Below are positions 1 through 46,273 of a DNA stretch of 46,273 nt, in pieces; position 1 is the first letter of the stretch, and each line of letters begins with the position of its first letter. The position numbers and the translations under genes were made by a program. Source of the stretch: Bacteroidales bacterium (GTDB taxonomy: Bacteria; Bacteroidota; Bacteroidia; Bacteroidales; UBA12170); assembly GCA_021158405.1 (NCBI GenBank), contig JAGGUP010000001.1:1-46273 (forward strand), read 5' to 3'. The notes beneath the pieces are model-generated. The model was not told the origin of the DNA and searched no databases. It saw nothing but the letters and a program-made list of their open reading frames with translations.

Positions 1-7
1 AATGAAA

Positions 8-34
8 AGGGGAGGCATAGGTCTCCTCTTTTTT
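8..34 (+). terminator. Intrinsic terminator of a gene upstream of the window
   Basis: A GGGGAG/CTCCTC stem with an 8-nt loop (GCATAGGT) is followed by a run of T. It closely resembles the terminator at 3660-3687 in both stem and loop. It must end a plus-strand gene lying left of the window, and the resemblance suggests that gene belongs to the same lipoprotein array. Confidence 0.75.
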
Positions 35-288
35 AATTATTGGGGGTTTCCTTTCTTGAGAAATTGCATGAAGAATAAAGCTTATCAGGCTAGACTTAAC
101 TTAATATGATTTCTTATAGCGTTAAATATATTCCAATAAAATAGATTAATTCTCATATAGAGAATAATGAGAGATTAAAGAATATAAATGTAATATACAT
201 AAATAATTGATAAATAGGAATATAAAATACTCTTACATATAATGGCATAATACTTGATAGTAAAGATTTGAATCAAAGATATTTTATC
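35..288. other. AT-rich leader region before the first lipoprotein gene
   Basis: About 250 bases without a credible gene. They hold overlapping small inverted repeats: ATTCTC at 149-154 with GAGAAT at 160-165, and TCTCAT at 151-156 with ATGAGA at 167-172, which could form two mutually exclusive hairpins. The 15-mer AATAATTGATAAATA near 202-216 recurs at 1984-1998 in the next intergenic region. No clean TAnnTTTG promoter box was found, so the start of transcription is unclear. Confidence 0.4.
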
Positions 289-1956
289 ATGAAAAAGTTA
301 CTTTACATATTATTGCTTTTAGGTTTCGCAATTTCAAGTTGCAATAAACCTGTTGATATCCCTACTGAGAAAGTGGTCGTATTTCAAGCTTCGATGGGTG
401 GATCCAATTTCAAAGATGGAGATACTCCTGCCTTTGATTGTACAACAGAAGGTGCCACTTACGCGATTATAGAAATTAACCATGAAGAACAAACTGTAAA
501 TCTAATTCGTGATGAATATGGTGCTGTTTATACAGAATCTATTAAATTACCTGCTTCTGTGGATGGTGCTACTACATATTCTCTAGATTCTTTTATATTG
601 TATAATGATGAAGGAGAAGAAGTTCTTGCTATACCTTTAATTGATTCCGAATATGCAAAATATGTTACAAATCCTTTACCGATGGATTTTGATGTCGAAG
701 CATTTTACAAAAATGAAGTTCCTATTCAGGTGCTTTGTTTTGATGAGACTGTCATTACTCAGTTTGGCTTTTCTTGGTTTTCGCTAGATGTTACTGCAAT
801 AAGAGAGATTTGCTTTTTCGGTGATATCTGTGTTGATGCTAATGACTATGTTGGATCTTTGTATGAAGATCAGCGAAATGGTTTACAACACGATATGCCT
901 GCCATATTTGAAATTAAAGTTTCTACTTGGAACAAAACCACAAATGATTGGAATGTTCCGGAAGTGATTAAAAATAACGAAACTCTAGAGGGATCATCCA
1001 CTGATGCGTATGATTGGTTAGGAGAAGGTGCTGCACTTTGTGTTCAATTCCCGGATTATGCAGGTGTGGATACTTATAAAATTGAATTATTAGTTTATGT
1101 AAGTGACGGAATAGGTGGATTTAATTATCAAACCTATCAAACTTGGAATTTTGATGATAATAACTTCCCTGTTGACGATATTGATGCTGATGGTGTAATC
1201 GATTTCGTTATTGGTAATTGCGTTCCTGGTGCTGATATTATAATTCCACCAACAGATCCTGATCCAACCGAGTGTGGAGAATGTGGTGATCACAATGGAG
1301 AAAAAATCCAACAATTAACCCTACGTTATAAGGGTAGTGTTAGTAACCCTCATATTATAGTTACAGATGATAGTAAAGATGGAGGAGTTATTTTATATGA
1401 AGGTAATCCTGATCTAACAGATGGTGTATTTTCTTTTACTGGCCAAAAAAATGGTGGTGAATTAGGAGCGAAGATTTATCTTTATGTAAATGATAGTCCG
1501 AGATATGAAATACATACCAGCTGTTCTGTTCCCTTGTATGTAGAACAGGATTGGGGCGATTTTAAAATCGTTTCAGGCACACTCCTTAGTGGCTTAACGC
1601 TCTGTGGCAGTAATCCTAATCCTGATCCAACGGAATGCGGAGAATGTGATGGTAAAATTTCTCAATTAACATTACGTTATGTAGGTGATATTAGCAATCC
1701 ACACATCAAAGTTACAGATGATAGTAAAGATGGAGGAGTTATTTTATATGAAGGCGATCCAACAGATACATTTTCTTTTATCGGTCAAAAAGATAAAGGT
1801 GATATGGGCGTGAAAATTTTTCTTTATGTAAATGATGATCCACGGTATGAAATCCATACAAGTTGTTCTGTAGATATTTATGCAGGACAGACATGGGGAG
1901 ATTATTATATCGTATCAGGAGAATCTGTTAACGGTGGAAGTTTATGTAGTATATAG
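289..1956 (+). CDS. Modular surface lipoprotein with two C-terminal CGEC repeat domains
   Basis: The ATG at 289 starts a clear lipoprotein signal (MKKLLYILLLLGFAISSC, lipobox ISSC); an in-frame TTG at 268 adds seven residues before it and is unlikely to be used. Residues about 20-310 form a domain shared with the next gene, including the motif NEVPIQVLCF and a GFSWF segment. The C-terminal part has two copies (about 105-115 residues each) of a module that begins PTECGEC, continues LTLRY and DDSKDGGVILYEG, and ends with a conserved IHTSCS segment. This module resembles small Cys-rich domains (DUF7467-like) of secreted Bacteroidota proteins; that naming is from memory. A 44-nt stretch is identical between the two copies. 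Function unknown; probably exposed at the outer membrane. Confidence 0.85.
   Translation: MKKLLYILLLLGFAISSCNKPVDIPTEKVVVFQASMGGSNFKDGDTPAFDCTTEGATYAIIEINHEEQTVNLIRDEYGAVYTESIKLPASVDGATTYSLDSFILYNDEGEEVLAIPLIDSEYAKYVTNPLPMDFDVEAFYKNEVPIQVLCFDETVITQFGFSWFSLDVTAIREICFFGDICVDANDYVGSLYEDQRNGLQHDMPAIFEIKVSTWNKTTNDWNVPEVIKNNETLEGSSTDAYDWLGEGAALCVQFPDYAGVDTYKIELLVYVSDGIGGFNYQTYQTWNFDDNNFPVDDIDADGVIDFVIGNCVPGADIIIPPTDPDPTECGECGDHNGEKIQQLTLRYKGSVSNPHIIVTDDSKDGGVILYEGNPDLTDGVFSFTGQKNGGELGAKIYLYVNDSPRYEIHTSCSVPLYVEQDWGDFKIVSGTLLSGLTLCGSNPNPDPTECGECDGKISQLTLRYVGDISNPHIKVTDDSKDGGVILYEGDPTDTFSFIGQKDKGDMGVKIFLYVNDDPRYEIHTSCSVDIYAGQTWGDYYIVSGESVNGGSLCSI
1360..1403 (+). repeat. 44-nt intragenic direct repeat, copy 1
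   Basis: Identical to 1711-1754. It encodes the VTDDSKDGGVILYEG core of the first C-terminal module. The flanking parts of the modules are much less similar, so this stretch looks recently duplicated or homogenised. Confidence 0.9.
1711..1754 (+). repeat. 44-nt intragenic direct repeat, copy 2
   Basis: Second copy of the stretch at 1360-1403, about 350 bases downstream in the same reading frame. It encodes the core of the second C-terminal module. Confidence 0.9.
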
Positions 1957-2003
1957 ATAATTCACTATTTAACAATGCTAATTAATAATTGATAAATAAA
2001 ACT

Positions 2004-2079
2004 CCTCGCTGATATTTCTAGAAAATCAGTAGGGCTGCTTGGAAGGATACCTTATAGGGTTCAGCGGGGTTTTTTTTTA
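2004..2079 (+). terminator. Structured terminator between the two lipoprotein genes
   Basis: CCTCGCTGA at 2004-2012 pairs with TCAGCGGGG at 2061-2069 (one G-T pair) and is followed by nine or ten T, the usual layout of an intrinsic terminator. The 48-nt loop is unusually long and contains a further small stem (AAGG/CCTT near 2043-2053). It lies 48 bases after the first lipoprotein stop and 19 bases before the next start. Confidence 0.7.
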
Positions 2080-2097
2080 AACATAAAAACATCTTAG

Positions 2098-3612
2098 ATG
2101 AAAAAAATATTCTATTTATTCTTAATCGCCGGTTTAGCAGTCACTAGCTGTAATAAACCAACGGCAATAGCGCCAGAGCAAGATGTGATTTTTACAGCAG
2201 TTTCATTAGAATCCGGCTTAAAATCCAGTGATACAGATGGGGATATTTGCAATAATGATGTTGCTCATTATGCAAAGCTTACAATCCAACAATTGGATGA
2301 ATCCGGCAATCCTATTTCAGGAACTTCCATTGATAAAATTGTTGATATTTTTTATCTCAATGGAATGATGTATACCAATACATTAAGATTAATTCCCGGA
2401 AAATACCAACTTACTGCTTTTAGTCTTTGGAATCAAGGTCCTGATAATGCCACCGGTGGTGATGATGATATCATGGTTTATGCTACTCCAAATGTCGATT
2501 CTGAATATGCTGATCTCGTTGATGCATTACCTCAAGCTTTTAATGTAAATGCATTTTTGAAAAATGAAGTACCAATACAAGTGCTTTGTTTCGAGCCTGC
2601 TGAATTTGATAAATTTGGTTTTTCTTGGTTTGCAATAGATTACACTACGGTTGACAATAACGATATGTTTTTCTACGGTGATTTTTGTACAAAATATTTT
2701 AAAGATTATGAAGCTAATGAATTTTATGATGATCAAATGGTGGGCGGAAGCTTAAGCCATGATATGATTGCTATATATAAAATTCAGGTTTTAAAGGAAG
2801 ATGAAAATCAAGATTGGGATCTGATCGAAACCTACACCAATGAAACAAGTTCAGTATCAGGTGAACCGCTAATTATTCCTCATCCCAATACCGATGTTGT
2901 GGGAGAGAGATTTAAATTTAAACTCTTTATCTTGGTTAAAGATGGAAATAGTTTTTCCTACAAAAAGTTTAAAGTTTGGGTAGTTACAGATGATGAGAAA
3001 ATAGATTCCGGTGATAATAATATTATTGAATTTGTTTTAGGAAGTTGTACACCTGAGGCTGATTATATCTTACCACCTTACATGAATTTACCTGAAAATG
3101 CAACGCTTACAACTATTTCAAGTATTCCAGGTAGTTTAGGAACTTATTTCGATGTCACTTTATCTAATATTGGATCTGGTTATGATATTCAAAATGGCAA
3201 TTACGGCGTTTATTGTGCCGATAAAGATGAAGAGATAACACTCAATCAAGAATACAATATGAACGTGTTCACCTCTTTGTATATTGACGATATTCCTGAT
3301 GCTTTTAGTTTACAAAAGCCTGTTTTAGATAATATCAACTGGTTGGGAAATAATTTATATCGCTATGAAGGACATTCCTGGAGAGATATTCAAAATGCCG
3401 TTTGGATGTTGCTTGGTCAGATTACTGAAACTGAAAATGGAGGAGCATTAGCTCCAACAGCATTGGCTATCAAAATGAAAAATGATGCCAGAGATTATGG
3501 TGATAATTATTTGCCACCCGTAGGTGGTTATGCAGCTGTTTTATTTATCAGTCCTGATGCGAATGATACAAATACTGTATTGCAGCTGCTTTTTACTCTT
3601 GTAGACCCTTAA
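2098..3612 (+). CDS. Modular surface lipoprotein with possible Cys-Gln thioester-like domain
   Basis: Lipoprotein signal MKKIFYLFLIAGLAVTSC with lipobox VTSC at the N terminus. Residues about 20-330 are homologous to the preceding lipoprotein (NEVPIQVLCF, FGFSWF, FYGDFC, HDM.AI). The C-terminal region, about 340-504, is unrelated to that protein. It carries YGVYCADKDEE with Cys373 and WRDIQNAVWMLLG with Gln432, a Cys/Gln pairing reminiscent of internal-thioester adhesion domains, in which a YC motif and an IQ.A(I/V)W motif supply the bond. That assignment is inference. Its own terminator follows at 3660-3687. Function unknown; adhesion or surface display is plausible. Confidence 0.85.
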   Translation: MKKIFYLFLIAGLAVTSCNKPTAIAPEQDVIFTAVSLESGLKSSDTDGDICNNDVAHYAKLTIQQLDESGNPISGTSIDKIVDIFYLNGMMYTNTLRLIPGKYQLTAFSLWNQGPDNATGGDDDIMVYATPNVDSEYADLVDALPQAFNVNAFLKNEVPIQVLCFEPAEFDKFGFSWFAIDYTTVDNNDMFFYGDFCTKYFKDYEANEFYDDQMVGGSLSHDMIAIYKIQVLKEDENQDWDLIETYTNETSSVSGEPLIIPHPNTDVVGERFKFKLFILVKDGNSFSYKKFKVWVVTDDEKIDSGDNNIIEFVLGSCTPEADYILPPYMNLPENATLTTISSIPGSLGTYFDVTLSNIGSGYDIQNGNYGVYCADKDEEITLNQEYNMNVFTSLYIDDIPDAFSLQKPVLDNINWLGNNLYRYEGHSWRDIQNAVWMLLGQITETENGGALAPTALAIKMKNDARDYGDNYLPPVGGYAAVLFISPDANDTNTVLQLLFTLVDP

Positions 3613-3659
3613 TATATTATATTACTTTTACAACTAATAAATACTTGTATTTACCAAAG

Positions 3660-3687
3660 AGAGGAGGCATTAGTCTCCTCTTTTTTA
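3660..3687 (+). terminator. Intrinsic terminator of the second lipoprotein gene
   Basis: AGAGGAG at 3660-3666 pairs with CTCCTCT at 3675-3681 around an 8-nt loop (GCATTAGT), followed by a T run. Stem and loop nearly match the terminator at the left edge of the window. The minus-strand gene that ends at 3701 converges on it, but the hairpin lacks a T run in that direction. Confidence 0.85.
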
Positions 3688-3700
3688 CTTTCTAAAATCT

Positions 3701-4183
3701 CTATTGTATAGAATTGACTTCCTTACGGAAAAGCAGTAACACTAAATAACTAATTATTCCAATTAGCAAACCCGTAGCAATTGAAAAGATAATAGCGCCC
3801 AAATAGTATTGAAATAAATCGTTTTGTATATTCTCAAAATTAAAATGTTTACTAAAAGAAACTGTTGAGGATTGATTTAAAATATAGCTTCCGGTAATAA
3901 AACTTAAATAAAGGTATGCTGGAATAACAGGAGGAATGCTTATACTCGTTAGTATAACTACAAGGACTTTGTTCAAACGAAAAAACGCGGCTAGGAATAT
4001 AGCTACAGCTGTTTGAAACCCCCAAATTGGAAATATGCTCATGAAAATACCAAATCCAATAGCTATTGCAATTTTTTTATTGCTATCATGAACTTCTAAA
4101 ATTTGTTCGCGAAAAACTTTCTTTGCTTCCCCATTTCGGATACGGGTATATAAATCGCGTGTTCTATTCCAAATTGAAGCCAT
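3701..4183 (-). CDS. DUF2062 small membrane protein
   Basis: The 160-residue protein matches the DUF2062 pattern: a short cytosolic N terminus, then IAIGFGIFMSIFPIWGFQT, a segment rich in Pro and Gly (SISIPPVIPAYLY), and a C-terminal membrane helix ending in a basic tail. Three to four hydrophobic segments are visible. The family is widespread in Gram-negative bacteria and has no established function, though it is sometimes encoded with glycosyltransferases. It stands alone here, convergent with the lipoprotein gene and transcribed in the same direction as the rhomboid gene about 115 bases upstream. Confidence 0.8.
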   Translation of the reverse strand: MASIWNRTRDLYTRIRNGEAKKVFREQILEVHDSNKKIAIAIGFGIFMSIFPIWGFQTAVAIFLAAFFRLNKVLVVILTSISIPPVIPAYLYLSFITGSYILNQSSTVSFSKHFNFENIQNDLFQYYLGAIIFSIATGLLIGIISYLVLLLFRKEVNSIQ

Positions 4184-4299
4184 AATAAAAGAATGCTTTA
4201 TATATTTTGATTTTTCTTGAATTAAAATATCTGCAAAGTAAAGATGTTTTTTTAGAACTGGAATACTTTGAAAGAAGGAATATTAACAAGATTTAGAGT

Positions 4300-5013
4300 T
4301 TATCCTCTTTTAAAATGTGTAGGATGTGCATCTTTATCGAGCATGGTTTTATCAGCAGAATTATCAGAAACCCAATACGCATTTTCATCTTCCGTATCAT
4401 CATCATCTTCCCAATGGTATTCCTTTGCTTTAGGTCCTTCATTACGATAATAAACAGCCATTAATATGCCGGCGATAAATCCAAACAAATGACCTTCCCA
4501 GCTGATGTTTTTCTCAGGGAAGAATTCTGGAAAAAAGCCCCAGACCATACTTCCATATAAAAATATGATCACCAAAGAAACAGTCATCAAGGTAGTGCTT
4601 CGTTTAAAAATACCACCAAAAAATAGAAATGCTGCAAAACCGTATATCAAACCGCTTGCTCCAATATGCAAAGCATCTCTTCCCCCAATCCATAACCAAA
4701 GTCCACTCAATCCGTATATCCAGACAATGACTTTCCAGGCAATTTTACGGTAGAAATAAAAGATAAAACCACTCAAAATGAAGAGAGGGCCAGAGTTGGA
4801 AAACAAGTGGGCGATATCGGCATGAAGTAATGGCATGGAGAGAATACTTGGCAAATGAGCCAGGTTACGAGGAATAATTCCGGCGCCAGTTAAAGGAAAA
4901 TGAAAGATAAGCTCAATAGCTTTTATCATCCATAGAATCAACACAAAAATGAGTGGATAAAAGAAAGCTTTTAGAAGTTCGTTTCTTTCCTGATGTTTAT
5001 TAGTTGTAATCAT
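4300..5013 (-). CDS. Rhomboid family intramembrane serine protease
   Basis: A 237-residue polytopic membrane protein with about six hydrophobic helices. The catalytic dyad is visible: Ser120 in the motif GASGLIYG and His175 in WEGHLFGFIAG, with an Asn-containing HLFSNSGPLF segment in the second helix that fits the oxyanion site. Rhomboids cut transmembrane substrates inside the lipid bilayer; the substrate cannot be told from sequence. The C-terminal 45 residues are hydrophilic and acidic (HWEDDDDTEDEN), probably a cytosolic tail. It follows the sigma-factor gene on the same strand but is separated from it by a strong terminator. Confidence 0.92.
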   Translation of the reverse strand: MITTNKHQERNELLKAFFYPLIFVLILWMIKAIELIFHFPLTGAGIIPRNLAHLPSILSMPLLHADIAHLFSNSGPLFILSGFIFYFYRKIAWKVIVWIYGLSGLWLWIGGRDALHIGASGLIYGFAAFLFFGGIFKRSTTLMTVSLVIIFLYGSMVWGFFPEFFPEKNISWEGHLFGFIAGILMAVYYRNEGPKAKEYHWEDDDDTEDENAYWVSDNSADKTMLDKDAHPTHFKRG

Positions 5014-5019
5014 TCCTCA

Positions 5020-5050
5020 AAAATAAAAAAAAGAGACTTTCGTCTCTCCT
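5020..5050 (-). terminator. Intrinsic terminator after the sigma-factor gene
   Basis: Read on the minus strand, AGAGAC, a GAAA tetraloop and GTCTCT (5032-5047) are followed by eight T. It lies directly after the sigma-factor stop at 5056 and just ahead of the rhomboid start at 5013. Confidence 0.9.
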
Positions 5051-5055
5051 TGTTT

Positions 5056-5919
5056 TTATCCTAAATATACTTGCAGTAATTTACTTCGTGAAGAATGTTT
5101 CAATCGTCTGATTGCTTTTTCTTTAATCTGACGAACTCTTTCGCGTGTCAAATCAAATTTATCACCTATTTCATCTAATGTGAGTCCGTGGTTTAATCCA
5201 ATACCATAATAAAGATTTATTACATCTCGCTCTTTTTCCGTGAGGGTGGCTAAGGATCTTTTTATTTCTGCATTTAATGATTCATGCATCAATAAATCAT
5301 CTGTATGAACTGCATCTTTAGCTGTTATGAAATCGACCATTGTCGTATCATCATCAGAAGAAAGGGGCGCATCAATAGACAAGGAACGATTGGAGATTCG
5401 CATAGAAGCATCAATTTTCGATCGATAAGTTTCCAAACTTTCTGCTACTTCTTCCATAAAAGGAGCTCGATTAAGTTCTTGCTCTAATTTAGCGATAGTC
5501 TTTTTTATTTTATTGATAGATCCTACTTGATTTAAAGGCAAGCGCACAATGCGTGACTGTTCAGCCAAAGCCTGCAAAATTCCTTGACGAATCCACCACA
5601 CGGCATAGGATATAAATTTAAAGCCTCGCGTTTCGTCAAAACGACTGGCTGCTTTAATTAAGCCCACATTGCCTTCATTAATTAAATCTGGTAAACTAAG
5701 TCCTTGATTTTGGTACTGCTTAGCCACAGAAACCACGAAACGTAAATTAGCTTTTACCAATTGGTTTAAGGCTACACGGTCGCCTTCTCTAATCAACTGC
5801 GCCAATCTAACTTCTTCATCGGGGCCAATTAGACCTTCTCGCCCAATATCTGTAAGGTATTTATCGAGGGAAGCATTTTCTCTATTGGTGATGGATTTAT
5901 TTATTTTTAACTGTCTCAT
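5056..5919 (-). CDS. rpoD: RNA polymerase primary sigma factor, RpoD/SigA family
   Basis: The 287-residue length is typical of the Bacteroidota primary sigma factor, which lacks the long region 1.1 and insertion of the E. coli protein. Region 1.2 begins with ASLDKYLTDIG, region 2 is complete (NLRFVVSVAKQYQNQGL, DLINEGNVGLIKA, FISYAVWWIRQGI), region 3 follows, and region 4.2 holds the helix-turn-helix LTLDEIGDKFDLTRERVRQI. It binds core polymerase and directs it to TTTG / TAnnTTTG promoters. A well-formed promoter of that type lies upstream, so the gene may be self-transcribed. Confidence 0.95.
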   Translation of the reverse strand: MRQLKINKSITNRENASLDKYLTDIGREGLIGPDEEVRLAQLIREGDRVALNQLVKANLRFVVSVAKQYQNQGLSLPDLINEGNVGLIKAASRFDETRGFKFISYAVWWIRQGILQALAEQSRIVRLPLNQVGSINKIKKTIAKLEQELNRAPFMEEVAESLETYRSKIDASMRISNRSLSIDAPLSSDDDTTMVDFITAKDAVHTDDLLMHESLNAEIKRSLATLTEKERDVINLYYGIGLNHGLTLDEIGDKFDLTRERVRQIKEKAIRRLKHSSRSKLLQVYLG

Positions 5920-5973
5920 TTGTCTTTTAAAATTAACTATCTAAATATCAGATTATTCTATTTCTAATACTAG

Positions 5974-6005
5974 CAAATGTATTAAATCTAAACGAGATTT
6001 CCAAA
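5974..6005 (-). promoter_or_regulatory. Bacteroidota-type promoter of the sigma-factor gene
   Basis: On the minus strand a TTTG -33 element (6005-6002) is separated by 20 bases from a TACATTTG -7 element (5981-5974). This fits the known Bacteroidota consensus exactly. The -7 element is about 55 bases before the ATG. Confidence 0.75.
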
Positions 6006-6080
6006 AAAATAGTATACAGTAAGTTGTTAAAAATTACTAAATTAGTCCAAAGCAGTTTTTTTTAACTGCTCAAGAATAAG

Positions 6081-7298
6081 TTAATCTCTACGTGGCTTCT
6101 TCTTATACTTAGTGAATTTTCTCCGCTTTTCTCCTAGATTACTTTTTGATAGTATATATTCAGGACCTGGTTCAAAACCTTCGGGCAAAGGGATTTTAAA
6201 TATATCTTTTTCGATGAGCTTTTCAATTTTTTTAAACCGAAAAACATCATCTTGATTGATTAGCGATAATGCCAATCCTTCACGCTCTGCTCTGGCAGTT
6301 CTGCCTACACGATGCACGTAGTCTTCGGCTTCCGCCGGAATATCAAAATTGATTATTAGATTAATATCATCAACATCAATTCCACGCGATACAATATCTG
6401 TAGCAACCAGCACTTTATGCTTTCCATTTCTAAAATCGAGTAGGATTTGTTCGCGTTCATTTTGTTCAAATCCGGAATGAATGCCTTTTGCCGGAATTTT
6501 TTTGGCTTGTAAGCGCTTTACAATTTCATTTACTGTTACTTTTCTACTGCTAAAAATGATTAATTTACTATCCGCTTTATTCTCCAACAAAGTTTCCAAT
6601 AATTTTATTTTCTGGTTGTCGTGGACAAGGTAAGCTGCTTGTACAATTTTTTCAGCTGGTTTTGCAATTGCGATACTAACTTCTTTTGGATTCGAAAGTA
6701 TCTTCATTGCCATGGTCTTAATCTTTGGATTCATCGTTGCCGAGAACATCATATTTTGTCTTTTTTTAGGAAGCATATTGATGATGCTCGTAATATCGGG
6801 TAAAAAACCCATATCCAACATCTTATCCGCTTCATCCAGAACAAAATACTTCAAACTTGTTAGATCTACATAACCTAAATTTAAATGACTAATTAATCGC
6901 CCCGGAGTAGCAACAATAAAATCAGCGCCCATCGTCAAAGCCTTTTTTTCATAATCCCAACCACTTCCATCTCCGCCACCATAAATCGCAATCGAACTTA
7001 AATTAGCGTAGTAAGCAAACCCTTGCAATTGTTGCTCAATCTGCTGTGCCAACTCGCGTGTGGGAGCTATTATCATTGCTTTTACGCCACTCGCTTTAGG
7101 TTGCGACAAAATCTGATTGATAATAGGAACAATAAAAGCAGCTGTTTTTCCGGTTCCAGTTTGAGCAAAAGCCATCAAATCATGGCCTTCAAGTATATAA
7201 GGAATTCCTTGTTCTTGTACAGGAGTTGGCTCATCAAAGCCCATTTCATAAAGAGCATCGGCTAATTCCGGGAGTAAATCAAAATCGTCAAAAGTCAC
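6081..7298 (-). CDS. DEAD-box ATP-dependent RNA helicase, RhlE-like
   Basis: All core helicase motifs are present in a 405-residue protein: Q motif with FDEPTPVQEQGIP, motif I AQTGTGKT (45-52), Ia PTRELAQQ, TPGR (131-134), II DEAD (155-158), III SAT (186-188) and VI HRVGRTAR. The C terminus is a short basic tail (KRRKFTKYKKKPRRD), as in RhlE-type enzymes. It unwinds short RNA duplexes with ATP, probably in ribosome assembly or RNA turnover. It starts 10 bases after the stop of the peptidase gene, so the two are probably co-transcribed. Confidence 0.93.
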   Translation of the reverse strand: MTFDDFDLLPELADALYEMGFDEPTPVQEQGIPYILEGHDLMAFAQTGTGKTAAFIVPIINQILSQPKASGVKAMIIAPTRELAQQIEQQLQGFAYYANLSSIAIYGGGDGSGWDYEKKALTMGADFIVATPGRLISHLNLGYVDLTSLKYFVLDEADKMLDMGFLPDITSIINMLPKKRQNMMFSATMNPKIKTMAMKILSNPKEVSIAIAKPAEKIVQAAYLVHDNQKIKLLETLLENKADSKLIIFSSRKVTVNEIVKRLQAKKIPAKGIHSGFEQNEREQILLDFRNGKHKVLVATDIVSRGIDVDDINLIINFDIPAEAEDYVHRVGRTARAEREGLALSLINQDDVFRFKKIEKLIEKDIFKIPLPEGFEPGPEYILSKSNLGEKRRKFTKYKKKPRRD

Positions 7299-7308
7299 AG
7301 TTGTATAT

Positions 7309-9267
7309 TTAAATTAAGCTTGAATAATGTTGAGAATAAGCAAGCATTTGCTTGGCAAAATCATCAGGATAGGTTATTTCAATATCCACCATTTTATCGT
7401 TTTCAAAGATAGGTGTATATTCCGGATTAATAAATCCGGCATGAGGTGCAATAGCAAGCTTTTTCCAGCGCTCTAATACTTCTTTATGTATTTCAGTGTC
7501 AACTTTAACACCATAATTTTCGACCAATTTTTTTGCGGACTCGTAATCTCCACTCGATTTTATTCGTTGGATTTCTTTCAATAGTGCACCAAAAAGTAAT
7601 CTTAATTTATCGTAATCGCGAATTGCAAAATAGGTTTTACCATTCTTTTTTACTCGCTCAATTACATTTTCATTTTTGCCATGCTCATAAACCCAATTTG
7701 CAATCAGTTGTCGGTTGCGCATATGCGATTCTTCAATCTCTTTCCCTAATTCTACTCTAACCAGTTGTGTTAACATCGCAGAGCGAATAAAGGAATTGTA
7801 TTCGCAATAGCCTGTTTTTTCATCTTCCATTAAGCCTAAATCAACAAGCTTTTGATCGGTGGCAAAATAGAGAGCGACTAAATCTGCTCTGGCTTCTTCG
7901 ATTGTAGAAGCGTAATTTTTTAAAGTTTCCGCCGGATCTGCAATACCATTTTCTAATTTTCCGGAACCATGACCAACTATTTCATGAAGATCTACATGTA
8001 GTTTTGAAGCCTGATTTCCATAGATGAGGTCCATCTCAATTTCTTCTTTTGAAAAGGAAAATTCTGCCAGTGCACCGCTATCTTTTGAAGCCAAATCATA
8101 AGCGTCGATGATATTGCTGATAGAAACAGATTTTGAACCATATTCAGCTCTTATCCAATCAGCATTGGGTAAATTTACGCCAATAGGAGTAGAGGGAGAG
8201 CAATCGCCGGCCTCCATAACAACATATATTGCTTTAGCGGTAACACCCTTGATTTTTTCTTTTTTATGCTCAAAAGAGGTAGGCGAATTCTGTTCAAACC
8301 AAATGGCATTATTGCTTACAATTTCGGCTCTTTTTGTAGCTTCTTCATCTCTAATCGAAATAATAGATTCATAAGTAGCTTTTCTGCCTAAGGGATCACC
8401 ATAGGTTTCGATAAAACCGTGAATCATATCCACAACAGATTCTGTATCTTGAAGCCATAAAAGGCTGTAATCATCAAAATCTTTTAGAAGGCCGCTTTTG
8501 TAAAAGGTGATTAGCTTTTGAATGGCTTGTTTTTGTGCTTTATTTTCTGAAAAGCGAAGCGCTTTTTCAAGCCAAAAAGTCATTCTTCCAATTGCTGCAG
8601 AATAATGTCCGCCTAGTTTATAGGTCAGTTCTTTTATGATCCCGTTTTCCTTGATCAGTTTTGAATTTAAACCAATTGAAATTGGTTTTTTCAAATCGGG
8701 GATATCACAATTTTTATAAAATTCCTCTGCTTCTTTTTGGCTTACGTTTTCGTAGAAATTACATGCTGAATTTAAAACTAAATCCGAGTTTGCATCTAAA
8801 CTTAATCGCTTTGCGTCTGTATTTGGATTGAAAATTAATTCTGTAAATTCCTCTATAAATTCAACAAAAGATTCTTTCCCAAATAACTTAAATCCATTTT
8901 TATCAGATGATAAAAGCAGGTTTTTAAATTCATCAGCATTACAAGTAGGAAAAAATTTATCCATGGCATAATGATGATGAATTCCGTTTGAAAACCAAAA
9001 TCGCTTAAGATAAACTACAAAAGCTTTAAAGACTTCGCTTTCGCGATTTCCTGTATAGGTTTTATACACGTTTTCAAGATTATGTCGGATAAGGAGGTTA
9101 TGTTTATAATTTTGATCGTAAATAATATCACGACCCCACAAAGCTGCTTTGGATAAAAAATACACCAATCGTTTTTGTTCGAATGGTAAGCTTTTAAATT
9201 CAGGTACTTGGTATCGTAATATGCGAATATCGGCAAATTGTTCTGTTTGTATTTTAAAATTAGTCAT
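7309..9267 (-). CDS. Dipeptidyl peptidase III, peptidase family M49
   Basis: The zinc-binding motif of family M49 is seen as HEIVGHGSGK (about residue 427), followed about 50 residues later by EEARAD, which supplies the third zinc ligand. M49 enzymes release dipeptides from the N terminus of short peptides. At 652 residues it is close to the roughly 675 of the Bacteroides enzyme. There is no signal peptide (N terminus MTNFKIQTEQFADIRILRY), so a cytosolic role in peptide turnover is likely. It is the first gene of a probable two-gene transcript with the helicase and is divergent from the exopolysaccharide operon. Confidence 0.93.
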   Translation of the reverse strand: MTNFKIQTEQFADIRILRYQVPEFKSLPFEQKRLVYFLSKAALWGRDIIYDQNYKHNLLIRHNLENVYKTYTGNRESEVFKAFVVYLKRFWFSNGIHHHYAMDKFFPTCNADEFKNLLLSSDKNGFKLFGKESFVEFIEEFTELIFNPNTDAKRLSLDANSDLVLNSACNFYENVSQKEAEEFYKNCDIPDLKKPISIGLNSKLIKENGIIKELTYKLGGHYSAAIGRMTFWLEKALRFSENKAQKQAIQKLITFYKSGLLKDFDDYSLLWLQDTESVVDMIHGFIETYGDPLGRKATYESIISIRDEEATKRAEIVSNNAIWFEQNSPTSFEHKKEKIKGVTAKAIYVVMEAGDCSPSTPIGVNLPNADWIRAEYGSKSVSISNIIDAYDLASKDSGALAEFSFSKEEIEMDLIYGNQASKLHVDLHEIVGHGSGKLENGIADPAETLKNYASTIEEARADLVALYFATDQKLVDLGLMEDEKTGYCEYNSFIRSAMLTQLVRVELGKEIEESHMRNRQLIANWVYEHGKNENVIERVKKNGKTYFAIRDYDKLRLLFGALLKEIQRIKSSGDYESAKKLVENYGVKVDTEIHKEVLERWKKLAIAPHAGFINPEYTPIFENDKMVDIEITYPDDFAKQMLAYSQHYSSLI

Positions 9268-9330
9268 TCGAATTGTAGTCTTGAAAATCCTCTATAAATA
9301 GCCAACCAATAAGGTCTCGCTTTGAACCGT

Positions 9331-9359
9331 CAAAGTTACAAAAAACTGTAGGAAATCAA
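9331..9359 (-). promoter_or_regulatory. Promoter of the dipeptidyl peptidase III gene
   Basis: On the minus strand TTG (9359-9357) is followed after 18 bases by TAACTTTG (9338-9331), matching TAnnTTTG. It lies about 64 bases before the start codon. Confidence 0.55.
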
Positions 9360-9425
9360 TTTTGTATCGATTGGTATTATTTATCTAATGTTGGTTTCTG
9401 ATATGCGAATATTCTGAAATTTCAT

Positions 9426-9433
9426 TACATTTG
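9426..9433 (+). promoter_or_regulatory. -7 promoter box of the exopolysaccharide operon
   Basis: TACATTTG matches TAnnTTTG 18 bases before the ATG of the first glycosyltransferase. No good -33 element was found at 19-21 bases upstream. A GG-N10-GC arrangement at 9393-9406 could instead be a sigma-54 promoter. Confidence 0.45.
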
Positions 9434-9450
9434 ACCAGAAATCATATAAT

Positions 9451-10383
9451 ATGCAAAACAACAATTACGATCAATTCCCTTTGGTTTCTATTGTTACGGT
9501 TAACTACAATGAATCGGAGACAACTATTGAATTGATTGAATCGTTATCTCAAATTACCTATCCAAATATTGAGATTATTGTTGTTGATAATGCTTCTACT
9601 AATGGGGATCCAAAACAGATAAAAGAAAAATTTCCTCGAATAGTTTTAGTTGAAAGTGTAATTAATTATGGTTTTGCAGGAGGCAATAACTTGGGCATTA
9701 TGCGCTCTCGCGGTGAATATATTTTGATGTTAAATAATGATACTGTGGTCGAAGAAAATTTTCTAGAGCCCTTGGTGCGTAAATTTCAAGAGCATCCAGA
9801 AATTGGTGCACTTAGTCCAAAAATAAGGTATTATTACAAAAAAGATACACTTCAATATGTTGGATTCACGGAAATTAATAAATGGACCGTTCGAAATAAA
9901 ACCATAGGGGATGGCGAGATTGACAATGGTCAATATGAGGTCGATACAGAGACAGCCTATGTTCACGGAGCTGCAATGATGATTCCCATAAAAGTAGTAA
10001 AGGAAGTTGGAATGATGAGTTATGAATTCTTCCTTTATTATGAAGAAGCCGACTGGTGTTTGCGCATTCGTAAAGCAGGTTATAAAATAGTTTATGTGCA
10101 CGATTCTTTGGTTTATCATAAAGGATCAGTAACAACGGGGCGCAATAGTTGGCTCAAAACGCATTATCTTACTCGAAACCGTTTAGTTTTTATGCGAAGA
10201 AATATTCATGGGATAGATTTTATAATTGCTTTGATTTATCAATTGATTATTGCAATTTGGAAAAATGGATTTTTATATCTGATAAAGGGTAGAGGCAAAT
10301 TAGCTGGTGCATATTGGTCAGGAATAATATGGAATTTCAAAAATATTTTCAATAAAGAAATTCACGATAATCCGAAATTATAA
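9451..10383 (+). CDS. Glycosyltransferase family 2, WbbL/rhamnosyltransferase-like (copy 1)
   Basis: A 310-residue GT-A enzyme: N-terminal VSIVTVNYNESE, VDNAS nucleotide-binding segment, GFAGGNNLGI, and LNNDT in the place of the DXD metal-binding motif. A downstream EEADWCLR segment carries the probable catalytic acidic residues. A hydrophobic stretch near 255-275 may anchor it to the inner face of the membrane. It probably adds a sugar to a lipid-linked precursor; the sugar cannot be told. It is a close paralogue of the next gene, and the pair opens a five-gene polysaccharide operon. Confidence 0.9.
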   Translation: MQNNNYDQFPLVSIVTVNYNESETTIELIESLSQITYPNIEIIVVDNASTNGDPKQIKEKFPRIVLVESVINYGFAGGNNLGIMRSRGEYILMLNNDTVVEENFLEPLVRKFQEHPEIGALSPKIRYYYKKDTLQYVGFTEINKWTVRNKTIGDGEIDNGQYEVDTETAYVHGAAMMIPIKVVKEVGMMSYEFFLYYEEADWCLRIRKAGYKIVYVHDSLVYHKGSVTTGRNSWLKTHYLTRNRLVFMRRNIHGIDFIIALIYQLIIAIWKNGFLYLIKGRGKLAGAYWSGIIWNFKNIFNKEIHDNPKL

Positions 10384-10528
10384 CCGTTTATTGCATAAAT
10401 ATGAATGTTTTATAATACAAATTACATCTAAAAAATATTTATTTGTCTCAGACTAATTTTTTAGTAATTTAGAATCGCAATTTAAATACGGTTTATTTTG
10501 AATTTGGTTCATTTGTAAAAATAAAATA

Positions 10529-11458
10529 ATGACAGAAAAACCTCTCGTTTCTATAGTTTCAGTACAATATGGCCATTCCGAGGTTACTCTGGAAATGATA
10601 CAATCGTTGAAACAAATATCTTATCCAAATTTTGAGATCATCATTGTTGATAACGCTAGCCCCGATGGTGATCCTGATATTGTGAAAGAAAAGTATCCTG
10701 AAATTATTTATATCAAAAGTGAAACTAATCTTGGTTTTGCCGGAGGAAATAATTTAGGTATTAAAGTTGCCAAAGGGAAATATATTTTAATGTTAAATAA
10801 TGATACTGAAGTAGACTCAGGTTTTTTAGAGCCTTTGGTTTCAAAAATGGAGAGCAATCCAAAAATTGGCATTGTAAGTCCAAAAATTAAATTTTTTCAC
10901 AATCCGGATACAATTCAATACGTTGGTTATGAACATATCAATCCTATTACTCAACGTGGTGGATCAAAAGGATTTGGAGAAAAAGATCTTGGGCAATATG
11001 AAGAAGATGCTGAAGCTGCTTATGGTCACGGTGCAGCCATGATGATTCCGATGCATGTTATTAAAGAAGTTGGACTTATGTCAGAAGTATTTTTCTTGTA
11101 TTACGAAGAGCTTGATTGGGGTCACCGTATTCGCAATGTGGGATACAAAATATTTTATGTCCACAATTCGCTTGTTTATCATAAGGAATCCGTTTCAACA
11201 GGTGGAAGAGTAAGCACTTTACGTGCTTATTATATGACCCGAAACAGAATATTGTATTTGCGTCGAAATTTTTCAGGTTTTACTTATTTCTTAGCCGTTA
11301 TTTATCAAATTTTAATAGCTATACCAAAAAATGCGGTAGTAAATGCAATTACAGGCGGACCAAAATTTATCAGAGCTTATGTTTTAGGCGTTGCTTGGCA
11401 TATTTATAATATTCGCGCTAAAAAAGTCTATTTTAGTCCTAAATTAAAAACGAAATAA
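10529..11458 (+). CDS. Glycosyltransferase family 2, WbbL/rhamnosyltransferase-like (copy 2)
   Basis: A 309-residue paralogue of the preceding enzyme with the same blocks: VSIVSVQYGHSE, VDNASPDGDP, GFAGGNNLGI, LNNDTEVD, YGHGAAMMIP and YYEELDW. Colinearity over the whole length points to a tandem duplication that has since diverged. The two probably add successive sugars of one repeat unit. The gap of 145 bases before this gene is AT-rich and contains no clear promoter; the next gene follows after 9 bases. Confidence 0.9.
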   Translation: MTEKPLVSIVSVQYGHSEVTLEMIQSLKQISYPNFEIIIVDNASPDGDPDIVKEKYPEIIYIKSETNLGFAGGNNLGIKVAKGKYILMLNNDTEVDSGFLEPLVSKMESNPKIGIVSPKIKFFHNPDTIQYVGYEHINPITQRGGSKGFGEKDLGQYEEDAEAAYGHGAAMMIPMHVIKEVGLMSEVFFLYYEELDWGHRIRNVGYKIFYVHNSLVYHKESVSTGGRVSTLRAYYMTRNRILYLRRNFSGFTYFLAVIYQILIAIPKNAVVNAITGGPKFIRAYVLGVAWHIYNIRAKKVYFSPKLKTK

Positions 11459-11467
11459 ACAAAAGCT

Positions 11468-12682
11468 ATGAGTATATTAATTACGATTTTTGAAGTTTTG
11501 CTTTGGATATTTTACGGATACCTGGCCATCACCAGTTTGTATATTTTCATTTTTTCTTTAGCTGGTTTGTTTCATTCCAAGAAAAAATTGCTTAAAGATA
11601 ATTATCAGCGAAAATTTGCAGTAATGATTCCTGGTTATAAAGAGGATGAAATAATTGTGGAGATTTGCCGAGATGCATTAGAACAAGATTATCCCAAAGA
11701 TAAGTTCGATGTTATTGCAATCGCAGATTCATACCAGCCGGAAACACTTGCCGCCTTGCGTGCTCTTCCCATCAAGGTAATTGAGGTTTCTTTTGAGAAA
11801 AGTACGAAGTCAAAAGCTTTAAACAAGGCAATGGAAGTTTTGGGAGACACCTATGATGTTGCGCTTATTTTGGATGCCGATAATTTGATTGCTGAAGATT
11901 TCATGAGGAAAATGAACGAAGCTTTTCAAAGGGGCTATATTGCCGTTCAAGGACATCGCGTTGCAAAAAATGCGGATACAGGATTTGCGGTTCTGGATGC
12001 TATTTCGGAAGAAATTAACAATCACATTTTCCGAAAAGGGGCGAGAGTATTAGGAGTTTCTTCTGCCATAATAGGATCGGGGATGGCTTTTGAATATGGA
12101 TTTTTCAAAAACATGATGAAAGATGTACACGCCATTGGAGGATTCGATAAAGAAATAGATCTAAAAATGTGTCGCGATGGAATTACGATAGAATATGTTC
12201 ATGATGCTTATTGTTACGATGAAAAAGTGCAAAAAGCTGAAGTTTTCCAACACCAGCGCCGTCGCTGGCTTAGTGCTCAATGGGTTTATTTTAAGCGCTT
12301 TTTCTTAGCTAGTTTTGTCGCATTAATTACAAAAGGAAATATCGATTACTTTAACAAAGCATTTCACACCTTTCTTCCTCCACGAATTTTGCTTTTGGGT
12401 TTTATGAGTATTATTTTCTTTATTAGCCTTTTCTTTTTACCAAACCCTATGGCATGGGCTTGGATTGGATTATTTGCAGTTGTAGTGCTTACTTTTTTCC
12501 TTTCTATACCACTAAAATTTTATTCGTTAAAAACGCTCAATGCGATCTGGTTGTTACCTAAAGGGTTTTTCCTGATGTTTTTGTCATTACTTAAATTGAA
12601 AGGTGCAAACAAACAATTTTTACACACTAAGCATAGCAGTACAGGAACGAGTAGTAAAGAAATCAAAAATCAAAAAAAATAG
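11468..12682 (+). CDS. Membrane glycosyltransferase family 2, processive-type
   Basis: A 404-residue protein with an N-terminal membrane helix (5-33), a GT-A domain and two to three C-terminal helices (about 295-375). It shows the D, D, D, QxxRW-type signature of processive beta-glycosyltransferases such as cellulose and hyaluronan synthases: IADSYQ, LDADN (D-A-D), GGFDKEID and HQRRRW. Such enzymes polymerise and often extrude a polysaccharide, so this may be the polymer-forming step of the operon. A short basic tail rich in Ser and Lys ends the protein. It starts 9 bases after the previous gene and ends 2 bases before the next. Confidence 0.88.
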   Translation: MSILITIFEVLLWIFYGYLAITSLYIFIFSLAGLFHSKKKLLKDNYQRKFAVMIPGYKEDEIIVEICRDALEQDYPKDKFDVIAIADSYQPETLAALRALPIKVIEVSFEKSTKSKALNKAMEVLGDTYDVALILDADNLIAEDFMRKMNEAFQRGYIAVQGHRVAKNADTGFAVLDAISEEINNHIFRKGARVLGVSSAIIGSGMAFEYGFFKNMMKDVHAIGGFDKEIDLKMCRDGITIEYVHDAYCYDEKVQKAEVFQHQRRRWLSAQWVYFKRFFLASFVALITKGNIDYFNKAFHTFLPPRILLLGFMSIIFFISLFFLPNPMAWAWIGLFAVVVLTFFLSIPLKFYSLKTLNAIWLLPKGFFLMFLSLLKLKGANKQFLHTKHSSTGTSSKEIKNQKK

Positions 12683-12684
12683 TT

Positions 12685-13893
12685 ATGATTGTTGGTAGAG
12701 ATATTATTGTTCTGGGAATTCAAGCTTGGGACATAGAAATAGGAAGCAATTGTAAAAATATTGCTGAAGAAATGGCACGTTTCAATCGCGTCCTTTATGT
12801 TAATGCTCCACTTGATAGAAATACGAAGAAAAAAGCGAATGAGGATGAACGAATTGCTAAACGCGTTCGCATTAGTAAAGGTTTAGAAGCCGATTTAGTT
12901 GGGATAAAAAAGAATATGTGGAATCTCTATCCAAAACATATGGTTGAATCTATCAATTTTATTCCGGATGGCTTTCTCTACGATATGGTTAATAGAAGAC
13001 GAAATGGGACATTTGCTAATGATATTCAAACAGCAATCGATAGACTTGGTTTTAAGGATTTTATCATTTTTAATGATAGCTCGATGTTTCTTGGTCTTTA
13101 TTTAAAAGAACTATTGAAACCGAGGACTTATGTATATTATATGCGTGATTATCTGACAAAAAATCCTTATTGGCGTACGCATGGACTTCGTCTGGAGCCA
13201 AAACTCATTGCCAAAGCAGATGTTGTAGTAAATAATAGTACTCTTTATGCCGAATATGGACTTCAGTTTAACAAACATTCGTATATGGTTGGCCAAGGCT
13301 GCGATGTGAGCTTATTTAACGATGAAGGCGGTAAAATTCCTGTTGCCGAGGATATGAAAGACATCGCAAAACCTATTATCGGTTATGTTGGTTTTCTATC
13401 TAGTCGCCGATTAGATATCGATCTATTGATTCATATGGCAAAAACAAAAAAAGAGTGGCAAATTGTTTTAGTAGGCCCAGAAGATGATAATTTTAAGAAC
13501 TCTGAACTGCATCAAATTGAGAACGTGCATTTCCTAGGAAGTCGTGATTCTTCAGTATTGCCCAACTACATTAAAGGCTTTGATGTGTGCATGAATCCAC
13601 AATTGATAAATGATGCCACTATTGGAAATTATCCTCGCAAAATAGACGAGTACCTTGCAATGGGGAAACCAACAGCTGCCACAGCAACTAAAGCGATGGA
13701 ATATTTTAGTGAAAATACCTATTTAGCCAAAACATATCAAGAATGGGTTGACATGGTAGAAAAAGCAATAAATGAAAATTCTGATGCTTTACAAACTCAA
13801 AGAAAGGCTTGTGGATTGAGTCATAGTTGGGAAAATAATGTAAAAGAAATTTATAAACATATCGATTCCTTTGAAAAAGGATGGCCAAAATAA
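12685..13893 (+). CDS. GT-B fold glycosyltransferase, GT4/TuaH-like
   Basis: This 402-residue protein lacks a signal peptide or membrane helix. The C-terminal Rossmann half is recognisable: KPIIGYVGFLSSRRLDIDLL, WQIVLVGPED, NVHFLGSRD, and NYPRKIDEYLAMGKPTAAT, which corresponds to the E-x7-E donor-binding region of GT4 enzymes. The N-terminal half (VLGIQAWDIEIGSNCKNIAEEMA) resembles TuaH-type teichuronic-acid glycosyltransferases. Sugar and acceptor are unknown. It is translationally close to both neighbours, with gaps of 2 and 6 bases. Confidence 0.82.
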   Translation: MIVGRDIIVLGIQAWDIEIGSNCKNIAEEMARFNRVLYVNAPLDRNTKKKANEDERIAKRVRISKGLEADLVGIKKNMWNLYPKHMVESINFIPDGFLYDMVNRRRNGTFANDIQTAIDRLGFKDFIIFNDSSMFLGLYLKELLKPRTYVYYMRDYLTKNPYWRTHGLRLEPKLIAKADVVVNNSTLYAEYGLQFNKHSYMVGQGCDVSLFNDEGGKIPVAEDMKDIAKPIIGYVGFLSSRRLDIDLLIHMAKTKKEWQIVLVGPEDDNFKNSELHQIENVHFLGSRDSSVLPNYIKGFDVCMNPQLINDATIGNYPRKIDEYLAMGKPTAATATKAMEYFSENTYLAKTYQEWVDMVEKAINENSDALQTQRKACGLSHSWENNVKEIYKHIDSFEKGWPK

Positions 13894-13899
13894 AATATT

Positions 13900-14517
13900 A
13901 TGGGCTTAAAAGAAAAGTTAAAGTCGGATCCACGTATTAAAAAATTGGTCATGTGGATGATTCATCCACCTCGCAGACCACGTCCGCGAATATGGATCAG
14001 ATTGTTTGTGAATCCATTCTTTCATAAAAGAGGGAAAAACAGTTTGATAAGACGCCGACAATCACGTATTGATGTATTTCCATACAATAAATTTGATGTA
14101 GGTTCAGATGCTGTGATTGAAAGTTTCACTACAATTAATAATGGAGTGGGCGATGTAATCATTGGAAACAGATGTCGTGTAGGTATTGGAACAGTAATTA
14201 TTGGACCTGTTACAATGAAAAATGGCAGCGGAACCGGACAGCATGTTTTTTTAGGTGGATTTAATCACGGTTTTAAAGATGGGACAGTAAACTCAAGTGT
14301 ACAAGAATTGGATATTAAAGGCATTACGATTGAAGAAGATGCTCATGTTGGAGCAAATTCGGTGGTGCTTGCAGGTGTAACTATTGGAAAACGCTGTCAA
14401 ATTGGTGCTGGAAGCGTTGTTACCAAAAGTATCCCCCCATTCTCTGTTGCTGTTGGAAATCCGTGTAAGGTTATTAAGCAATTTAACCCTGAAACGAACG
14501 TGTGGGAGAAGGTTTGA
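13900..14517 (+). CDS. Hexapeptide-repeat (left-handed beta-helix) O-acyltransferase
   Basis: The 205-residue protein has hexapeptide repeats from about residue 60 on ([41 protein letters not shown]) and the terminal [15 protein letters not shown] segment usual for WbbJ/maltose-acetyltransferase-like enzymes. The probable catalytic His is in GGFNHGF. The first 45 residues are strongly basic ([14 protein letters not shown]), an uncommon extension. It probably acetylates a sugar of the polymer made by the operon, of which it is the last gene. Confidence 0.88.
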
Positions 14518-14533
14518 AATGACAATTCATTTA

Positions 14534-14565
14534 TTGCATAGAACAAATCAAATAGATTATCTTTG
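14534..14565 (+). promoter_or_regulatory. Promoter of ychF
   Basis: TTG at 14534-14536 and TATCTTTG at 14558-14565 are separated by 21 bases, fitting the Bacteroidota promoter. The -7 box is 57 bases before the ATG. Confidence 0.65.
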
Positions 14566-14622
14566 CCCCAATTTCCAAAAAAGGAATCTTTGATTTTTAT
14601 TAAGGCATTAAATTATTAAAGA

Positions 14623-15723
14623 ATGGCGTTAACATGTGGAATTATTGGTTTGTCAAATATAGGAAAGACAAGCATTTTTAATTGTGTTTCAAATACAAAA
14701 GCAGAAATCTCAAGTTTCGCTTTTTCAACAAATAAGTCGAATGTAGGAATGGTTAATGTAATCGATCCACGGCTAACTACAATCAACGAGCTTATTTCTG
14801 CACAGCGCATTGTTACAGCAACTCTCGATTTAGTTGATATTCCCGGTCTTACTAAGGGTGCAAGTAAGGGCGAAGGAGTTGGAAATAAATTTTTGGCTGA
14901 TATTCAGCAAACCAATGCTTTAATTCATGTTTTACGTTGTTTCGACGACGAAAATTTGCCTCACATTGAAGGCTCGGTAGATCCGGTAAGAGATAAAGAA
15001 ATTGTTGATTTTGAATTGCAAATTCGGGATTTGGATTTGGTTGAGCGTAAACTTCAGCGCATGGAAAAACTGGCTCGTACCGGTGACAAAAGTGCAAAAC
15101 AAGGAATTGATATTTTGAGTAAGGCAAAGGCACATTTGGAAGATATGCGCAATATACGTGATATGGAAATTTCTGAGATGGACAAAAAGAACTATATCAA
15201 TGATATGTATTTGTTAACAGATAAACCGATGCTCTATGTCTGTAATGTGGATGATGTATCTGCAAATACGGGAAATAAATATGTAGATCAATTGAAAGCC
15301 AGTTTGACTGATGAAAATCCTCAGATCTTAATCATTGCCGGAGCTTTGGAAGCCGAAATTGCAGAATTAGAAGATGCTGATGATAGAAAAGAGTTTCTCT
15401 CTGATGCAGGTTTGGAAGAACCCGGAGTTGACAAATTGGTTCGTTCAGCTTATGATCTTCTCAGTCTTCAATCGTTTTTTACCGTAGGAGATAAGGAAAA
15501 TAGAGCTTGGACAATTAGAAAAGGGACGAAAGCACCGGAAGCAGCGGGTGTTATTCATAGCGATTTGGAACGTGGTTTTATACGTGCCGAAGTGATGCAT
15601 TATGAAGATTTGGTCAAATATGGTTCTGAAGCTGCTTGTCGTGATAAAGGAAAACTATTTATAGAAGGAAAAAATTACGAAGTTCAAGATGGCGATATCC
15701 TCAATATTCGCTTCAATGTATAG
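14623..15723 (+). CDS. ychF: YchF/Ola1-family ribosome-associated ATPase
   Basis: A 366-residue protein, the normal length for YchF. The P-loop reads GLSNIGKTS (9-17), where most members have GLPNVGKS, then DIPGL (switch II), LADIQQTNALIHVLRCF, and the C-terminal TGS-like domain ending in GDILNIRFNV. YchF proteins hydrolyse ATP in preference to GTP, bind ribosomes and are linked to stress response. It has its own promoter and converges on the endonuclease-family gene with a 54-base gap. Confidence 0.96.
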   Translation: MALTCGIIGLSNIGKTSIFNCVSNTKAEISSFAFSTNKSNVGMVNVIDPRLTTINELISAQRIVTATLDLVDIPGLTKGASKGEGVGNKFLADIQQTNALIHVLRCFDDENLPHIEGSVDPVRDKEIVDFELQIRDLDLVERKLQRMEKLARTGDKSAKQGIDILSKAKAHLEDMRNIRDMEISEMDKKNYINDMYLLTDKPMLYVCNVDDVSANTGNKYVDQLKASLTDENPQILIIAGALEAEIAELEDADDRKEFLSDAGLEEPGVDKLVRSAYDLLSLQSFFTVGDKENRAWTIRKGTKAPEAAGVIHSDLERGFIRAEVMHYEDLVKYGSEAACRDKGKLFIEGKNYEVQDGDILNIRFNV

Positions 15724-15777
15724 AACTATTTCGTTCTAAAACATCTGGAAATCATAATAAGTAAAAGAAATTTTTGC

Positions 15778-16818
15778 CTATCTCTCTAAAAGAATATAGA
15801 CAGGAAAGTGGTCGCTATATCCACCTAGATAATTATTTCCTGCATAGGTACGAAAGGGCAAACCCTTATATTTTCCTTCTTTATTTTTAAGGAAATCCGC
15901 ATCAAAAACAAAGGCTTTTTCAAAATGCCATTTATTTCGCTTTGCTTTTACAAGAGAAGGAGTTAGGATTATTTGATCGAATTGATTCCACTTCCCACGA
16001 TAAGCAAGCGACCCGTAATTTTCAGGATTATGAATCGATGCAAATGGATTATAAAAATAACCTTGTTCGAGTAAATTTTTATCTCCGCTTGCTTTTAAAT
16101 GTTCCGAAACACTTGAATTGAAAGGGTCATCATTTAAATCTCCCATCGTAATGATTTTGGCATTTGGATCTAAATTTAAAATAAAATCGGAGATAGATCT
16201 GCTCAAATCACCTGCCGCATTACGTAAAGGCATAGAGCGCTCTTCTCCACCGCTTCGGCTTGGCCAATGATTAACTAGGAAATGGACTTCTTCGCCTAGA
16301 AGTTTTCCATTTACTAAAAGCTGATCGCGGGTGTAAAAATTTAGTCTTCCTTCAACAGTCAAAGGAAAATGAAAGCTGCTTTCTAATTCAAATATAGAAG
16401 GTTGATAAATCAACGCTACATCAATTCCACGTTTATCTGATGAATTATAATGAACAATCTGGTAGTTCCTTGCTTTTAATACAGGCCGATTAATTAAATC
16501 TTCAATGACCTCTCTATTCTCCATTTCACATAGCCCGACAATTGCTAAACCTTCTGGTGTTTTATCTATAGCCATTTCAGCAATCACCTTAGCCACATGA
16601 TCGAGTTTTTCATAATATTTTTGAGAATTCCATTTTTTGGCCTCTAAAGGTGTAAATTCGGTATCGCTTACATCCGGAGTATTAATGGTATCAAATAGAT
16701 TCTCTAAATTATAAAATCCAATGCTAATCACTTTCAAATTTTGTGCTTGCAAAATGGGCGTTATAACAAGGAATAAAGCTAGAATACAAAGTTTAATAAA
16801 ACTTCTGAAATTGTTCAT
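15778..16818 (-). CDS. Secreted endonuclease/exonuclease/phosphatase-family protein
   Basis: An N-terminal signal peptide (IKLCILALFLVITPILQAQ, cleavage near residue 25) precedes an EEP-fold domain. Family motifs visible are GFYNLENLFDT, ENREV with the metal-binding Glu, NHWPSRSGG, MGDLNDDP, and the terminal GGYSDHFPVYILL with the catalytic Asp-His. The 346-residue protein is probably periplasmic or secreted and cuts phosphodiester bonds in nucleic acid or a phospholipid head group; substrate undetermined. It is divergent from the NtrC-type regulator. Confidence 0.9.
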   Translation of the reverse strand: MNNFRSFIKLCILALFLVITPILQAQNLKVISIGFYNLENLFDTINTPDVSDTEFTPLEAKKWNSQKYYEKLDHVAKVIAEMAIDKTPEGLAIVGLCEMENREVIEDLINRPVLKARNYQIVHYNSSDKRGIDVALIYQPSIFELESSFHFPLTVEGRLNFYTRDQLLVNGKLLGEEVHFLVNHWPSRSGGEERSMPLRNAAGDLSRSISDFILNLDPNAKIITMGDLNDDPFNSSVSEHLKASGDKNLLEQGYFYNPFASIHNPENYGSLAYRGKWNQFDQIILTPSLVKAKRNKWHFEKAFVFDADFLKNKEGKYKGLPFRTYAGNNYLGGYSDHFPVYILLER

Positions 16819-16837
16819 TTTTATAATAATTTAGTTG

Positions 16838-16845
16838 CAAATGTA
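16838..16845 (-). promoter_or_regulatory. -7 promoter box of the EEP-family gene
   Basis: On the minus strand TACATTTG matches TAnnTTTG, 19 bases before the start codon. No convincing -33 element is in register. Confidence 0.45.
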
Positions 16846-16906
16846 CAAATCCTTTCCAGTTCTTCTTTTCATTCAACGGATTTATTTGTTAATTACTTCG
16901 CATATG

Positions 16907-16938
16907 TTTTGGTAAATTTAACCGGAATCGTATATTTG
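16907..16938 (+). promoter_or_regulatory. Promoter of the sigma-54 response regulator gene
   Basis: TTTTG at 16907-16911, a 19-base spacer and TATATTTG at 16931-16938 give an excellent Bacteroidota promoter. Transcription should begin near 16943-16945, leaving only about 15 bases before the TTG start at 16958. Confidence 0.75.
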
Positions 16939-16957
16939 TTGGAAAAATGTCCATATT

Positions 16958-18295
16958 TTGAAAATATTTATTGTTGAAGATGATGTGATTTTTGGAAAAT
17001 CCATTCTCTATTACTTGTCTCTTAATCCGGAAAATGAAATAACACTTTTTACAAATGGTAAAGAGGCTTTAGCGCAGCGTTATCAAAATCCCAATTTAAT
17101 TATTTTGGATTACAATCTTCCTGGGATGAATGGAATGGAAGTGATGCAAAGTTTTCATAATTACAATAAGAATTTCCCAGTTATAATTATATCTGCCCAA
17201 AGTGATATAAGAGTGGCTGTAGGACTCTTAAAGGAAGGTGCTTTTGATTATATTGTAAAAGATCCGGAGTTAAAAGACCGATTATGGATGTCCATGGAAA
17301 AAGTCAGAAAATTAAGTGGCTATGAAAAAAAGATTGAACAGCTGGAAGCGGAAGTAAATAAAAAATTTGAACTATCAAATTTATTTATTGGTAATAGCAG
17401 CACACTTAAAGATGTTTTTAAGCTGATAGAAAAGGCAAAGAAAACAAATATAAATGTTTCGGTTACAGGGGAAACAGGGACAGGAAAAGATTTAGTAGCA
17501 AAAGCAATTCATTATAATTCGAGTCGAACAAACGGACCTTTTGTGGCTGTAAATGTTTCAGCAATTCCATCAGAGTTAATTGAAAGCGAGTTATTTGGTT
17601 ATGAAAAAGGAGCGTTTACGGGCGCTAATTCTCGCAAAATAGGAAAATTTGAAGAAGCGAGTAAAGGCACTTTATTTTTGGATGAAATAGGGGACATGGA
17701 TCTAAATATGCAGAGTAAAATATTACGCGTTCTTCAGGAAAATGAACTGTCTCGTGTGGGCGGAAATACCATAATTAAAATAGATACTCGATTAATTATT
17801 GCTACACATAAAAATCTTGCAGATTTGGTGAGGTCGGGAACATTTCGCGAGGATCTCTATTATCGATTGCTTGGATTGCCAATACATATTCCTCCTTTGC
17901 GCGAGCGAGAAGGTGATGTGCTTATCTTAGCACGTCATTTTATTAATAATTTTTGTTCTGAAAACGAATTGGCTCCCAAAAGCTTAAGCATCAAAGCACA
18001 GGAAAAACTAAAAGGATATCATTTCCCTGGAAATGTAAGAGAGCTTAAATCGGTTATTGAATTGGCAACCGTTTTGTCGAATAGCGATGAAATAGAAGAA
18101 AATGACATTAATTTCAGCTCTTTGGGTGCTGTGGAAGATATTTTTTCTACCGAACTAACCATGAAAGAGTATTACAATAAGATTGTTTGGTACTTTCTTA
18201 AAAAGTACGACAATAAAGTACGCGTAGTTGCTGATAAATTAGATATTGGTAAATCGAGCATTTACAACTTATTAAATGATGAAAATGGTAAATAA
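16958..18295 (+). CDS. NtrC-type sigma-54-dependent response regulator
   Basis: Three domains are seen. Receiver (1-120): acidic pocket EDD at 7-9, phosphoacceptor Asp51 in LDYNLPG, Lys101. AAA+ domain (about 142-370): Walker A GETGTGKD (171-178), the sigma-54 contact loop GAFTGA (218-223), Walker B GTLFLDE (237-243). Fis-type helix-turn-helix at the C terminus ([19 protein letters not shown]). The start is a TTG: the receiver fold begins right after it, no in-frame ATG exists upstream before a stop, and a promoter lies 20 bases away. The partner kinase is not adjacent. It activates sigma-54 polymerase at unknown targets. Confidence 0.93.
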
Positions 18296-18401
18296 TTTCG
18301 CATCACTTTTCATAAATAATTATTGATTATTCTATTGGAACTTGTTATATAAGTGTATAGATTTGTTTTAAACGTAAATTTACTAGCAAACACTTTTTTT
18401 T

Positions 18402-18409
18402 TATCTTTG
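18402..18409 (+). promoter_or_regulatory. -7 promoter box upstream of fabG
   Basis: TATCTTTG matches TAnnTTTG. It implies a leader of roughly 115 bases before the fabG ATG, which contains the small reading frame at 18445-18519. The -33 region is unclear. Confidence 0.5.
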
Positions 18410-18444
18410 GCTCGAAAATAAGAATCTATTTAGGATACGTTATT

Positions 18445-18519
18445 ATGAAACGAGCATATTCGTTAAAACTTACTTGGGTGAAAGTTCTCATATGCGAGTT
18501 CCAACCTATTTATTCATAA
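18445..18519 (+). CDS. Possible 24-residue upstream reading frame in the fabG leader
   Basis: An ATG-initiated frame of 24 codons (begins MKRAYSLKLTWVKVL) ends in TAA 12 bases before the fabG start. It lies wholly within the predicted leader transcript, and AACGA/TCGTT at its 5' end could form a small hairpin. Nothing identifies a product; it may be chance or a leader peptide whose translation affects fabG. Confidence 0.2.
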   Translation: MKRAYSLKLTWVKVLICEFQPIYS

Positions 18520-18531
18520 AATTATTTACGG

Positions 18532-19278
18532 ATGAAACTTTTAGAAGGAAAAACTGCTCTAGTTACAGGAGGTTCACGTGGAATCGGTCGTACTATCTGT
18601 CTGAAATTTGCAAGAGAAGGCGCCAATATAGCTTTTTCAGATTTGGTTATGGACGAAAACATAGAATCACTTGTTAAAGAGCTTCAATCAATAGGCGTCA
18701 AAGCCAAAGGTTATGCTTCAGATGCAAGTTCATTTGATCAGTCGGAAGCGATGGTAAATGAAATAGCACAGGATTTTGGCAGTATCGATATATTAGTAAA
18801 TAATGCCGGTATTACACGCGACAATCTATTGATGCGTATGACAGAAGCTGATTGGGATTTAGTAATCAAAATCAACCTAAAATCTGTTTTCAATCTTACT
18901 AAAGCGGTGCAAAAATTTATGTTAAAACAGCGCTCAGGCTCTATTATAAATATGAGCTCTGTTGTTGGGGTGAATGGAAATGCAGGTCAATCAAATTATT
19001 CGGCTTCCAAAGCCGGACTAATCGGTTTTACTAAATCGGTTGCTCAAGAATTGGGGTCTCGAAACATTCGCTGCAATGCTATTGCTCCTGGTTTTATAGC
19101 AACAAAAATGACCGAAAAACTGCCGGAAGATGTTAGAAAAGAATGGATTAAAACTATTCCTTTGCGTCGTGCCGGACAGCCAGATGATGTTGCAAATGTA
19201 GCTACTTTCTTAGCATCAGAGCTTTCCTCTTATGTAACCGGACAGGTTATAAATGTTTGTGGAGGCATGAGTACCTAA
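18532..19278 (+). CDS. fabG: 3-oxoacyl-[acyl-carrier-protein] reductase
   Basis: A 248-residue classical short-chain dehydrogenase with the NADPH site TGGSRGIG (12-19), NNAG (90-93), catalytic Ser near 143, Tyr156 and Lys160 (YSASK), and the FabG-type C terminus ending SSYVTGQVINVCGGM. It reduces 3-oxoacyl-ACP in fatty-acid elongation. It stands alone, away from other fab genes, with its own promoter and a good terminator behind it. Confidence 0.93.
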   Translation: MKLLEGKTALVTGGSRGIGRTICLKFAREGANIAFSDLVMDENIESLVKELQSIGVKAKGYASDASSFDQSEAMVNEIAQDFGSIDILVNNAGITRDNLLMRMTEADWDLVIKINLKSVFNLTKAVQKFMLKQRSGSIINMSSVVGVNGNAGQSNYSASKAGLIGFTKSVAQELGSRNIRCNAIAPGFIATKMTEKLPEDVRKEWIKTIPLRRAGQPDDVANVATFLASELSSYVTGQVINVCGGMST

Positions 19279-19298
19279 TCCTAAAATAGTATTATTGT

Positions 19299-19340
19299 GA
19301 AGCCTGTATGACATTTTACTATCCTACAGGCTTCTGTTTA
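19299..19340 (+). terminator. Terminator-like hairpin after fabG
   Basis: GAAGCCTGTA (19299-19308) and TACAGGCTTC (19325-19334) form a perfect 10-bp stem followed by TGTTTA. The T run is weak, so termination may be partial. Confidence 0.6.
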
Positions 19341-19360
19341 TCAAAAACGCAATTATTATA

Positions 19361-20623
19361 ATGGCAACACTTTTCTTCTATCTGATCAGTTCTTTTTTGA
19401 TTTTGAATTTCTTACTTGAAAATGGACTGACTTTATTGAATTATTTTTATCCCCAAAAGCCGCTTCCTGATTTTTTGTCAAAAGTTTATAGTCAGGAAAA
19501 ATATGAAAAATCACAAGCTTACGAAAAAGCAAAACTAAGGTTTGGATTGGTCGTTTCTATCGTTCAGTTTTTTGTGGTTTTCATGTTTTATTATTTTGGA
19601 GGATTTGCTTATGTCGATCATTTGGTAAGAAATGTAAGCAATCATTATCTTCTTCAAAACCTGTTCTTTTTTGGAATCTTAGCTCTGGTTTCAGATATTC
19701 TAATGCTTCCGGCTTCTATTTATCAAACATTTATTCTTGAAGAAAGATTTGGATTTAATAAAACAACCCTGAAAGTTTTTGTTCTTGATAAAATTAAAGC
19801 GGGTTTTTTGGTCATTATATTAGGTGGCGGTATACTTGCTCTCGTTGTTTATATATACGAATTGGCGGGGTCTAATTTCTGGTGGATAGTGTGGATAACC
19901 ATCAGTTTGATAAGCTTGCTTTTTACAGCTTTTTATTCTGAAATTATCGTTCCCCTTTTCAATAAGCAAAGTCCTTTAGAAGAAGGTAGTTTGCGTAATG
20001 CCATCGAAGCTTTTGCCGAAAAAACAGGGTTTCGATTGAATAATATATATACCATTGACGGATCCAAACGATCAACCAAAGCAAATGCCTATTTCAGTGG
20101 TATTGGCCCTAAAAAAAGAATTGTGCTTTATGATACATTGATTAATGATTTGGAGGAAGAAGAATTAGTTTCTGTTTTAGCCCATGAAATTGGCCATTAT
20201 AAAAAGAAACATACCATTGTGGGAATATCCTTGAGTATTGTTCAAACAGGAATCATGCTTTTTATATTATCTTTTTTTATCTCGAAAGATACAGAAATTG
20301 CAACTTCTTTAGCGCAGGCTGTTGCAGGAAATGATGAGCAAATTAAAGCTTCTTTTTATCTTGGGATAATCGGTTTCAGCCTAATTTATAGTCCTATAAG
20401 TTTATTATTTGGTTTGTTTTTAAATTATGTTTCAAGAGCAAACGAATATGCGGCTGATTCCTTTGCGGCTAAATTTGGACAAGCAAAAACATTGAGTAGC
20501 GCATTAATAAAACTAACGGTAAATAATCTTTCAAAAGTATATCCTCATCCCATTTATATCTTTTTTTATTATTCTCATCCTAGTTTAATGCAAAGGTTAG
20601 CCGGATTAAACAAAACCGAATAG
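19361..20623 (+). CDS. Ste24/HtpX-like M48 family membrane metalloprotease
   Basis: A 420-residue protein with the N-terminal M48 membrane domain (several helices in residues 1-200) and the catalytic motif HEIGH (275-279) in LAHEIGHYKKKH. A later NEYAADSFA segment supplies the third zinc ligand. The architecture and length match the CAAX prenyl protease 1 (Ste24) family. In bacteria, which mostly lack prenylated substrates, such enzymes are thought to act in membrane protein quality control; the substrate here is unknown. It ends in a hairpin overlapping the stop codon. Confidence 0.92.
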   Translation: MATLFFYLISSFLILNFLLENGLTLLNYFYPQKPLPDFLSKVYSQEKYEKSQAYEKAKLRFGLVVSIVQFFVVFMFYYFGGFAYVDHLVRNVSNHYLLQNLFFFGILALVSDILMLPASIYQTFILEERFGFNKTTLKVFVLDKIKAGFLVIILGGGILALVVYIYELAGSNFWWIVWITISLISLLFTAFYSEIIVPLFNKQSPLEEGSLRNAIEAFAEKTGFRLNNIYTIDGSKRSTKANAYFSGIGPKKRIVLYDTLINDLEEEELVSVLAHEIGHYKKKHTIVGISLSIVQTGIMLFILSFFISKDTEIATSLAQAVAGNDEQIKASFYLGIIGFSLIYSPISLLFGLFLNYVSRANEYAADSFAAKFGQAKTLSSALIKLTVNNLSKVYPHPIYIFFYYSHPSLMQRLAGLNKTE

Positions 20624-20645
20624 GAATGTCGATCCTATTTCTCTT
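20619..20645 (+). terminator. Weak terminator-like hairpin at the end of the M48 gene
   Basis: AATAGGA (20619-20625) pairs with TCCTATT (20633-20639), and a TTCTCTTTC stretch follows. The stem begins within the last codons and stop of the M48 gene. It lies between converging genes. Confidence 0.45.
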
Positions 20646-20681
20646 TCAGTAAAAAGTAGAAAAACTAAATTGATTCACAAA

Positions 20682-21335
20682 TTAATCATTTGCTTTTTTG
20701 CCTAACATAGGTACAAAGCGAAATTGACCATGAAGACGTTTCTCATAATCATTCTCACTAATTCTTCTTATGCAAGTCATTTCTTGCAAACCGCTATCAA
20801 TATCTACAGGAATTACTAAACGACCACCAATTTTTAATTGTTTTAATAATTCTTCAGGAATAAAAGGTGCGCCTGCCGTTACAATAATTTTATCGAAAGG
20901 GCTAAAAGCAGGTAAGCCTTTGTATCCATCTCCATAAAACACTTTTATACGATAATTGAATTGAGTTAAGAACTTCTTTGTCTTATCAAAAAGTTTCTTT
21001 TGTCTTTCTATAGTAAAAACTTTTGCTCCCATTTCGCCAAAAACACAGGCTTGATAACCGCTTCCTGTTCCGACTTCGAGAACAGTATCTCCAGGTTTTA
21101 TTTCTAGTATTTCCGTTTGAAAAGCAACCGTATAAGGTTGTGATATTGTTTGGCCTGATCCGATAGGAAAAGCCTGATCCTGATATGCAAATTCTAAAAA
21201 AGAAGAGTCCAAAAACAAATGTCGAGGAATAGCATTAATGGCCTGTAAAACAGCTTTATCCTTAATTCCTTTCGCACGGATAGTTTCCACTAGTTTTTTG
21301 CGTAACCCTCGATGTTTATAGGTATCGTTTAGCAT
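20682..21335 (-). CDS. pcm: Protein-L-isoaspartate O-methyltransferase
   Basis: SAM-binding motif I is seen as VLEVGTGSGYQACV, preceded by the conserved IGSGQTISQPYTVAFQTE segment of the PCMT family, and followed by IIVTAGAP and the GGRLVIPV segment. It methylates isoaspartyl residues to start repair of damaged proteins. The ATG at 21335 (MLNDTYKHRGLRKKLV) is chosen because family members begin at this region; a TTG at 21383 would add 16 residues that contain an 8-bp hairpin in their DNA. Confidence 0.93.
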   Translation of the reverse strand: MLNDTYKHRGLRKKLVETIRAKGIKDKAVLQAINAIPRHLFLDSSFLEFAYQDQAFPIGSGQTISQPYTVAFQTEILEIKPGDTVLEVGTGSGYQACVFGEMGAKVFTIERQKKLFDKTKKFLTQFNYRIKVFYGDGYKGLPAFSPFDKIIVTAGAPFIPEELLKQLKIGGRLVIPVDIDSGLQEMTCIRRISENDYEKRLHGQFRFVPMLGKKAND

Positions 21336-21347
21336 CTTTCTTATTAT

Positions 21348-21366
21348 TTTAGCTTGCGAAGCTAAA
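21348..21366 (-). promoter_or_regulatory. Perfect 8-bp hairpin just upstream of the pcm start
   Basis: TTTAGCTT and AAGCTAAA flank a GCG loop, 12 bases before the pcm ATG. Placed directly before the ribosome-binding region, it could influence translation. It has no T run and is not a terminator. Confidence 0.35.
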
Positions 21367-21571
21367 CATTTCAAGCGTGTCAAAAAAAATTCTTTTGTAA
21401 AGAAATAACAATATTTTCTTAAAAATAATTAAATATTGAGTTTATAATTTCACTTTTGATTAGACTGAATTTCCAGAAAACTAAAATGAGAAAAATAATT
21501 GTTTATCAATTTTAAAAAAAACAAATACTAATTGCCGTTTCAACACGTTTATTATTTTCAAGCTTTAATAG

Positions 21572-22987
21572 ATGAATAAAACCTTCCAAAAATTTAAATA
21601 TATAATAGCCGATATTTTATCTGCAATAGCCGTGTGGGTTGGTTTTTTTATTTACCGCCAATCGTTGATAGATATTCATTTGTTTTCGCATATTTCTAGT
21701 ATTATACATGAACTGTTTTTTTGGTACGGCTTTGTTTTATATCCTCTTTTTTGGAATCTGCTTTATATTTTGGCAGGTATGTATCGACGAGTTTATAAAA
21801 AGACTCGTTTAGTAGAATTACAGGAAACTGTGGCAACCTCTTTATTCGGTATCTTACTCTTTTTCTTTCTATTTGTTATGGAAGATACTACGTTTAGGAA
21901 CACCAATCAAACAAAACTATTTTTAGTACTCCTGTTCGGGCATTTCATGTTGACCTATTTAGGGCGTTTGTTCATAACCCATCGAACCATAAATAAAATT
22001 CATACACGTAAAATTGGATTTAATACACTATTAATTGGGGCAAACGGGAATGCGATGAAAGTTTTTAACGAATTAGAGAATCAAAAACATTCTTCAGGAA
22101 ATAAATTTATTGGTTTTGTAAATGCAAAAGAATACGATAATTATGAAATTTCAGCAGTCTTACCTCATCTAGGAACTATTGTTGAATTGCCGAGACTTAT
22201 AAAAGAATATGCTATTGAAGAAGTGCTTATAGCTCTTGAGAAATCAGAAACAGATTTAACTGCTACTATAATAACTGAGTTAGAACTTTTTGATGTAGTA
22301 ATTAAAATCATTCCTTTAAATCATGATCACATTTTTAGAAATATAAAGACTACTGGTAGTTTTATGACTCCCTTTATTGAGATTTCTCCAGATTTAATGC
22401 CCGTTTGGCAATTTAGTATCAAACGGATATTTGATATTTTGCTTTCTATTCTGGCTCTAGTTTTATTAAGTCCAATCTTTGTTATTAGCGCTATTGGAGT
22501 AAAATTATCGTCTCCCGGATCAATTATTTATTCGCAGGAACGTATTGGAAAGAAAGGAAAAGTGTTTAAAATGATAAAGTTTCGATCCATGTATTCTGAT
22601 GCAGAAAAGAATGGTCCACAATTGTCGAGTAAAATTGATGCCAGAACAACCCCTTTTGGTGCTTTTATTAGAAAGTTTCGAATTGATGAAATTCCTCAAT
22701 TTTTAACAGTTTTAAAAGGAGATATGTCTATTGTGGGTCCAAGGCCGGAGCGACAATATTTTATTAATCAAATATTGGAGCAAGCGCCCCATTTTAAATT
22801 GATGCAAAAAGTAAAGCCCGGAATGACAAGTTGGGGGCAAGTAAAATTTGGTTATGCTGAGAATATTGATGAGATGGTGGAGCGCATGCAATACGATATC
22901 CTTTATTTAGAAAATATGTCTTTAACAATGGATTTCAAAATAATGATTTGGACAGTATTGATTGTTGTTCAAGGACGCGGAAAATAG
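21572..22987 (+). CDS. Polyprenyl glycosylphosphotransferase (initiating sugar transferase), WcaJ/EpsL type
   Basis: A 471-residue protein with four N-terminal membrane helices, a Rossmann-like central domain (LLIGANGNAMKVFNEL) and a C-terminal bacterial sugar-transferase domain: RIFDILLSILALVLLSPIF helix, KFRSMYSDA, the catalytic Asp-Glu in RIDEIPQF, and GPRPE. It moves a sugar-1-phosphate from a nucleotide sugar to undecaprenyl phosphate, the first step of a repeat unit. It is transcribed toward, and ends 2 bases before, a second enzyme of the same family on the other strand. The 188 bases upstream of it show no clear promoter. Confidence 0.92.
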   Translation: MNKTFQKFKYIIADILSAIAVWVGFFIYRQSLIDIHLFSHISSIIHELFFWYGFVLYPLFWNLLYILAGMYRRVYKKTRLVELQETVATSLFGILLFFFLFVMEDTTFRNTNQTKLFLVLLFGHFMLTYLGRLFITHRTINKIHTRKIGFNTLLIGANGNAMKVFNELENQKHSSGNKFIGFVNAKEYDNYEISAVLPHLGTIVELPRLIKEYAIEEVLIALEKSETDLTATIITELELFDVVIKIIPLNHDHIFRNIKTTGSFMTPFIEISPDLMPVWQFSIKRIFDILLSILALVLLSPIFVISAIGVKLSSPGSIIYSQERIGKKGKVFKMIKFRSMYSDAEKNGPQLSSKIDARTTPFGAFIRKFRIDEIPQFLTVLKGDMSIVGPRPERQYFINQILEQAPHFKLMQKVKPGMTSWGQVKFGYAENIDEMVERMQYDILYLENMSLTMDFKIMIWTVLIVVQGRGK

Positions 22988-22989
22988 TC

Positions 22990-24360
22990 TTAGTAGATGT
23001 TCGGATTTCTTTTGAAACTATTGATAAATGTTTTAATAATAATTTCAATATCAAGTAATAAACTCCAGTTTTCAATATAAAACTTGTCCAGTCTGATTCT
23101 ATTTCTCATTTGTTCAATATCTTGAACTTCGCCTCTAAAACCTTTAATCTGAGCAAGGCCTGTAACTCCAGGTTTAACAAAATGCCTTATCATATATTTG
23201 TCTATAAGTTTAGAATATTGTTCTGTAAGAAAAACGGGGTGTGGGCGAGGGCCTACGACGGACATACTTCCCAAAAACACATTGATAAACTGAGGCATTT
23301 CGTCAATGCTCGTTCTACGAATAAATTTGCCAATTTTTGTCAAACGAAGATCATTTGCGCTAGTTTGTTTTTTATTTGAATATCCATTGATATACATAGA
23401 GCGAAATTTAAACACATCAAATTCACCATTATTCAGACCGTTTCGTTTTTGTTTAAAAATAACGGGGCCTTTTGATTCCAACCTAATTAATAAACCCAAA
23501 ATTGGTATTAACCAACTCAAAATAAAAACAATAACAAAAAAGGAGAAAATAATATCAAAACCACGTTTTAACCATTTAATATTGCTTTGAAACGGGATTT
23601 CACGTAAAGCAAATACAGGGATATAATCGTAATATTGTAAAGTAAGATTTTGCCCATAATCCACCTTAGGGTCAGGAATAAATTTAATTTCAATTAAATT
23701 ATTTTCAGCAAAACGGATTAATTTATTGATTTCTTCAATCTTTAACTCACCAACATTACAATAAATCTGATGAAGATTTATTCGTTCAGCAAAAGTAGGA
23801 ATATCATCCAAATTACCAATGAGTGGAAAATTCGTTTTTTTATTTGAGAAGTAGCCCTGAAAACGATAACCATAATCCTTTCGATTATTAAAAAAGTTGG
23901 CCAGTTTTTTAGCATTTTCATCGTTTCCTACAATTATTACGTTTCGAAAATTTCCTCCCATTATCCTCCAGCGCTTTAAAAAAAAGTAAGAGAAAGAGCG
24001 GATTAAAATAATTGAGCTACCTATAAAGAGGAGCATTTGAAAAATATAATTAACTAAATTTTCGGATAAATTAATTCGATAGATCGTAAAAAAAGCAAAA
24101 GCCATAAATGAAAATACAAACATTTGTTTTAAGACATCCTTTGTAATTCTTGTGAATTTTGTTAATCGAAATATACGATAAATACCTAAAATATTTGCAG
24201 AAAGAAACCAGCCTAAATTCATCATTAAAAGAAAGTTGACTATTTCTATTCCATGTATAGCATCAGGAAGGATAATAAATAGATAAAACCATAGGTTTAA
24301 AACCAGCAAATCAAAAATAATTATAGAAGGTCGCAAATAATTTGAATAGCGAGTTTTCAT
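22990..24360 (-). CDS. Polyprenyl glycosylphosphotransferase (initiating sugar transferase)
   Basis: A 456-residue paralogue of its convergent neighbour: N-terminal membrane helices, nucleotide-binding-like segment VIIVGNDENAKKLANFF, helix GFDIIFSFFVIVFILSWLIP, KFRSMYIN, catalytic SIDEMPQF and GPRPHP. It also loads a sugar phosphate onto undecaprenyl phosphate. Although it is at the end of the minus-strand polysaccharide string, a terminator (24444-24462) and its own -7 box (24387-24394) precede it, so it can be expressed separately. Two such enzymes suggest two polymers or alternative first sugars. Confidence 0.92.
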   Translation of the reverse strand: MKTRYSNYLRPSIIIFDLLVLNLWFYLFIILPDAIHGIEIVNFLLMMNLGWFLSANILGIYRIFRLTKFTRITKDVLKQMFVFSFMAFAFFTIYRINLSENLVNYIFQMLLFIGSSIILIRSFSYFFLKRWRIMGGNFRNVIIVGNDENAKKLANFFNNRKDYGYRFQGYFSNKKTNFPLIGNLDDIPTFAERINLHQIYCNVGELKIEEINKLIRFAENNLIEIKFIPDPKVDYGQNLTLQYYDYIPVFALREIPFQSNIKWLKRGFDIIFSFFVIVFILSWLIPILGLLIRLESKGPVIFKQKRNGLNNGEFDVFKFRSMYINGYSNKKQTSANDLRLTKIGKFIRRTSIDEMPQFINVFLGSMSVVGPRPHPVFLTEQYSKLIDKYMIRHFVKPGVTGLAQIKGFRGEVQDIEQMRNRIRLDKFYIENWSLLLDIEIIIKTFINSFKRNPNIY

Positions 24361-24386
24361 ATAGAATTAGCCAATATTTAAAGATG

Positions 24387-24394
24387 CAAAAGTA
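24387..24394 (-). promoter_or_regulatory. -7 promoter box of the minus-strand sugar transferase
   Basis: On the minus strand TACTTTTG matches TAnnTTTG, 27 bases before the start codon. A clear -33 element was not seen. Confidence 0.45.
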
Positions 24395-24435
24395 TAACGA
24401 AATTACTTGATGATTATTTTAAATCAAGGAAATGA

Positions 24436-24462
24436 TTTAAACAAAAAAACAGCCTGTTTTTT
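24436..24462 (-). terminator. Terminator after the O-antigen ligase-like gene
   Basis: On the minus strand an A-tract plus C (24462-24456), an AGGCT loop and a G plus T-tract (24450-24443) form a classic short AT-rich hairpin ending in at least seven T. It separates the polysaccharide string from the sugar transferase gene downstream. Confidence 0.6.
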
Positions 24463-24489
24463 ATTCCATTTGAAGTAGTCCTAATTCTT

Positions 24490-25767
24490 CTATTTTTCTG
24501 AGCTGGAAATTATTTTTTGATTTTCGAAAACGTAGATAGCTAGTAGTGGAAATAGAACGAAACTCACAATTCCTTTTTGTCTTAGCAGATAAGATTCTGT
24601 GAACGAAAAAGAAATGAATAGGAAGCCTATGCTAAACAATAAGATGTTTTTGTTTTTTAAGGGGTAAAGAATAAAAAAATATAACATTAATAAAATTATA
24701 ATAATGCCAAAAAATCCTATTTCAATCACCAATTGAGCATATTCATTATGAAAATTATAGCTAAAATAACCATCATTATTATCTTCTCGATCTGATCCAT
24801 GATATAGATTATAATGAGCATATTTTTGATTTAATGTAGATTGACTGGCATGAAATCCGGTTCCAAGCAGATTGTTGAAATTTGGTTCTTTTTGAATTTC
24901 ATAAAAACAACGCAATTGGAATAAGCGCAGCGTAAGTCCATTCCAATAATACCCAGGTCCAAAATAATCATTGGAAAAAACATTTTCGATTGGTTTATAA
25001 TCGATAATATCTTTAAATCTATTCTTAGTATAAGAAGTCAATCCAAAAAGGATAATCATGCTTAAACTAACAAGAAAGCCTATCTGCAGAATTCTTTTCT
25101 TCACTCTTGTTTTTCGAAGATAAAGCAAGAATAAAATCAAAGAAATAAGTGTGAGAACGCTCAGTATCATTTTAGAACTCAACAAGAATTGAAATGCAAA
25201 TAGGTAAAAAGTCAAGAAATAATCAATCGTTTTATTTTTAGTGGATGAAAATAATAGATAATAAAGAAAGAAAATATAGAGTTGTCCAAATAGAAATGCA
25301 ATATAGATGGCATTGGCGCTAAAAGGAGCCGTGAGTTGGTGATAGAAGAAAGTATCACTCGCATGAAATTGTAAGTAACGAGAAAAAGCTAAAATCAACC
25401 ATACAATTCCATAAAATAAAAAAACAAGTGCACTAATTCTTAAAATAGTTGTAAGCGATTTAAATTTGAAAATTTGTTTGTGACCAAGGGTAAAGAGTAT
25501 CACTGGCCAAAGGCGAACAAGTGCTTTAAGAGTTTCGGGTTTTTCCATTGACCATAAAAATGAGACGCTTGCAAAAACAAAAAGTAAAATATAAAGCCAT
25601 CCGATAGGATGAAATCTTATTTCAAATTTTTTATAAAAGCTGTATAAAACAAAGAGGAGCGCAAGCAAAAGAGCTTTCGAGTTCCAATGCTCTGGAAGAG
25701 GCAAAGTAATCAAGATAAGCAGCATCAAGGCATCTGCAAGAGTGTAGCTCTTTATGCTTTTAAACAT
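24490..25767 (-). CDS. O-antigen ligase/polymerase-like membrane protein (second of two)
   Basis: A 425-residue protein with about ten to twelve hydrophobic helices. Between the late helices lies a long periplasmic loop with LGTGFHASQST and then NFHNEYAQLVIEIGFFG, which matches the H-N-x-Y and E-x-G pattern of the Wzy_C/O-antigen ligase superfamily. It polymerises repeat units or transfers the finished glycan to an acceptor; the two cannot be separated from sequence. Its start overlaps the end of the upstream glycosyltransferase by 16 bases, so translation is coupled. Confidence 0.82.
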   Translation of the reverse strand: MFKSIKSYTLADALMLLILITLPLPEHWNSKALLLALLFVLYSFYKKFEIRFHPIGWLYILLFVFASVSFLWSMEKPETLKALVRLWPVILFTLGHKQIFKFKSLTTILRISALVFLFYGIVWLILAFSRYLQFHASDTFFYHQLTAPFSANAIYIAFLFGQLYIFFLYYLLFSSTKNKTIDYFLTFYLFAFQFLLSSKMILSVLTLISLILFLLYLRKTRVKKRILQIGFLVSLSMIILFGLTSYTKNRFKDIIDYKPIENVFSNDYFGPGYYWNGLTLRLFQLRCFYEIQKEPNFNNLLGTGFHASQSTLNQKYAHYNLYHGSDREDNNDGYFSYNFHNEYAQLVIEIGFFGIIIILLMLYFFILYPLKNKNILLFSIGFLFISFSFTESYLLRQKGIVSFVLFPLLAIYVFENQKIISSSEK

Positions 25768-26843
25768 GATTCCAGAAACGTTTCATAAGTACTATTAATT
25801 TTATCCCAGGAAAAATTCTCCTGAACATTCTTATAATTTTGTTTTTTTCTTTTAGAACAATTTAGAGTAACTCCTGAATTAATCAATTGAGTGATATCTA
25901 AAGCATTTTGAAAATAGAAACCTCCATCTCCTAAAATAGATCGGTTAAACGGATTATCGTGAGCACAAATACAAGCCTTGGATGCCATTGCTTCTAATAA
26001 GGATGGATTAGTTCCACCAACACTATGTCCATGAAAGTACAAATTAGAATGTTCTCGTAAATAATTAAGCGAAGGCAAATCATAAATTGGACCGACAAAG
26101 CGAATGTTTTTATTTATTAAATATTTTCGTTGAATTTTTTTTCCAAAGGCATTTTCTGAATTTCCAATAACAATAAAAGGTTGATTTTTAGCCGAATTTA
26201 CTGCACCGTCAAGGATTGTCTCGATATTATTTTCAGGTTCCATTCTTGCAATTAACATATTATAATTACCGGATTTTAGATCAAGTTGTTTGAATAACTT
26301 ATCATCCAACTTTTGTTCAGCATGAACTCCATAAGCAATATATTCAGAATGAATCCCATATTTCTTTGAAAGATAGGATTGAATTCCTTTAGAATCGGCA
26401 ATATAATAATGGCTTGTCTTAATGGCCAAATACTCTGCGAATTTCAAGAATTTACGAACCGCCCAATTATACTTCGTTCGTTTCCACTCTAAGCCATCCA
26501 TATTACTCACTATAATGGTTTTCTTTGGTAAAAGCCATCCCCAAACTGAACTGCTTGTGTAACCAAGCAATAGGAGTAGGTCAAAGTTCTGTTTTCGGCT
26601 ATCACGAATGCAATTAAAATCGTATATAAACTGACCAAAAGTACCTAATCTATCTTCAGGATCAGTCTGGTGAATTAACTTTACGCCTTGAAATTCTTTA
26701 TGTTGATAGGAGTGGAGGGAAGAAGAATAAACACTGACATCGTGGCCTTTTTGAACCATATACTGAGAGAAATATTCAGCAAACTGTTCATAACCACTGT
26801 AGCGGTTAGGTATTCCTCGGGTTCCTAAAACTCCAATTCTCAT
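25752..26843 (-). CDS. GT4 glycosyltransferase with DUF1972 N-terminal domain
   Basis: The N terminus GVLGTRGIPNRYSGYEQFAE is the hallmark of DUF1972, found in rhamnosyltransferase-like enzymes that act early in polysaccharide repeat-unit assembly. The C-terminal half is a GT4 domain with NPSLLEAMASKACICAHD in the donor site region. It is a soluble 363-residue cytosolic enzyme, probably acting at the membrane face on a lipid-linked acceptor. It overlaps the next gene and lies 42 bases after the previous one. Confidence 0.88.
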   Translation of the reverse strand: MRIGVLGTRGIPNRYSGYEQFAEYFSQYMVQKGHDVSVYSSSLHSYQHKEFQGVKLIHQTDPEDRLGTFGQFIYDFNCIRDSRKQNFDLLLLLGYTSSSVWGWLLPKKTIIVSNMDGLEWKRTKYNWAVRKFLKFAEYLAIKTSHYYIADSKGIQSYLSKKYGIHSEYIAYGVHAEQKLDDKLFKQLDLKSGNYNMLIARMEPENNIETILDGAVNSAKNQPFIVIGNSENAFGKKIQRKYLINKNIRFVGPIYDLPSLNYLREHSNLYFHGHSVGGTNPSLLEAMASKACICAHDNPFNRSILGDGGFYFQNALDITQLINSGVTLNCSKRKKQNYKNVQENFSWDKINSTYETFLESCLKA

Positions 26844-26885
26844 ATTTTACAATTAAAATTTATTTAAAAGTCACTACTCTTTACG

Positions 26886-28136
26886 TTAGTTGGCTTGCAA
26901 TTTATGTTTGTCATAAAGGGCAAGTAATCCACCTAAAGCGAACAAATAAATATCACTTAAATTATATGCTCCTGTAATAATCAAAGTGCTAAATACCAAA
27001 ACAATTCCTATCGCAGCAATCAAATTTGTGATAGGAATGTCTATATTTAGATGATTTTTATAAAAAGTAAATAAATAGAGGTTTAATAGAAACAATAAAT
27101 AAAACAATAAACCAATTATTCCTGTTTTATAATAAATCATTGCATATCCATTGTGTAGATGGGATATATAACGCATTCCCGTGTCATTTAATGGTGCAAT
27201 AAAATGTAAATCGACTAAGGAGCCAAATCCACGCCCAATAATGTGATGTTGTTTTTTCATCTGATCGAAGGCCATTTTAGCTTCATAAGCACGCCAATGA
27301 TCCCAGAGTGCTGCATGATTTTTTAAATCTACTTTTGGTAAAAATATTTCTTCTGGAGCAATCTTCATTTTATACAAAAATGCGGAGATACCAGGTTTAT
27401 CGCGTGGAATTTCAATGGAGAATAAATAAATATAAAAGCTTCCTATCAATAAGATTACTATTCCGATATACTTCAATGCTTTCAAACTTATTTTAGCATA
27501 ACCAAAACTAGTCAATAACAAGAGGAATATTGAAAACCACATGGTTCTTGAAAAATAAAGAAAAAAGGAAACAAATAGTAATGCAATAACAGAATAGGAC
27601 GTACTCCTTTTCTTAAATAGTTTGATTTTGGGATATTTGAAAGAGAGAATTAGAAAGACTAGGCCGATGAGTTCTACATGATTAGATAAACCTGTAGCAT
27701 TTCTAACTGTATTTATGCTTGTGCTAAATACATTGGGATAACTAATAAACCTAAAGATATGTATTATTGCAAAAGCGATTCCCATATATACAAAAGCCTT
27801 GAAGAAAAATGATTCTTCCCTAATGGAATGAATAATAGCATAACCAAGAAATAGTAGTAATACGGGTTTTAAAAAATAAGCAATATCTTTTCCAATATCC
27901 CAATATTGATATTTGTAAAAGAAAGTTGAAGATATCCCGATGATAAATAATATCAGCAAAAACAAAATGGCAGTAATGAAATCCTTTGAGATTATTTGAT
28001 TTCTCCTATTTAGAAAAAATAATATCAATATAAAAATGAAGGCAAACGTAAACTCAAATGAAACAAGTTGAAGTGGAATGCAAAGCAATACCAAAAAAAT
28101 GAATTTATATAATTGATTATCAATATCTTTAAACAT
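26886..28136 (-). CDS. O-antigen polymerase/ligase-like membrane protein (first of two)
   Basis: A polytopic membrane protein of about 416 residues from the ATG at 28136 (MFKDIDNQLYKF). A farther in-frame ATG at 28217 would overlap the upstream gene by 89 bases, whereas 28136 gives an 8-base overlap. Around ten helices are visible; a loop with IIGRGFGSLVDL and SHLHNGYAMIYYKTGIIG matches the Wzy_C/O-antigen ligase pattern. One of this pair probably polymerises repeats and the other may ligate or modify, but this is inference. Confidence 0.8.
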   Translation of the reverse strand: MFKDIDNQLYKFIFLVLLCIPLQLVSFEFTFAFIFILILFFLNRRNQIISKDFITAILFLLILFIIGISSTFFYKYQYWDIGKDIAYFLKPVLLLFLGYAIIHSIREESFFFKAFVYMGIAFAIIHIFRFISYPNVFSTSINTVRNATGLSNHVELIGLVFLILSFKYPKIKLFKKRSTSYSVIALLFVSFFLYFSRTMWFSIFLLLLTSFGYAKISLKALKYIGIVILLIGSFYIYLFSIEIPRDKPGISAFLYKMKIAPEEIFLPKVDLKNHAALWDHWRAYEAKMAFDQMKKQHHIIGRGFGSLVDLHFIAPLNDTGMRYISHLHNGYAMIYYKTGIIGLLFYLLFLLNLYLFTFYKNHLNIDIPITNLIAAIGIVLVFSTLIITGAYNLSDIYLFALGGLLALYDKHKLQAN

Positions 28137-29295
28137 GTGTCTTGCTTTTGTAGAGATTAACAAAATTAAGAACATATTTTTCAACAGTAAATTGTTCGGA
28201 CACATATTTATGTCCATTCTTTCCTAGTGACTTTCTTAAGTCGGCATTGCCCACTAACAATTTCAATGCTGCAGAGAGTTCATCGCTATTATTTGGTTCA
28301 AATAAAAGGCCGGTTTTCTTATGTTGTATGATCTCCAATAAACCTCCGTGTTTTGCTGCAACAACAGGTTTTTCCATATACATTGCTTCCACGGCAACTA
28401 AACCAAATGGTTCAGGTTCAGTAGAAGGAACAACAGCAATATCAATACAAGACCAGTATTTCCAAATATCAGAAGTAAAAGGTAATATCTTAACTTTATT
28501 TTCTAAACCTTTGGAAATAATTTTGTTTGCTAGATGCGTCAAATAAAAAGATTGGTCGGATGGGGGAGAACCAATATATAATAGAAACACGCTGGTATTT
28601 TCTTTTTGAAGATTATCAAAAACATCAAGCAAAAAGGATTGTCCTTTCCATCGACTTATTCTACCAACCATCCCAATTACAATTGCGTTAGTAGGCAATT
28701 TAAGATTGATGCTTTTAAATTGATTTATTTCTTTTATAGAGTATACTATATCCGGCGCGGTAACGCCATTATATATAACACTTGATTTATTTTTCAACTT
28801 CTTGTTATGCCTAACCAAACTATCAAAAGAAGCCTTCGAATTGAAAACAATTTGCTTAGAAAAGGTATTTACAAGAAAACGATAAAGTATATTGAGAATT
28901 CGGGGTTTCTCAATTATTTCATGAACATGCCAAACGTGATCTATTTTTTTCCATTTGGCATAAAAAGCACCCAATAAAACAGCCAAAGTATTGGAATGTA
29001 CGAAATCGATAGATTCATGTTCCAGCTTTTTATTTAATTTAATCAAAGAAGTAACTACTTGAAAAGGCAATTTTACCATGTTTCTAAACGAAAAAAAAGA
29101 CCGAGAAAGTTTAATTATTGGGCTAATAATTAAATCAATATTCTCTTCTCTTAATAAGGAAGCTAAAGGGCCTTCTTCAGGCAAGACAACAATTGGCCGA
29201 ATAGTATGCTTTGGTAATTTCGTTACCAAAGAGAACAAAGTTTTGTCCGAACCATACAATTCCGCAGATTGATGTACAAAGAGTATGGTTTGCAT
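28129..29295 (-). CDS. GT4 family glycosyltransferase
   Basis: The 388-residue GT-B enzyme starts with ILFVHQSAELYGSDKTLFSL, carries VIYNGV, VGMVGRISRWKGQ and the donor-binding EPFGLVAVEAMYMEKPVVA (E-x7-E), all typical of GT4. It lacks membrane helices and is expected at the cytosolic face of the inner membrane. It starts 3 bases after the acyltransferase stop, in a tightly packed string. Confidence 0.9.
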   Translation of the reverse strand: MQTILFVHQSAELYGSDKTLFSLVTKLPKHTIRPIVVLPEEGPLASLLREENIDLIISPIIKLSRSFFSFRNMVKLPFQVVTSLIKLNKKLEHESIDFVHSNTLAVLLGAFYAKWKKIDHVWHVHEIIEKPRILNILYRFLVNTFSKQIVFNSKASFDSLVRHNKKLKNKSSVIYNGVTAPDIVYSIKEINQFKSINLKLPTNAIVIGMVGRISRWKGQSFLLDVFDNLQKENTSVFLLYIGSPPSDQSFYLTHLANKIISKGLENKVKILPFTSDIWKYWSCIDIAVVPSTEPEPFGLVAVEAMYMEKPVVAAKHGGLLEIIQHKKTGLLFEPNNSDELSAALKLLVGNADLRKSLGKNGHKYVSEQFTVEKYVLNFVNLYKSKTHV

Positions 29296-29298
29296 TAT

Positions 29299-29973
29299 TT
29301 AGATAGTTTTAATGATTTTTGCAGGAACTCCGGCGAGTAGACAATTATCAGGAAATTTTCCTTTTACAACGGCTCCTGCAGCCACAATACAGTTATTTCC
29401 AATATCGGCACCATCCAAAAAAGTTACTTTGGCACCAACCCAAATATTGTTTTTCAATAGAATTCCTTGAGAAGTAGTTTCTTGCTCTCGTATAGATTTA
29501 TTTTTATTCTCGTAAGAATGATTTTCAGAATGAAAGCTGATATACTGTCCCATAATTACATTTTCACCAATAACAATACCACCGGCTGAACCAAAGTAAG
29601 AATATTCACCAACGGCCGAATCGTTCCCTATTTTAAATCCTTTGCCAAAATTGGAGAAATGACTTGTAGAACTTACAATTGAATAAGCACCAATTTTTAC
29701 ATTATTGCCAAATTGCAATTTATTTTTCGCATAAGCATCAATTTTCACATAATTTTCCAATGTGCAATTATTTCCAAAATCGACATTAGATTTGTTTTTT
29801 ACTTTTACGCTTCTGCCAACAAAAACAGGCTTTCGGAGAAAAATATAACCACGACAAAGCATTATAAATCTTTGCCAAAATACAGAGATAATCAAGCGAT
29901 TGGAAATACTGTTATCAATCACATAAGTTTTGCCAAATTTCTTAAGAAGATATTTAAACAGTTTTTTTAACAT
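29299..29973 (-). CDS. Hexapeptide-repeat acyltransferase of the polysaccharide cluster
   Basis: The 224-residue protein has hexapeptide repeats from about residue 65 (VDFGNNCTLENYVKIDAY, VKIGAYSIV, IVIGENVIMGQYISF) and the closing segment NCIVAAGAVVKGKFPDNCLLAGVPAKIIK. The likely catalytic His is in ENHSYEN. It probably O-acetylates a glycan residue. The start overlaps the end of the upstream GT2 gene by 20 bases; the first 40 residues are basic and hydrophobic and may contact the membrane. Confidence 0.88.
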   Translation of the reverse strand: MLKKLFKYLLKKFGKTYVIDNSISNRLIISVFWQRFIMLCRGYIFLRKPVFVGRSVKVKNKSNVDFGNNCTLENYVKIDAYAKNKLQFGNNVKIGAYSIVSSTSHFSNFGKGFKIGNDSAVGEYSYFGSAGGIVIGENVIMGQYISFHSENHSYENKNKSIREQETTSQGILLKNNIWVGAKVTFLDGADIGNNCIVAAGAVVKGKFPDNCLLAGVPAKIIKTI

Positions 29974-30769
29974 ACTCTTTTACGAAAAAATTTATTTCTA
30001 TATTTAGTCTACTCATCCATTTTTTCATTCCTGTGAAATGCTTATTTACATAACGGATTAATCCTATTTTTAAAAATTTGTTTCGCTGAATATTAAATCC
30101 TCCAAAATGGATATAATTTAGCTCAGGTAAATATACAGTCTTTTTATTCAAGCTTTTTAATCGCTTGCAAAAATCGATATCCTCGGAATACATAAAAAAA
30201 GCATTATCCATACCATTTAGCTCATCCCATAGGTTATTTCTTGTAAGCATAAAGGATCCTTCCACCCAATCAACCAAAAAAATATGCCGATGTTTATCGA
30301 AATCACCGTCTTTAAAACCATTTGATTGAATCATCATTGATTTTAATTTTAGAAGTCGCAAAGGCGAAGGAAAACAACCTGCCGATTGGCGATATGATCT
30401 ATCAGTATCTAACATTTTAATTCCTACTAAACCAACGGATTGATCCTCTTTTAAGATTTCTATCGCGGGTTTTAAATTATCCAAAAGAAGCGTATCATTG
30501 TTAAGTAGAAGTAGGTATTCACCTTGCGATCTTTTTACTCCCATATTATTGGCAGAAGCAAATCCAATATTAATATTGTTTTTAATTAATACAACCTCTT
30601 TAAACTCATTTTCAATAAGTTTTATGCTCTCATCGCTTGAATTATTATCTACAATTATGATTTCAAAATCGATTGTCTGGCAATTTTTTACAATTGAATC
30701 AATACAATTCTTAAGGAATGATTCTCCATTGAAATTGACAATTATAATTGATAAGAGCTTCTGATTCAT
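29954..30769 (-). CDS. Glycosyltransferase family 2
   Basis: A 271-residue GT-A enzyme of the rhamnosyltransferase-like group: LSIIIVNFNGESFL, VDNNSSDES, IGFASANNMGV, LLLNNDT, and a SEDIDFCKR segment bearing the probable catalytic base. It has no C-terminal membrane helix, unlike the GT2 pair at 9451-11458. It likely adds one sugar of the repeat unit. It follows the Wzz-like gene after about 105 bases and overlaps the acyltransferase. Confidence 0.9.
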   Translation of the reverse strand: MNQKLLSIIIVNFNGESFLKNCIDSIVKNCQTIDFEIIIVDNNSSDESIKLIENEFKEVVLIKNNINIGFASANNMGVKRSQGEYLLLLNNDTLLLDNLKPAIEILKEDQSVGLVGIKMLDTDRSYRQSAGCFPSPLRLLKLKSMMIQSNGFKDGDFDKHRHIFLVDWVEGSFMLTRNNLWDELNGMDNAFFMYSEDIDFCKRLKSLNKKTVYLPELNYIHFGGFNIQRNKFLKIGLIRYVNKHFTGMKKWMSRLNIEINFFVKEYVKKTV

Positions 30770-30874
30770 ATTCTATTACATTATAATTGAAAGGTTTACA
30801 AATGTGATTAAGATAAAGCACCTCCCATTAGCATCTTCTCCAATAAATCTAGAAATATTGGTGGTTATCAAATG

Positions 30875-31954
30875 CTAATTGCCTTTTAACTTTTTTTCTT
30901 GATTTATTAAAAAACGATTCATTTCAATAACCAATAAATAAATAAGAATGATAATAATACCAGCAAAAAATCCCAAGACCATCTTATTACGGAAGAATCC
31001 TTTCACTTCCGCTCCAGTTTTGTTGAAACTTGAAACTACATTTACAATTTCATTTTTTAGATTCATTTCACTTTTTATCTCCACCAAATCGATATTGGCT
31101 TTGATATACTTATCAAAAACGACAATATCACGTTTGTCAATTTCTGAATTTCCAAGATAGAAATTAGTAGCCGCATTTTCTTTTATGCTTTCATTTAAAG
31201 AGAGTTTTTTGTATAACTGACGCAAAGAATCTAGCTCTATCATGCTGATATTAAGAACGTTTTCTTGCGATTTAAGGTTGCCTATTTCTGTTTGTAATAA
31301 TTTTGAATAGTAAGGGTTTTCAGCCAGTGAATTAATAATGGGCTTTTCAAGTTTTTCAAAAATAGTTCTGCTTGTCGATTCTACCGTGATTACGTGATAA
31401 AGAAACTCTTCTTTGGGAATGTTCTCACTAAATTTATCAAAATCGATATTTTCTATAACATTAGAATCAAGTTTGGAAATAAAATCGTTATAGGCCAAGA
31501 TAATCTGATTATCGTTTGTATAAGGAATTACTTCAATCTTTTTAATAGTTGCAGCACTCAAGGAGTCAATTTTAAAATACTCACCTAAAGAGACAAAGTC
31601 ATCTTCAGAGATCAATCCTTTACAATATTCAATATCTTTATACAACTGGATGATACTCTCATAATTGGCCTGAACCGTCATAGAGGAACTATATAAAGGA
31701 TCCTTAATTTTGTACTCTAGAATTGCCCCTAATATTGTCCCTATTAATGCAGCAATAATAAATTTTAGAATATGTTTCTTTAGGTATATAAAGAAAGCAA
31801 TTATCAAATTAAAAACAGCAATAAAAATCCATTTAATTCCCTGACCAATGCTTATAAAAAGTGAACGAAGTAAATTAAATAATACTCCTAAATCCAATTC
31901 TTCATTATCTGATTTCATCTTAGACGATTGTTTGTTTTTATGTGTTTCGCTCAT
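30875..31954 (-). CDS. Wzz-like chain-length determinant family membrane protein
   Basis: Two membrane helices near the ends (about 63-87, with LKFIIAALIGTILGAILEY, and about 328-347, with VLGFFAGIIIILIYLLVIE) enclose a long, largely alpha-helical periplasmic region. This is the topology of polysaccharide co-polymerases, which set glycan chain length with Wzy. The N terminus (ELDLGVLFNLLRSLF) matches a common Bacteroidota version with an extra amphipathic segment before the first helix. There is no attached kinase domain. An in-frame ATG at 31918 could also be the start. It heads the minus-strand polysaccharide string. Confidence 0.75.
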   Translation of the reverse strand: MSETHKNKQSSKMKSDNEELDLGVLFNLLRSLFISIGQGIKWIFIAVFNLIIAFFIYLKKHILKFIIAALIGTILGAILEYKIKDPLYSSSMTVQANYESIIQLYKDIEYCKGLISEDDFVSLGEYFKIDSLSAATIKKIEVIPYTNDNQIILAYNDFISKLDSNVIENIDFDKFSENIPKEEFLYHVITVESTSRTIFEKLEKPIINSLAENPYYSKLLQTEIGNLKSQENVLNISMIELDSLRQLYKKLSLNESIKENAATNFYLGNSEIDKRDIVVFDKYIKANIDLVEIKSEMNLKNEIVNVVSSFNKTGAEVKGFFRNKMVLGFFAGIIIILIYLLVIEMNRFLINQEKKLKGN

Positions 31955-32100
31955 TAGTGTGCTATAAAAATATAAACGTATAAAATTAACAATTATTAGT
32001 ACAGCTGCAAATTTCAGTGACTAAATTTGATAGGAACTCCTTCATCTTAATTTAGATTCATTAAATAACGGACGATTTATCAATTATATGTTATATTTCG

Positions 32101-32108
32101 TATATTTG
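32101..32108 (+). promoter_or_regulatory. -7 promoter box of the TetR-headed operon
   Basis: TATATTTG matches TAnnTTTG, 28 bases before the TetR start. The surrounding sequence (AATTATATGTTATATTTCG) is AT-rich with short partial repeats that could host an operator, but no clear palindrome was found. Confidence 0.5.
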
Positions 32109-32136
32109 GAAATAATTTGTATTCTATTCTATACCA

Positions 32137-32727
32137 ATGGATCAGCCTAAAAATATAAAATATAATCAGATTTTAACTAAGGGAAAAGAGCTTTTCTGGA
32201 AATACGGTATTAAAAGAGTTGCCATAGAAGAAATATGCAAACAAGCTCACGTTAGTAAAATGACCTTTTACAAATACTTTAAAAACAAAAAAGAATTGGT
32301 TTTGGTTATACTTGACAATACTGTTGGGAAAGCCTTAAAAGACTATAAGGAATTGATAGGCAAAGAGTGTTCCTTTACGGAAAAAATTAAGCAAATGCTT
32401 AAAATGAAACTAGAAGGATCGCAAGACGTTAGTAAGGAATTTATCATGGATATTTATCAAAATCCTACTTTGAATCTCATCCCTTATATGGAAGAATTAG
32501 GGAAAAAATCACTAGACCTAACCATAGAATTCTTGCTTGATTCACAAAAGAAAGGATTTATCCGTAAAGAAATTAAAATCGATTTCATCCTTTACTATTT
32601 TAATCAAATGTTAGCAATGACAACGGATACAGCCCTTCTTTCTAAATACGAAAAACCTCAAGATTTAATTATGGAGGCAACAGAATTCTTTTTTTATGGT
32701 ATTGGAGCTAAACACTTAGACAAATGA
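32137..32727 (+). CDS. TetR family transcriptional regulator
   Basis: The 196-residue protein has the TetR N-terminal helix-turn-helix: VAIEEICKQAHVSKMTFYKYFKNKKEL at about 27-53 is a textbook match in spacing and in the KMTFYKYF recognition helix (quoted in parts: IEEICKQAHVSK, TFYKYF). The C-terminal ligand domain is helical and not assignable. Its stop overlaps the start of the next gene by four bases (ATGA), so it is the first gene of the envelope-transport operon and probably represses it. Confidence 0.93.
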   Translation: MDQPKNIKYNQILTKGKELFWKYGIKRVAIEEICKQAHVSKMTFYKYFKNKKELVLVILDNTVGKALKDYKELIGKECSFTEKIKQMLKMKLEGSQDVSKEFIMDIYQNPTLNLIPYMEELGKKSLDLTIEFLLDSQKKGFIRKEIKIDFILYYFNQMLAMTTDTALLSKYEKPQDLIMEATEFFFYGIGAKHLDK

Positions 32728-33860
32728 AACGTGCACTACTTACACTCCTATTCTTCACAACACTCTTTACTCAGGTGAACGCACAGGACACGCTCATATT
32801 CAAAGGGCAGTTCTCTACTTGGCTTAATTACAATTCAGAGAAAGATCTATCCACGTGGACAGGCGCACGATATATCCCTCAATTAAACTATTTATATACA
32901 ATAAAAAATGATCAACTTATTGATATAGAAGTTTCTACAAATATATTCGGGAGCCTTGGTTCCAACCTTTCAGACTCGACATTTACCGATGGACAAATAA
33001 AACCCTACCGTGCTTGGATGCGATTTTCGGGAAAACAATTCGAATTAAGAGCAGGACTTCAAAAAATAAACTTTGGTTCTGCCATTATGTTTCGCCCTTT
33101 GATGTGGTTCGATGAAATGGATGCCCGAGATCCGCTAAATTTAACCGATGGCGTTTGGGGTGTTCTTGGTCGTTACTACTTTTTAAACAATGCCAATATT
33201 TGGGCTTGGATGCTTTATGGCAATGAAGATCCACGAGCCTGGGAAATCGCACAAAGAAATAAAGATTACCCAGAATATGGAGGAAGAATACAATTCCCTT
33301 TCAAAGCAAGTGAAATAGGTTTAACTTTCCACCATCAAACAATTAATATGAGCTCATTAATGGGAACAACACTTCCACTTAGTGCAGTTTCTGAAAATAA
33401 AATGGGTTTTGACATTAAAATTGATTGGCATATTGGCCTTTGGCTTGAAGGATCGTGGGCAAATAAGAATGCTAATTTAGCCTTGCTTACAAATCAAGAA
33501 ATGATAACGCTGGGAGCTGATTATACTTTTGGAATTGGAAACGGCTTGTATTTAGCAGTGGAGTATTTCACCGCAGCAAATGATACAAAAGCTTTTGAAT
33601 TTGCAGATCCCATCCATTTTATGGCTACTTCAATCAGCTATCCAATTGGATTATTCGACAATGTGAATGCCATATTTTATTACGACAATAGCAATAAGAT
33701 ATTTTATAATTTTTTAAATTGGCAAAAGAAATTTAACTCAATAAGTGTTAATGTAATGGCCTATTGGAATCCCGTAACTTCAACATTACCCACTTCAGGT
33801 GGCACAGGCAATCTTTGGGGAGGAAAAGGAATACAACTGATGCTAGTTTTTAATCATTAA
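32724..33860 (+). CDS. Outer-membrane beta-barrel protein of the ABC/Lol-like operon
   Basis: A signal peptide (MKRALLTLLFFTTLFTQVNAQ, cleavage after residue 21) is followed by about 357 residues of alternating, aromatic-rich beta strands (GQFSTWLNYN, YRAWMRFSGKQFELRAGLQ, GIQLMLVFNH at the end). This is the pattern of an outer-membrane barrel, and the last residue is His rather than the common Phe. No barrel family is recognised with confidence; it recalls alginate-export or DUF1302-type porins. It is coupled to TetR by a 4-base overlap and is followed by the ATPase after 58 bases. Confidence 0.75.
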   Translation: MKRALLTLLFFTTLFTQVNAQDTLIFKGQFSTWLNYNSEKDLSTWTGARYIPQLNYLYTIKNDQLIDIEVSTNIFGSLGSNLSDSTFTDGQIKPYRAWMRFSGKQFELRAGLQKINFGSAIMFRPLMWFDEMDARDPLNLTDGVWGVLGRYYFLNNANIWAWMLYGNEDPRAWEIAQRNKDYPEYGGRIQFPFKASEIGLTFHHQTINMSSLMGTTLPLSAVSENKMGFDIKIDWHIGLWLEGSWANKNANLALLTNQEMITLGADYTFGIGNGLYLAVEYFTAANDTKAFEFADPIHFMATSISYPIGLFDNVNAIFYYDNSNKIFYNFLNWQKKFNSISVNVMAYWNPVTSTLPTSGGTGNLWGGKGIQLMLVFNH

Positions 33861-33918
33861 TAAGATTTATAAAGTCTGATACGCAAAATTAAAAGCACAG
33901 ACATTAAAACAAAATACA

Positions 33919-34626
33919 ATGGAAATAATCAGAATTGAAGGAATGACAAAACGCTTCCCCGTAGGAAACGGAGAATTTACGGCTTTAAAAAATGTAGATT
34001 TATCAATTGCCGAAGGCGAGTTTGTGGGTTTAGTTGGGCCAAGTGGTTCTGGAAAAACAACTTTGCTAAACATTATCGGATCTTTGGATACACCTTCAGA
34101 TGGAACTGCTACGGTTATAAATCAAGATGTATCCTCACTTAGTCATAAACAATCGGCTTTGCTCCGAAACATTCATTTGGGTTTTATCTTTCAAACCTAT
34201 AATCTATTGCCTGTTTATACTGTTTACGAGAATGTGGAGTTTGCTTTGCTATTACAAAATATGTCAGCTACAGCACGCAAAAAAGCCGTAATGGATGCTT
34301 TGGATTGGGTTGGACTCACCGATAAAATAAAATCGAAGCCAGCTATGCTTTCTGGTGGTGAAAGTCAGCGTGTTGCTATTGCTCGTGCCATGGTTAAAAA
34401 GCCTAAAATTGTTTTGGCTGATGAACCAACGGCCAACCTAGATTCGGAAAATTCACACCATATTTTACAAACTATGCTCAAGCTAAACAAAGAACTTAAA
34501 ACCACCTTTGTTTTTGCTACGCACGATGAAAAAGTAATGAAATACCTCAGGAGAAAAATCTCTTTGGCTGATGGAAAAGTGATTGCCGATGAGCTTATGC
34601 AAACTGAAAAAAGTAAGCAATATTAA
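33919..34626 (+). CDS. ABC transporter ATP-binding protein, LolD/MacB type
   Basis: A 235-residue ATPase with Walker A GPSGSGKTT (40-48), Q-loop Gln in FIFQTYNLLP, signature LSGGESQ (144-150), Walker B IVLADEP with Glu169, and the switch His in FATHDEKV. The TYNLLPVYTVYENV segment is typical of the LolD/MacB/FtsE group that drives mechanotransmission permeases with few membrane helices. It powers the two permeases that follow after 18 bases. Confidence 0.95.
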   Translation: MEIIRIEGMTKRFPVGNGEFTALKNVDLSIAEGEFVGLVGPSGSGKTTLLNIIGSLDTPSDGTATVINQDVSSLSHKQSALLRNIHLGFIFQTYNLLPVYTVYENVEFALLLQNMSATARKKAVMDALDWVGLTDKIKSKPAMLSGGESQRVAIARAMVKKPKIVLADEPTANLDSENSHHILQTMLKLNKELKTTFVFATHDEKVMKYLRRKISLADGKVIADELMQTEKSKQY

Positions 34627-34644
34627 TCTTTTAAATAAAAAGAT

Positions 34645-35814
34645 ATGTTAGCCATAAAATTAGCTTTCAAAAACTTAATGGGCGCAGGGCTTCGTACCTG
34701 GCTCAATGTCATTGTGTTGTCATTAGCTTTCGTGCTTATAATTTTTTATAATGGTTTGATGGATGGATGGAATAGACAAGCAAGAAACGATACCCAAGAC
34801 TGGGAAATTGGCAATGGACAATTTTGGCATCCCGATTACGATAAGTTTGATCCTTATACAATAGAAGAATCAAATGAAGTGATCTCTGATGAGATTCAAA
34901 CACTGATAGAAGAAGATAAAGTCACACCCCTATTAATCCGCCAAATAACTATTTATCCACAAGGACGTTTAATGAGTGCTAGACTAAAAGGTGTTGATCC
35001 TAATCAAGAAATTATAAAGTTACCTTCAGCAGATATTCGAAATTCACAAAACAAATATGCAGCAATTATTGGCGAAGGAATGGCAAATGCCACAAAACTA
35101 AAAGTTGGCGATCAAGTTCTCATGCGATGGCGCGATAAAAACGGAACTTTCGATGCGCACGAAATTGAAATTGTTTCCATCTTTAATTGTAATGTACCAC
35201 AAGTTGAAAACGGCACAATATATATGGATATTGAAGTCGTACAGGAAATGGCTAATTTGCATAATCAAGCAACGATGTTAGTTACAAGTCGAGATTATGA
35301 AAACACTAAACTCGAAGGTTGGGAGTTCAAAGACTTAAATTTCTTATTGGCTGAATTTGATAAAATTATTGAATCGAAAAAAGGTGGAGGAATGGTGCTG
35401 CAATCTATATTGCTTTTGCTTGCATTATTGGCAGTATTTGACACTCAAGTACTCTCTATTTTTCGTCGTCAGAAAGAAATTGGCACCTATATGGCTTTGG
35501 GCTTAACCCGAACAAGAATAGTAGGCATATTTACCGTAGAAGGTGCTGCACATAGTATTTTGGCCGCTATTGTTGGTGCTATTTACGGAATACCTCTCTT
35601 TATTTATTTAAGTAAAGTTGGTATCTATTATGGGAATATTGCAAAAGCGTCCGGACTAACAATAGCAGAAACTTTATACCCTTATTATAGCGTAGGTTTA
35701 ATTATCACCAGCATAATTATAGTTGTGGTATCTGCTACAATTGTTAGCTATCTACCAGCACGTAAAATTTCTAAAATGAGTCCAACTCAAGCTTTGAAAG
35801 GAAAAATACAATGA
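34645..35814 (+). CDS. FtsX/MacB-type ABC permease (first of two)
   Basis: A 389-residue protein with one N-terminal helix (about 15-37), a large periplasmic domain (about 40-250) and three C-terminal helices (about 250-375). FtsX hallmarks are LRTWLNVIVLSLAFVLIIFYNG near the N terminus and RRQKEIGTYMALGLTRTRI in the cytosolic coupling region, ending SYLPARKISKMSPTQAL (quoted in parts). This is the LolC/LolE topology. Its stop overlaps the next start by four bases (ATGA), so the two permeases are made together and presumably form a heterodimer. Confidence 0.9.
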   Translation: MLAIKLAFKNLMGAGLRTWLNVIVLSLAFVLIIFYNGLMDGWNRQARNDTQDWEIGNGQFWHPDYDKFDPYTIEESNEVISDEIQTLIEEDKVTPLLIRQITIYPQGRLMSARLKGVDPNQEIIKLPSADIRNSQNKYAAIIGEGMANATKLKVGDQVLMRWRDKNGTFDAHEIEIVSIFNCNVPQVENGTIYMDIEVVQEMANLHNQATMLVTSRDYENTKLEGWEFKDLNFLLAEFDKIIESKKGGGMVLQSILLLLALLAVFDTQVLSIFRRQKEIGTYMALGLTRTRIVGIFTVEGAAHSILAAIVGAIYGIPLFIYLSKVGIYYGNIAKASGLTIAETLYPYYSVGLIITSIIIVVVSATIVSYLPARKISKMSPTQALKGKIQ

Positions 35815-37082
35815 TAAAGTTTTTATTAAAAGGAATTTTAAGAGACCGTAGCCGAAGTTTACTTCCAATAATAGTCGTCTCTATAGGTGTTTTTCTAACT
35901 ATCGTGATGAGCGCCTGGATGAAAGGCATTTTTACGGATATGATTGATATGAATGCAAATTTTACCACCGGTCATGTGAAAATAATGACTCGTGCTTATG
36001 CTGAGAACTCCAATCAAATGCCTTTAGATTTAGCTTTATTGGGCATAGATGAACTAAAGCAAAATTTAGAGAAAGATTATCCAGATATGGAATGGGTTTC
36101 TCGAATCAATTTCGGAGGTTTATTGGATGTGCCTGATAAAAATGGAGAAACACGCGCTCAAGGTCCTGCAGCTTGTAAGGCTATCGATTTCTTTCATAAT
36201 CCGAAAGAGATAGAACGGATGAATATTTCAAAATCATTAGTAAAAGGAAGTATTCCAAAAAAACCAGGTGAAGCCATAATTAGCGATGAGTTTGCAGAAA
36301 AATTTGGGGTGAAACTTGGCGAAGATGTGACTCTTTTTGGTTCTACTATGAATGGCAGTATGCTTTTCAAAACATTCACGGTATGTGGAACAATTCGTTT
36401 TGGAATGACTATGCTCGACAGAGGTGCTATTTTGATGGACATTAGCGATGCACAGCTCGCCTTGGATATGGAAAATGGATCAACTGAAATATTAGGATAC
36501 TTCAATGATGGGAATTATGATAAACTTAAAGTAGAAGAAGTAACAAATACATTCAACTCAAAATACAGTAAAGAAAATGATGAGTTTTCGCCTCAAATGC
36601 ATAAGCTAGAAGAACAATCAGGCTTGGGAGATTATTTAGCAATGGCCGATGGCATGATAGGAATGATGATTACATTTTTTGTTATAGCTATGTCGATAGT
36701 ACTTTGGAATACAGGACTTTTGGGCGGATTACGTCGTTATACCGAATATGGAATACGTTTGGCTTTAGGCGAAGAGAAAAAGCATATTTATAAAACAATG
36801 ATTTATGAAGCTATTTTAATCGGAATAATAGGTTCTGTACTGGGAACAATATTAGGATTGGGAATGGCTTATTACCTTCAGGAAGTAGGACTCGATTTTA
36901 GTGAAATGACAAAAAATATCAGTATGATGATGCCTCCAATTTACAGAGCAACTATCTTTCCCGACTTATTTTATATTGGATTTATTCCTGGGCTAATAGC
37001 AATGGTTTCAGGAAATGCTTTAGCAGGTCTTACAATATACAAACGAAAAACGTCCCAACTGTTTAAGGAGCTGGAAGTGTAA
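35811..37082 (+). CDS. FtsX/MacB-type ABC permease (second of two)
   Basis: A 423-residue partner of the preceding permease: N-terminal helix (LLPIIVVSIGVFLTIVMSAW), periplasmic domain, then helices near 280-300, 330-355 and 390-410, with GLRRYTEYGIRLALGEEKK as the coupling segment. Met-rich patches (MADGMIGMMITFF, ISMMMPP) are noticeable in the late helices and the last loop. Its stop is the last of the uninterrupted operon; the four-helix-bundle cassette begins 19 bases later. Confidence 0.9.
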   Translation: MIKFLLKGILRDRSRSLLPIIVVSIGVFLTIVMSAWMKGIFTDMIDMNANFTTGHVKIMTRAYAENSNQMPLDLALLGIDELKQNLEKDYPDMEWVSRINFGGLLDVPDKNGETRAQGPAACKAIDFFHNPKEIERMNISKSLVKGSIPKKPGEAIISDEFAEKFGVKLGEDVTLFGSTMNGSMLFKTFTVCGTIRFGMTMLDRGAILMDISDAQLALDMENGSTEILGYFNDGNYDKLKVEEVTNTFNSKYSKENDEFSPQMHKLEEQSGLGDYLAMADGMIGMMITFFVIAMSIVLWNTGLLGGLRRYTEYGIRLALGEEKKHIYKTMIYEAILIGIIGSVLGTILGLGMAYYLQEVGLDFSEMTKNISMMMPPIYRATIFPDLFYIGFIPGLIAMVSGNALAGLTIYKRKTSQLFKELEV

Positions 37083-37101
37083 AAGAGTGCACTAAAATTA
37101 A

Positions 37102-37122
37102 AAGTTGGAAGTGACTTAAGTT
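37102..37122 (+). repeat. Left inverted repeat of the four-helix-bundle cassette
   Basis: This 21-mer reads AAGTTGGAAGTGACTTAAGTT. Its reverse complement matches 37586-37606 at 18 of 21 positions. The two repeats face each other around the four-helix-bundle gene. Confidence 0.6.
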
Positions 37123-37183
37123 AAAAACGATTATTTGGTTTTGTTTATGCAAAAAGACTTCATTAAATTTAAAACTTATTGAA

Positions 37184-37540
37184 ATGGATAATAAAGAATT
37201 TAGTATACTTCTTGAGAAAAGAACAAAAACATTTGCTGTTGAGATAATTAAATTATCAGCAAAACTCCCAAATACAATCGAAAGTAAAGTTATCCGAAAT
37301 CAAATCACTAAGTCAGGAACAAGTATTGGCGCAAACTATAGAGAAGCAAATAGAGCTAGAAGTAAGGCTGATTTTAAGAATAAAATAAAAATCTCTGTTG
37401 GCGAGGCAAATGAAACAGTTTATTGGCTAGAAATTATTGTTGAAATGAATTGGCTCAAACAAGATGATTTACATTCGATTACTAATGAAGCGAAAGAAAT
37501 TCTAGCGATTTTCACTTCAATTTCAAATAAGCTAAGCTAA
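37184..37540 (+). CDS. Four-helix-bundle protein, 23S rRNA intervening-sequence (S23/IVP) family
   Basis: A 118-residue helical protein with the family signature: VIRNQITKSGTSIGANYREA, then RARSKADFKNKIKISVGEA and ETVYWLEII (quoted in parts). Homologues are encoded in 23S rRNA intervening sequences, as accessory proteins (Avd) of diversity-generating retroelements, and as scattered chromosomal orphans of unknown role; the surface is often basic and can bind nucleic acid. No retroelement reverse transcriptase or rRNA is nearby. The gene is bounded by inverted repeats and lies between operon genes that belong together, so it looks inserted. Confidence 0.9.
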   Translation: MDNKEFSILLEKRTKTFAVEIIKLSAKLPNTIESKVIRNQITKSGTSIGANYREANRARSKADFKNKIKISVGEANETVYWLEIIVEMNWLKQDDLHSITNEAKEILAIFTSISNKLS

Positions 37541-37585
37541 AAAATATGAACTTAATATTGAATATTATTCTACTCATAATCACAC

Positions 37586-37606
37586 AACTTAAGGCACTTG
37601 TAACTT
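37586..37606 (-). repeat. Right inverted repeat of the four-helix-bundle cassette
   Basis: AACTTAAGGCACTTGTAACTT, the imperfect inverted partner of 37102-37122 (18 of 21 matches). It overlaps the short tandem repeat at 37595-37624. Confidence 0.6.
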
Positions 37607-37624
37607 TAGACACTTGTAACTTTA
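37595..37624 (+). repeat. Tandem 14-mer repeat, period 16
   Basis: CACTTGTAACTTTA occurs at 37595-37608 and again, identical, at 37611-37624. The repeats sit at the right edge of the cassette and 23 bases before the LolA-like gene. TAACTTTA resembles a -7 box with its last base changed, so a weak promoter is conceivable. Confidence 0.85.
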
Positions 37625-37646
37625 AAATAAATTAAAAAAAGAAATA

Positions 37647-38381
37647 ATGAAAAATATATTAATCTCCTTGTTTACCTTCCTATTCTTAGGCTCTTTATCT
37701 GCTCAAAACGCAAATAAAATTATAGAAAAAGTAGATGCAAATATGTCATCAAAAAACAGAATAGTAGAATCATCAATGATTATTCACGGAAAACGCAATA
37801 GTCGTACTATTACTTCTCTTTCTTATTCCGTTGGCGATAAAAAATCCTTTACAGAGTATTTATCACCCGCCAGAGAGCGAGGAACAAAAATGCTTAAACT
37901 TGAAGATAAGCTATGGATTTATTCTCCAAGTACTGATAGAATAATACAAATTTCCGGACATATGCTCCGCCAATCTTTAATGGGCTCTGACTTATCTTAC
38001 GAGGATATGATGGACGACCGTAAACTAACAGAAGTTTATACGGCAAAAGTTGTCGGAGAAGAAAATATTGATGGACGAAAGTGTTATATCCTAGAACTTA
38101 AAGCCAAAGTAGTTGATGTCGCTTATTACTCACAAAAAATATGGATAGATCAGGAGTATTTTGTTCCACTTAAAGAAGATTTATTTGCCAAAAGCGGCAA
38201 ACTCCTTAAACAAACTACTTTCTCGAATGTGAAAAAAGTTCAAGGGCGATGGTATCCAACTAAAATGGTTTACAAAGATATGCTCAAGCAAGGAAATGGC
38301 ACGGAATTTATTGTTAACAGCATGAAATTCAATCAGGAGATTCAGGAGTATATTTTTACTAAAGCGGCTTTAAAACAATAA
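37647..38381 (+). CDS. LolA-like outer-membrane lipoprotein-sorting protein
   Basis: A signal peptide (MKNILISLFTFLFLGSLSAQ) precedes a LolA/LppX-type half-barrel domain. Family marks are an N-terminal ANKIIEKVDANM helix, GTKMLKLEDKLWIYSP, the MGSDLSYEDMMD segment, and CYILELKAK. In proven relatives the hydrophobic cavity carries an acyl chain or lipoprotein across the periplasm. As the product of the same operon as LolCDE-like ABC parts and a barrel, it is the expected periplasmic carrier. There is no lipobox, so it is soluble. The gap to the last permease is filled by the four-helix-bundle cassette. Confidence 0.88.
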   Translation: MKNILISLFTFLFLGSLSAQNANKIIEKVDANMSSKNRIVESSMIIHGKRNSRTITSLSYSVGDKKSFTEYLSPARERGTKMLKLEDKLWIYSPSTDRIIQISGHMLRQSLMGSDLSYEDMMDDRKLTEVYTAKVVGEENIDGRKCYILELKAKVVDVAYYSQKIWIDQEYFVPLKEDLFAKSGKLLKQTTFSNVKKVQGRWYPTKMVYKDMLKQGNGTEFIVNSMKFNQEIQEYIFTKAALKQ

Positions 38382-38388
38382 CAGATAA

Positions 38389-39168
38389 TTATTCACCTTT
38401 AAACTCAGGTTTTCGCTTTTCTAAAAAGGCCTGTTTGCCTTCTTTCATATCGGCGCTAGTATATGCCATATATCTTAACTGATTAATTTTCTCATAAGAT
38501 TGAGAATCAAGAGGTCGGGCTTTGCTTAATAAATTCATCTGTTGTTTAGTAACTAAAATACTTAAAGGGGAGTTTTCTGCTATCTTATTAGCTAGCTTGT
38601 AGGTGAAATCTTCAATTTCTTCCTGACTAACCAAATGATTTAATACCCCAAGATTATAGGCTTTCTCAGAAGAAATGGGCTGAGCAGTATAAAACATTTC
38701 TTTTGCAATATTGATAGGAATCCTATTTAAAAAATTCATAATACCCGTGGCATTGTATGGAACTCCCATTTTTGCAGTTGTAATAGCAAAGCTGGTTTTT
38801 GAAGTTCCTATTAAAATATCACAACTAAAAGCTAAATCACAACCACCTCCCCAAACACTTCCATCGAGTAAAGCGATAACAGGCTGGGGAAATTCTTCAA
38901 TTTTACGCATCAATTTCTCTAAAGGATTGTTGTATGGCAAAGGATCTTTTCCCGGATCTGGCAATTCGTGAATATTAGAACCTGCACACCAAACATTAGC
39001 TTCAGGATTGTTTCTTAAGATTACAACGCGGATATTAATTGTTCTGAAATCATCAAATGCTTCACAAAGCTCATTCAATAATTTTGAATCAAATGCATTT
39101 CTGCTTCGATCATTATCGAGCGTGATAGTAGCAATTTTATTTTTAACATTCGTTTTAATGAATTGCAT
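38389..39168 (-). CDS. scpB: Methylmalonyl-CoA decarboxylase-like enoyl-CoA hydratase family protein
   Basis: A 259-residue crotonase-fold protein that matches E. coli ScpB (YgfG) in blocks absent from ordinary hydratases: IHELPDPGKDPLPYNNPLEKL, GSVWGGGCDLAFSCDIL, MGVPYNATGI and the C-terminal FLEKRKPEF (quoted in parts). The family decarboxylates methylmalonyl-CoA to propionyl-CoA, with the GSVWGG loop forming the oxyanion hole. No mutase or CoA-transferase gene of that pathway is in the window. It follows the cysH gene after 51 bases on the same strand; whether they share a transcript is unclear. Confidence 0.8.
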   Translation of the reverse strand: MQFIKTNVKNKIATITLDNDRSRNAFDSKLLNELCEAFDDFRTINIRVVILRNNPEANVWCAGSNIHELPDPGKDPLPYNNPLEKLMRKIEEFPQPVIALLDGSVWGGGCDLAFSCDILIGTSKTSFAITTAKMGVPYNATGIMNFLNRIPINIAKEMFYTAQPISSEKAYNLGVLNHLVSQEEIEDFTYKLANKIAENSPLSILVTKQQMNLLSKARPLDSQSYEKINQLRYMAYTSADMKEGKQAFLEKRKPEFKGE

Positions 39169-39219
39169 TTTTTTAGGTTTAAAGTGTCTGGAATTGTTAA
39201 GTGAGAAAAGTCTTAAAAT

Positions 39220-39921
39220 TTACTTGGCATGCAAGCCACATTCTTTGGTTTCAGGGTTTTCCCACCACCAACGGCCGGCTCGCAAATCTTCACCCTCTTC
39301 AATAGCACGTGTACAAGGCTGACAACCAACACTTGGGAAACCCTTGTCGTGCAAACGATTATAAGGAACGTTATTTGCTTTGATATATTTCCAAACCTGA
39401 TTTTCTGTCCAATCCACAATTGGGTTTAGTTTTATTAATCCATTGGCTTCATCCCATTCTATCATTTGAATATCTGTGCGGGTAACGCTTTGATCGCGTC
39501 TTAATCCGCAAATCCAAACATCCAAACTTTTAAAGGCACGCTTAAGAGGTTCAATTTTACGAATATGACAACATAGCTTTCTGTTTTCGATACTTTCAAA
39601 AAACAAATTAACCCCTTTTTCTTTTACCATTTCTTCCACCTGATGAGCATCAGGAAAATAGACTTGAATTGATATATTATACCGTTTTGAGCTACGATCG
39701 ATCAAATCAAAAGTTTCAGGAAAAAGGCGTCCGGTATCTAAAGTGAAAATCTTTGTTGATTTATCTATTTTTGCAATCATATCAGTAATTACCTGATCTT
39801 CGGCTCCTAAACTATTTGAAAAGGCTATTCTGTCACCATATTTTTCAAGAAAGAATTTAATTACTTCTTGAGGTGTTTTATTTAGACTTAGGTTTTGTAA
39901 TTCTTCAATTTGAGCTTGCAT
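39220..39921 (-). CDS. cysH: Assimilatory APS-type reductase CysH with 4Fe-4S cluster
   Basis: The PP-loop-like SLGAEDQV (38-45) and LDTGRLFPET segments show the PAPS-reductase family. Two Cys pairs, Cys117-Cys118 and Cys200-x2-Cys203, are the cluster ligands that mark APS-reducing CysH and are missing from E. coli-type PAPS reductase. The catalytic Cys228 is in the conserved ECGLH near the C terminus. It reduces adenylyl sulfate to sulfite with thioredoxin. The 233-residue length is normal. No cysDN, sulfite reductase or transporter gene is nearby. Confidence 0.92.
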   Translation of the reverse strand: MQAQIEELQNLSLNKTPQEVIKFFLEKYGDRIAFSNSLGAEDQVITDMIAKIDKSTKIFTLDTGRLFPETFDLIDRSSKRYNISIQVYFPDAHQVEEMVKEKGVNLFFESIENRKLCCHIRKIEPLKRAFKSLDVWICGLRRDQSVTRTDIQMIEWDEANGLIKLNPIVDWTENQVWKYIKANNVPYNRLHDKGFPSVGCQPCTRAIEEGEDLRAGRWWWENPETKECGLHAK

Positions 39922-39946
39922 AGGGTTATACTATTTGTTAAGTCAG

Positions 39947-39954
39947 CAAAGATA
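39947..39954 (-). promoter_or_regulatory. -7 promoter box of cysH
   Basis: On the minus strand TATCTTTG matches TAnnTTTG, 25 bases before the start. No convincing -33 element is in register, as would fit an activator-dependent gene. Confidence 0.5.
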
Positions 39955-40431
39955 GACTTTTTCAGATTTTTCCGTCTAAGCTAAGTGGAACATATTTGTT
40001 ATAAAAATAGACAACTCCTAAACTGAAAATACTTGAAAGAACACCCAACATGGCTCTAATTTTTCTACAGGTAGAAGGAATATGTTAATCAAAATATTTA
40101 AATGTGGAACGAAGCAAGATCAATGAAAATAGCCCAAACAACTTTATTAAAGATGTAGAAATTGATCAAGCTAGTGCAATCTTGGTAAGCTAGTTCCCTA
40201 TTTTTCAAAAAAAATAGTTCATAACCACTATTTCAAATAAATAAAAATATAAATTTACTCGTAAGTAAATATAAAGTCGAATTTAAAATATATAATACAT
40301 TAATAATAAACTGATTATATCGATTAGACTATCTTGTTGGATTAAAAATGACCTGTTAACAAAATATCCAATCAGCTAAATTAAACGGTTTAAATGTCAC
40401 TAATTTAGTAGCACATAAAATTAAAAGCTGT
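39955..40431. other. Long gap without a gene, containing three inverted repeats
   Basis: Nearly 480 bases between divergent cysH and mpl hold no credible gene. Three inverted repeats are seen: TTCTAC-AG-GTAGAA (40063-40076), AAATAGT/ACTATTT (40212-40218 with 40227-40233), and ATTTACT-CGTA-AGTAAAT (40253-40270). A GTG-started frame of 29 codons at 40104-40193 is the longest plus-strand frame noted and shows no family. The right 200 bases are very AT-rich. A small RNA or operators for the divergent genes are possible. Confidence 0.5.
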
Positions 40432-41799
40432 ATGAATATTCATTTTATTGCCATTGGAGGAGCGGCCATGCATAATTTGGCAATTGCACTACATTTAAAA
40501 GGAAATAGTGTAAGTGGTTCTGACGATGAAATATTTGAACCTTCAAAATCACGATTGGCTAAATATGATTTATTACCTGAAAAATTTGGATGGTTTCCTG
40601 AGAAATTAACGACATCTATTGATGCTGTAATTTTAGGCATGCATGCTAGAATTGACAACCCTGAACTTCTGCGAGCCAAAGCATTAAATTTACCAATTTT
40701 CTCCTATCCGGAATATCTTTATGAGCAATCAAAGGACAAAATTCGTGTAGTAATTGGTGGAAGCCATGGGAAAACGACCATAACTGCAATGGTTTTACAT
40801 GTTCTTCAGCAATTAGGTTATGCTCCAGATTATATGGTTGGTTCTAAACTTGATGGTTTTGAAGTAATGGTTCGCTTATCTAAAGAGGCTAAAATAATGG
40901 TTTTGGAAGGGGATGAATATCTGAGTTCTCCTATAGATCGCAGACCAAAATTCCATCTCTACAAACCTAATATTGCTTTACTAAGCGGAATTGCATGGGA
41001 TCATATGAATGTATTTCCCACTTTTGATAATTACAAAGAACAGTTTGCTAAGTTTATCGAATTAATAGAAAAAGAAGGGACTTTAGTTTATGCTGCTTCC
41101 GATGATAATGTGGTCGAACTGGTAAAGGAAAGGAGAGAAGATATAAAAGCTTTCGCCTACCGCGCCTGCGATTCGATAATTAAAAATAAACAAACATTTA
41201 TCGTATTTGAAGCCAAACGTTTTGCGTTGAAAGTTTTTGGTGATCATAATCTACAGAATATCAACGGAGCCCGTTATATTTGTCAGGCTTTAGGCGTTAA
41301 ACCTATAGATTTTTTCAATGCTATCACCACTTTCCCTGGAACTTCAAACCGTTTAGAGCTTGTAGGAAAGAATGAAAAAACCACTATTTACAAAGATTTT
41401 GCTCATTCCCCTTCAAAATTAAAAGCGACAACAACAGCAGTAAAAGAACAATTTAAGAACTCAAGATTGCTAGCTTGTATGGAATTACATACATTCAGTA
41501 GTTTAAACAAAGCCTTTCTTTCGCAATATGCAAATGCAATGGATAAAACAGATATTCCAATTGTTTATTATAATCCAAAGACTCTTGAGCATAAAAAATT
41601 AGTTCCAATTTCAATAAAAGAAGTAAAACAAGCCTTTGCAAATGACGATTTGATCGTATTTACAGATACGGATGAACTTCAAAAATTCTTGCTTAGGCAA
41701 AATTGGCAAAATATGAACTTACTTCTAATGAGTTCTGGTAATTTTGGTGGCATGGACTATAATGCCTTATCTAAAAAAATTCTTGAGGTACAAAATTAG
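40432..41799 (+). CDS. mpl: Mpl-type UDP-N-acetylmuramate:murein tripeptide ligase
   Basis: A 455-residue Mur-ligase with an N-terminal Rossmann domain (IHFIAIGGAAMHNLA), ATP site GGSHGKTT (109-116), EGDEYLSSPIDRRPKF and GIAWDHMNVFPTF in the central domain, and the C-terminal DFAHSPSK. The EGDEY and YLYEQS segments point to Mpl rather than MurC. Mpl joins recycled L-Ala-D-Glu-meso-DAP to UDP-MurNAc in cell-wall recycling. It is monocistronic with a weak promoter-like TAATTTAG about 30 bases upstream. Confidence 0.85.
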   Translation: MNIHFIAIGGAAMHNLAIALHLKGNSVSGSDDEIFEPSKSRLAKYDLLPEKFGWFPEKLTTSIDAVILGMHARIDNPELLRAKALNLPIFSYPEYLYEQSKDKIRVVIGGSHGKTTITAMVLHVLQQLGYAPDYMVGSKLDGFEVMVRLSKEAKIMVLEGDEYLSSPIDRRPKFHLYKPNIALLSGIAWDHMNVFPTFDNYKEQFAKFIELIEKEGTLVYAASDDNVVELVKERREDIKAFAYRACDSIIKNKQTFIVFEAKRFALKVFGDHNLQNINGARYICQALGVKPIDFFNAITTFPGTSNRLELVGKNEKTTIYKDFAHSPSKLKATTTAVKEQFKNSRLLACMELHTFSSLNKAFLSQYANAMDKTDIPIVYYNPKTLEHKKLVPISIKEVKQAFANDDLIVFTDTDELQKFLLRQNWQNMNLLLMSSGNFGGMDYNALSKKILEVQN

Positions 41800-41902
41800 A
41801 CTTATAGATGATTGAAAGAGATTAAAAAAGTCTAATTTTCAAAAAGTTAAAATATTCAAGTTCGATAGCATATTAGCATCCAACCAATATTTTTACTCCT
41901 TA

Positions 41903-42895
41903 TTAGATTTTCACTTTCAATATAAAATTATCAAAGATTTGTGAAATATACAGATAATCATCGTAACGAATAGCTGTTGAGGCAGCACTAATTAATTTTC
42001 CATCATCAGAAAATAAGACTTCTTTTTCTCCTGATTTTGGGTCAAACTGATAGATAACAGAAGGAGAATGGTTTGTGGATTTTTTTTGATGTCGTAAAAA
42101 AGCAAATGTGTTAAGATGCGCTGCGACAATAAATTTATTTTTATATTTTGTTATATTATCACCTCCAATAATTTCGCTAATCATTTCTTTTTTAATAGAT
42201 TTATTTTCATTAATCGTAAATTTAAAAATCGAATTCTGGCGTACTGTACTGACATATAAATAGGGATTGTCAAAATAAATTCCATTTGCATAACTCAATT
42301 CATTATCAATATAATAAGTCTTCAAATCCTTAGGGAAATAAACAACTGATGAATGTTTTAATTTCAATGCTTGTTCAATAAAGCTATGGCGTTTTCCGGC
42401 ATCATTAGTTAAAAAGAAGCTGCCATCATTTAGTGCACTTATGTCATTTGGGGAATTAAATAGAACGTCTTGATATATGGCTTCAAAGACTAGTGTTCTC
42501 TTAAGAACTTTATATCGAACAACTGGATGCTGCTGATTCTCCTCATCATGAGTAATTATAAATAAACGTGGAATAGAATCGATAAGAATCAAATCAAAAC
42601 CATGAGGATTAAAGACCAGGTTTTCGGGTTCATTTGAGCGATTAAATACAAATACTGAATCTGTTTTCAAATCTATCCAATAGATGCCATTGGTCAATGA
42701 ATCTGTATTACGCCGTGTAGCACAACTTACCAGTATTCTTGGGTTTTCAGCAGAAGAAAAAGTATCCAAAACTATGTCTTCTGGTCCAAATCCAGTAATT
42801 ATTTTTTTTGTTTCAAAGGGTCCTGTTTTGGGAATTGAATTACATGATACCAGTAATATTCCTACGAAAAAGCTGAATAAGATTATTCGTTTCAT
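41903..42895 (-). CDS. Paraoxonase/SMP-30-like six-bladed beta-propeller lipoprotein
   Basis: The lipoprotein signal ends in the lipobox LVSC (MKRIILFSFFVGILLVSC). The rest reads as six beta-propeller blades with landmarks of the paraoxonase/arylesterase family: GPEDIV, FNPHGFDL, FNSPNDISAL, FFLTNDAG and LSYANGIYF, where the Glu, Asn and Asp residues would hold the catalytic and structural calcium ions. A lactonase or arylesterase activity in the outer envelope is possible but unproven. It follows rho on the same strand but is separated from it by a strong terminator. Confidence 0.7.
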   Translation of the reverse strand: MKRIILFSFFVGILLVSCNSIPKTGPFETKKIITGFGPEDIVLDTFSSAENPRILVSCATRRNTDSLTNGIYWIDLKTDSVFVFNRSNEPENLVFNPHGFDLILIDSIPRLFIITHDEENQQHPVVRYKVLKRTLVFEAIYQDVLFNSPNDISALNDGSFFLTNDAGKRHSFIEQALKLKHSSVVYFPKDLKTYYIDNELSYANGIYFDNPYLYVSTVRQNSIFKFTINENKSIKKEMISEIIGGDNITKYKNKFIVAAHLNTFAFLRHQKKSTNHSPSVIYQFDPKSGEKEVLFSDDGKLISAASTAIRYDDYLYISQIFDNFILKVKI

Positions 42896-42910
42896 AGTGT
42901 TTTATTTGTA

Positions 42911-42948
42911 ATGAAAAAACCGCTAATTCATAATGAATTAGCGGTTTT
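42911..42948 (-). terminator. Perfect 15-bp terminator hairpin after rho
   Basis: AAAACCGCTAATTCA (42916-42930) and TGAATTAGCGGTTTT (42934-42948) form a perfect 15-bp stem with a 3-nt loop. On the minus strand the stem ends in six T, so it should end the rho transcript. The A/T-rich foot gives it four T in the plus direction too. Confidence 0.9.
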
Positions 42949-42965
42949 ATATCTTATAAAATAGA

Positions 42966-44789
42966 TTAACTATTCATTGAAATTAAAAATTCTTCGTTAC
43001 TTTTAGTATAAGTAATCTTATCTTTAATAAACTCCATAGCTTCTATAGGATTCATATCGGCTAAATGATTTCTTAAAATCCAAATACGTTGTAACATATC
43101 CTTATCTACTAATAAATCATCGCGACGTGTGCTTGATGCAACAATATCAATAGCAGGGAAAATTCGTTTATTGGATAATTTTCTATCAAGCTGTAGCTCC
43201 ATATTTCCGGTTCCTTTAAACTCCTCAAAAATAACCTCATCCATTTTTGATCCTGTATCTGTAAGAGCAGTTGCAATAATAGTTAAAGAACCGCCATTTT
43301 CAATCTGACGAGCAGCGCCAAAGAAACGTTTTGGTTTTTGTAAGGCATTGGCTTCAACACCTCCTGACAATACTTTTCCCGAAGAAGGACTTACGGTATT
43401 GTAAGCGCGAGCAAGCCGTGTAATGGAATCCAATAAAATAACTACATCGTGTCCGCATTCCACCATTCTTTTCGCTTTTTCCAAAACGATATTAGCAATT
43501 TTTACATGGCGATCGGCAGGTTCGTCAAAAGTAGAAGCTATAACCTCAGCTTTTACACTTCTTTGCATATCGGTAACTTCTTCAGGGCGCTCATCAATAA
43601 GTAATATCATCAAATAAGCTTCCGGATGATTTGCTGCTATTGCATTCGCTACATCTTTTAGAAGAACTGTTTTACCGGTTTTTGGTTGAGCCACAATTAA
43701 GCCACGCTGACCTTTTCCAATGGGTGCAAATAAATCAATCATACGAGCAGAAATATTTTCTTCTGCATGACCCGTCAAATTAAATTTCTTATTTGGAAAA
43801 AGAGGAGTGAGGTAATCAAAAGGAATCCTATCACGTGCATCTTCAGGTAGTTTGCCATTGATATAACTCACTTTAATTAATGGAAAATATTTTTCTCCTT
43901 CTTTTGGAGGACGGATACTTCCTTCAATGGTGTCGCCTGTTTTTAAACCAAAAAGCTTGATTTGCGATTGCGAGACATAAATATCATCAGGAGAATTGAG
44001 ATAATTATAATCTGAAGAGCGCAAAAAACCATAACCATCAGGCATAATTTCTAAAACTCCTTCACTATTAATAATACCTTCCACTTCATGTGCAAACTTG
44101 GGCTTTTCTACTTGAGGTTTAACAACACGTTCTTGTCGGGGGCGTGGCCTTTCAACAGGTTTTTCTATCGATTCCTCTTTCTCGTTAGAAATTTTAATCG
44201 CTTGCTGAATTTCATCCTCTTTTTTAATAGTTTCTGAAAGAGGATCAGTTTCTGCCAAAGTCTCTTTTATCACTGATTTTTGTTCCGCAACTTCCTCATC
44301 TGTTTTAGTAGCTGACTCAATTTTCTTACGTCCTCGTGGACGAGGATTTGGTTTTGATCTTTTGATAGGAGCTGATTTATCTTGCTTTTCTGCAGGTTCA
44401 GTAGTCTCTATTTTAGCATTTTCTTCTTTTATAATAGAAGCGTTTTCAAGCTTTGAACTTTGATTTTCTTTAGGTTTTGGTATTGCTTTTCTTTCTTGAG
44501 GCTTTTTTACATTGGTTGAAGTAGCAGAGTCTTTTGGAGAAATTTTAGCAGGAAAAGAGGATCCTTCCGGTTTTTTTTGAATCCGTTGGCGCTTTTCGCG
44601 AATGTTTCTTTTCGATTCGGTTTTTTCTTTTTCCAGAATATCGTTGCTAGGATTAAGAGCTTGCTGATCTAAAATTTTGTAAATTAAATCTTGTTTAGGA
44701 AGCTTTTCGTACTTAGGAACATTAAGGTTTTTAGCGATTTCTTTCAATTCAGGAAGTAGCTTCCCATTGAGTTCGATAATATCGTACAT
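42966..44789 (-). CDS. rho: Transcription termination factor Rho
   Basis: Rho of 607 residues, longer than the 419 of E. coli because of a charged, low-complexity insertion (about 50-235, rich in Lys, Glu, Pro and Arg) between the N-terminal Rho_N domain ([18 protein letters not shown]) and the cold-shock-like RNA-binding domain ([16 protein letters not shown]). The C-terminal hexamer ATPase has AQPKTGKT near 370, [25 protein letters not shown] and [16 protein letters not shown]. Long insertions are common in Bacteroidota Rho proteins and may aid RNA binding or phase separation (inference). Confidence 0.96.
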
Positions 44790-44883
44790 GATAATTGTTT
44801 AAATATTTTTTTATTGTATTAGAAGTAATCTACAGAAATAGATAAATTGAATTTTCTCGAAATTTATTGGAATAATTGAATAG

Positions 44884-44891
44884 CAAAAATA
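44884..44891 (-). promoter_or_regulatory. -7 promoter box of rho
   Basis: On the minus strand TATTTTTG matches TAnnTTTG. It implies an untranslated leader of about 85-90 bases before rho, long enough for autoregulation of the kind known for rho in other bacteria, though no structure was identified. Confidence 0.4.
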
Positions 44892-44923
44892 CAAAAAATA
44901 ATATACGAAATGTAAAAAAAGAT

Positions 44924-44955
44924 ATTTCCTATAAAAATAAATGCCCTTATCTTTG
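44924..44955 (+). promoter_or_regulatory. Promoter of the DUF4293 gene
   Basis: TATCTTTG at 44948-44955 matches TAnnTTTG, with TTTC at 44924-44927 as a one-mismatch -33 element 20 bases upstream. The -7 box lies inside the longest possible reading frame, so translation must begin downstream, at 44977. Confidence 0.65.
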
Positions 44956-44976
44956 CGATCTAAAATTTTTGTAATT

Positions 44977-45459
44977 ATGATTCAACGAATTCAATCCGTA
45001 TATCTGGCTCTGGTCGCTATAGCCAGTACACTTATGCTTATTCCTTTTGAAAAAATGCCTTTGGCTGATTTTTATGGCGAAACCATTAGTTTTCATTTTC
45101 ATAGCCTTTATATAGAGAATCTTATCCCGGGAGAAACTAGTCCATTTTCAATGTATTTCACTTGGCCTTTGGTCGCAGCACTTGTTTTAATTACGTTTTT
45201 TGCATTGATATCTATCTTTTTGTATAAAAATCGTGCTAAGCAAATGTTATGGATAAAAATCAATATTTTTATTTCAATCATTCTTTTAGGTGGATTCTTC
45301 TTTGGTTATATAAATACTCTTGAAGGAAAATTAGGCGTTCAGGCTATCTATCATATGAATAGTTTTTTGCCTGCTCTTATCTTATTGTTTTTGGTATTGG
45401 CATTTAGAAGTGTGAAAAAGGACGAAAAATTTGTAAAATCAATGGATAGATTACGCTAA
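44977..45459 (+). CDS. DUF4293 four-helix membrane protein
   Basis: From ATG 44977 (MIQRIQSVYLALVAIAST), the standard family N terminus, the protein has 160 residues and four membrane helices (about 7-25, 62-82, 89-112 and 123-145) with a basic tail. An upstream in-frame ATG at 44941 is rejected because the promoter -7 box overlaps it. DUF4293 is found almost only in Bacteroidota, and its function is unknown. It converges with the phosphoesterase gene, overlapping it by four bases at the 3' ends, and is divergent from rho. Confidence 0.88.
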   Translation: MIQRIQSVYLALVAIASTLMLIPFEKMPLADFYGETISFHFHSLYIENLIPGETSPFSMYFTWPLVAALVLITFFALISIFLYKNRAKQMLWIKINIFISIILLGGFFFGYINTLEGKLGVQAIYHMNSFLPALILLFLVLAFRSVKKDEKFVKSMDRLR

Positions 45460-45956
45460 TTCTCTTTACGAGGAGCGTCATACACTTCCAAATCCTCAAT
45501 CCTATTTCCATCAATTTTAAATCGCAACATGGTTATTCGTTGGTGAATGCCTTGTATACCAGCAGATCCGGGATTCATATGAAGCAAATTAAGCGATGGG
45601 TCGTTCATTACTTTGAGTATATGCGAATGCCCGCTAATAAATAGTTGTATCTGTTCCTCTTTCAGTTTTTTCTTAATTCCTGAATGATAATGCCCCGGAT
45701 AACCGCCAATATGAGTAAGCATTACTTTTACTTTATCACAATAGAAAATTTCCGTTCCCTTAAGCTCTAATCTAATATTTGTACCATCAATATTTCCCCA
45801 GACTGCCTTGGTTGGTTTAAATTGCTTTAAACGATCCAGGATTCCAATAGAACCAATATCACCGGCATGCCAAATTTCATCCACTTCTTTAAAGAAACTT
45901 TCTAACTTGGGATGATAATAAGAGTGTGTATCTGAAAGTAAACCTATAAATTTCAC
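45456..45956 (-). CDS. YfcE/MJ0936-like metallophosphoesterase
   Basis: The 166-residue protein carries the metallophosphoesterase motifs in order: SDTH (8-11), GDIG, GNID, a metal-binding His in LTHIGGYPGH, and GHSH. Small proteins of this group are manganese-dependent phosphodiesterases, active on artificial diesters and sometimes on cyclic nucleotides; the physiological substrate is unknown. Its last bases overlap the end of the convergent DUF4293 gene. Confidence 0.92.
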   Translation of the reverse strand: MKFIGLLSDTHSYYHPKLESFFKEVDEIWHAGDIGSIGILDRLKQFKPTKAVWGNIDGTNIRLELKGTEIFYCDKVKVMLTHIGGYPGHYHSGIKKKLKEEQIQLFISGHSHILKVMNDPSLNLLHMNPGSAGIQGIHQRITMLRFKIDGNRIEDLEVYDAPRKEN

Positions 45957-45973
45957 TGTTTAGATTTTAAGTG

Positions 45974-45981
45974 CAAATCTA
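45974..45981 (-). promoter_or_regulatory. -7 promoter box of the metallophosphoesterase gene
   Basis: On the minus strand TAGATTTG matches TAnnTTTG, 17 bases before the start codon. The -33 region is not clear. Confidence 0.45.
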
Positions 45982-46071
45982 AATGCTTTGAGAGTCAAAA
46001 AAAAATCAATTTTAAAGCTGGAAATTGAAATCTGGCATAGTTCTTGGATTTTCTCTCCAAAACTTAAAGTT

Positions 46072-46273
46072 ATGTATAAAAAGATTTTTTTTCTAATGGC
46101 ATTGGCGGCTATTTTCTCCTCCTGTGTTACGGGTAAGTATTCACAAATTAATCATTCCAGATTTTATCAGGAAGATTATCCGGGAAATGTTTTTAAGACA
46201 AAGGTATTCAATGCAAATGATAGTATATCAGAACTATTCGTGCAAGTTGATATAAACGCATTGGCTGTTTTAA
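46072..46273 (+). CDS. Lipoprotein, N-terminal part only (cut by the window end)
   Basis: The ATG at 46072 opens a frame that runs off the window after 67 codons. It begins with a lipoprotein signal (MYKKIFFLMALAAIFSSC, lipobox FSSC). The following residues, with SRFYQEDYPG and FNANDSISELFVQV, recall the N-terminal beta-sandwich part of GWxTD-domain lipoproteins of Bacteroidota, but the diagnostic GWxTD motif would lie outside the window, so this is only a suggestion. Confidence 0.75.
   Translation, partial: MYKKIFFLMALAAIFSSCVTGKYSQINHSRFYQEDYPGNVFKTKVFNANDSISELFVQVDINALAVL

What the first reader, a model, noticed from the sequence alone, without database searches (positions are those of the whole stretch)
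37102..37624. Four-helix-bundle gene enclosed by inverted repeats, inserted in a transport operon
The S23/IVP-family gene (37184-37540) is flanked by 21-mers at 37102-37122 and 37586-37606 that are inverted copies matching at 18 of 21 positions. A 14-mer tandem repeat extends the right side. The unit of about 505 bases separates the FtsX permeases from the LolA-like carrier; without it these would be about 60 bases apart, normal for an operon. No transposase is present, so this may be a non-autonomous element moved in trans, or one mobilised through the structured-repeat, nucleic-acid-binding protein pair.
Basis: partly seen in the sequence, partly recalled or inferred. Interest (0 to 1): 0.85.

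Follow-up and report, generated by a model that had tools for sequence, protein, structure and literature searches.

The report
Repeat-bounded S23 gene insertion unit
A small gene of the S23 (four-helix-bundle) family sits here between two mirror-image stretches of short repeats, and related genes across many bacterial phyla sit between similar mirror-image stretches built of 7- or 8-letter units, so this looks like one worn copy of a widespread but little-noticed kind of insertion element whose way of moving is unknown.

Summary
In detail: S23 gene 37184-37540 lies between inverted arms (37101-37122 / 37586-37607, 19 of 22 pairs), scoring above all 305 same-geometry placements in the window. 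The arms are remnants of arrays, not a fixed 21-mer. In 114 S23 loci (36 of this order, 78 named, many phyla) the two flanks match each other in inverted orientation far beyond chance (mean 17.5 vs 8.9 between loci, z 38.7; 81 of 114 above the between-locus 95th percentile); the best repeat period is 7 or 8 nt in 107 of 114. The motif is private to the locus, co-varies between arms, and often recurs in gene-less arrays of the same genome. Gene-less arrays track S23 gene number (rho 0.85, 16 genomes). The window's operon gap lacks S23 in 12 of 14 orthologs. One plasmid site shows an exact insertion with a 4-5 bp duplication; an S23 unit inside a 23S rRNA gene has heptamer arms too. Best reading: a degenerate member of a widespread array-bounded S23 insertion element that unifies rRNA intervening sequences with operon copies. 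The enzyme is unknown; reverse transcriptase and RAYT fit poorly. Nine library searches found no description of the link.

The parts
37184..37540 (+). S23 / 23S-rRNA-intervening-sequence-protein (four-helix-bundle) gene, 118 aa, intact frame
   Evidence: PF05635 E 1.5e-23; TIGR02436; relatives of solved structures 2rld E 3.9e-22 and 2gsc E 0.0099
37101..37122 (.). left arm (degenerate array; pairs with the right arm in two registers, 37101-37122 and 37098-37126)
37586..37624 (.). right arm: array of period 16 (read as 2 x 8 nt), 2.4 copies, inverted relative to the left arm
37080..37084 (.). candidate target duplication TAAAA, left copy, includes the stop codon of the upstream gene (tentative; AT-rich, could be chance)
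   Evidence: read from the sequence; compare the clean case
37623..37627 (.). candidate target duplication TAAAA, right copy (tentative)
   Evidence: read from the sequence
35811..37082 (+). upstream FtsX/MacB-like permease gene; its stop codon abuts the unit
37647..38381 (+). downstream LolA-like outer-membrane lipoprotein-sorting protein gene

Best explanation
The unit of about 37085-37622 is an old, degenerate copy of a small insertion element made of one S23 gene between two inverted arrays of 7- or 8-nt units. Shown: this architecture is found around S23 genes in many phyla, the two arms of a copy match each other and co-vary, empty sites exist (one of them with an exact junction), and the same kind of arms bound an S23 gene inside one 23S rRNA gene. 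Shown by correlation: gene-less arrays are frequent where S23 genes are frequent and tend to share the motif of S23 copies of the same genome. Inferred: the S23 oligomer recognises the array (as DNA or as the RNA stem) and, with host enzymes, leads to its copying into short gaps of operons, in cis with its own gene and in trans without it; the two arms are kept alike by copying across the stem or by selection for it. The chemistry and enzyme are unknown.
For: Arms matched within locus: mean 17.5 vs 8.9 between loci, permutation z 38.7, 81 of 114 above the between-locus 95th percentile; same flanks in direct orientation 18 of 114. Control ORFs in the same loci: 2 of 66 above 13. Period: best of 4-13 is 7 or 8 in 107 of 114; period-7/8 score of 16 or more in 99 of 114 S23 loci against 2 of 20 RAYT loci. 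At one orthologous Flavobacterium site, 26 distinct S23 units: own arms 21.5 vs 14.4 permuted, p 2e-4. 7 vs 8 clusters on the S23 tree: 17 changes vs mean 27.6 (min 22) in 300 shuffles; without 8 same-site rows 17 vs 22.2, 0.7% of 300 shuffles as low. Gene-less arrays vs S23 number, 16 genomes of one order: rho 0.85, p 3e-5. Gene-less arrays resemble S23 flanks of their own genome: own mean > other mean in 25 of 33, label permutation 0 of 1000; the window's own motif recurs in a gene-less array at C141:53997. Exact empty site: Trichormus plasmid vs Nostoc linckia/Tolypothrix (98.1 and 97.9% identical), insertion with GTAAT/TAAT on both sides. Same operon on three plasmids of one Nostoc strain: S23 in gap 1, in gap 2, in neither. 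S23 inside 23S rRNA of Azospirillum with heptamer arms. S23 protein under purifying selection at the Flavobacterium site: median dN/dS 0.098 over 103 pairs of 29 orthologs. S23 lies co-directional with both neighbours in 85 of 98.
Against: No movement was observed. Of seven occupied/empty comparisons (L330, L333, L327, L326, L331, L350, L325) only L330 gives a clean duplication; the other six are ambiguous or show none, partly because array units resemble the target. Most gene-less arrays have no inverted partner within 1.5 kb: 12 of 33 exceed every null draw, 7 of them by 3 or more, and in only 14 of 33 is the single best-matching flank from the own genome. 33 of 114 S23 loci do not pass the arm threshold, including 2 of 7 in this genome. 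12 of 20 RAYT loci also have inverted flank matches above 13, so inverted arms alone are not special; the 7/8-nt period is. The S23-motif link across phyla is weak (Mantel r 0.12, p 0.006) and vanishes for proteins under 45% identity (r -0.006). The frame-broken S23 at the same operon gap in L018 is of the window's S23 subgroup (44% to it, 46% to L064), so an old shared insertion with many losses is not excluded. The window copy is eroded: 7/8 is not its best period and the folded RNA is not unusually stable (z -0.94), though the arms pair in the predicted fold. S23 has no known catalytic domain (recalled).
Confidence: 0.62

Rival explanations
1. The arrays are pre-existing host hairpins and the S23 gene alone inserts into their loop, as some introns insert at terminator hairpins.
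For: Gene-less inverted array pairs occur, by eye, at the Flavobacterium site (L148, L180, L181, L185, L186, L197) and on plasmids (L340, L349); none of these eight has an S23 match.
Against: The best empty sites (L336, L337, and L350 gap 1) are plain short gaps without any array, so arms and gene seem to have arrived together. Period and, weakly, motif follow the S23 lineage across phyla.
Confidence: 0.13
2. A transposase or reverse transcriptase encoded elsewhere (RAYT/Y1 transposase, RT) moves the unit in trans; S23 is a passenger.
For: Y1_Tnp hits occur in 41 of 45 S23-bearing and 5 of 15 S23-free relatives (Fisher p 2.7e-5).
Against: Of 20 Y1 loci fetched, 2 have a period-7/8 score of 16 or more against 99 of 114 S23 loci; many show REP-like palindromes instead. 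Four S23-bearing genomes have no Y1 hit (G001, G011, G055, G058; the first two and the last 97-99% complete). 23 of 45 S23-bearing genomes, G000 and array-rich G047 among them, have no RVT_1 hit; Fisher p 0.77 for RT. The Y1 association may just mean mobile-element-rich genomes.
Confidence: 0.12
3. The unit does not move; the arms are an RNA stem kept for transcript processing (as RNase III does on rRNA intervening sequences) and S23 is an ordinary vertically inherited gene.
For: Arms co-vary at an orthologous site; strong co-directionality; S23 genes persist there with low dN/dS; the Coxiella IVS is excised by RNase III (PMC4990558, abstract and passages).
Against: An exact empty site with duplication, different occupancy of one operon on three plasmids of one strain, S23-free orthologous gaps for the window unit (12 of 14), up to 22 S23 matches in one genome. 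A processing role can coexist with mobility.
Confidence: 0.1
4. The inverted match is chance in AT-rich DNA.
For: For the window alone 5 of 1000 Markov shuffles reach the score.
Against: The population result over 114 loci.
Confidence: 0.03

Closest known systems
23S rRNA intervening sequences (IVS) with S23 ORF (Leptospira, Coxiella and others)
   Same: S23 gene enclosed by terminal inverted repeats (a 28-bp stem in Coxiella, PMC4990558, passages read); sporadic distribution; a role of the ORF in mobility proposed in 1993 (as cited in that paper's discussion). The Azospirillum unit inside 23S rRNA has heptamer arms.
   Different: The window copy and the other loci read here lie, L332 apart, between protein genes as far as I saw; the arms are arrays of 7/8-nt units, a feature I did not see described in the passages read.
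Heptameric simple repeats: STRR of cyanobacteria (recalled), GGGAATC of Xanthomonas and GGGGA(C/T)T of Nostoc (PMC4692102, passages), TAACTGA of Beggiatoaceae (PMC4679880, passages)
   Same: Intergenic 7-nt tandem units; two Xanthomonas genomes have 70 and 75 close pairs in convergent orientation.
   Different: Not linked to S23 genes (0 hits for 'S23' or 'four helix' in the main text of either paper); PMC4692102 says the repeats were generally not found associated with mobile elements. Whether the Xanthomonas pairs hold S23 genes was not tested here.
RAYT/REP systems
   Same: A single small protein gene flanked by repeats that are also dispersed gene-less in the genome (the dispersal of REPs is recalled).
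   Different: No Y1 transposase domain in S23; the repeats are 7/8-nt tandem arrays, not palindromes.
Diversity-generating retroelement Avd protein
   Same: Structural relative of PF05635 (PMC10053308, passage), works with an RT.
   Different: RVT_1 absent from this genome; template and variable repeats were not looked for.
MITEs / non-autonomous transposons
   Same: Short, inverted ends, gene-less versions exist.
   Different: Ends are variable arrays private to each copy, not a fixed terminal sequence bound by a known transposase.

Membership tests
23S rRNA IVS element | S23 (PF05635) open reading frame | tested here: met
23S rRNA IVS element | terminal inverted repeats enclosing the frame | tested here: met
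23S rRNA IVS element | location inside a 23S rRNA gene | tested here: not met
   window unit lies between protein genes, no Rfam hit in the window; met for L332
23S rRNA IVS element | RNase III excision of the RNA | not testable with these tools
   needs RNA work
insertion sequence / transposon | encodes a transposase | tested here: not met
   the one frame of at least 80 aa within the unit is PF05635
insertion sequence / transposon | target-site duplication | tested here: inconclusive
   window: TAAAA on both sides, tentative; of seven plasmid comparisons one clean (L330, TAAT/GTAAT), six ambiguous or without one
insertion sequence / transposon | empty site in relatives | tested here: met
   window operon; plasmids
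RAYT/REP | Y1 HUH transposase gene with REP palindromes | tested here: not met
diversity-generating retroelement | reverse transcriptase in the genome | tested here: not met
   0 RVT_1 matches in G000 (96.3% complete)
heptameric tandem repeat arrays | unit of 7 nt | tested here: not met
   window right arm has period 16; family-wide 65 loci called 7, 33 called 8, 16 undecided

The most novel reading that the evidence does not exclude
S23 proteins are the driving component of a bacterial class of mobile elements without a transposase: each S23 lineage recognises, spreads and keeps rewriting its own 7- or 8-nt inverted array, in cis around its gene and in trans as gene-less arrays, and this is a main source of the puzzling heptamer repeats of bacterial genomes and of 23S rRNA intervening sequences.
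Probability: 0.35. Interest if true: 0.93.

Novelty: new variant of a known kind. Interest (0 to 1): 0.8.

Why it matters
S23 genes are common (45 of 60 relatives here) and unexplained, and heptamer repeats are a long-noted oddity of bacterial genomes (PMC4692102, PMC4679880, passages). Joining the two would give both a common cause, make rRNA intervening sequences one special case, and offer a testable, possibly transposase-free way of moving DNA. It would also explain why this gene turns up inside unrelated operons (cas, sdh, suf, and the transport operon here), where it could be mistaken for a functional partner.

Tried and rejected
Reverse transcriptase as the engine: RVT_1 absent from 23 of 45 S23-bearing relatives, no association. 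RAYT/Y1 transposases as the engine: associated by presence, but their flanks carry other repeats and four S23-bearing genomes lack a hit, three of them 97-99% complete. Chance: with direct-orientation flanks and 66 control ORFs as controls. Phage origin: no S23 match in 50,697 phage records with one query. Protein-motif specificity in general: no signal under 45% identity. Rfam: no family in the window at the gathering score. RNA stability: not unusual for the window unit. A fixed 21-mer terminal repeat: it does not recur. L014's gap looked repeat-like by eye but did not score at period 7 or 8, so it is not counted.

Literature: nine searches of the open PMC library listed no paper that links S23 genes with 7/8-nt arrays; most subscription papers and preprints are not held, so absence there is untested. 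Papers: PMC4990558 abstract, outline and passages; PMC4692102, PMC4679880, PMC10053308 and PMC10910872 passages only; the rest seen only as search listings. The name STRR and its cyanobacterial history are recalled.

Limits and dropped rows: of 116 S23 loci two (L119, L126) were dropped for short flanks. The Mantel test used the 81 loci with arm score 14 or more. In one search one G049 array (L228:16904) was wrongly counted as S23-free because the stretch ended beside the gene; corrected (rho 0.851). The 16 genomes were chosen by me as S23-bearing (2-22 matches) or S23-free, 69-200 kb of each, partly on contigs known from earlier hits; 'S23-free' regions rest on tblastn at 1e-4 with 116 S23 proteins. 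One search used 33 arrays from four of these genomes and 8-18 flanks per genome. For the Flavobacterium site 32 loci were read: the 30 best-matching of 141 genomes with the neighbour gene plus two; 22 with S23, 10 without, one of these with an N run. Of ten plasmid loci six have arm scores above 13 (17-32), four 8-12; in L331 and L332 an arm overlaps the frame as annotated or as I extended it, which lowers the score.

Full report
WHAT IS IN THE WINDOW. Between an FtsX/MacB-like permease gene (35811-37082) and a LolA-like gene (37647-38381) lies an S23 gene, 37184-37540 (118 aa; PF05635 E 1.5e-23; TIGR02436). It is enclosed by inverted arms 37101-37122 / 37586-37607 (19 of 22). The right arm continues as an array of period 16, 2.4 copies, AACTTTAGACACTTGT, which I read as two 8-nt units. 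The best complementary segment scores 17 (37098-37126 against a second register of the right array); 5 of 1000 Markov shuffles and 0 of 305 same-geometry placements in the window reach it. A single-strand fold pairs the two arms, but the whole is not unusually stable (z -0.94).

IS IT INSERTED? In 14 orthologous permease/LolA-like gaps an S23 gene is present in 2: the window (L009) and L018, whose S23 is frame-broken and has different arms by eye. The L018 protein remnant is of the window's S23 subgroup (44% to the window's, 46% to L064), so an old shared insertion with many losses cannot be excluded; independent insertion is simpler, since the nearer relatives L010-L017 lack the gene. L010, the closest relative (89% identity of the permease), has no S23 match but an array of AGAGTGA heptamers (period-7 score 77) at the same place. 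The other 11 gaps are 0-141 bp. A TAAAA at 37080-37084 and 37623-37627 could be a target duplication that includes the stop codon, but in this AT-rich gap it proves nothing.

THE RULE BEHIND THE REPEATS. I then read the flanks of 116 S23 genes: 36 from this genome and its order found by the Pfam model and 80 named ones from many phyla found by a conserved peptide; arrays played no part in the choice. In 114 with enough flank, the left 150 bp matches the reverse complement of the right 150 bp with mean score 17.5, against 8.9 for flanks of different loci (permutation z 38.7). 81 of 114 pass the between-locus 95th percentile (24 of 36 in the order, 31 of 41 other Bacteroidota, 26 of 37 other phyla); in direct orientation 18 of 114 do. 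Of 66 control ORFs in the same loci 2 exceed the same score. The flanks have sharp self-similarity peaks at lags 7, 14, 21, 28 and lower ones at 8, 16, 24; no other lag from 2 to 30 comes near. The best period from 4 to 13 is 7 in 72 and 8 in 35 of 114 loci. Examples by eye: GTAGCTGA in Flavobacterium (L083), GGGAGTAA in Brucella (L139), GCACAAAG in a Nitrospirae bacterium (L068), each with its reverse complement on the other side. The motif differs from locus to locus, also between copies in one genome. In the window's own genome 5 of 7 S23 genes have arms above the 95th percentile; L005 and L007 do not.

THE TWO ARMS CHANGE TOGETHER. At one site in Flavobacterium, between a PRiA4-like gene and a NA37 nucleoid-associated-protein gene, orthologous S23 genes (median dN/dS 0.098 over 103 pairs of 29) carry arms that differ between species. 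Over 26 distinct units, own arms match at 21.5 on average against 14.4 when right arms are permuted (p 2e-4); shared ancestry of close species may account for part of this.

GENE-LESS ARRAYS. In 16 genomes of the order, each from another family, I counted period-7/8 arrays away from S23 genes. Eight S23-bearing genomes have 0 to 15 per 100 kb, eight S23-free ones 0 except one at 1.3; Spearman rho with S23 number 0.85, p 3e-5 (corrected). Other periods show a weaker difference (Mann-Whitney p 0.037 against 0.0025). 33 such arrays resemble S23 flanks of their own genome more than those of the other three genomes (own mean higher in 25 of 33; 0 of 1000 label permutations as high), some strikingly (best score 55 vs 18, 47 vs 12, 34 vs 17); in 14 of 33 the single best flank is from the own genome. 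12 of 33 have an inverted partner within 1.5 kb above every null draw, so most look solitary. The window's own motif appears once more in its genome as a gene-less array, AACTTTAG-TCACTTTT-AACTTTAG, at C141:53997, with no S23 match in about 1.5 kb on either side.

THE PERIOD BELONGS TO THE S23 LINEAGE. On a tree of 114 S23 proteins the 7/8 label changes 17 times against 27.6 (min 22) in 300 shuffles; leaving out 8 same-site rows it is 17 against 22.2, reached by 0.7% of shuffles. The tree has few columns and many open forks. One group of 17 rows (support 85), all called 8 except one 7 (L071) and one undecided (L089), holds Bacteroidota, Nitrospirae, KSB1, Elusimicrobia and Lambdaproteobacteria rows. 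Protein similarity and motif similarity correlate weakly across phyla (Mantel r 0.12, p 0.006) and not at all below 45% identity.

EXACT EMPTY SITES. Cyanobacterial plasmids gave close pairs. Trichormus variabilis plasmid C (L330) has an S23 unit where Nostoc linckia and Tolypothrix plasmids (98.1 and 97.9% identical over the aligned part) have a plain gap: empty ...AAAAAGTAATTAACAAATAAATATG; occupied ...AAAAAGTAAT-[AAAT CAGAATT CAGAAGT CAGAATT CAGGAGT ... S23 ... TGACTCC TGACTCC TGAGTTC TTCTTTG]-TAATTAACAAATAAATATG. That is an insertion with a 4-5 bp duplication (TAAT or GTAAT) that includes the upstream stop codon. At the same place a Nostoc C052 plasmid (L338) has a left arm with an S23 remnant (72% to L330 over 40 residues), and a Brasilonema plasmid (L340) a gene-less mini-unit of the same motif. 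Nostoc sp. ATCC 53789 carries one operon on three plasmids: S23 in gap 1 (L331), S23 with another motif in gap 2 (L350), and in neither gap (L346; that plasmid has another, partial S23 match elsewhere, H31). Picosynechococcus PCC 7003 has a unit between cas10 and cmr3, PCC 7002 none. In these and three further comparisons (L327, L326, L325) no clean duplication can be read.

LINK TO rRNA INTERVENING SEQUENCES. L332 from an Azospirillum lipoferum plasmid lies wholly in a 23S rRNA gene (Rfam LSU_rRNA_bacteria, 1521 bits) and its S23 gene stands between AGAGGACGGATGACAGAGGACGGAGGACAG and CCGTCCTCTGTCTTCTGTCATCCGTCTTCTGA: heptamer arms again. The Coxiella IVS, as described in PMC4990558 (passages), has 28-bp terminal inverted repeats, and that paper cites a 1993 proposal that the ORF serves mobility. 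The rRNA and operon units thus look like one kind of element; I checked a single rRNA case.

MECHANISM. Shown: joint presence or absence of gene and arms at the best empty sites; private, co-varying arms; a gene under purifying selection at one site; strong co-direction with both neighbours, 85 of 98 (control ORFs: 56 of 81 downstream, 33 of 46 upstream). Inferred: the S23 oligomer binds the array and helps to copy it. Against the obvious engines: RVT_1 is missing from 23 of 45 S23-bearing relatives. Y1 transposases are more often present with S23 (41 of 45 vs 5 of 15, Fisher p 2.7e-5), and 12 of 20 Y1 loci also have inverted flank matches above 13; but these are other repeats, with a period-7/8 score of 16 or more in 2 of 20 against 99 of 114 S23 loci, and four S23-bearing genomes lack Y1 hits, three of them (G001, G011, G058) 97-99% complete. 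The closeness of units to stop codons may only mean that insertions elsewhere are harmful.

VERDICT. The window copy is an eroded and by itself unspectacular member. The family pattern is, as far as nine searches of the open library show, not described.

Noticed in passing
L333, L334: S23 units lie inside cas operons (cas10/cmr3; cas6/cas4). This may be why '23S rRNA IVP' appears in a figure legend on CRISPR-associated domains of PMC10910872 (passage); it need not mean a CRISPR function.
   Followed up: partly
L124:1992-2354 and similar flanks in L096, L117, L120, L133, L135, L140: An S23 unit lies between succinate dehydrogenase/fumarate reductase flavoprotein and iron-sulfur genes in L124; the others look alike by their flanking text only.
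   Followed up: partly
G000:C84:402-1043 (L005/L008), L001: The own genome also holds damaged S23 copies: one split over two matches and one with an in-frame TAA.
   Followed up: no
L305-L324: Many RAYT-like loci of these genomes are flanked by REP-like palindromes, and Y1 presence goes with S23 presence across the order; reason unknown.
   Followed up: partly
L349:985-1225: A gene-less inverted pair of AATTACG-type heptamer arrays on a Nostoc plasmid, by eye; no S23 match.
   Followed up: no
PMC4692102: The 70 and 75 convergent GGGAATC heptamer pairs reported for two Xanthomonas genomes may be S23-type units or gene-less ones; not tested.
   Followed up: no
L352: A Riemerella anatipestifer record has an S23 unit between an iron-sulfur assembly accessory gene and sufB with AAGGTTCA-type arms by eye.
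   Followed up: no
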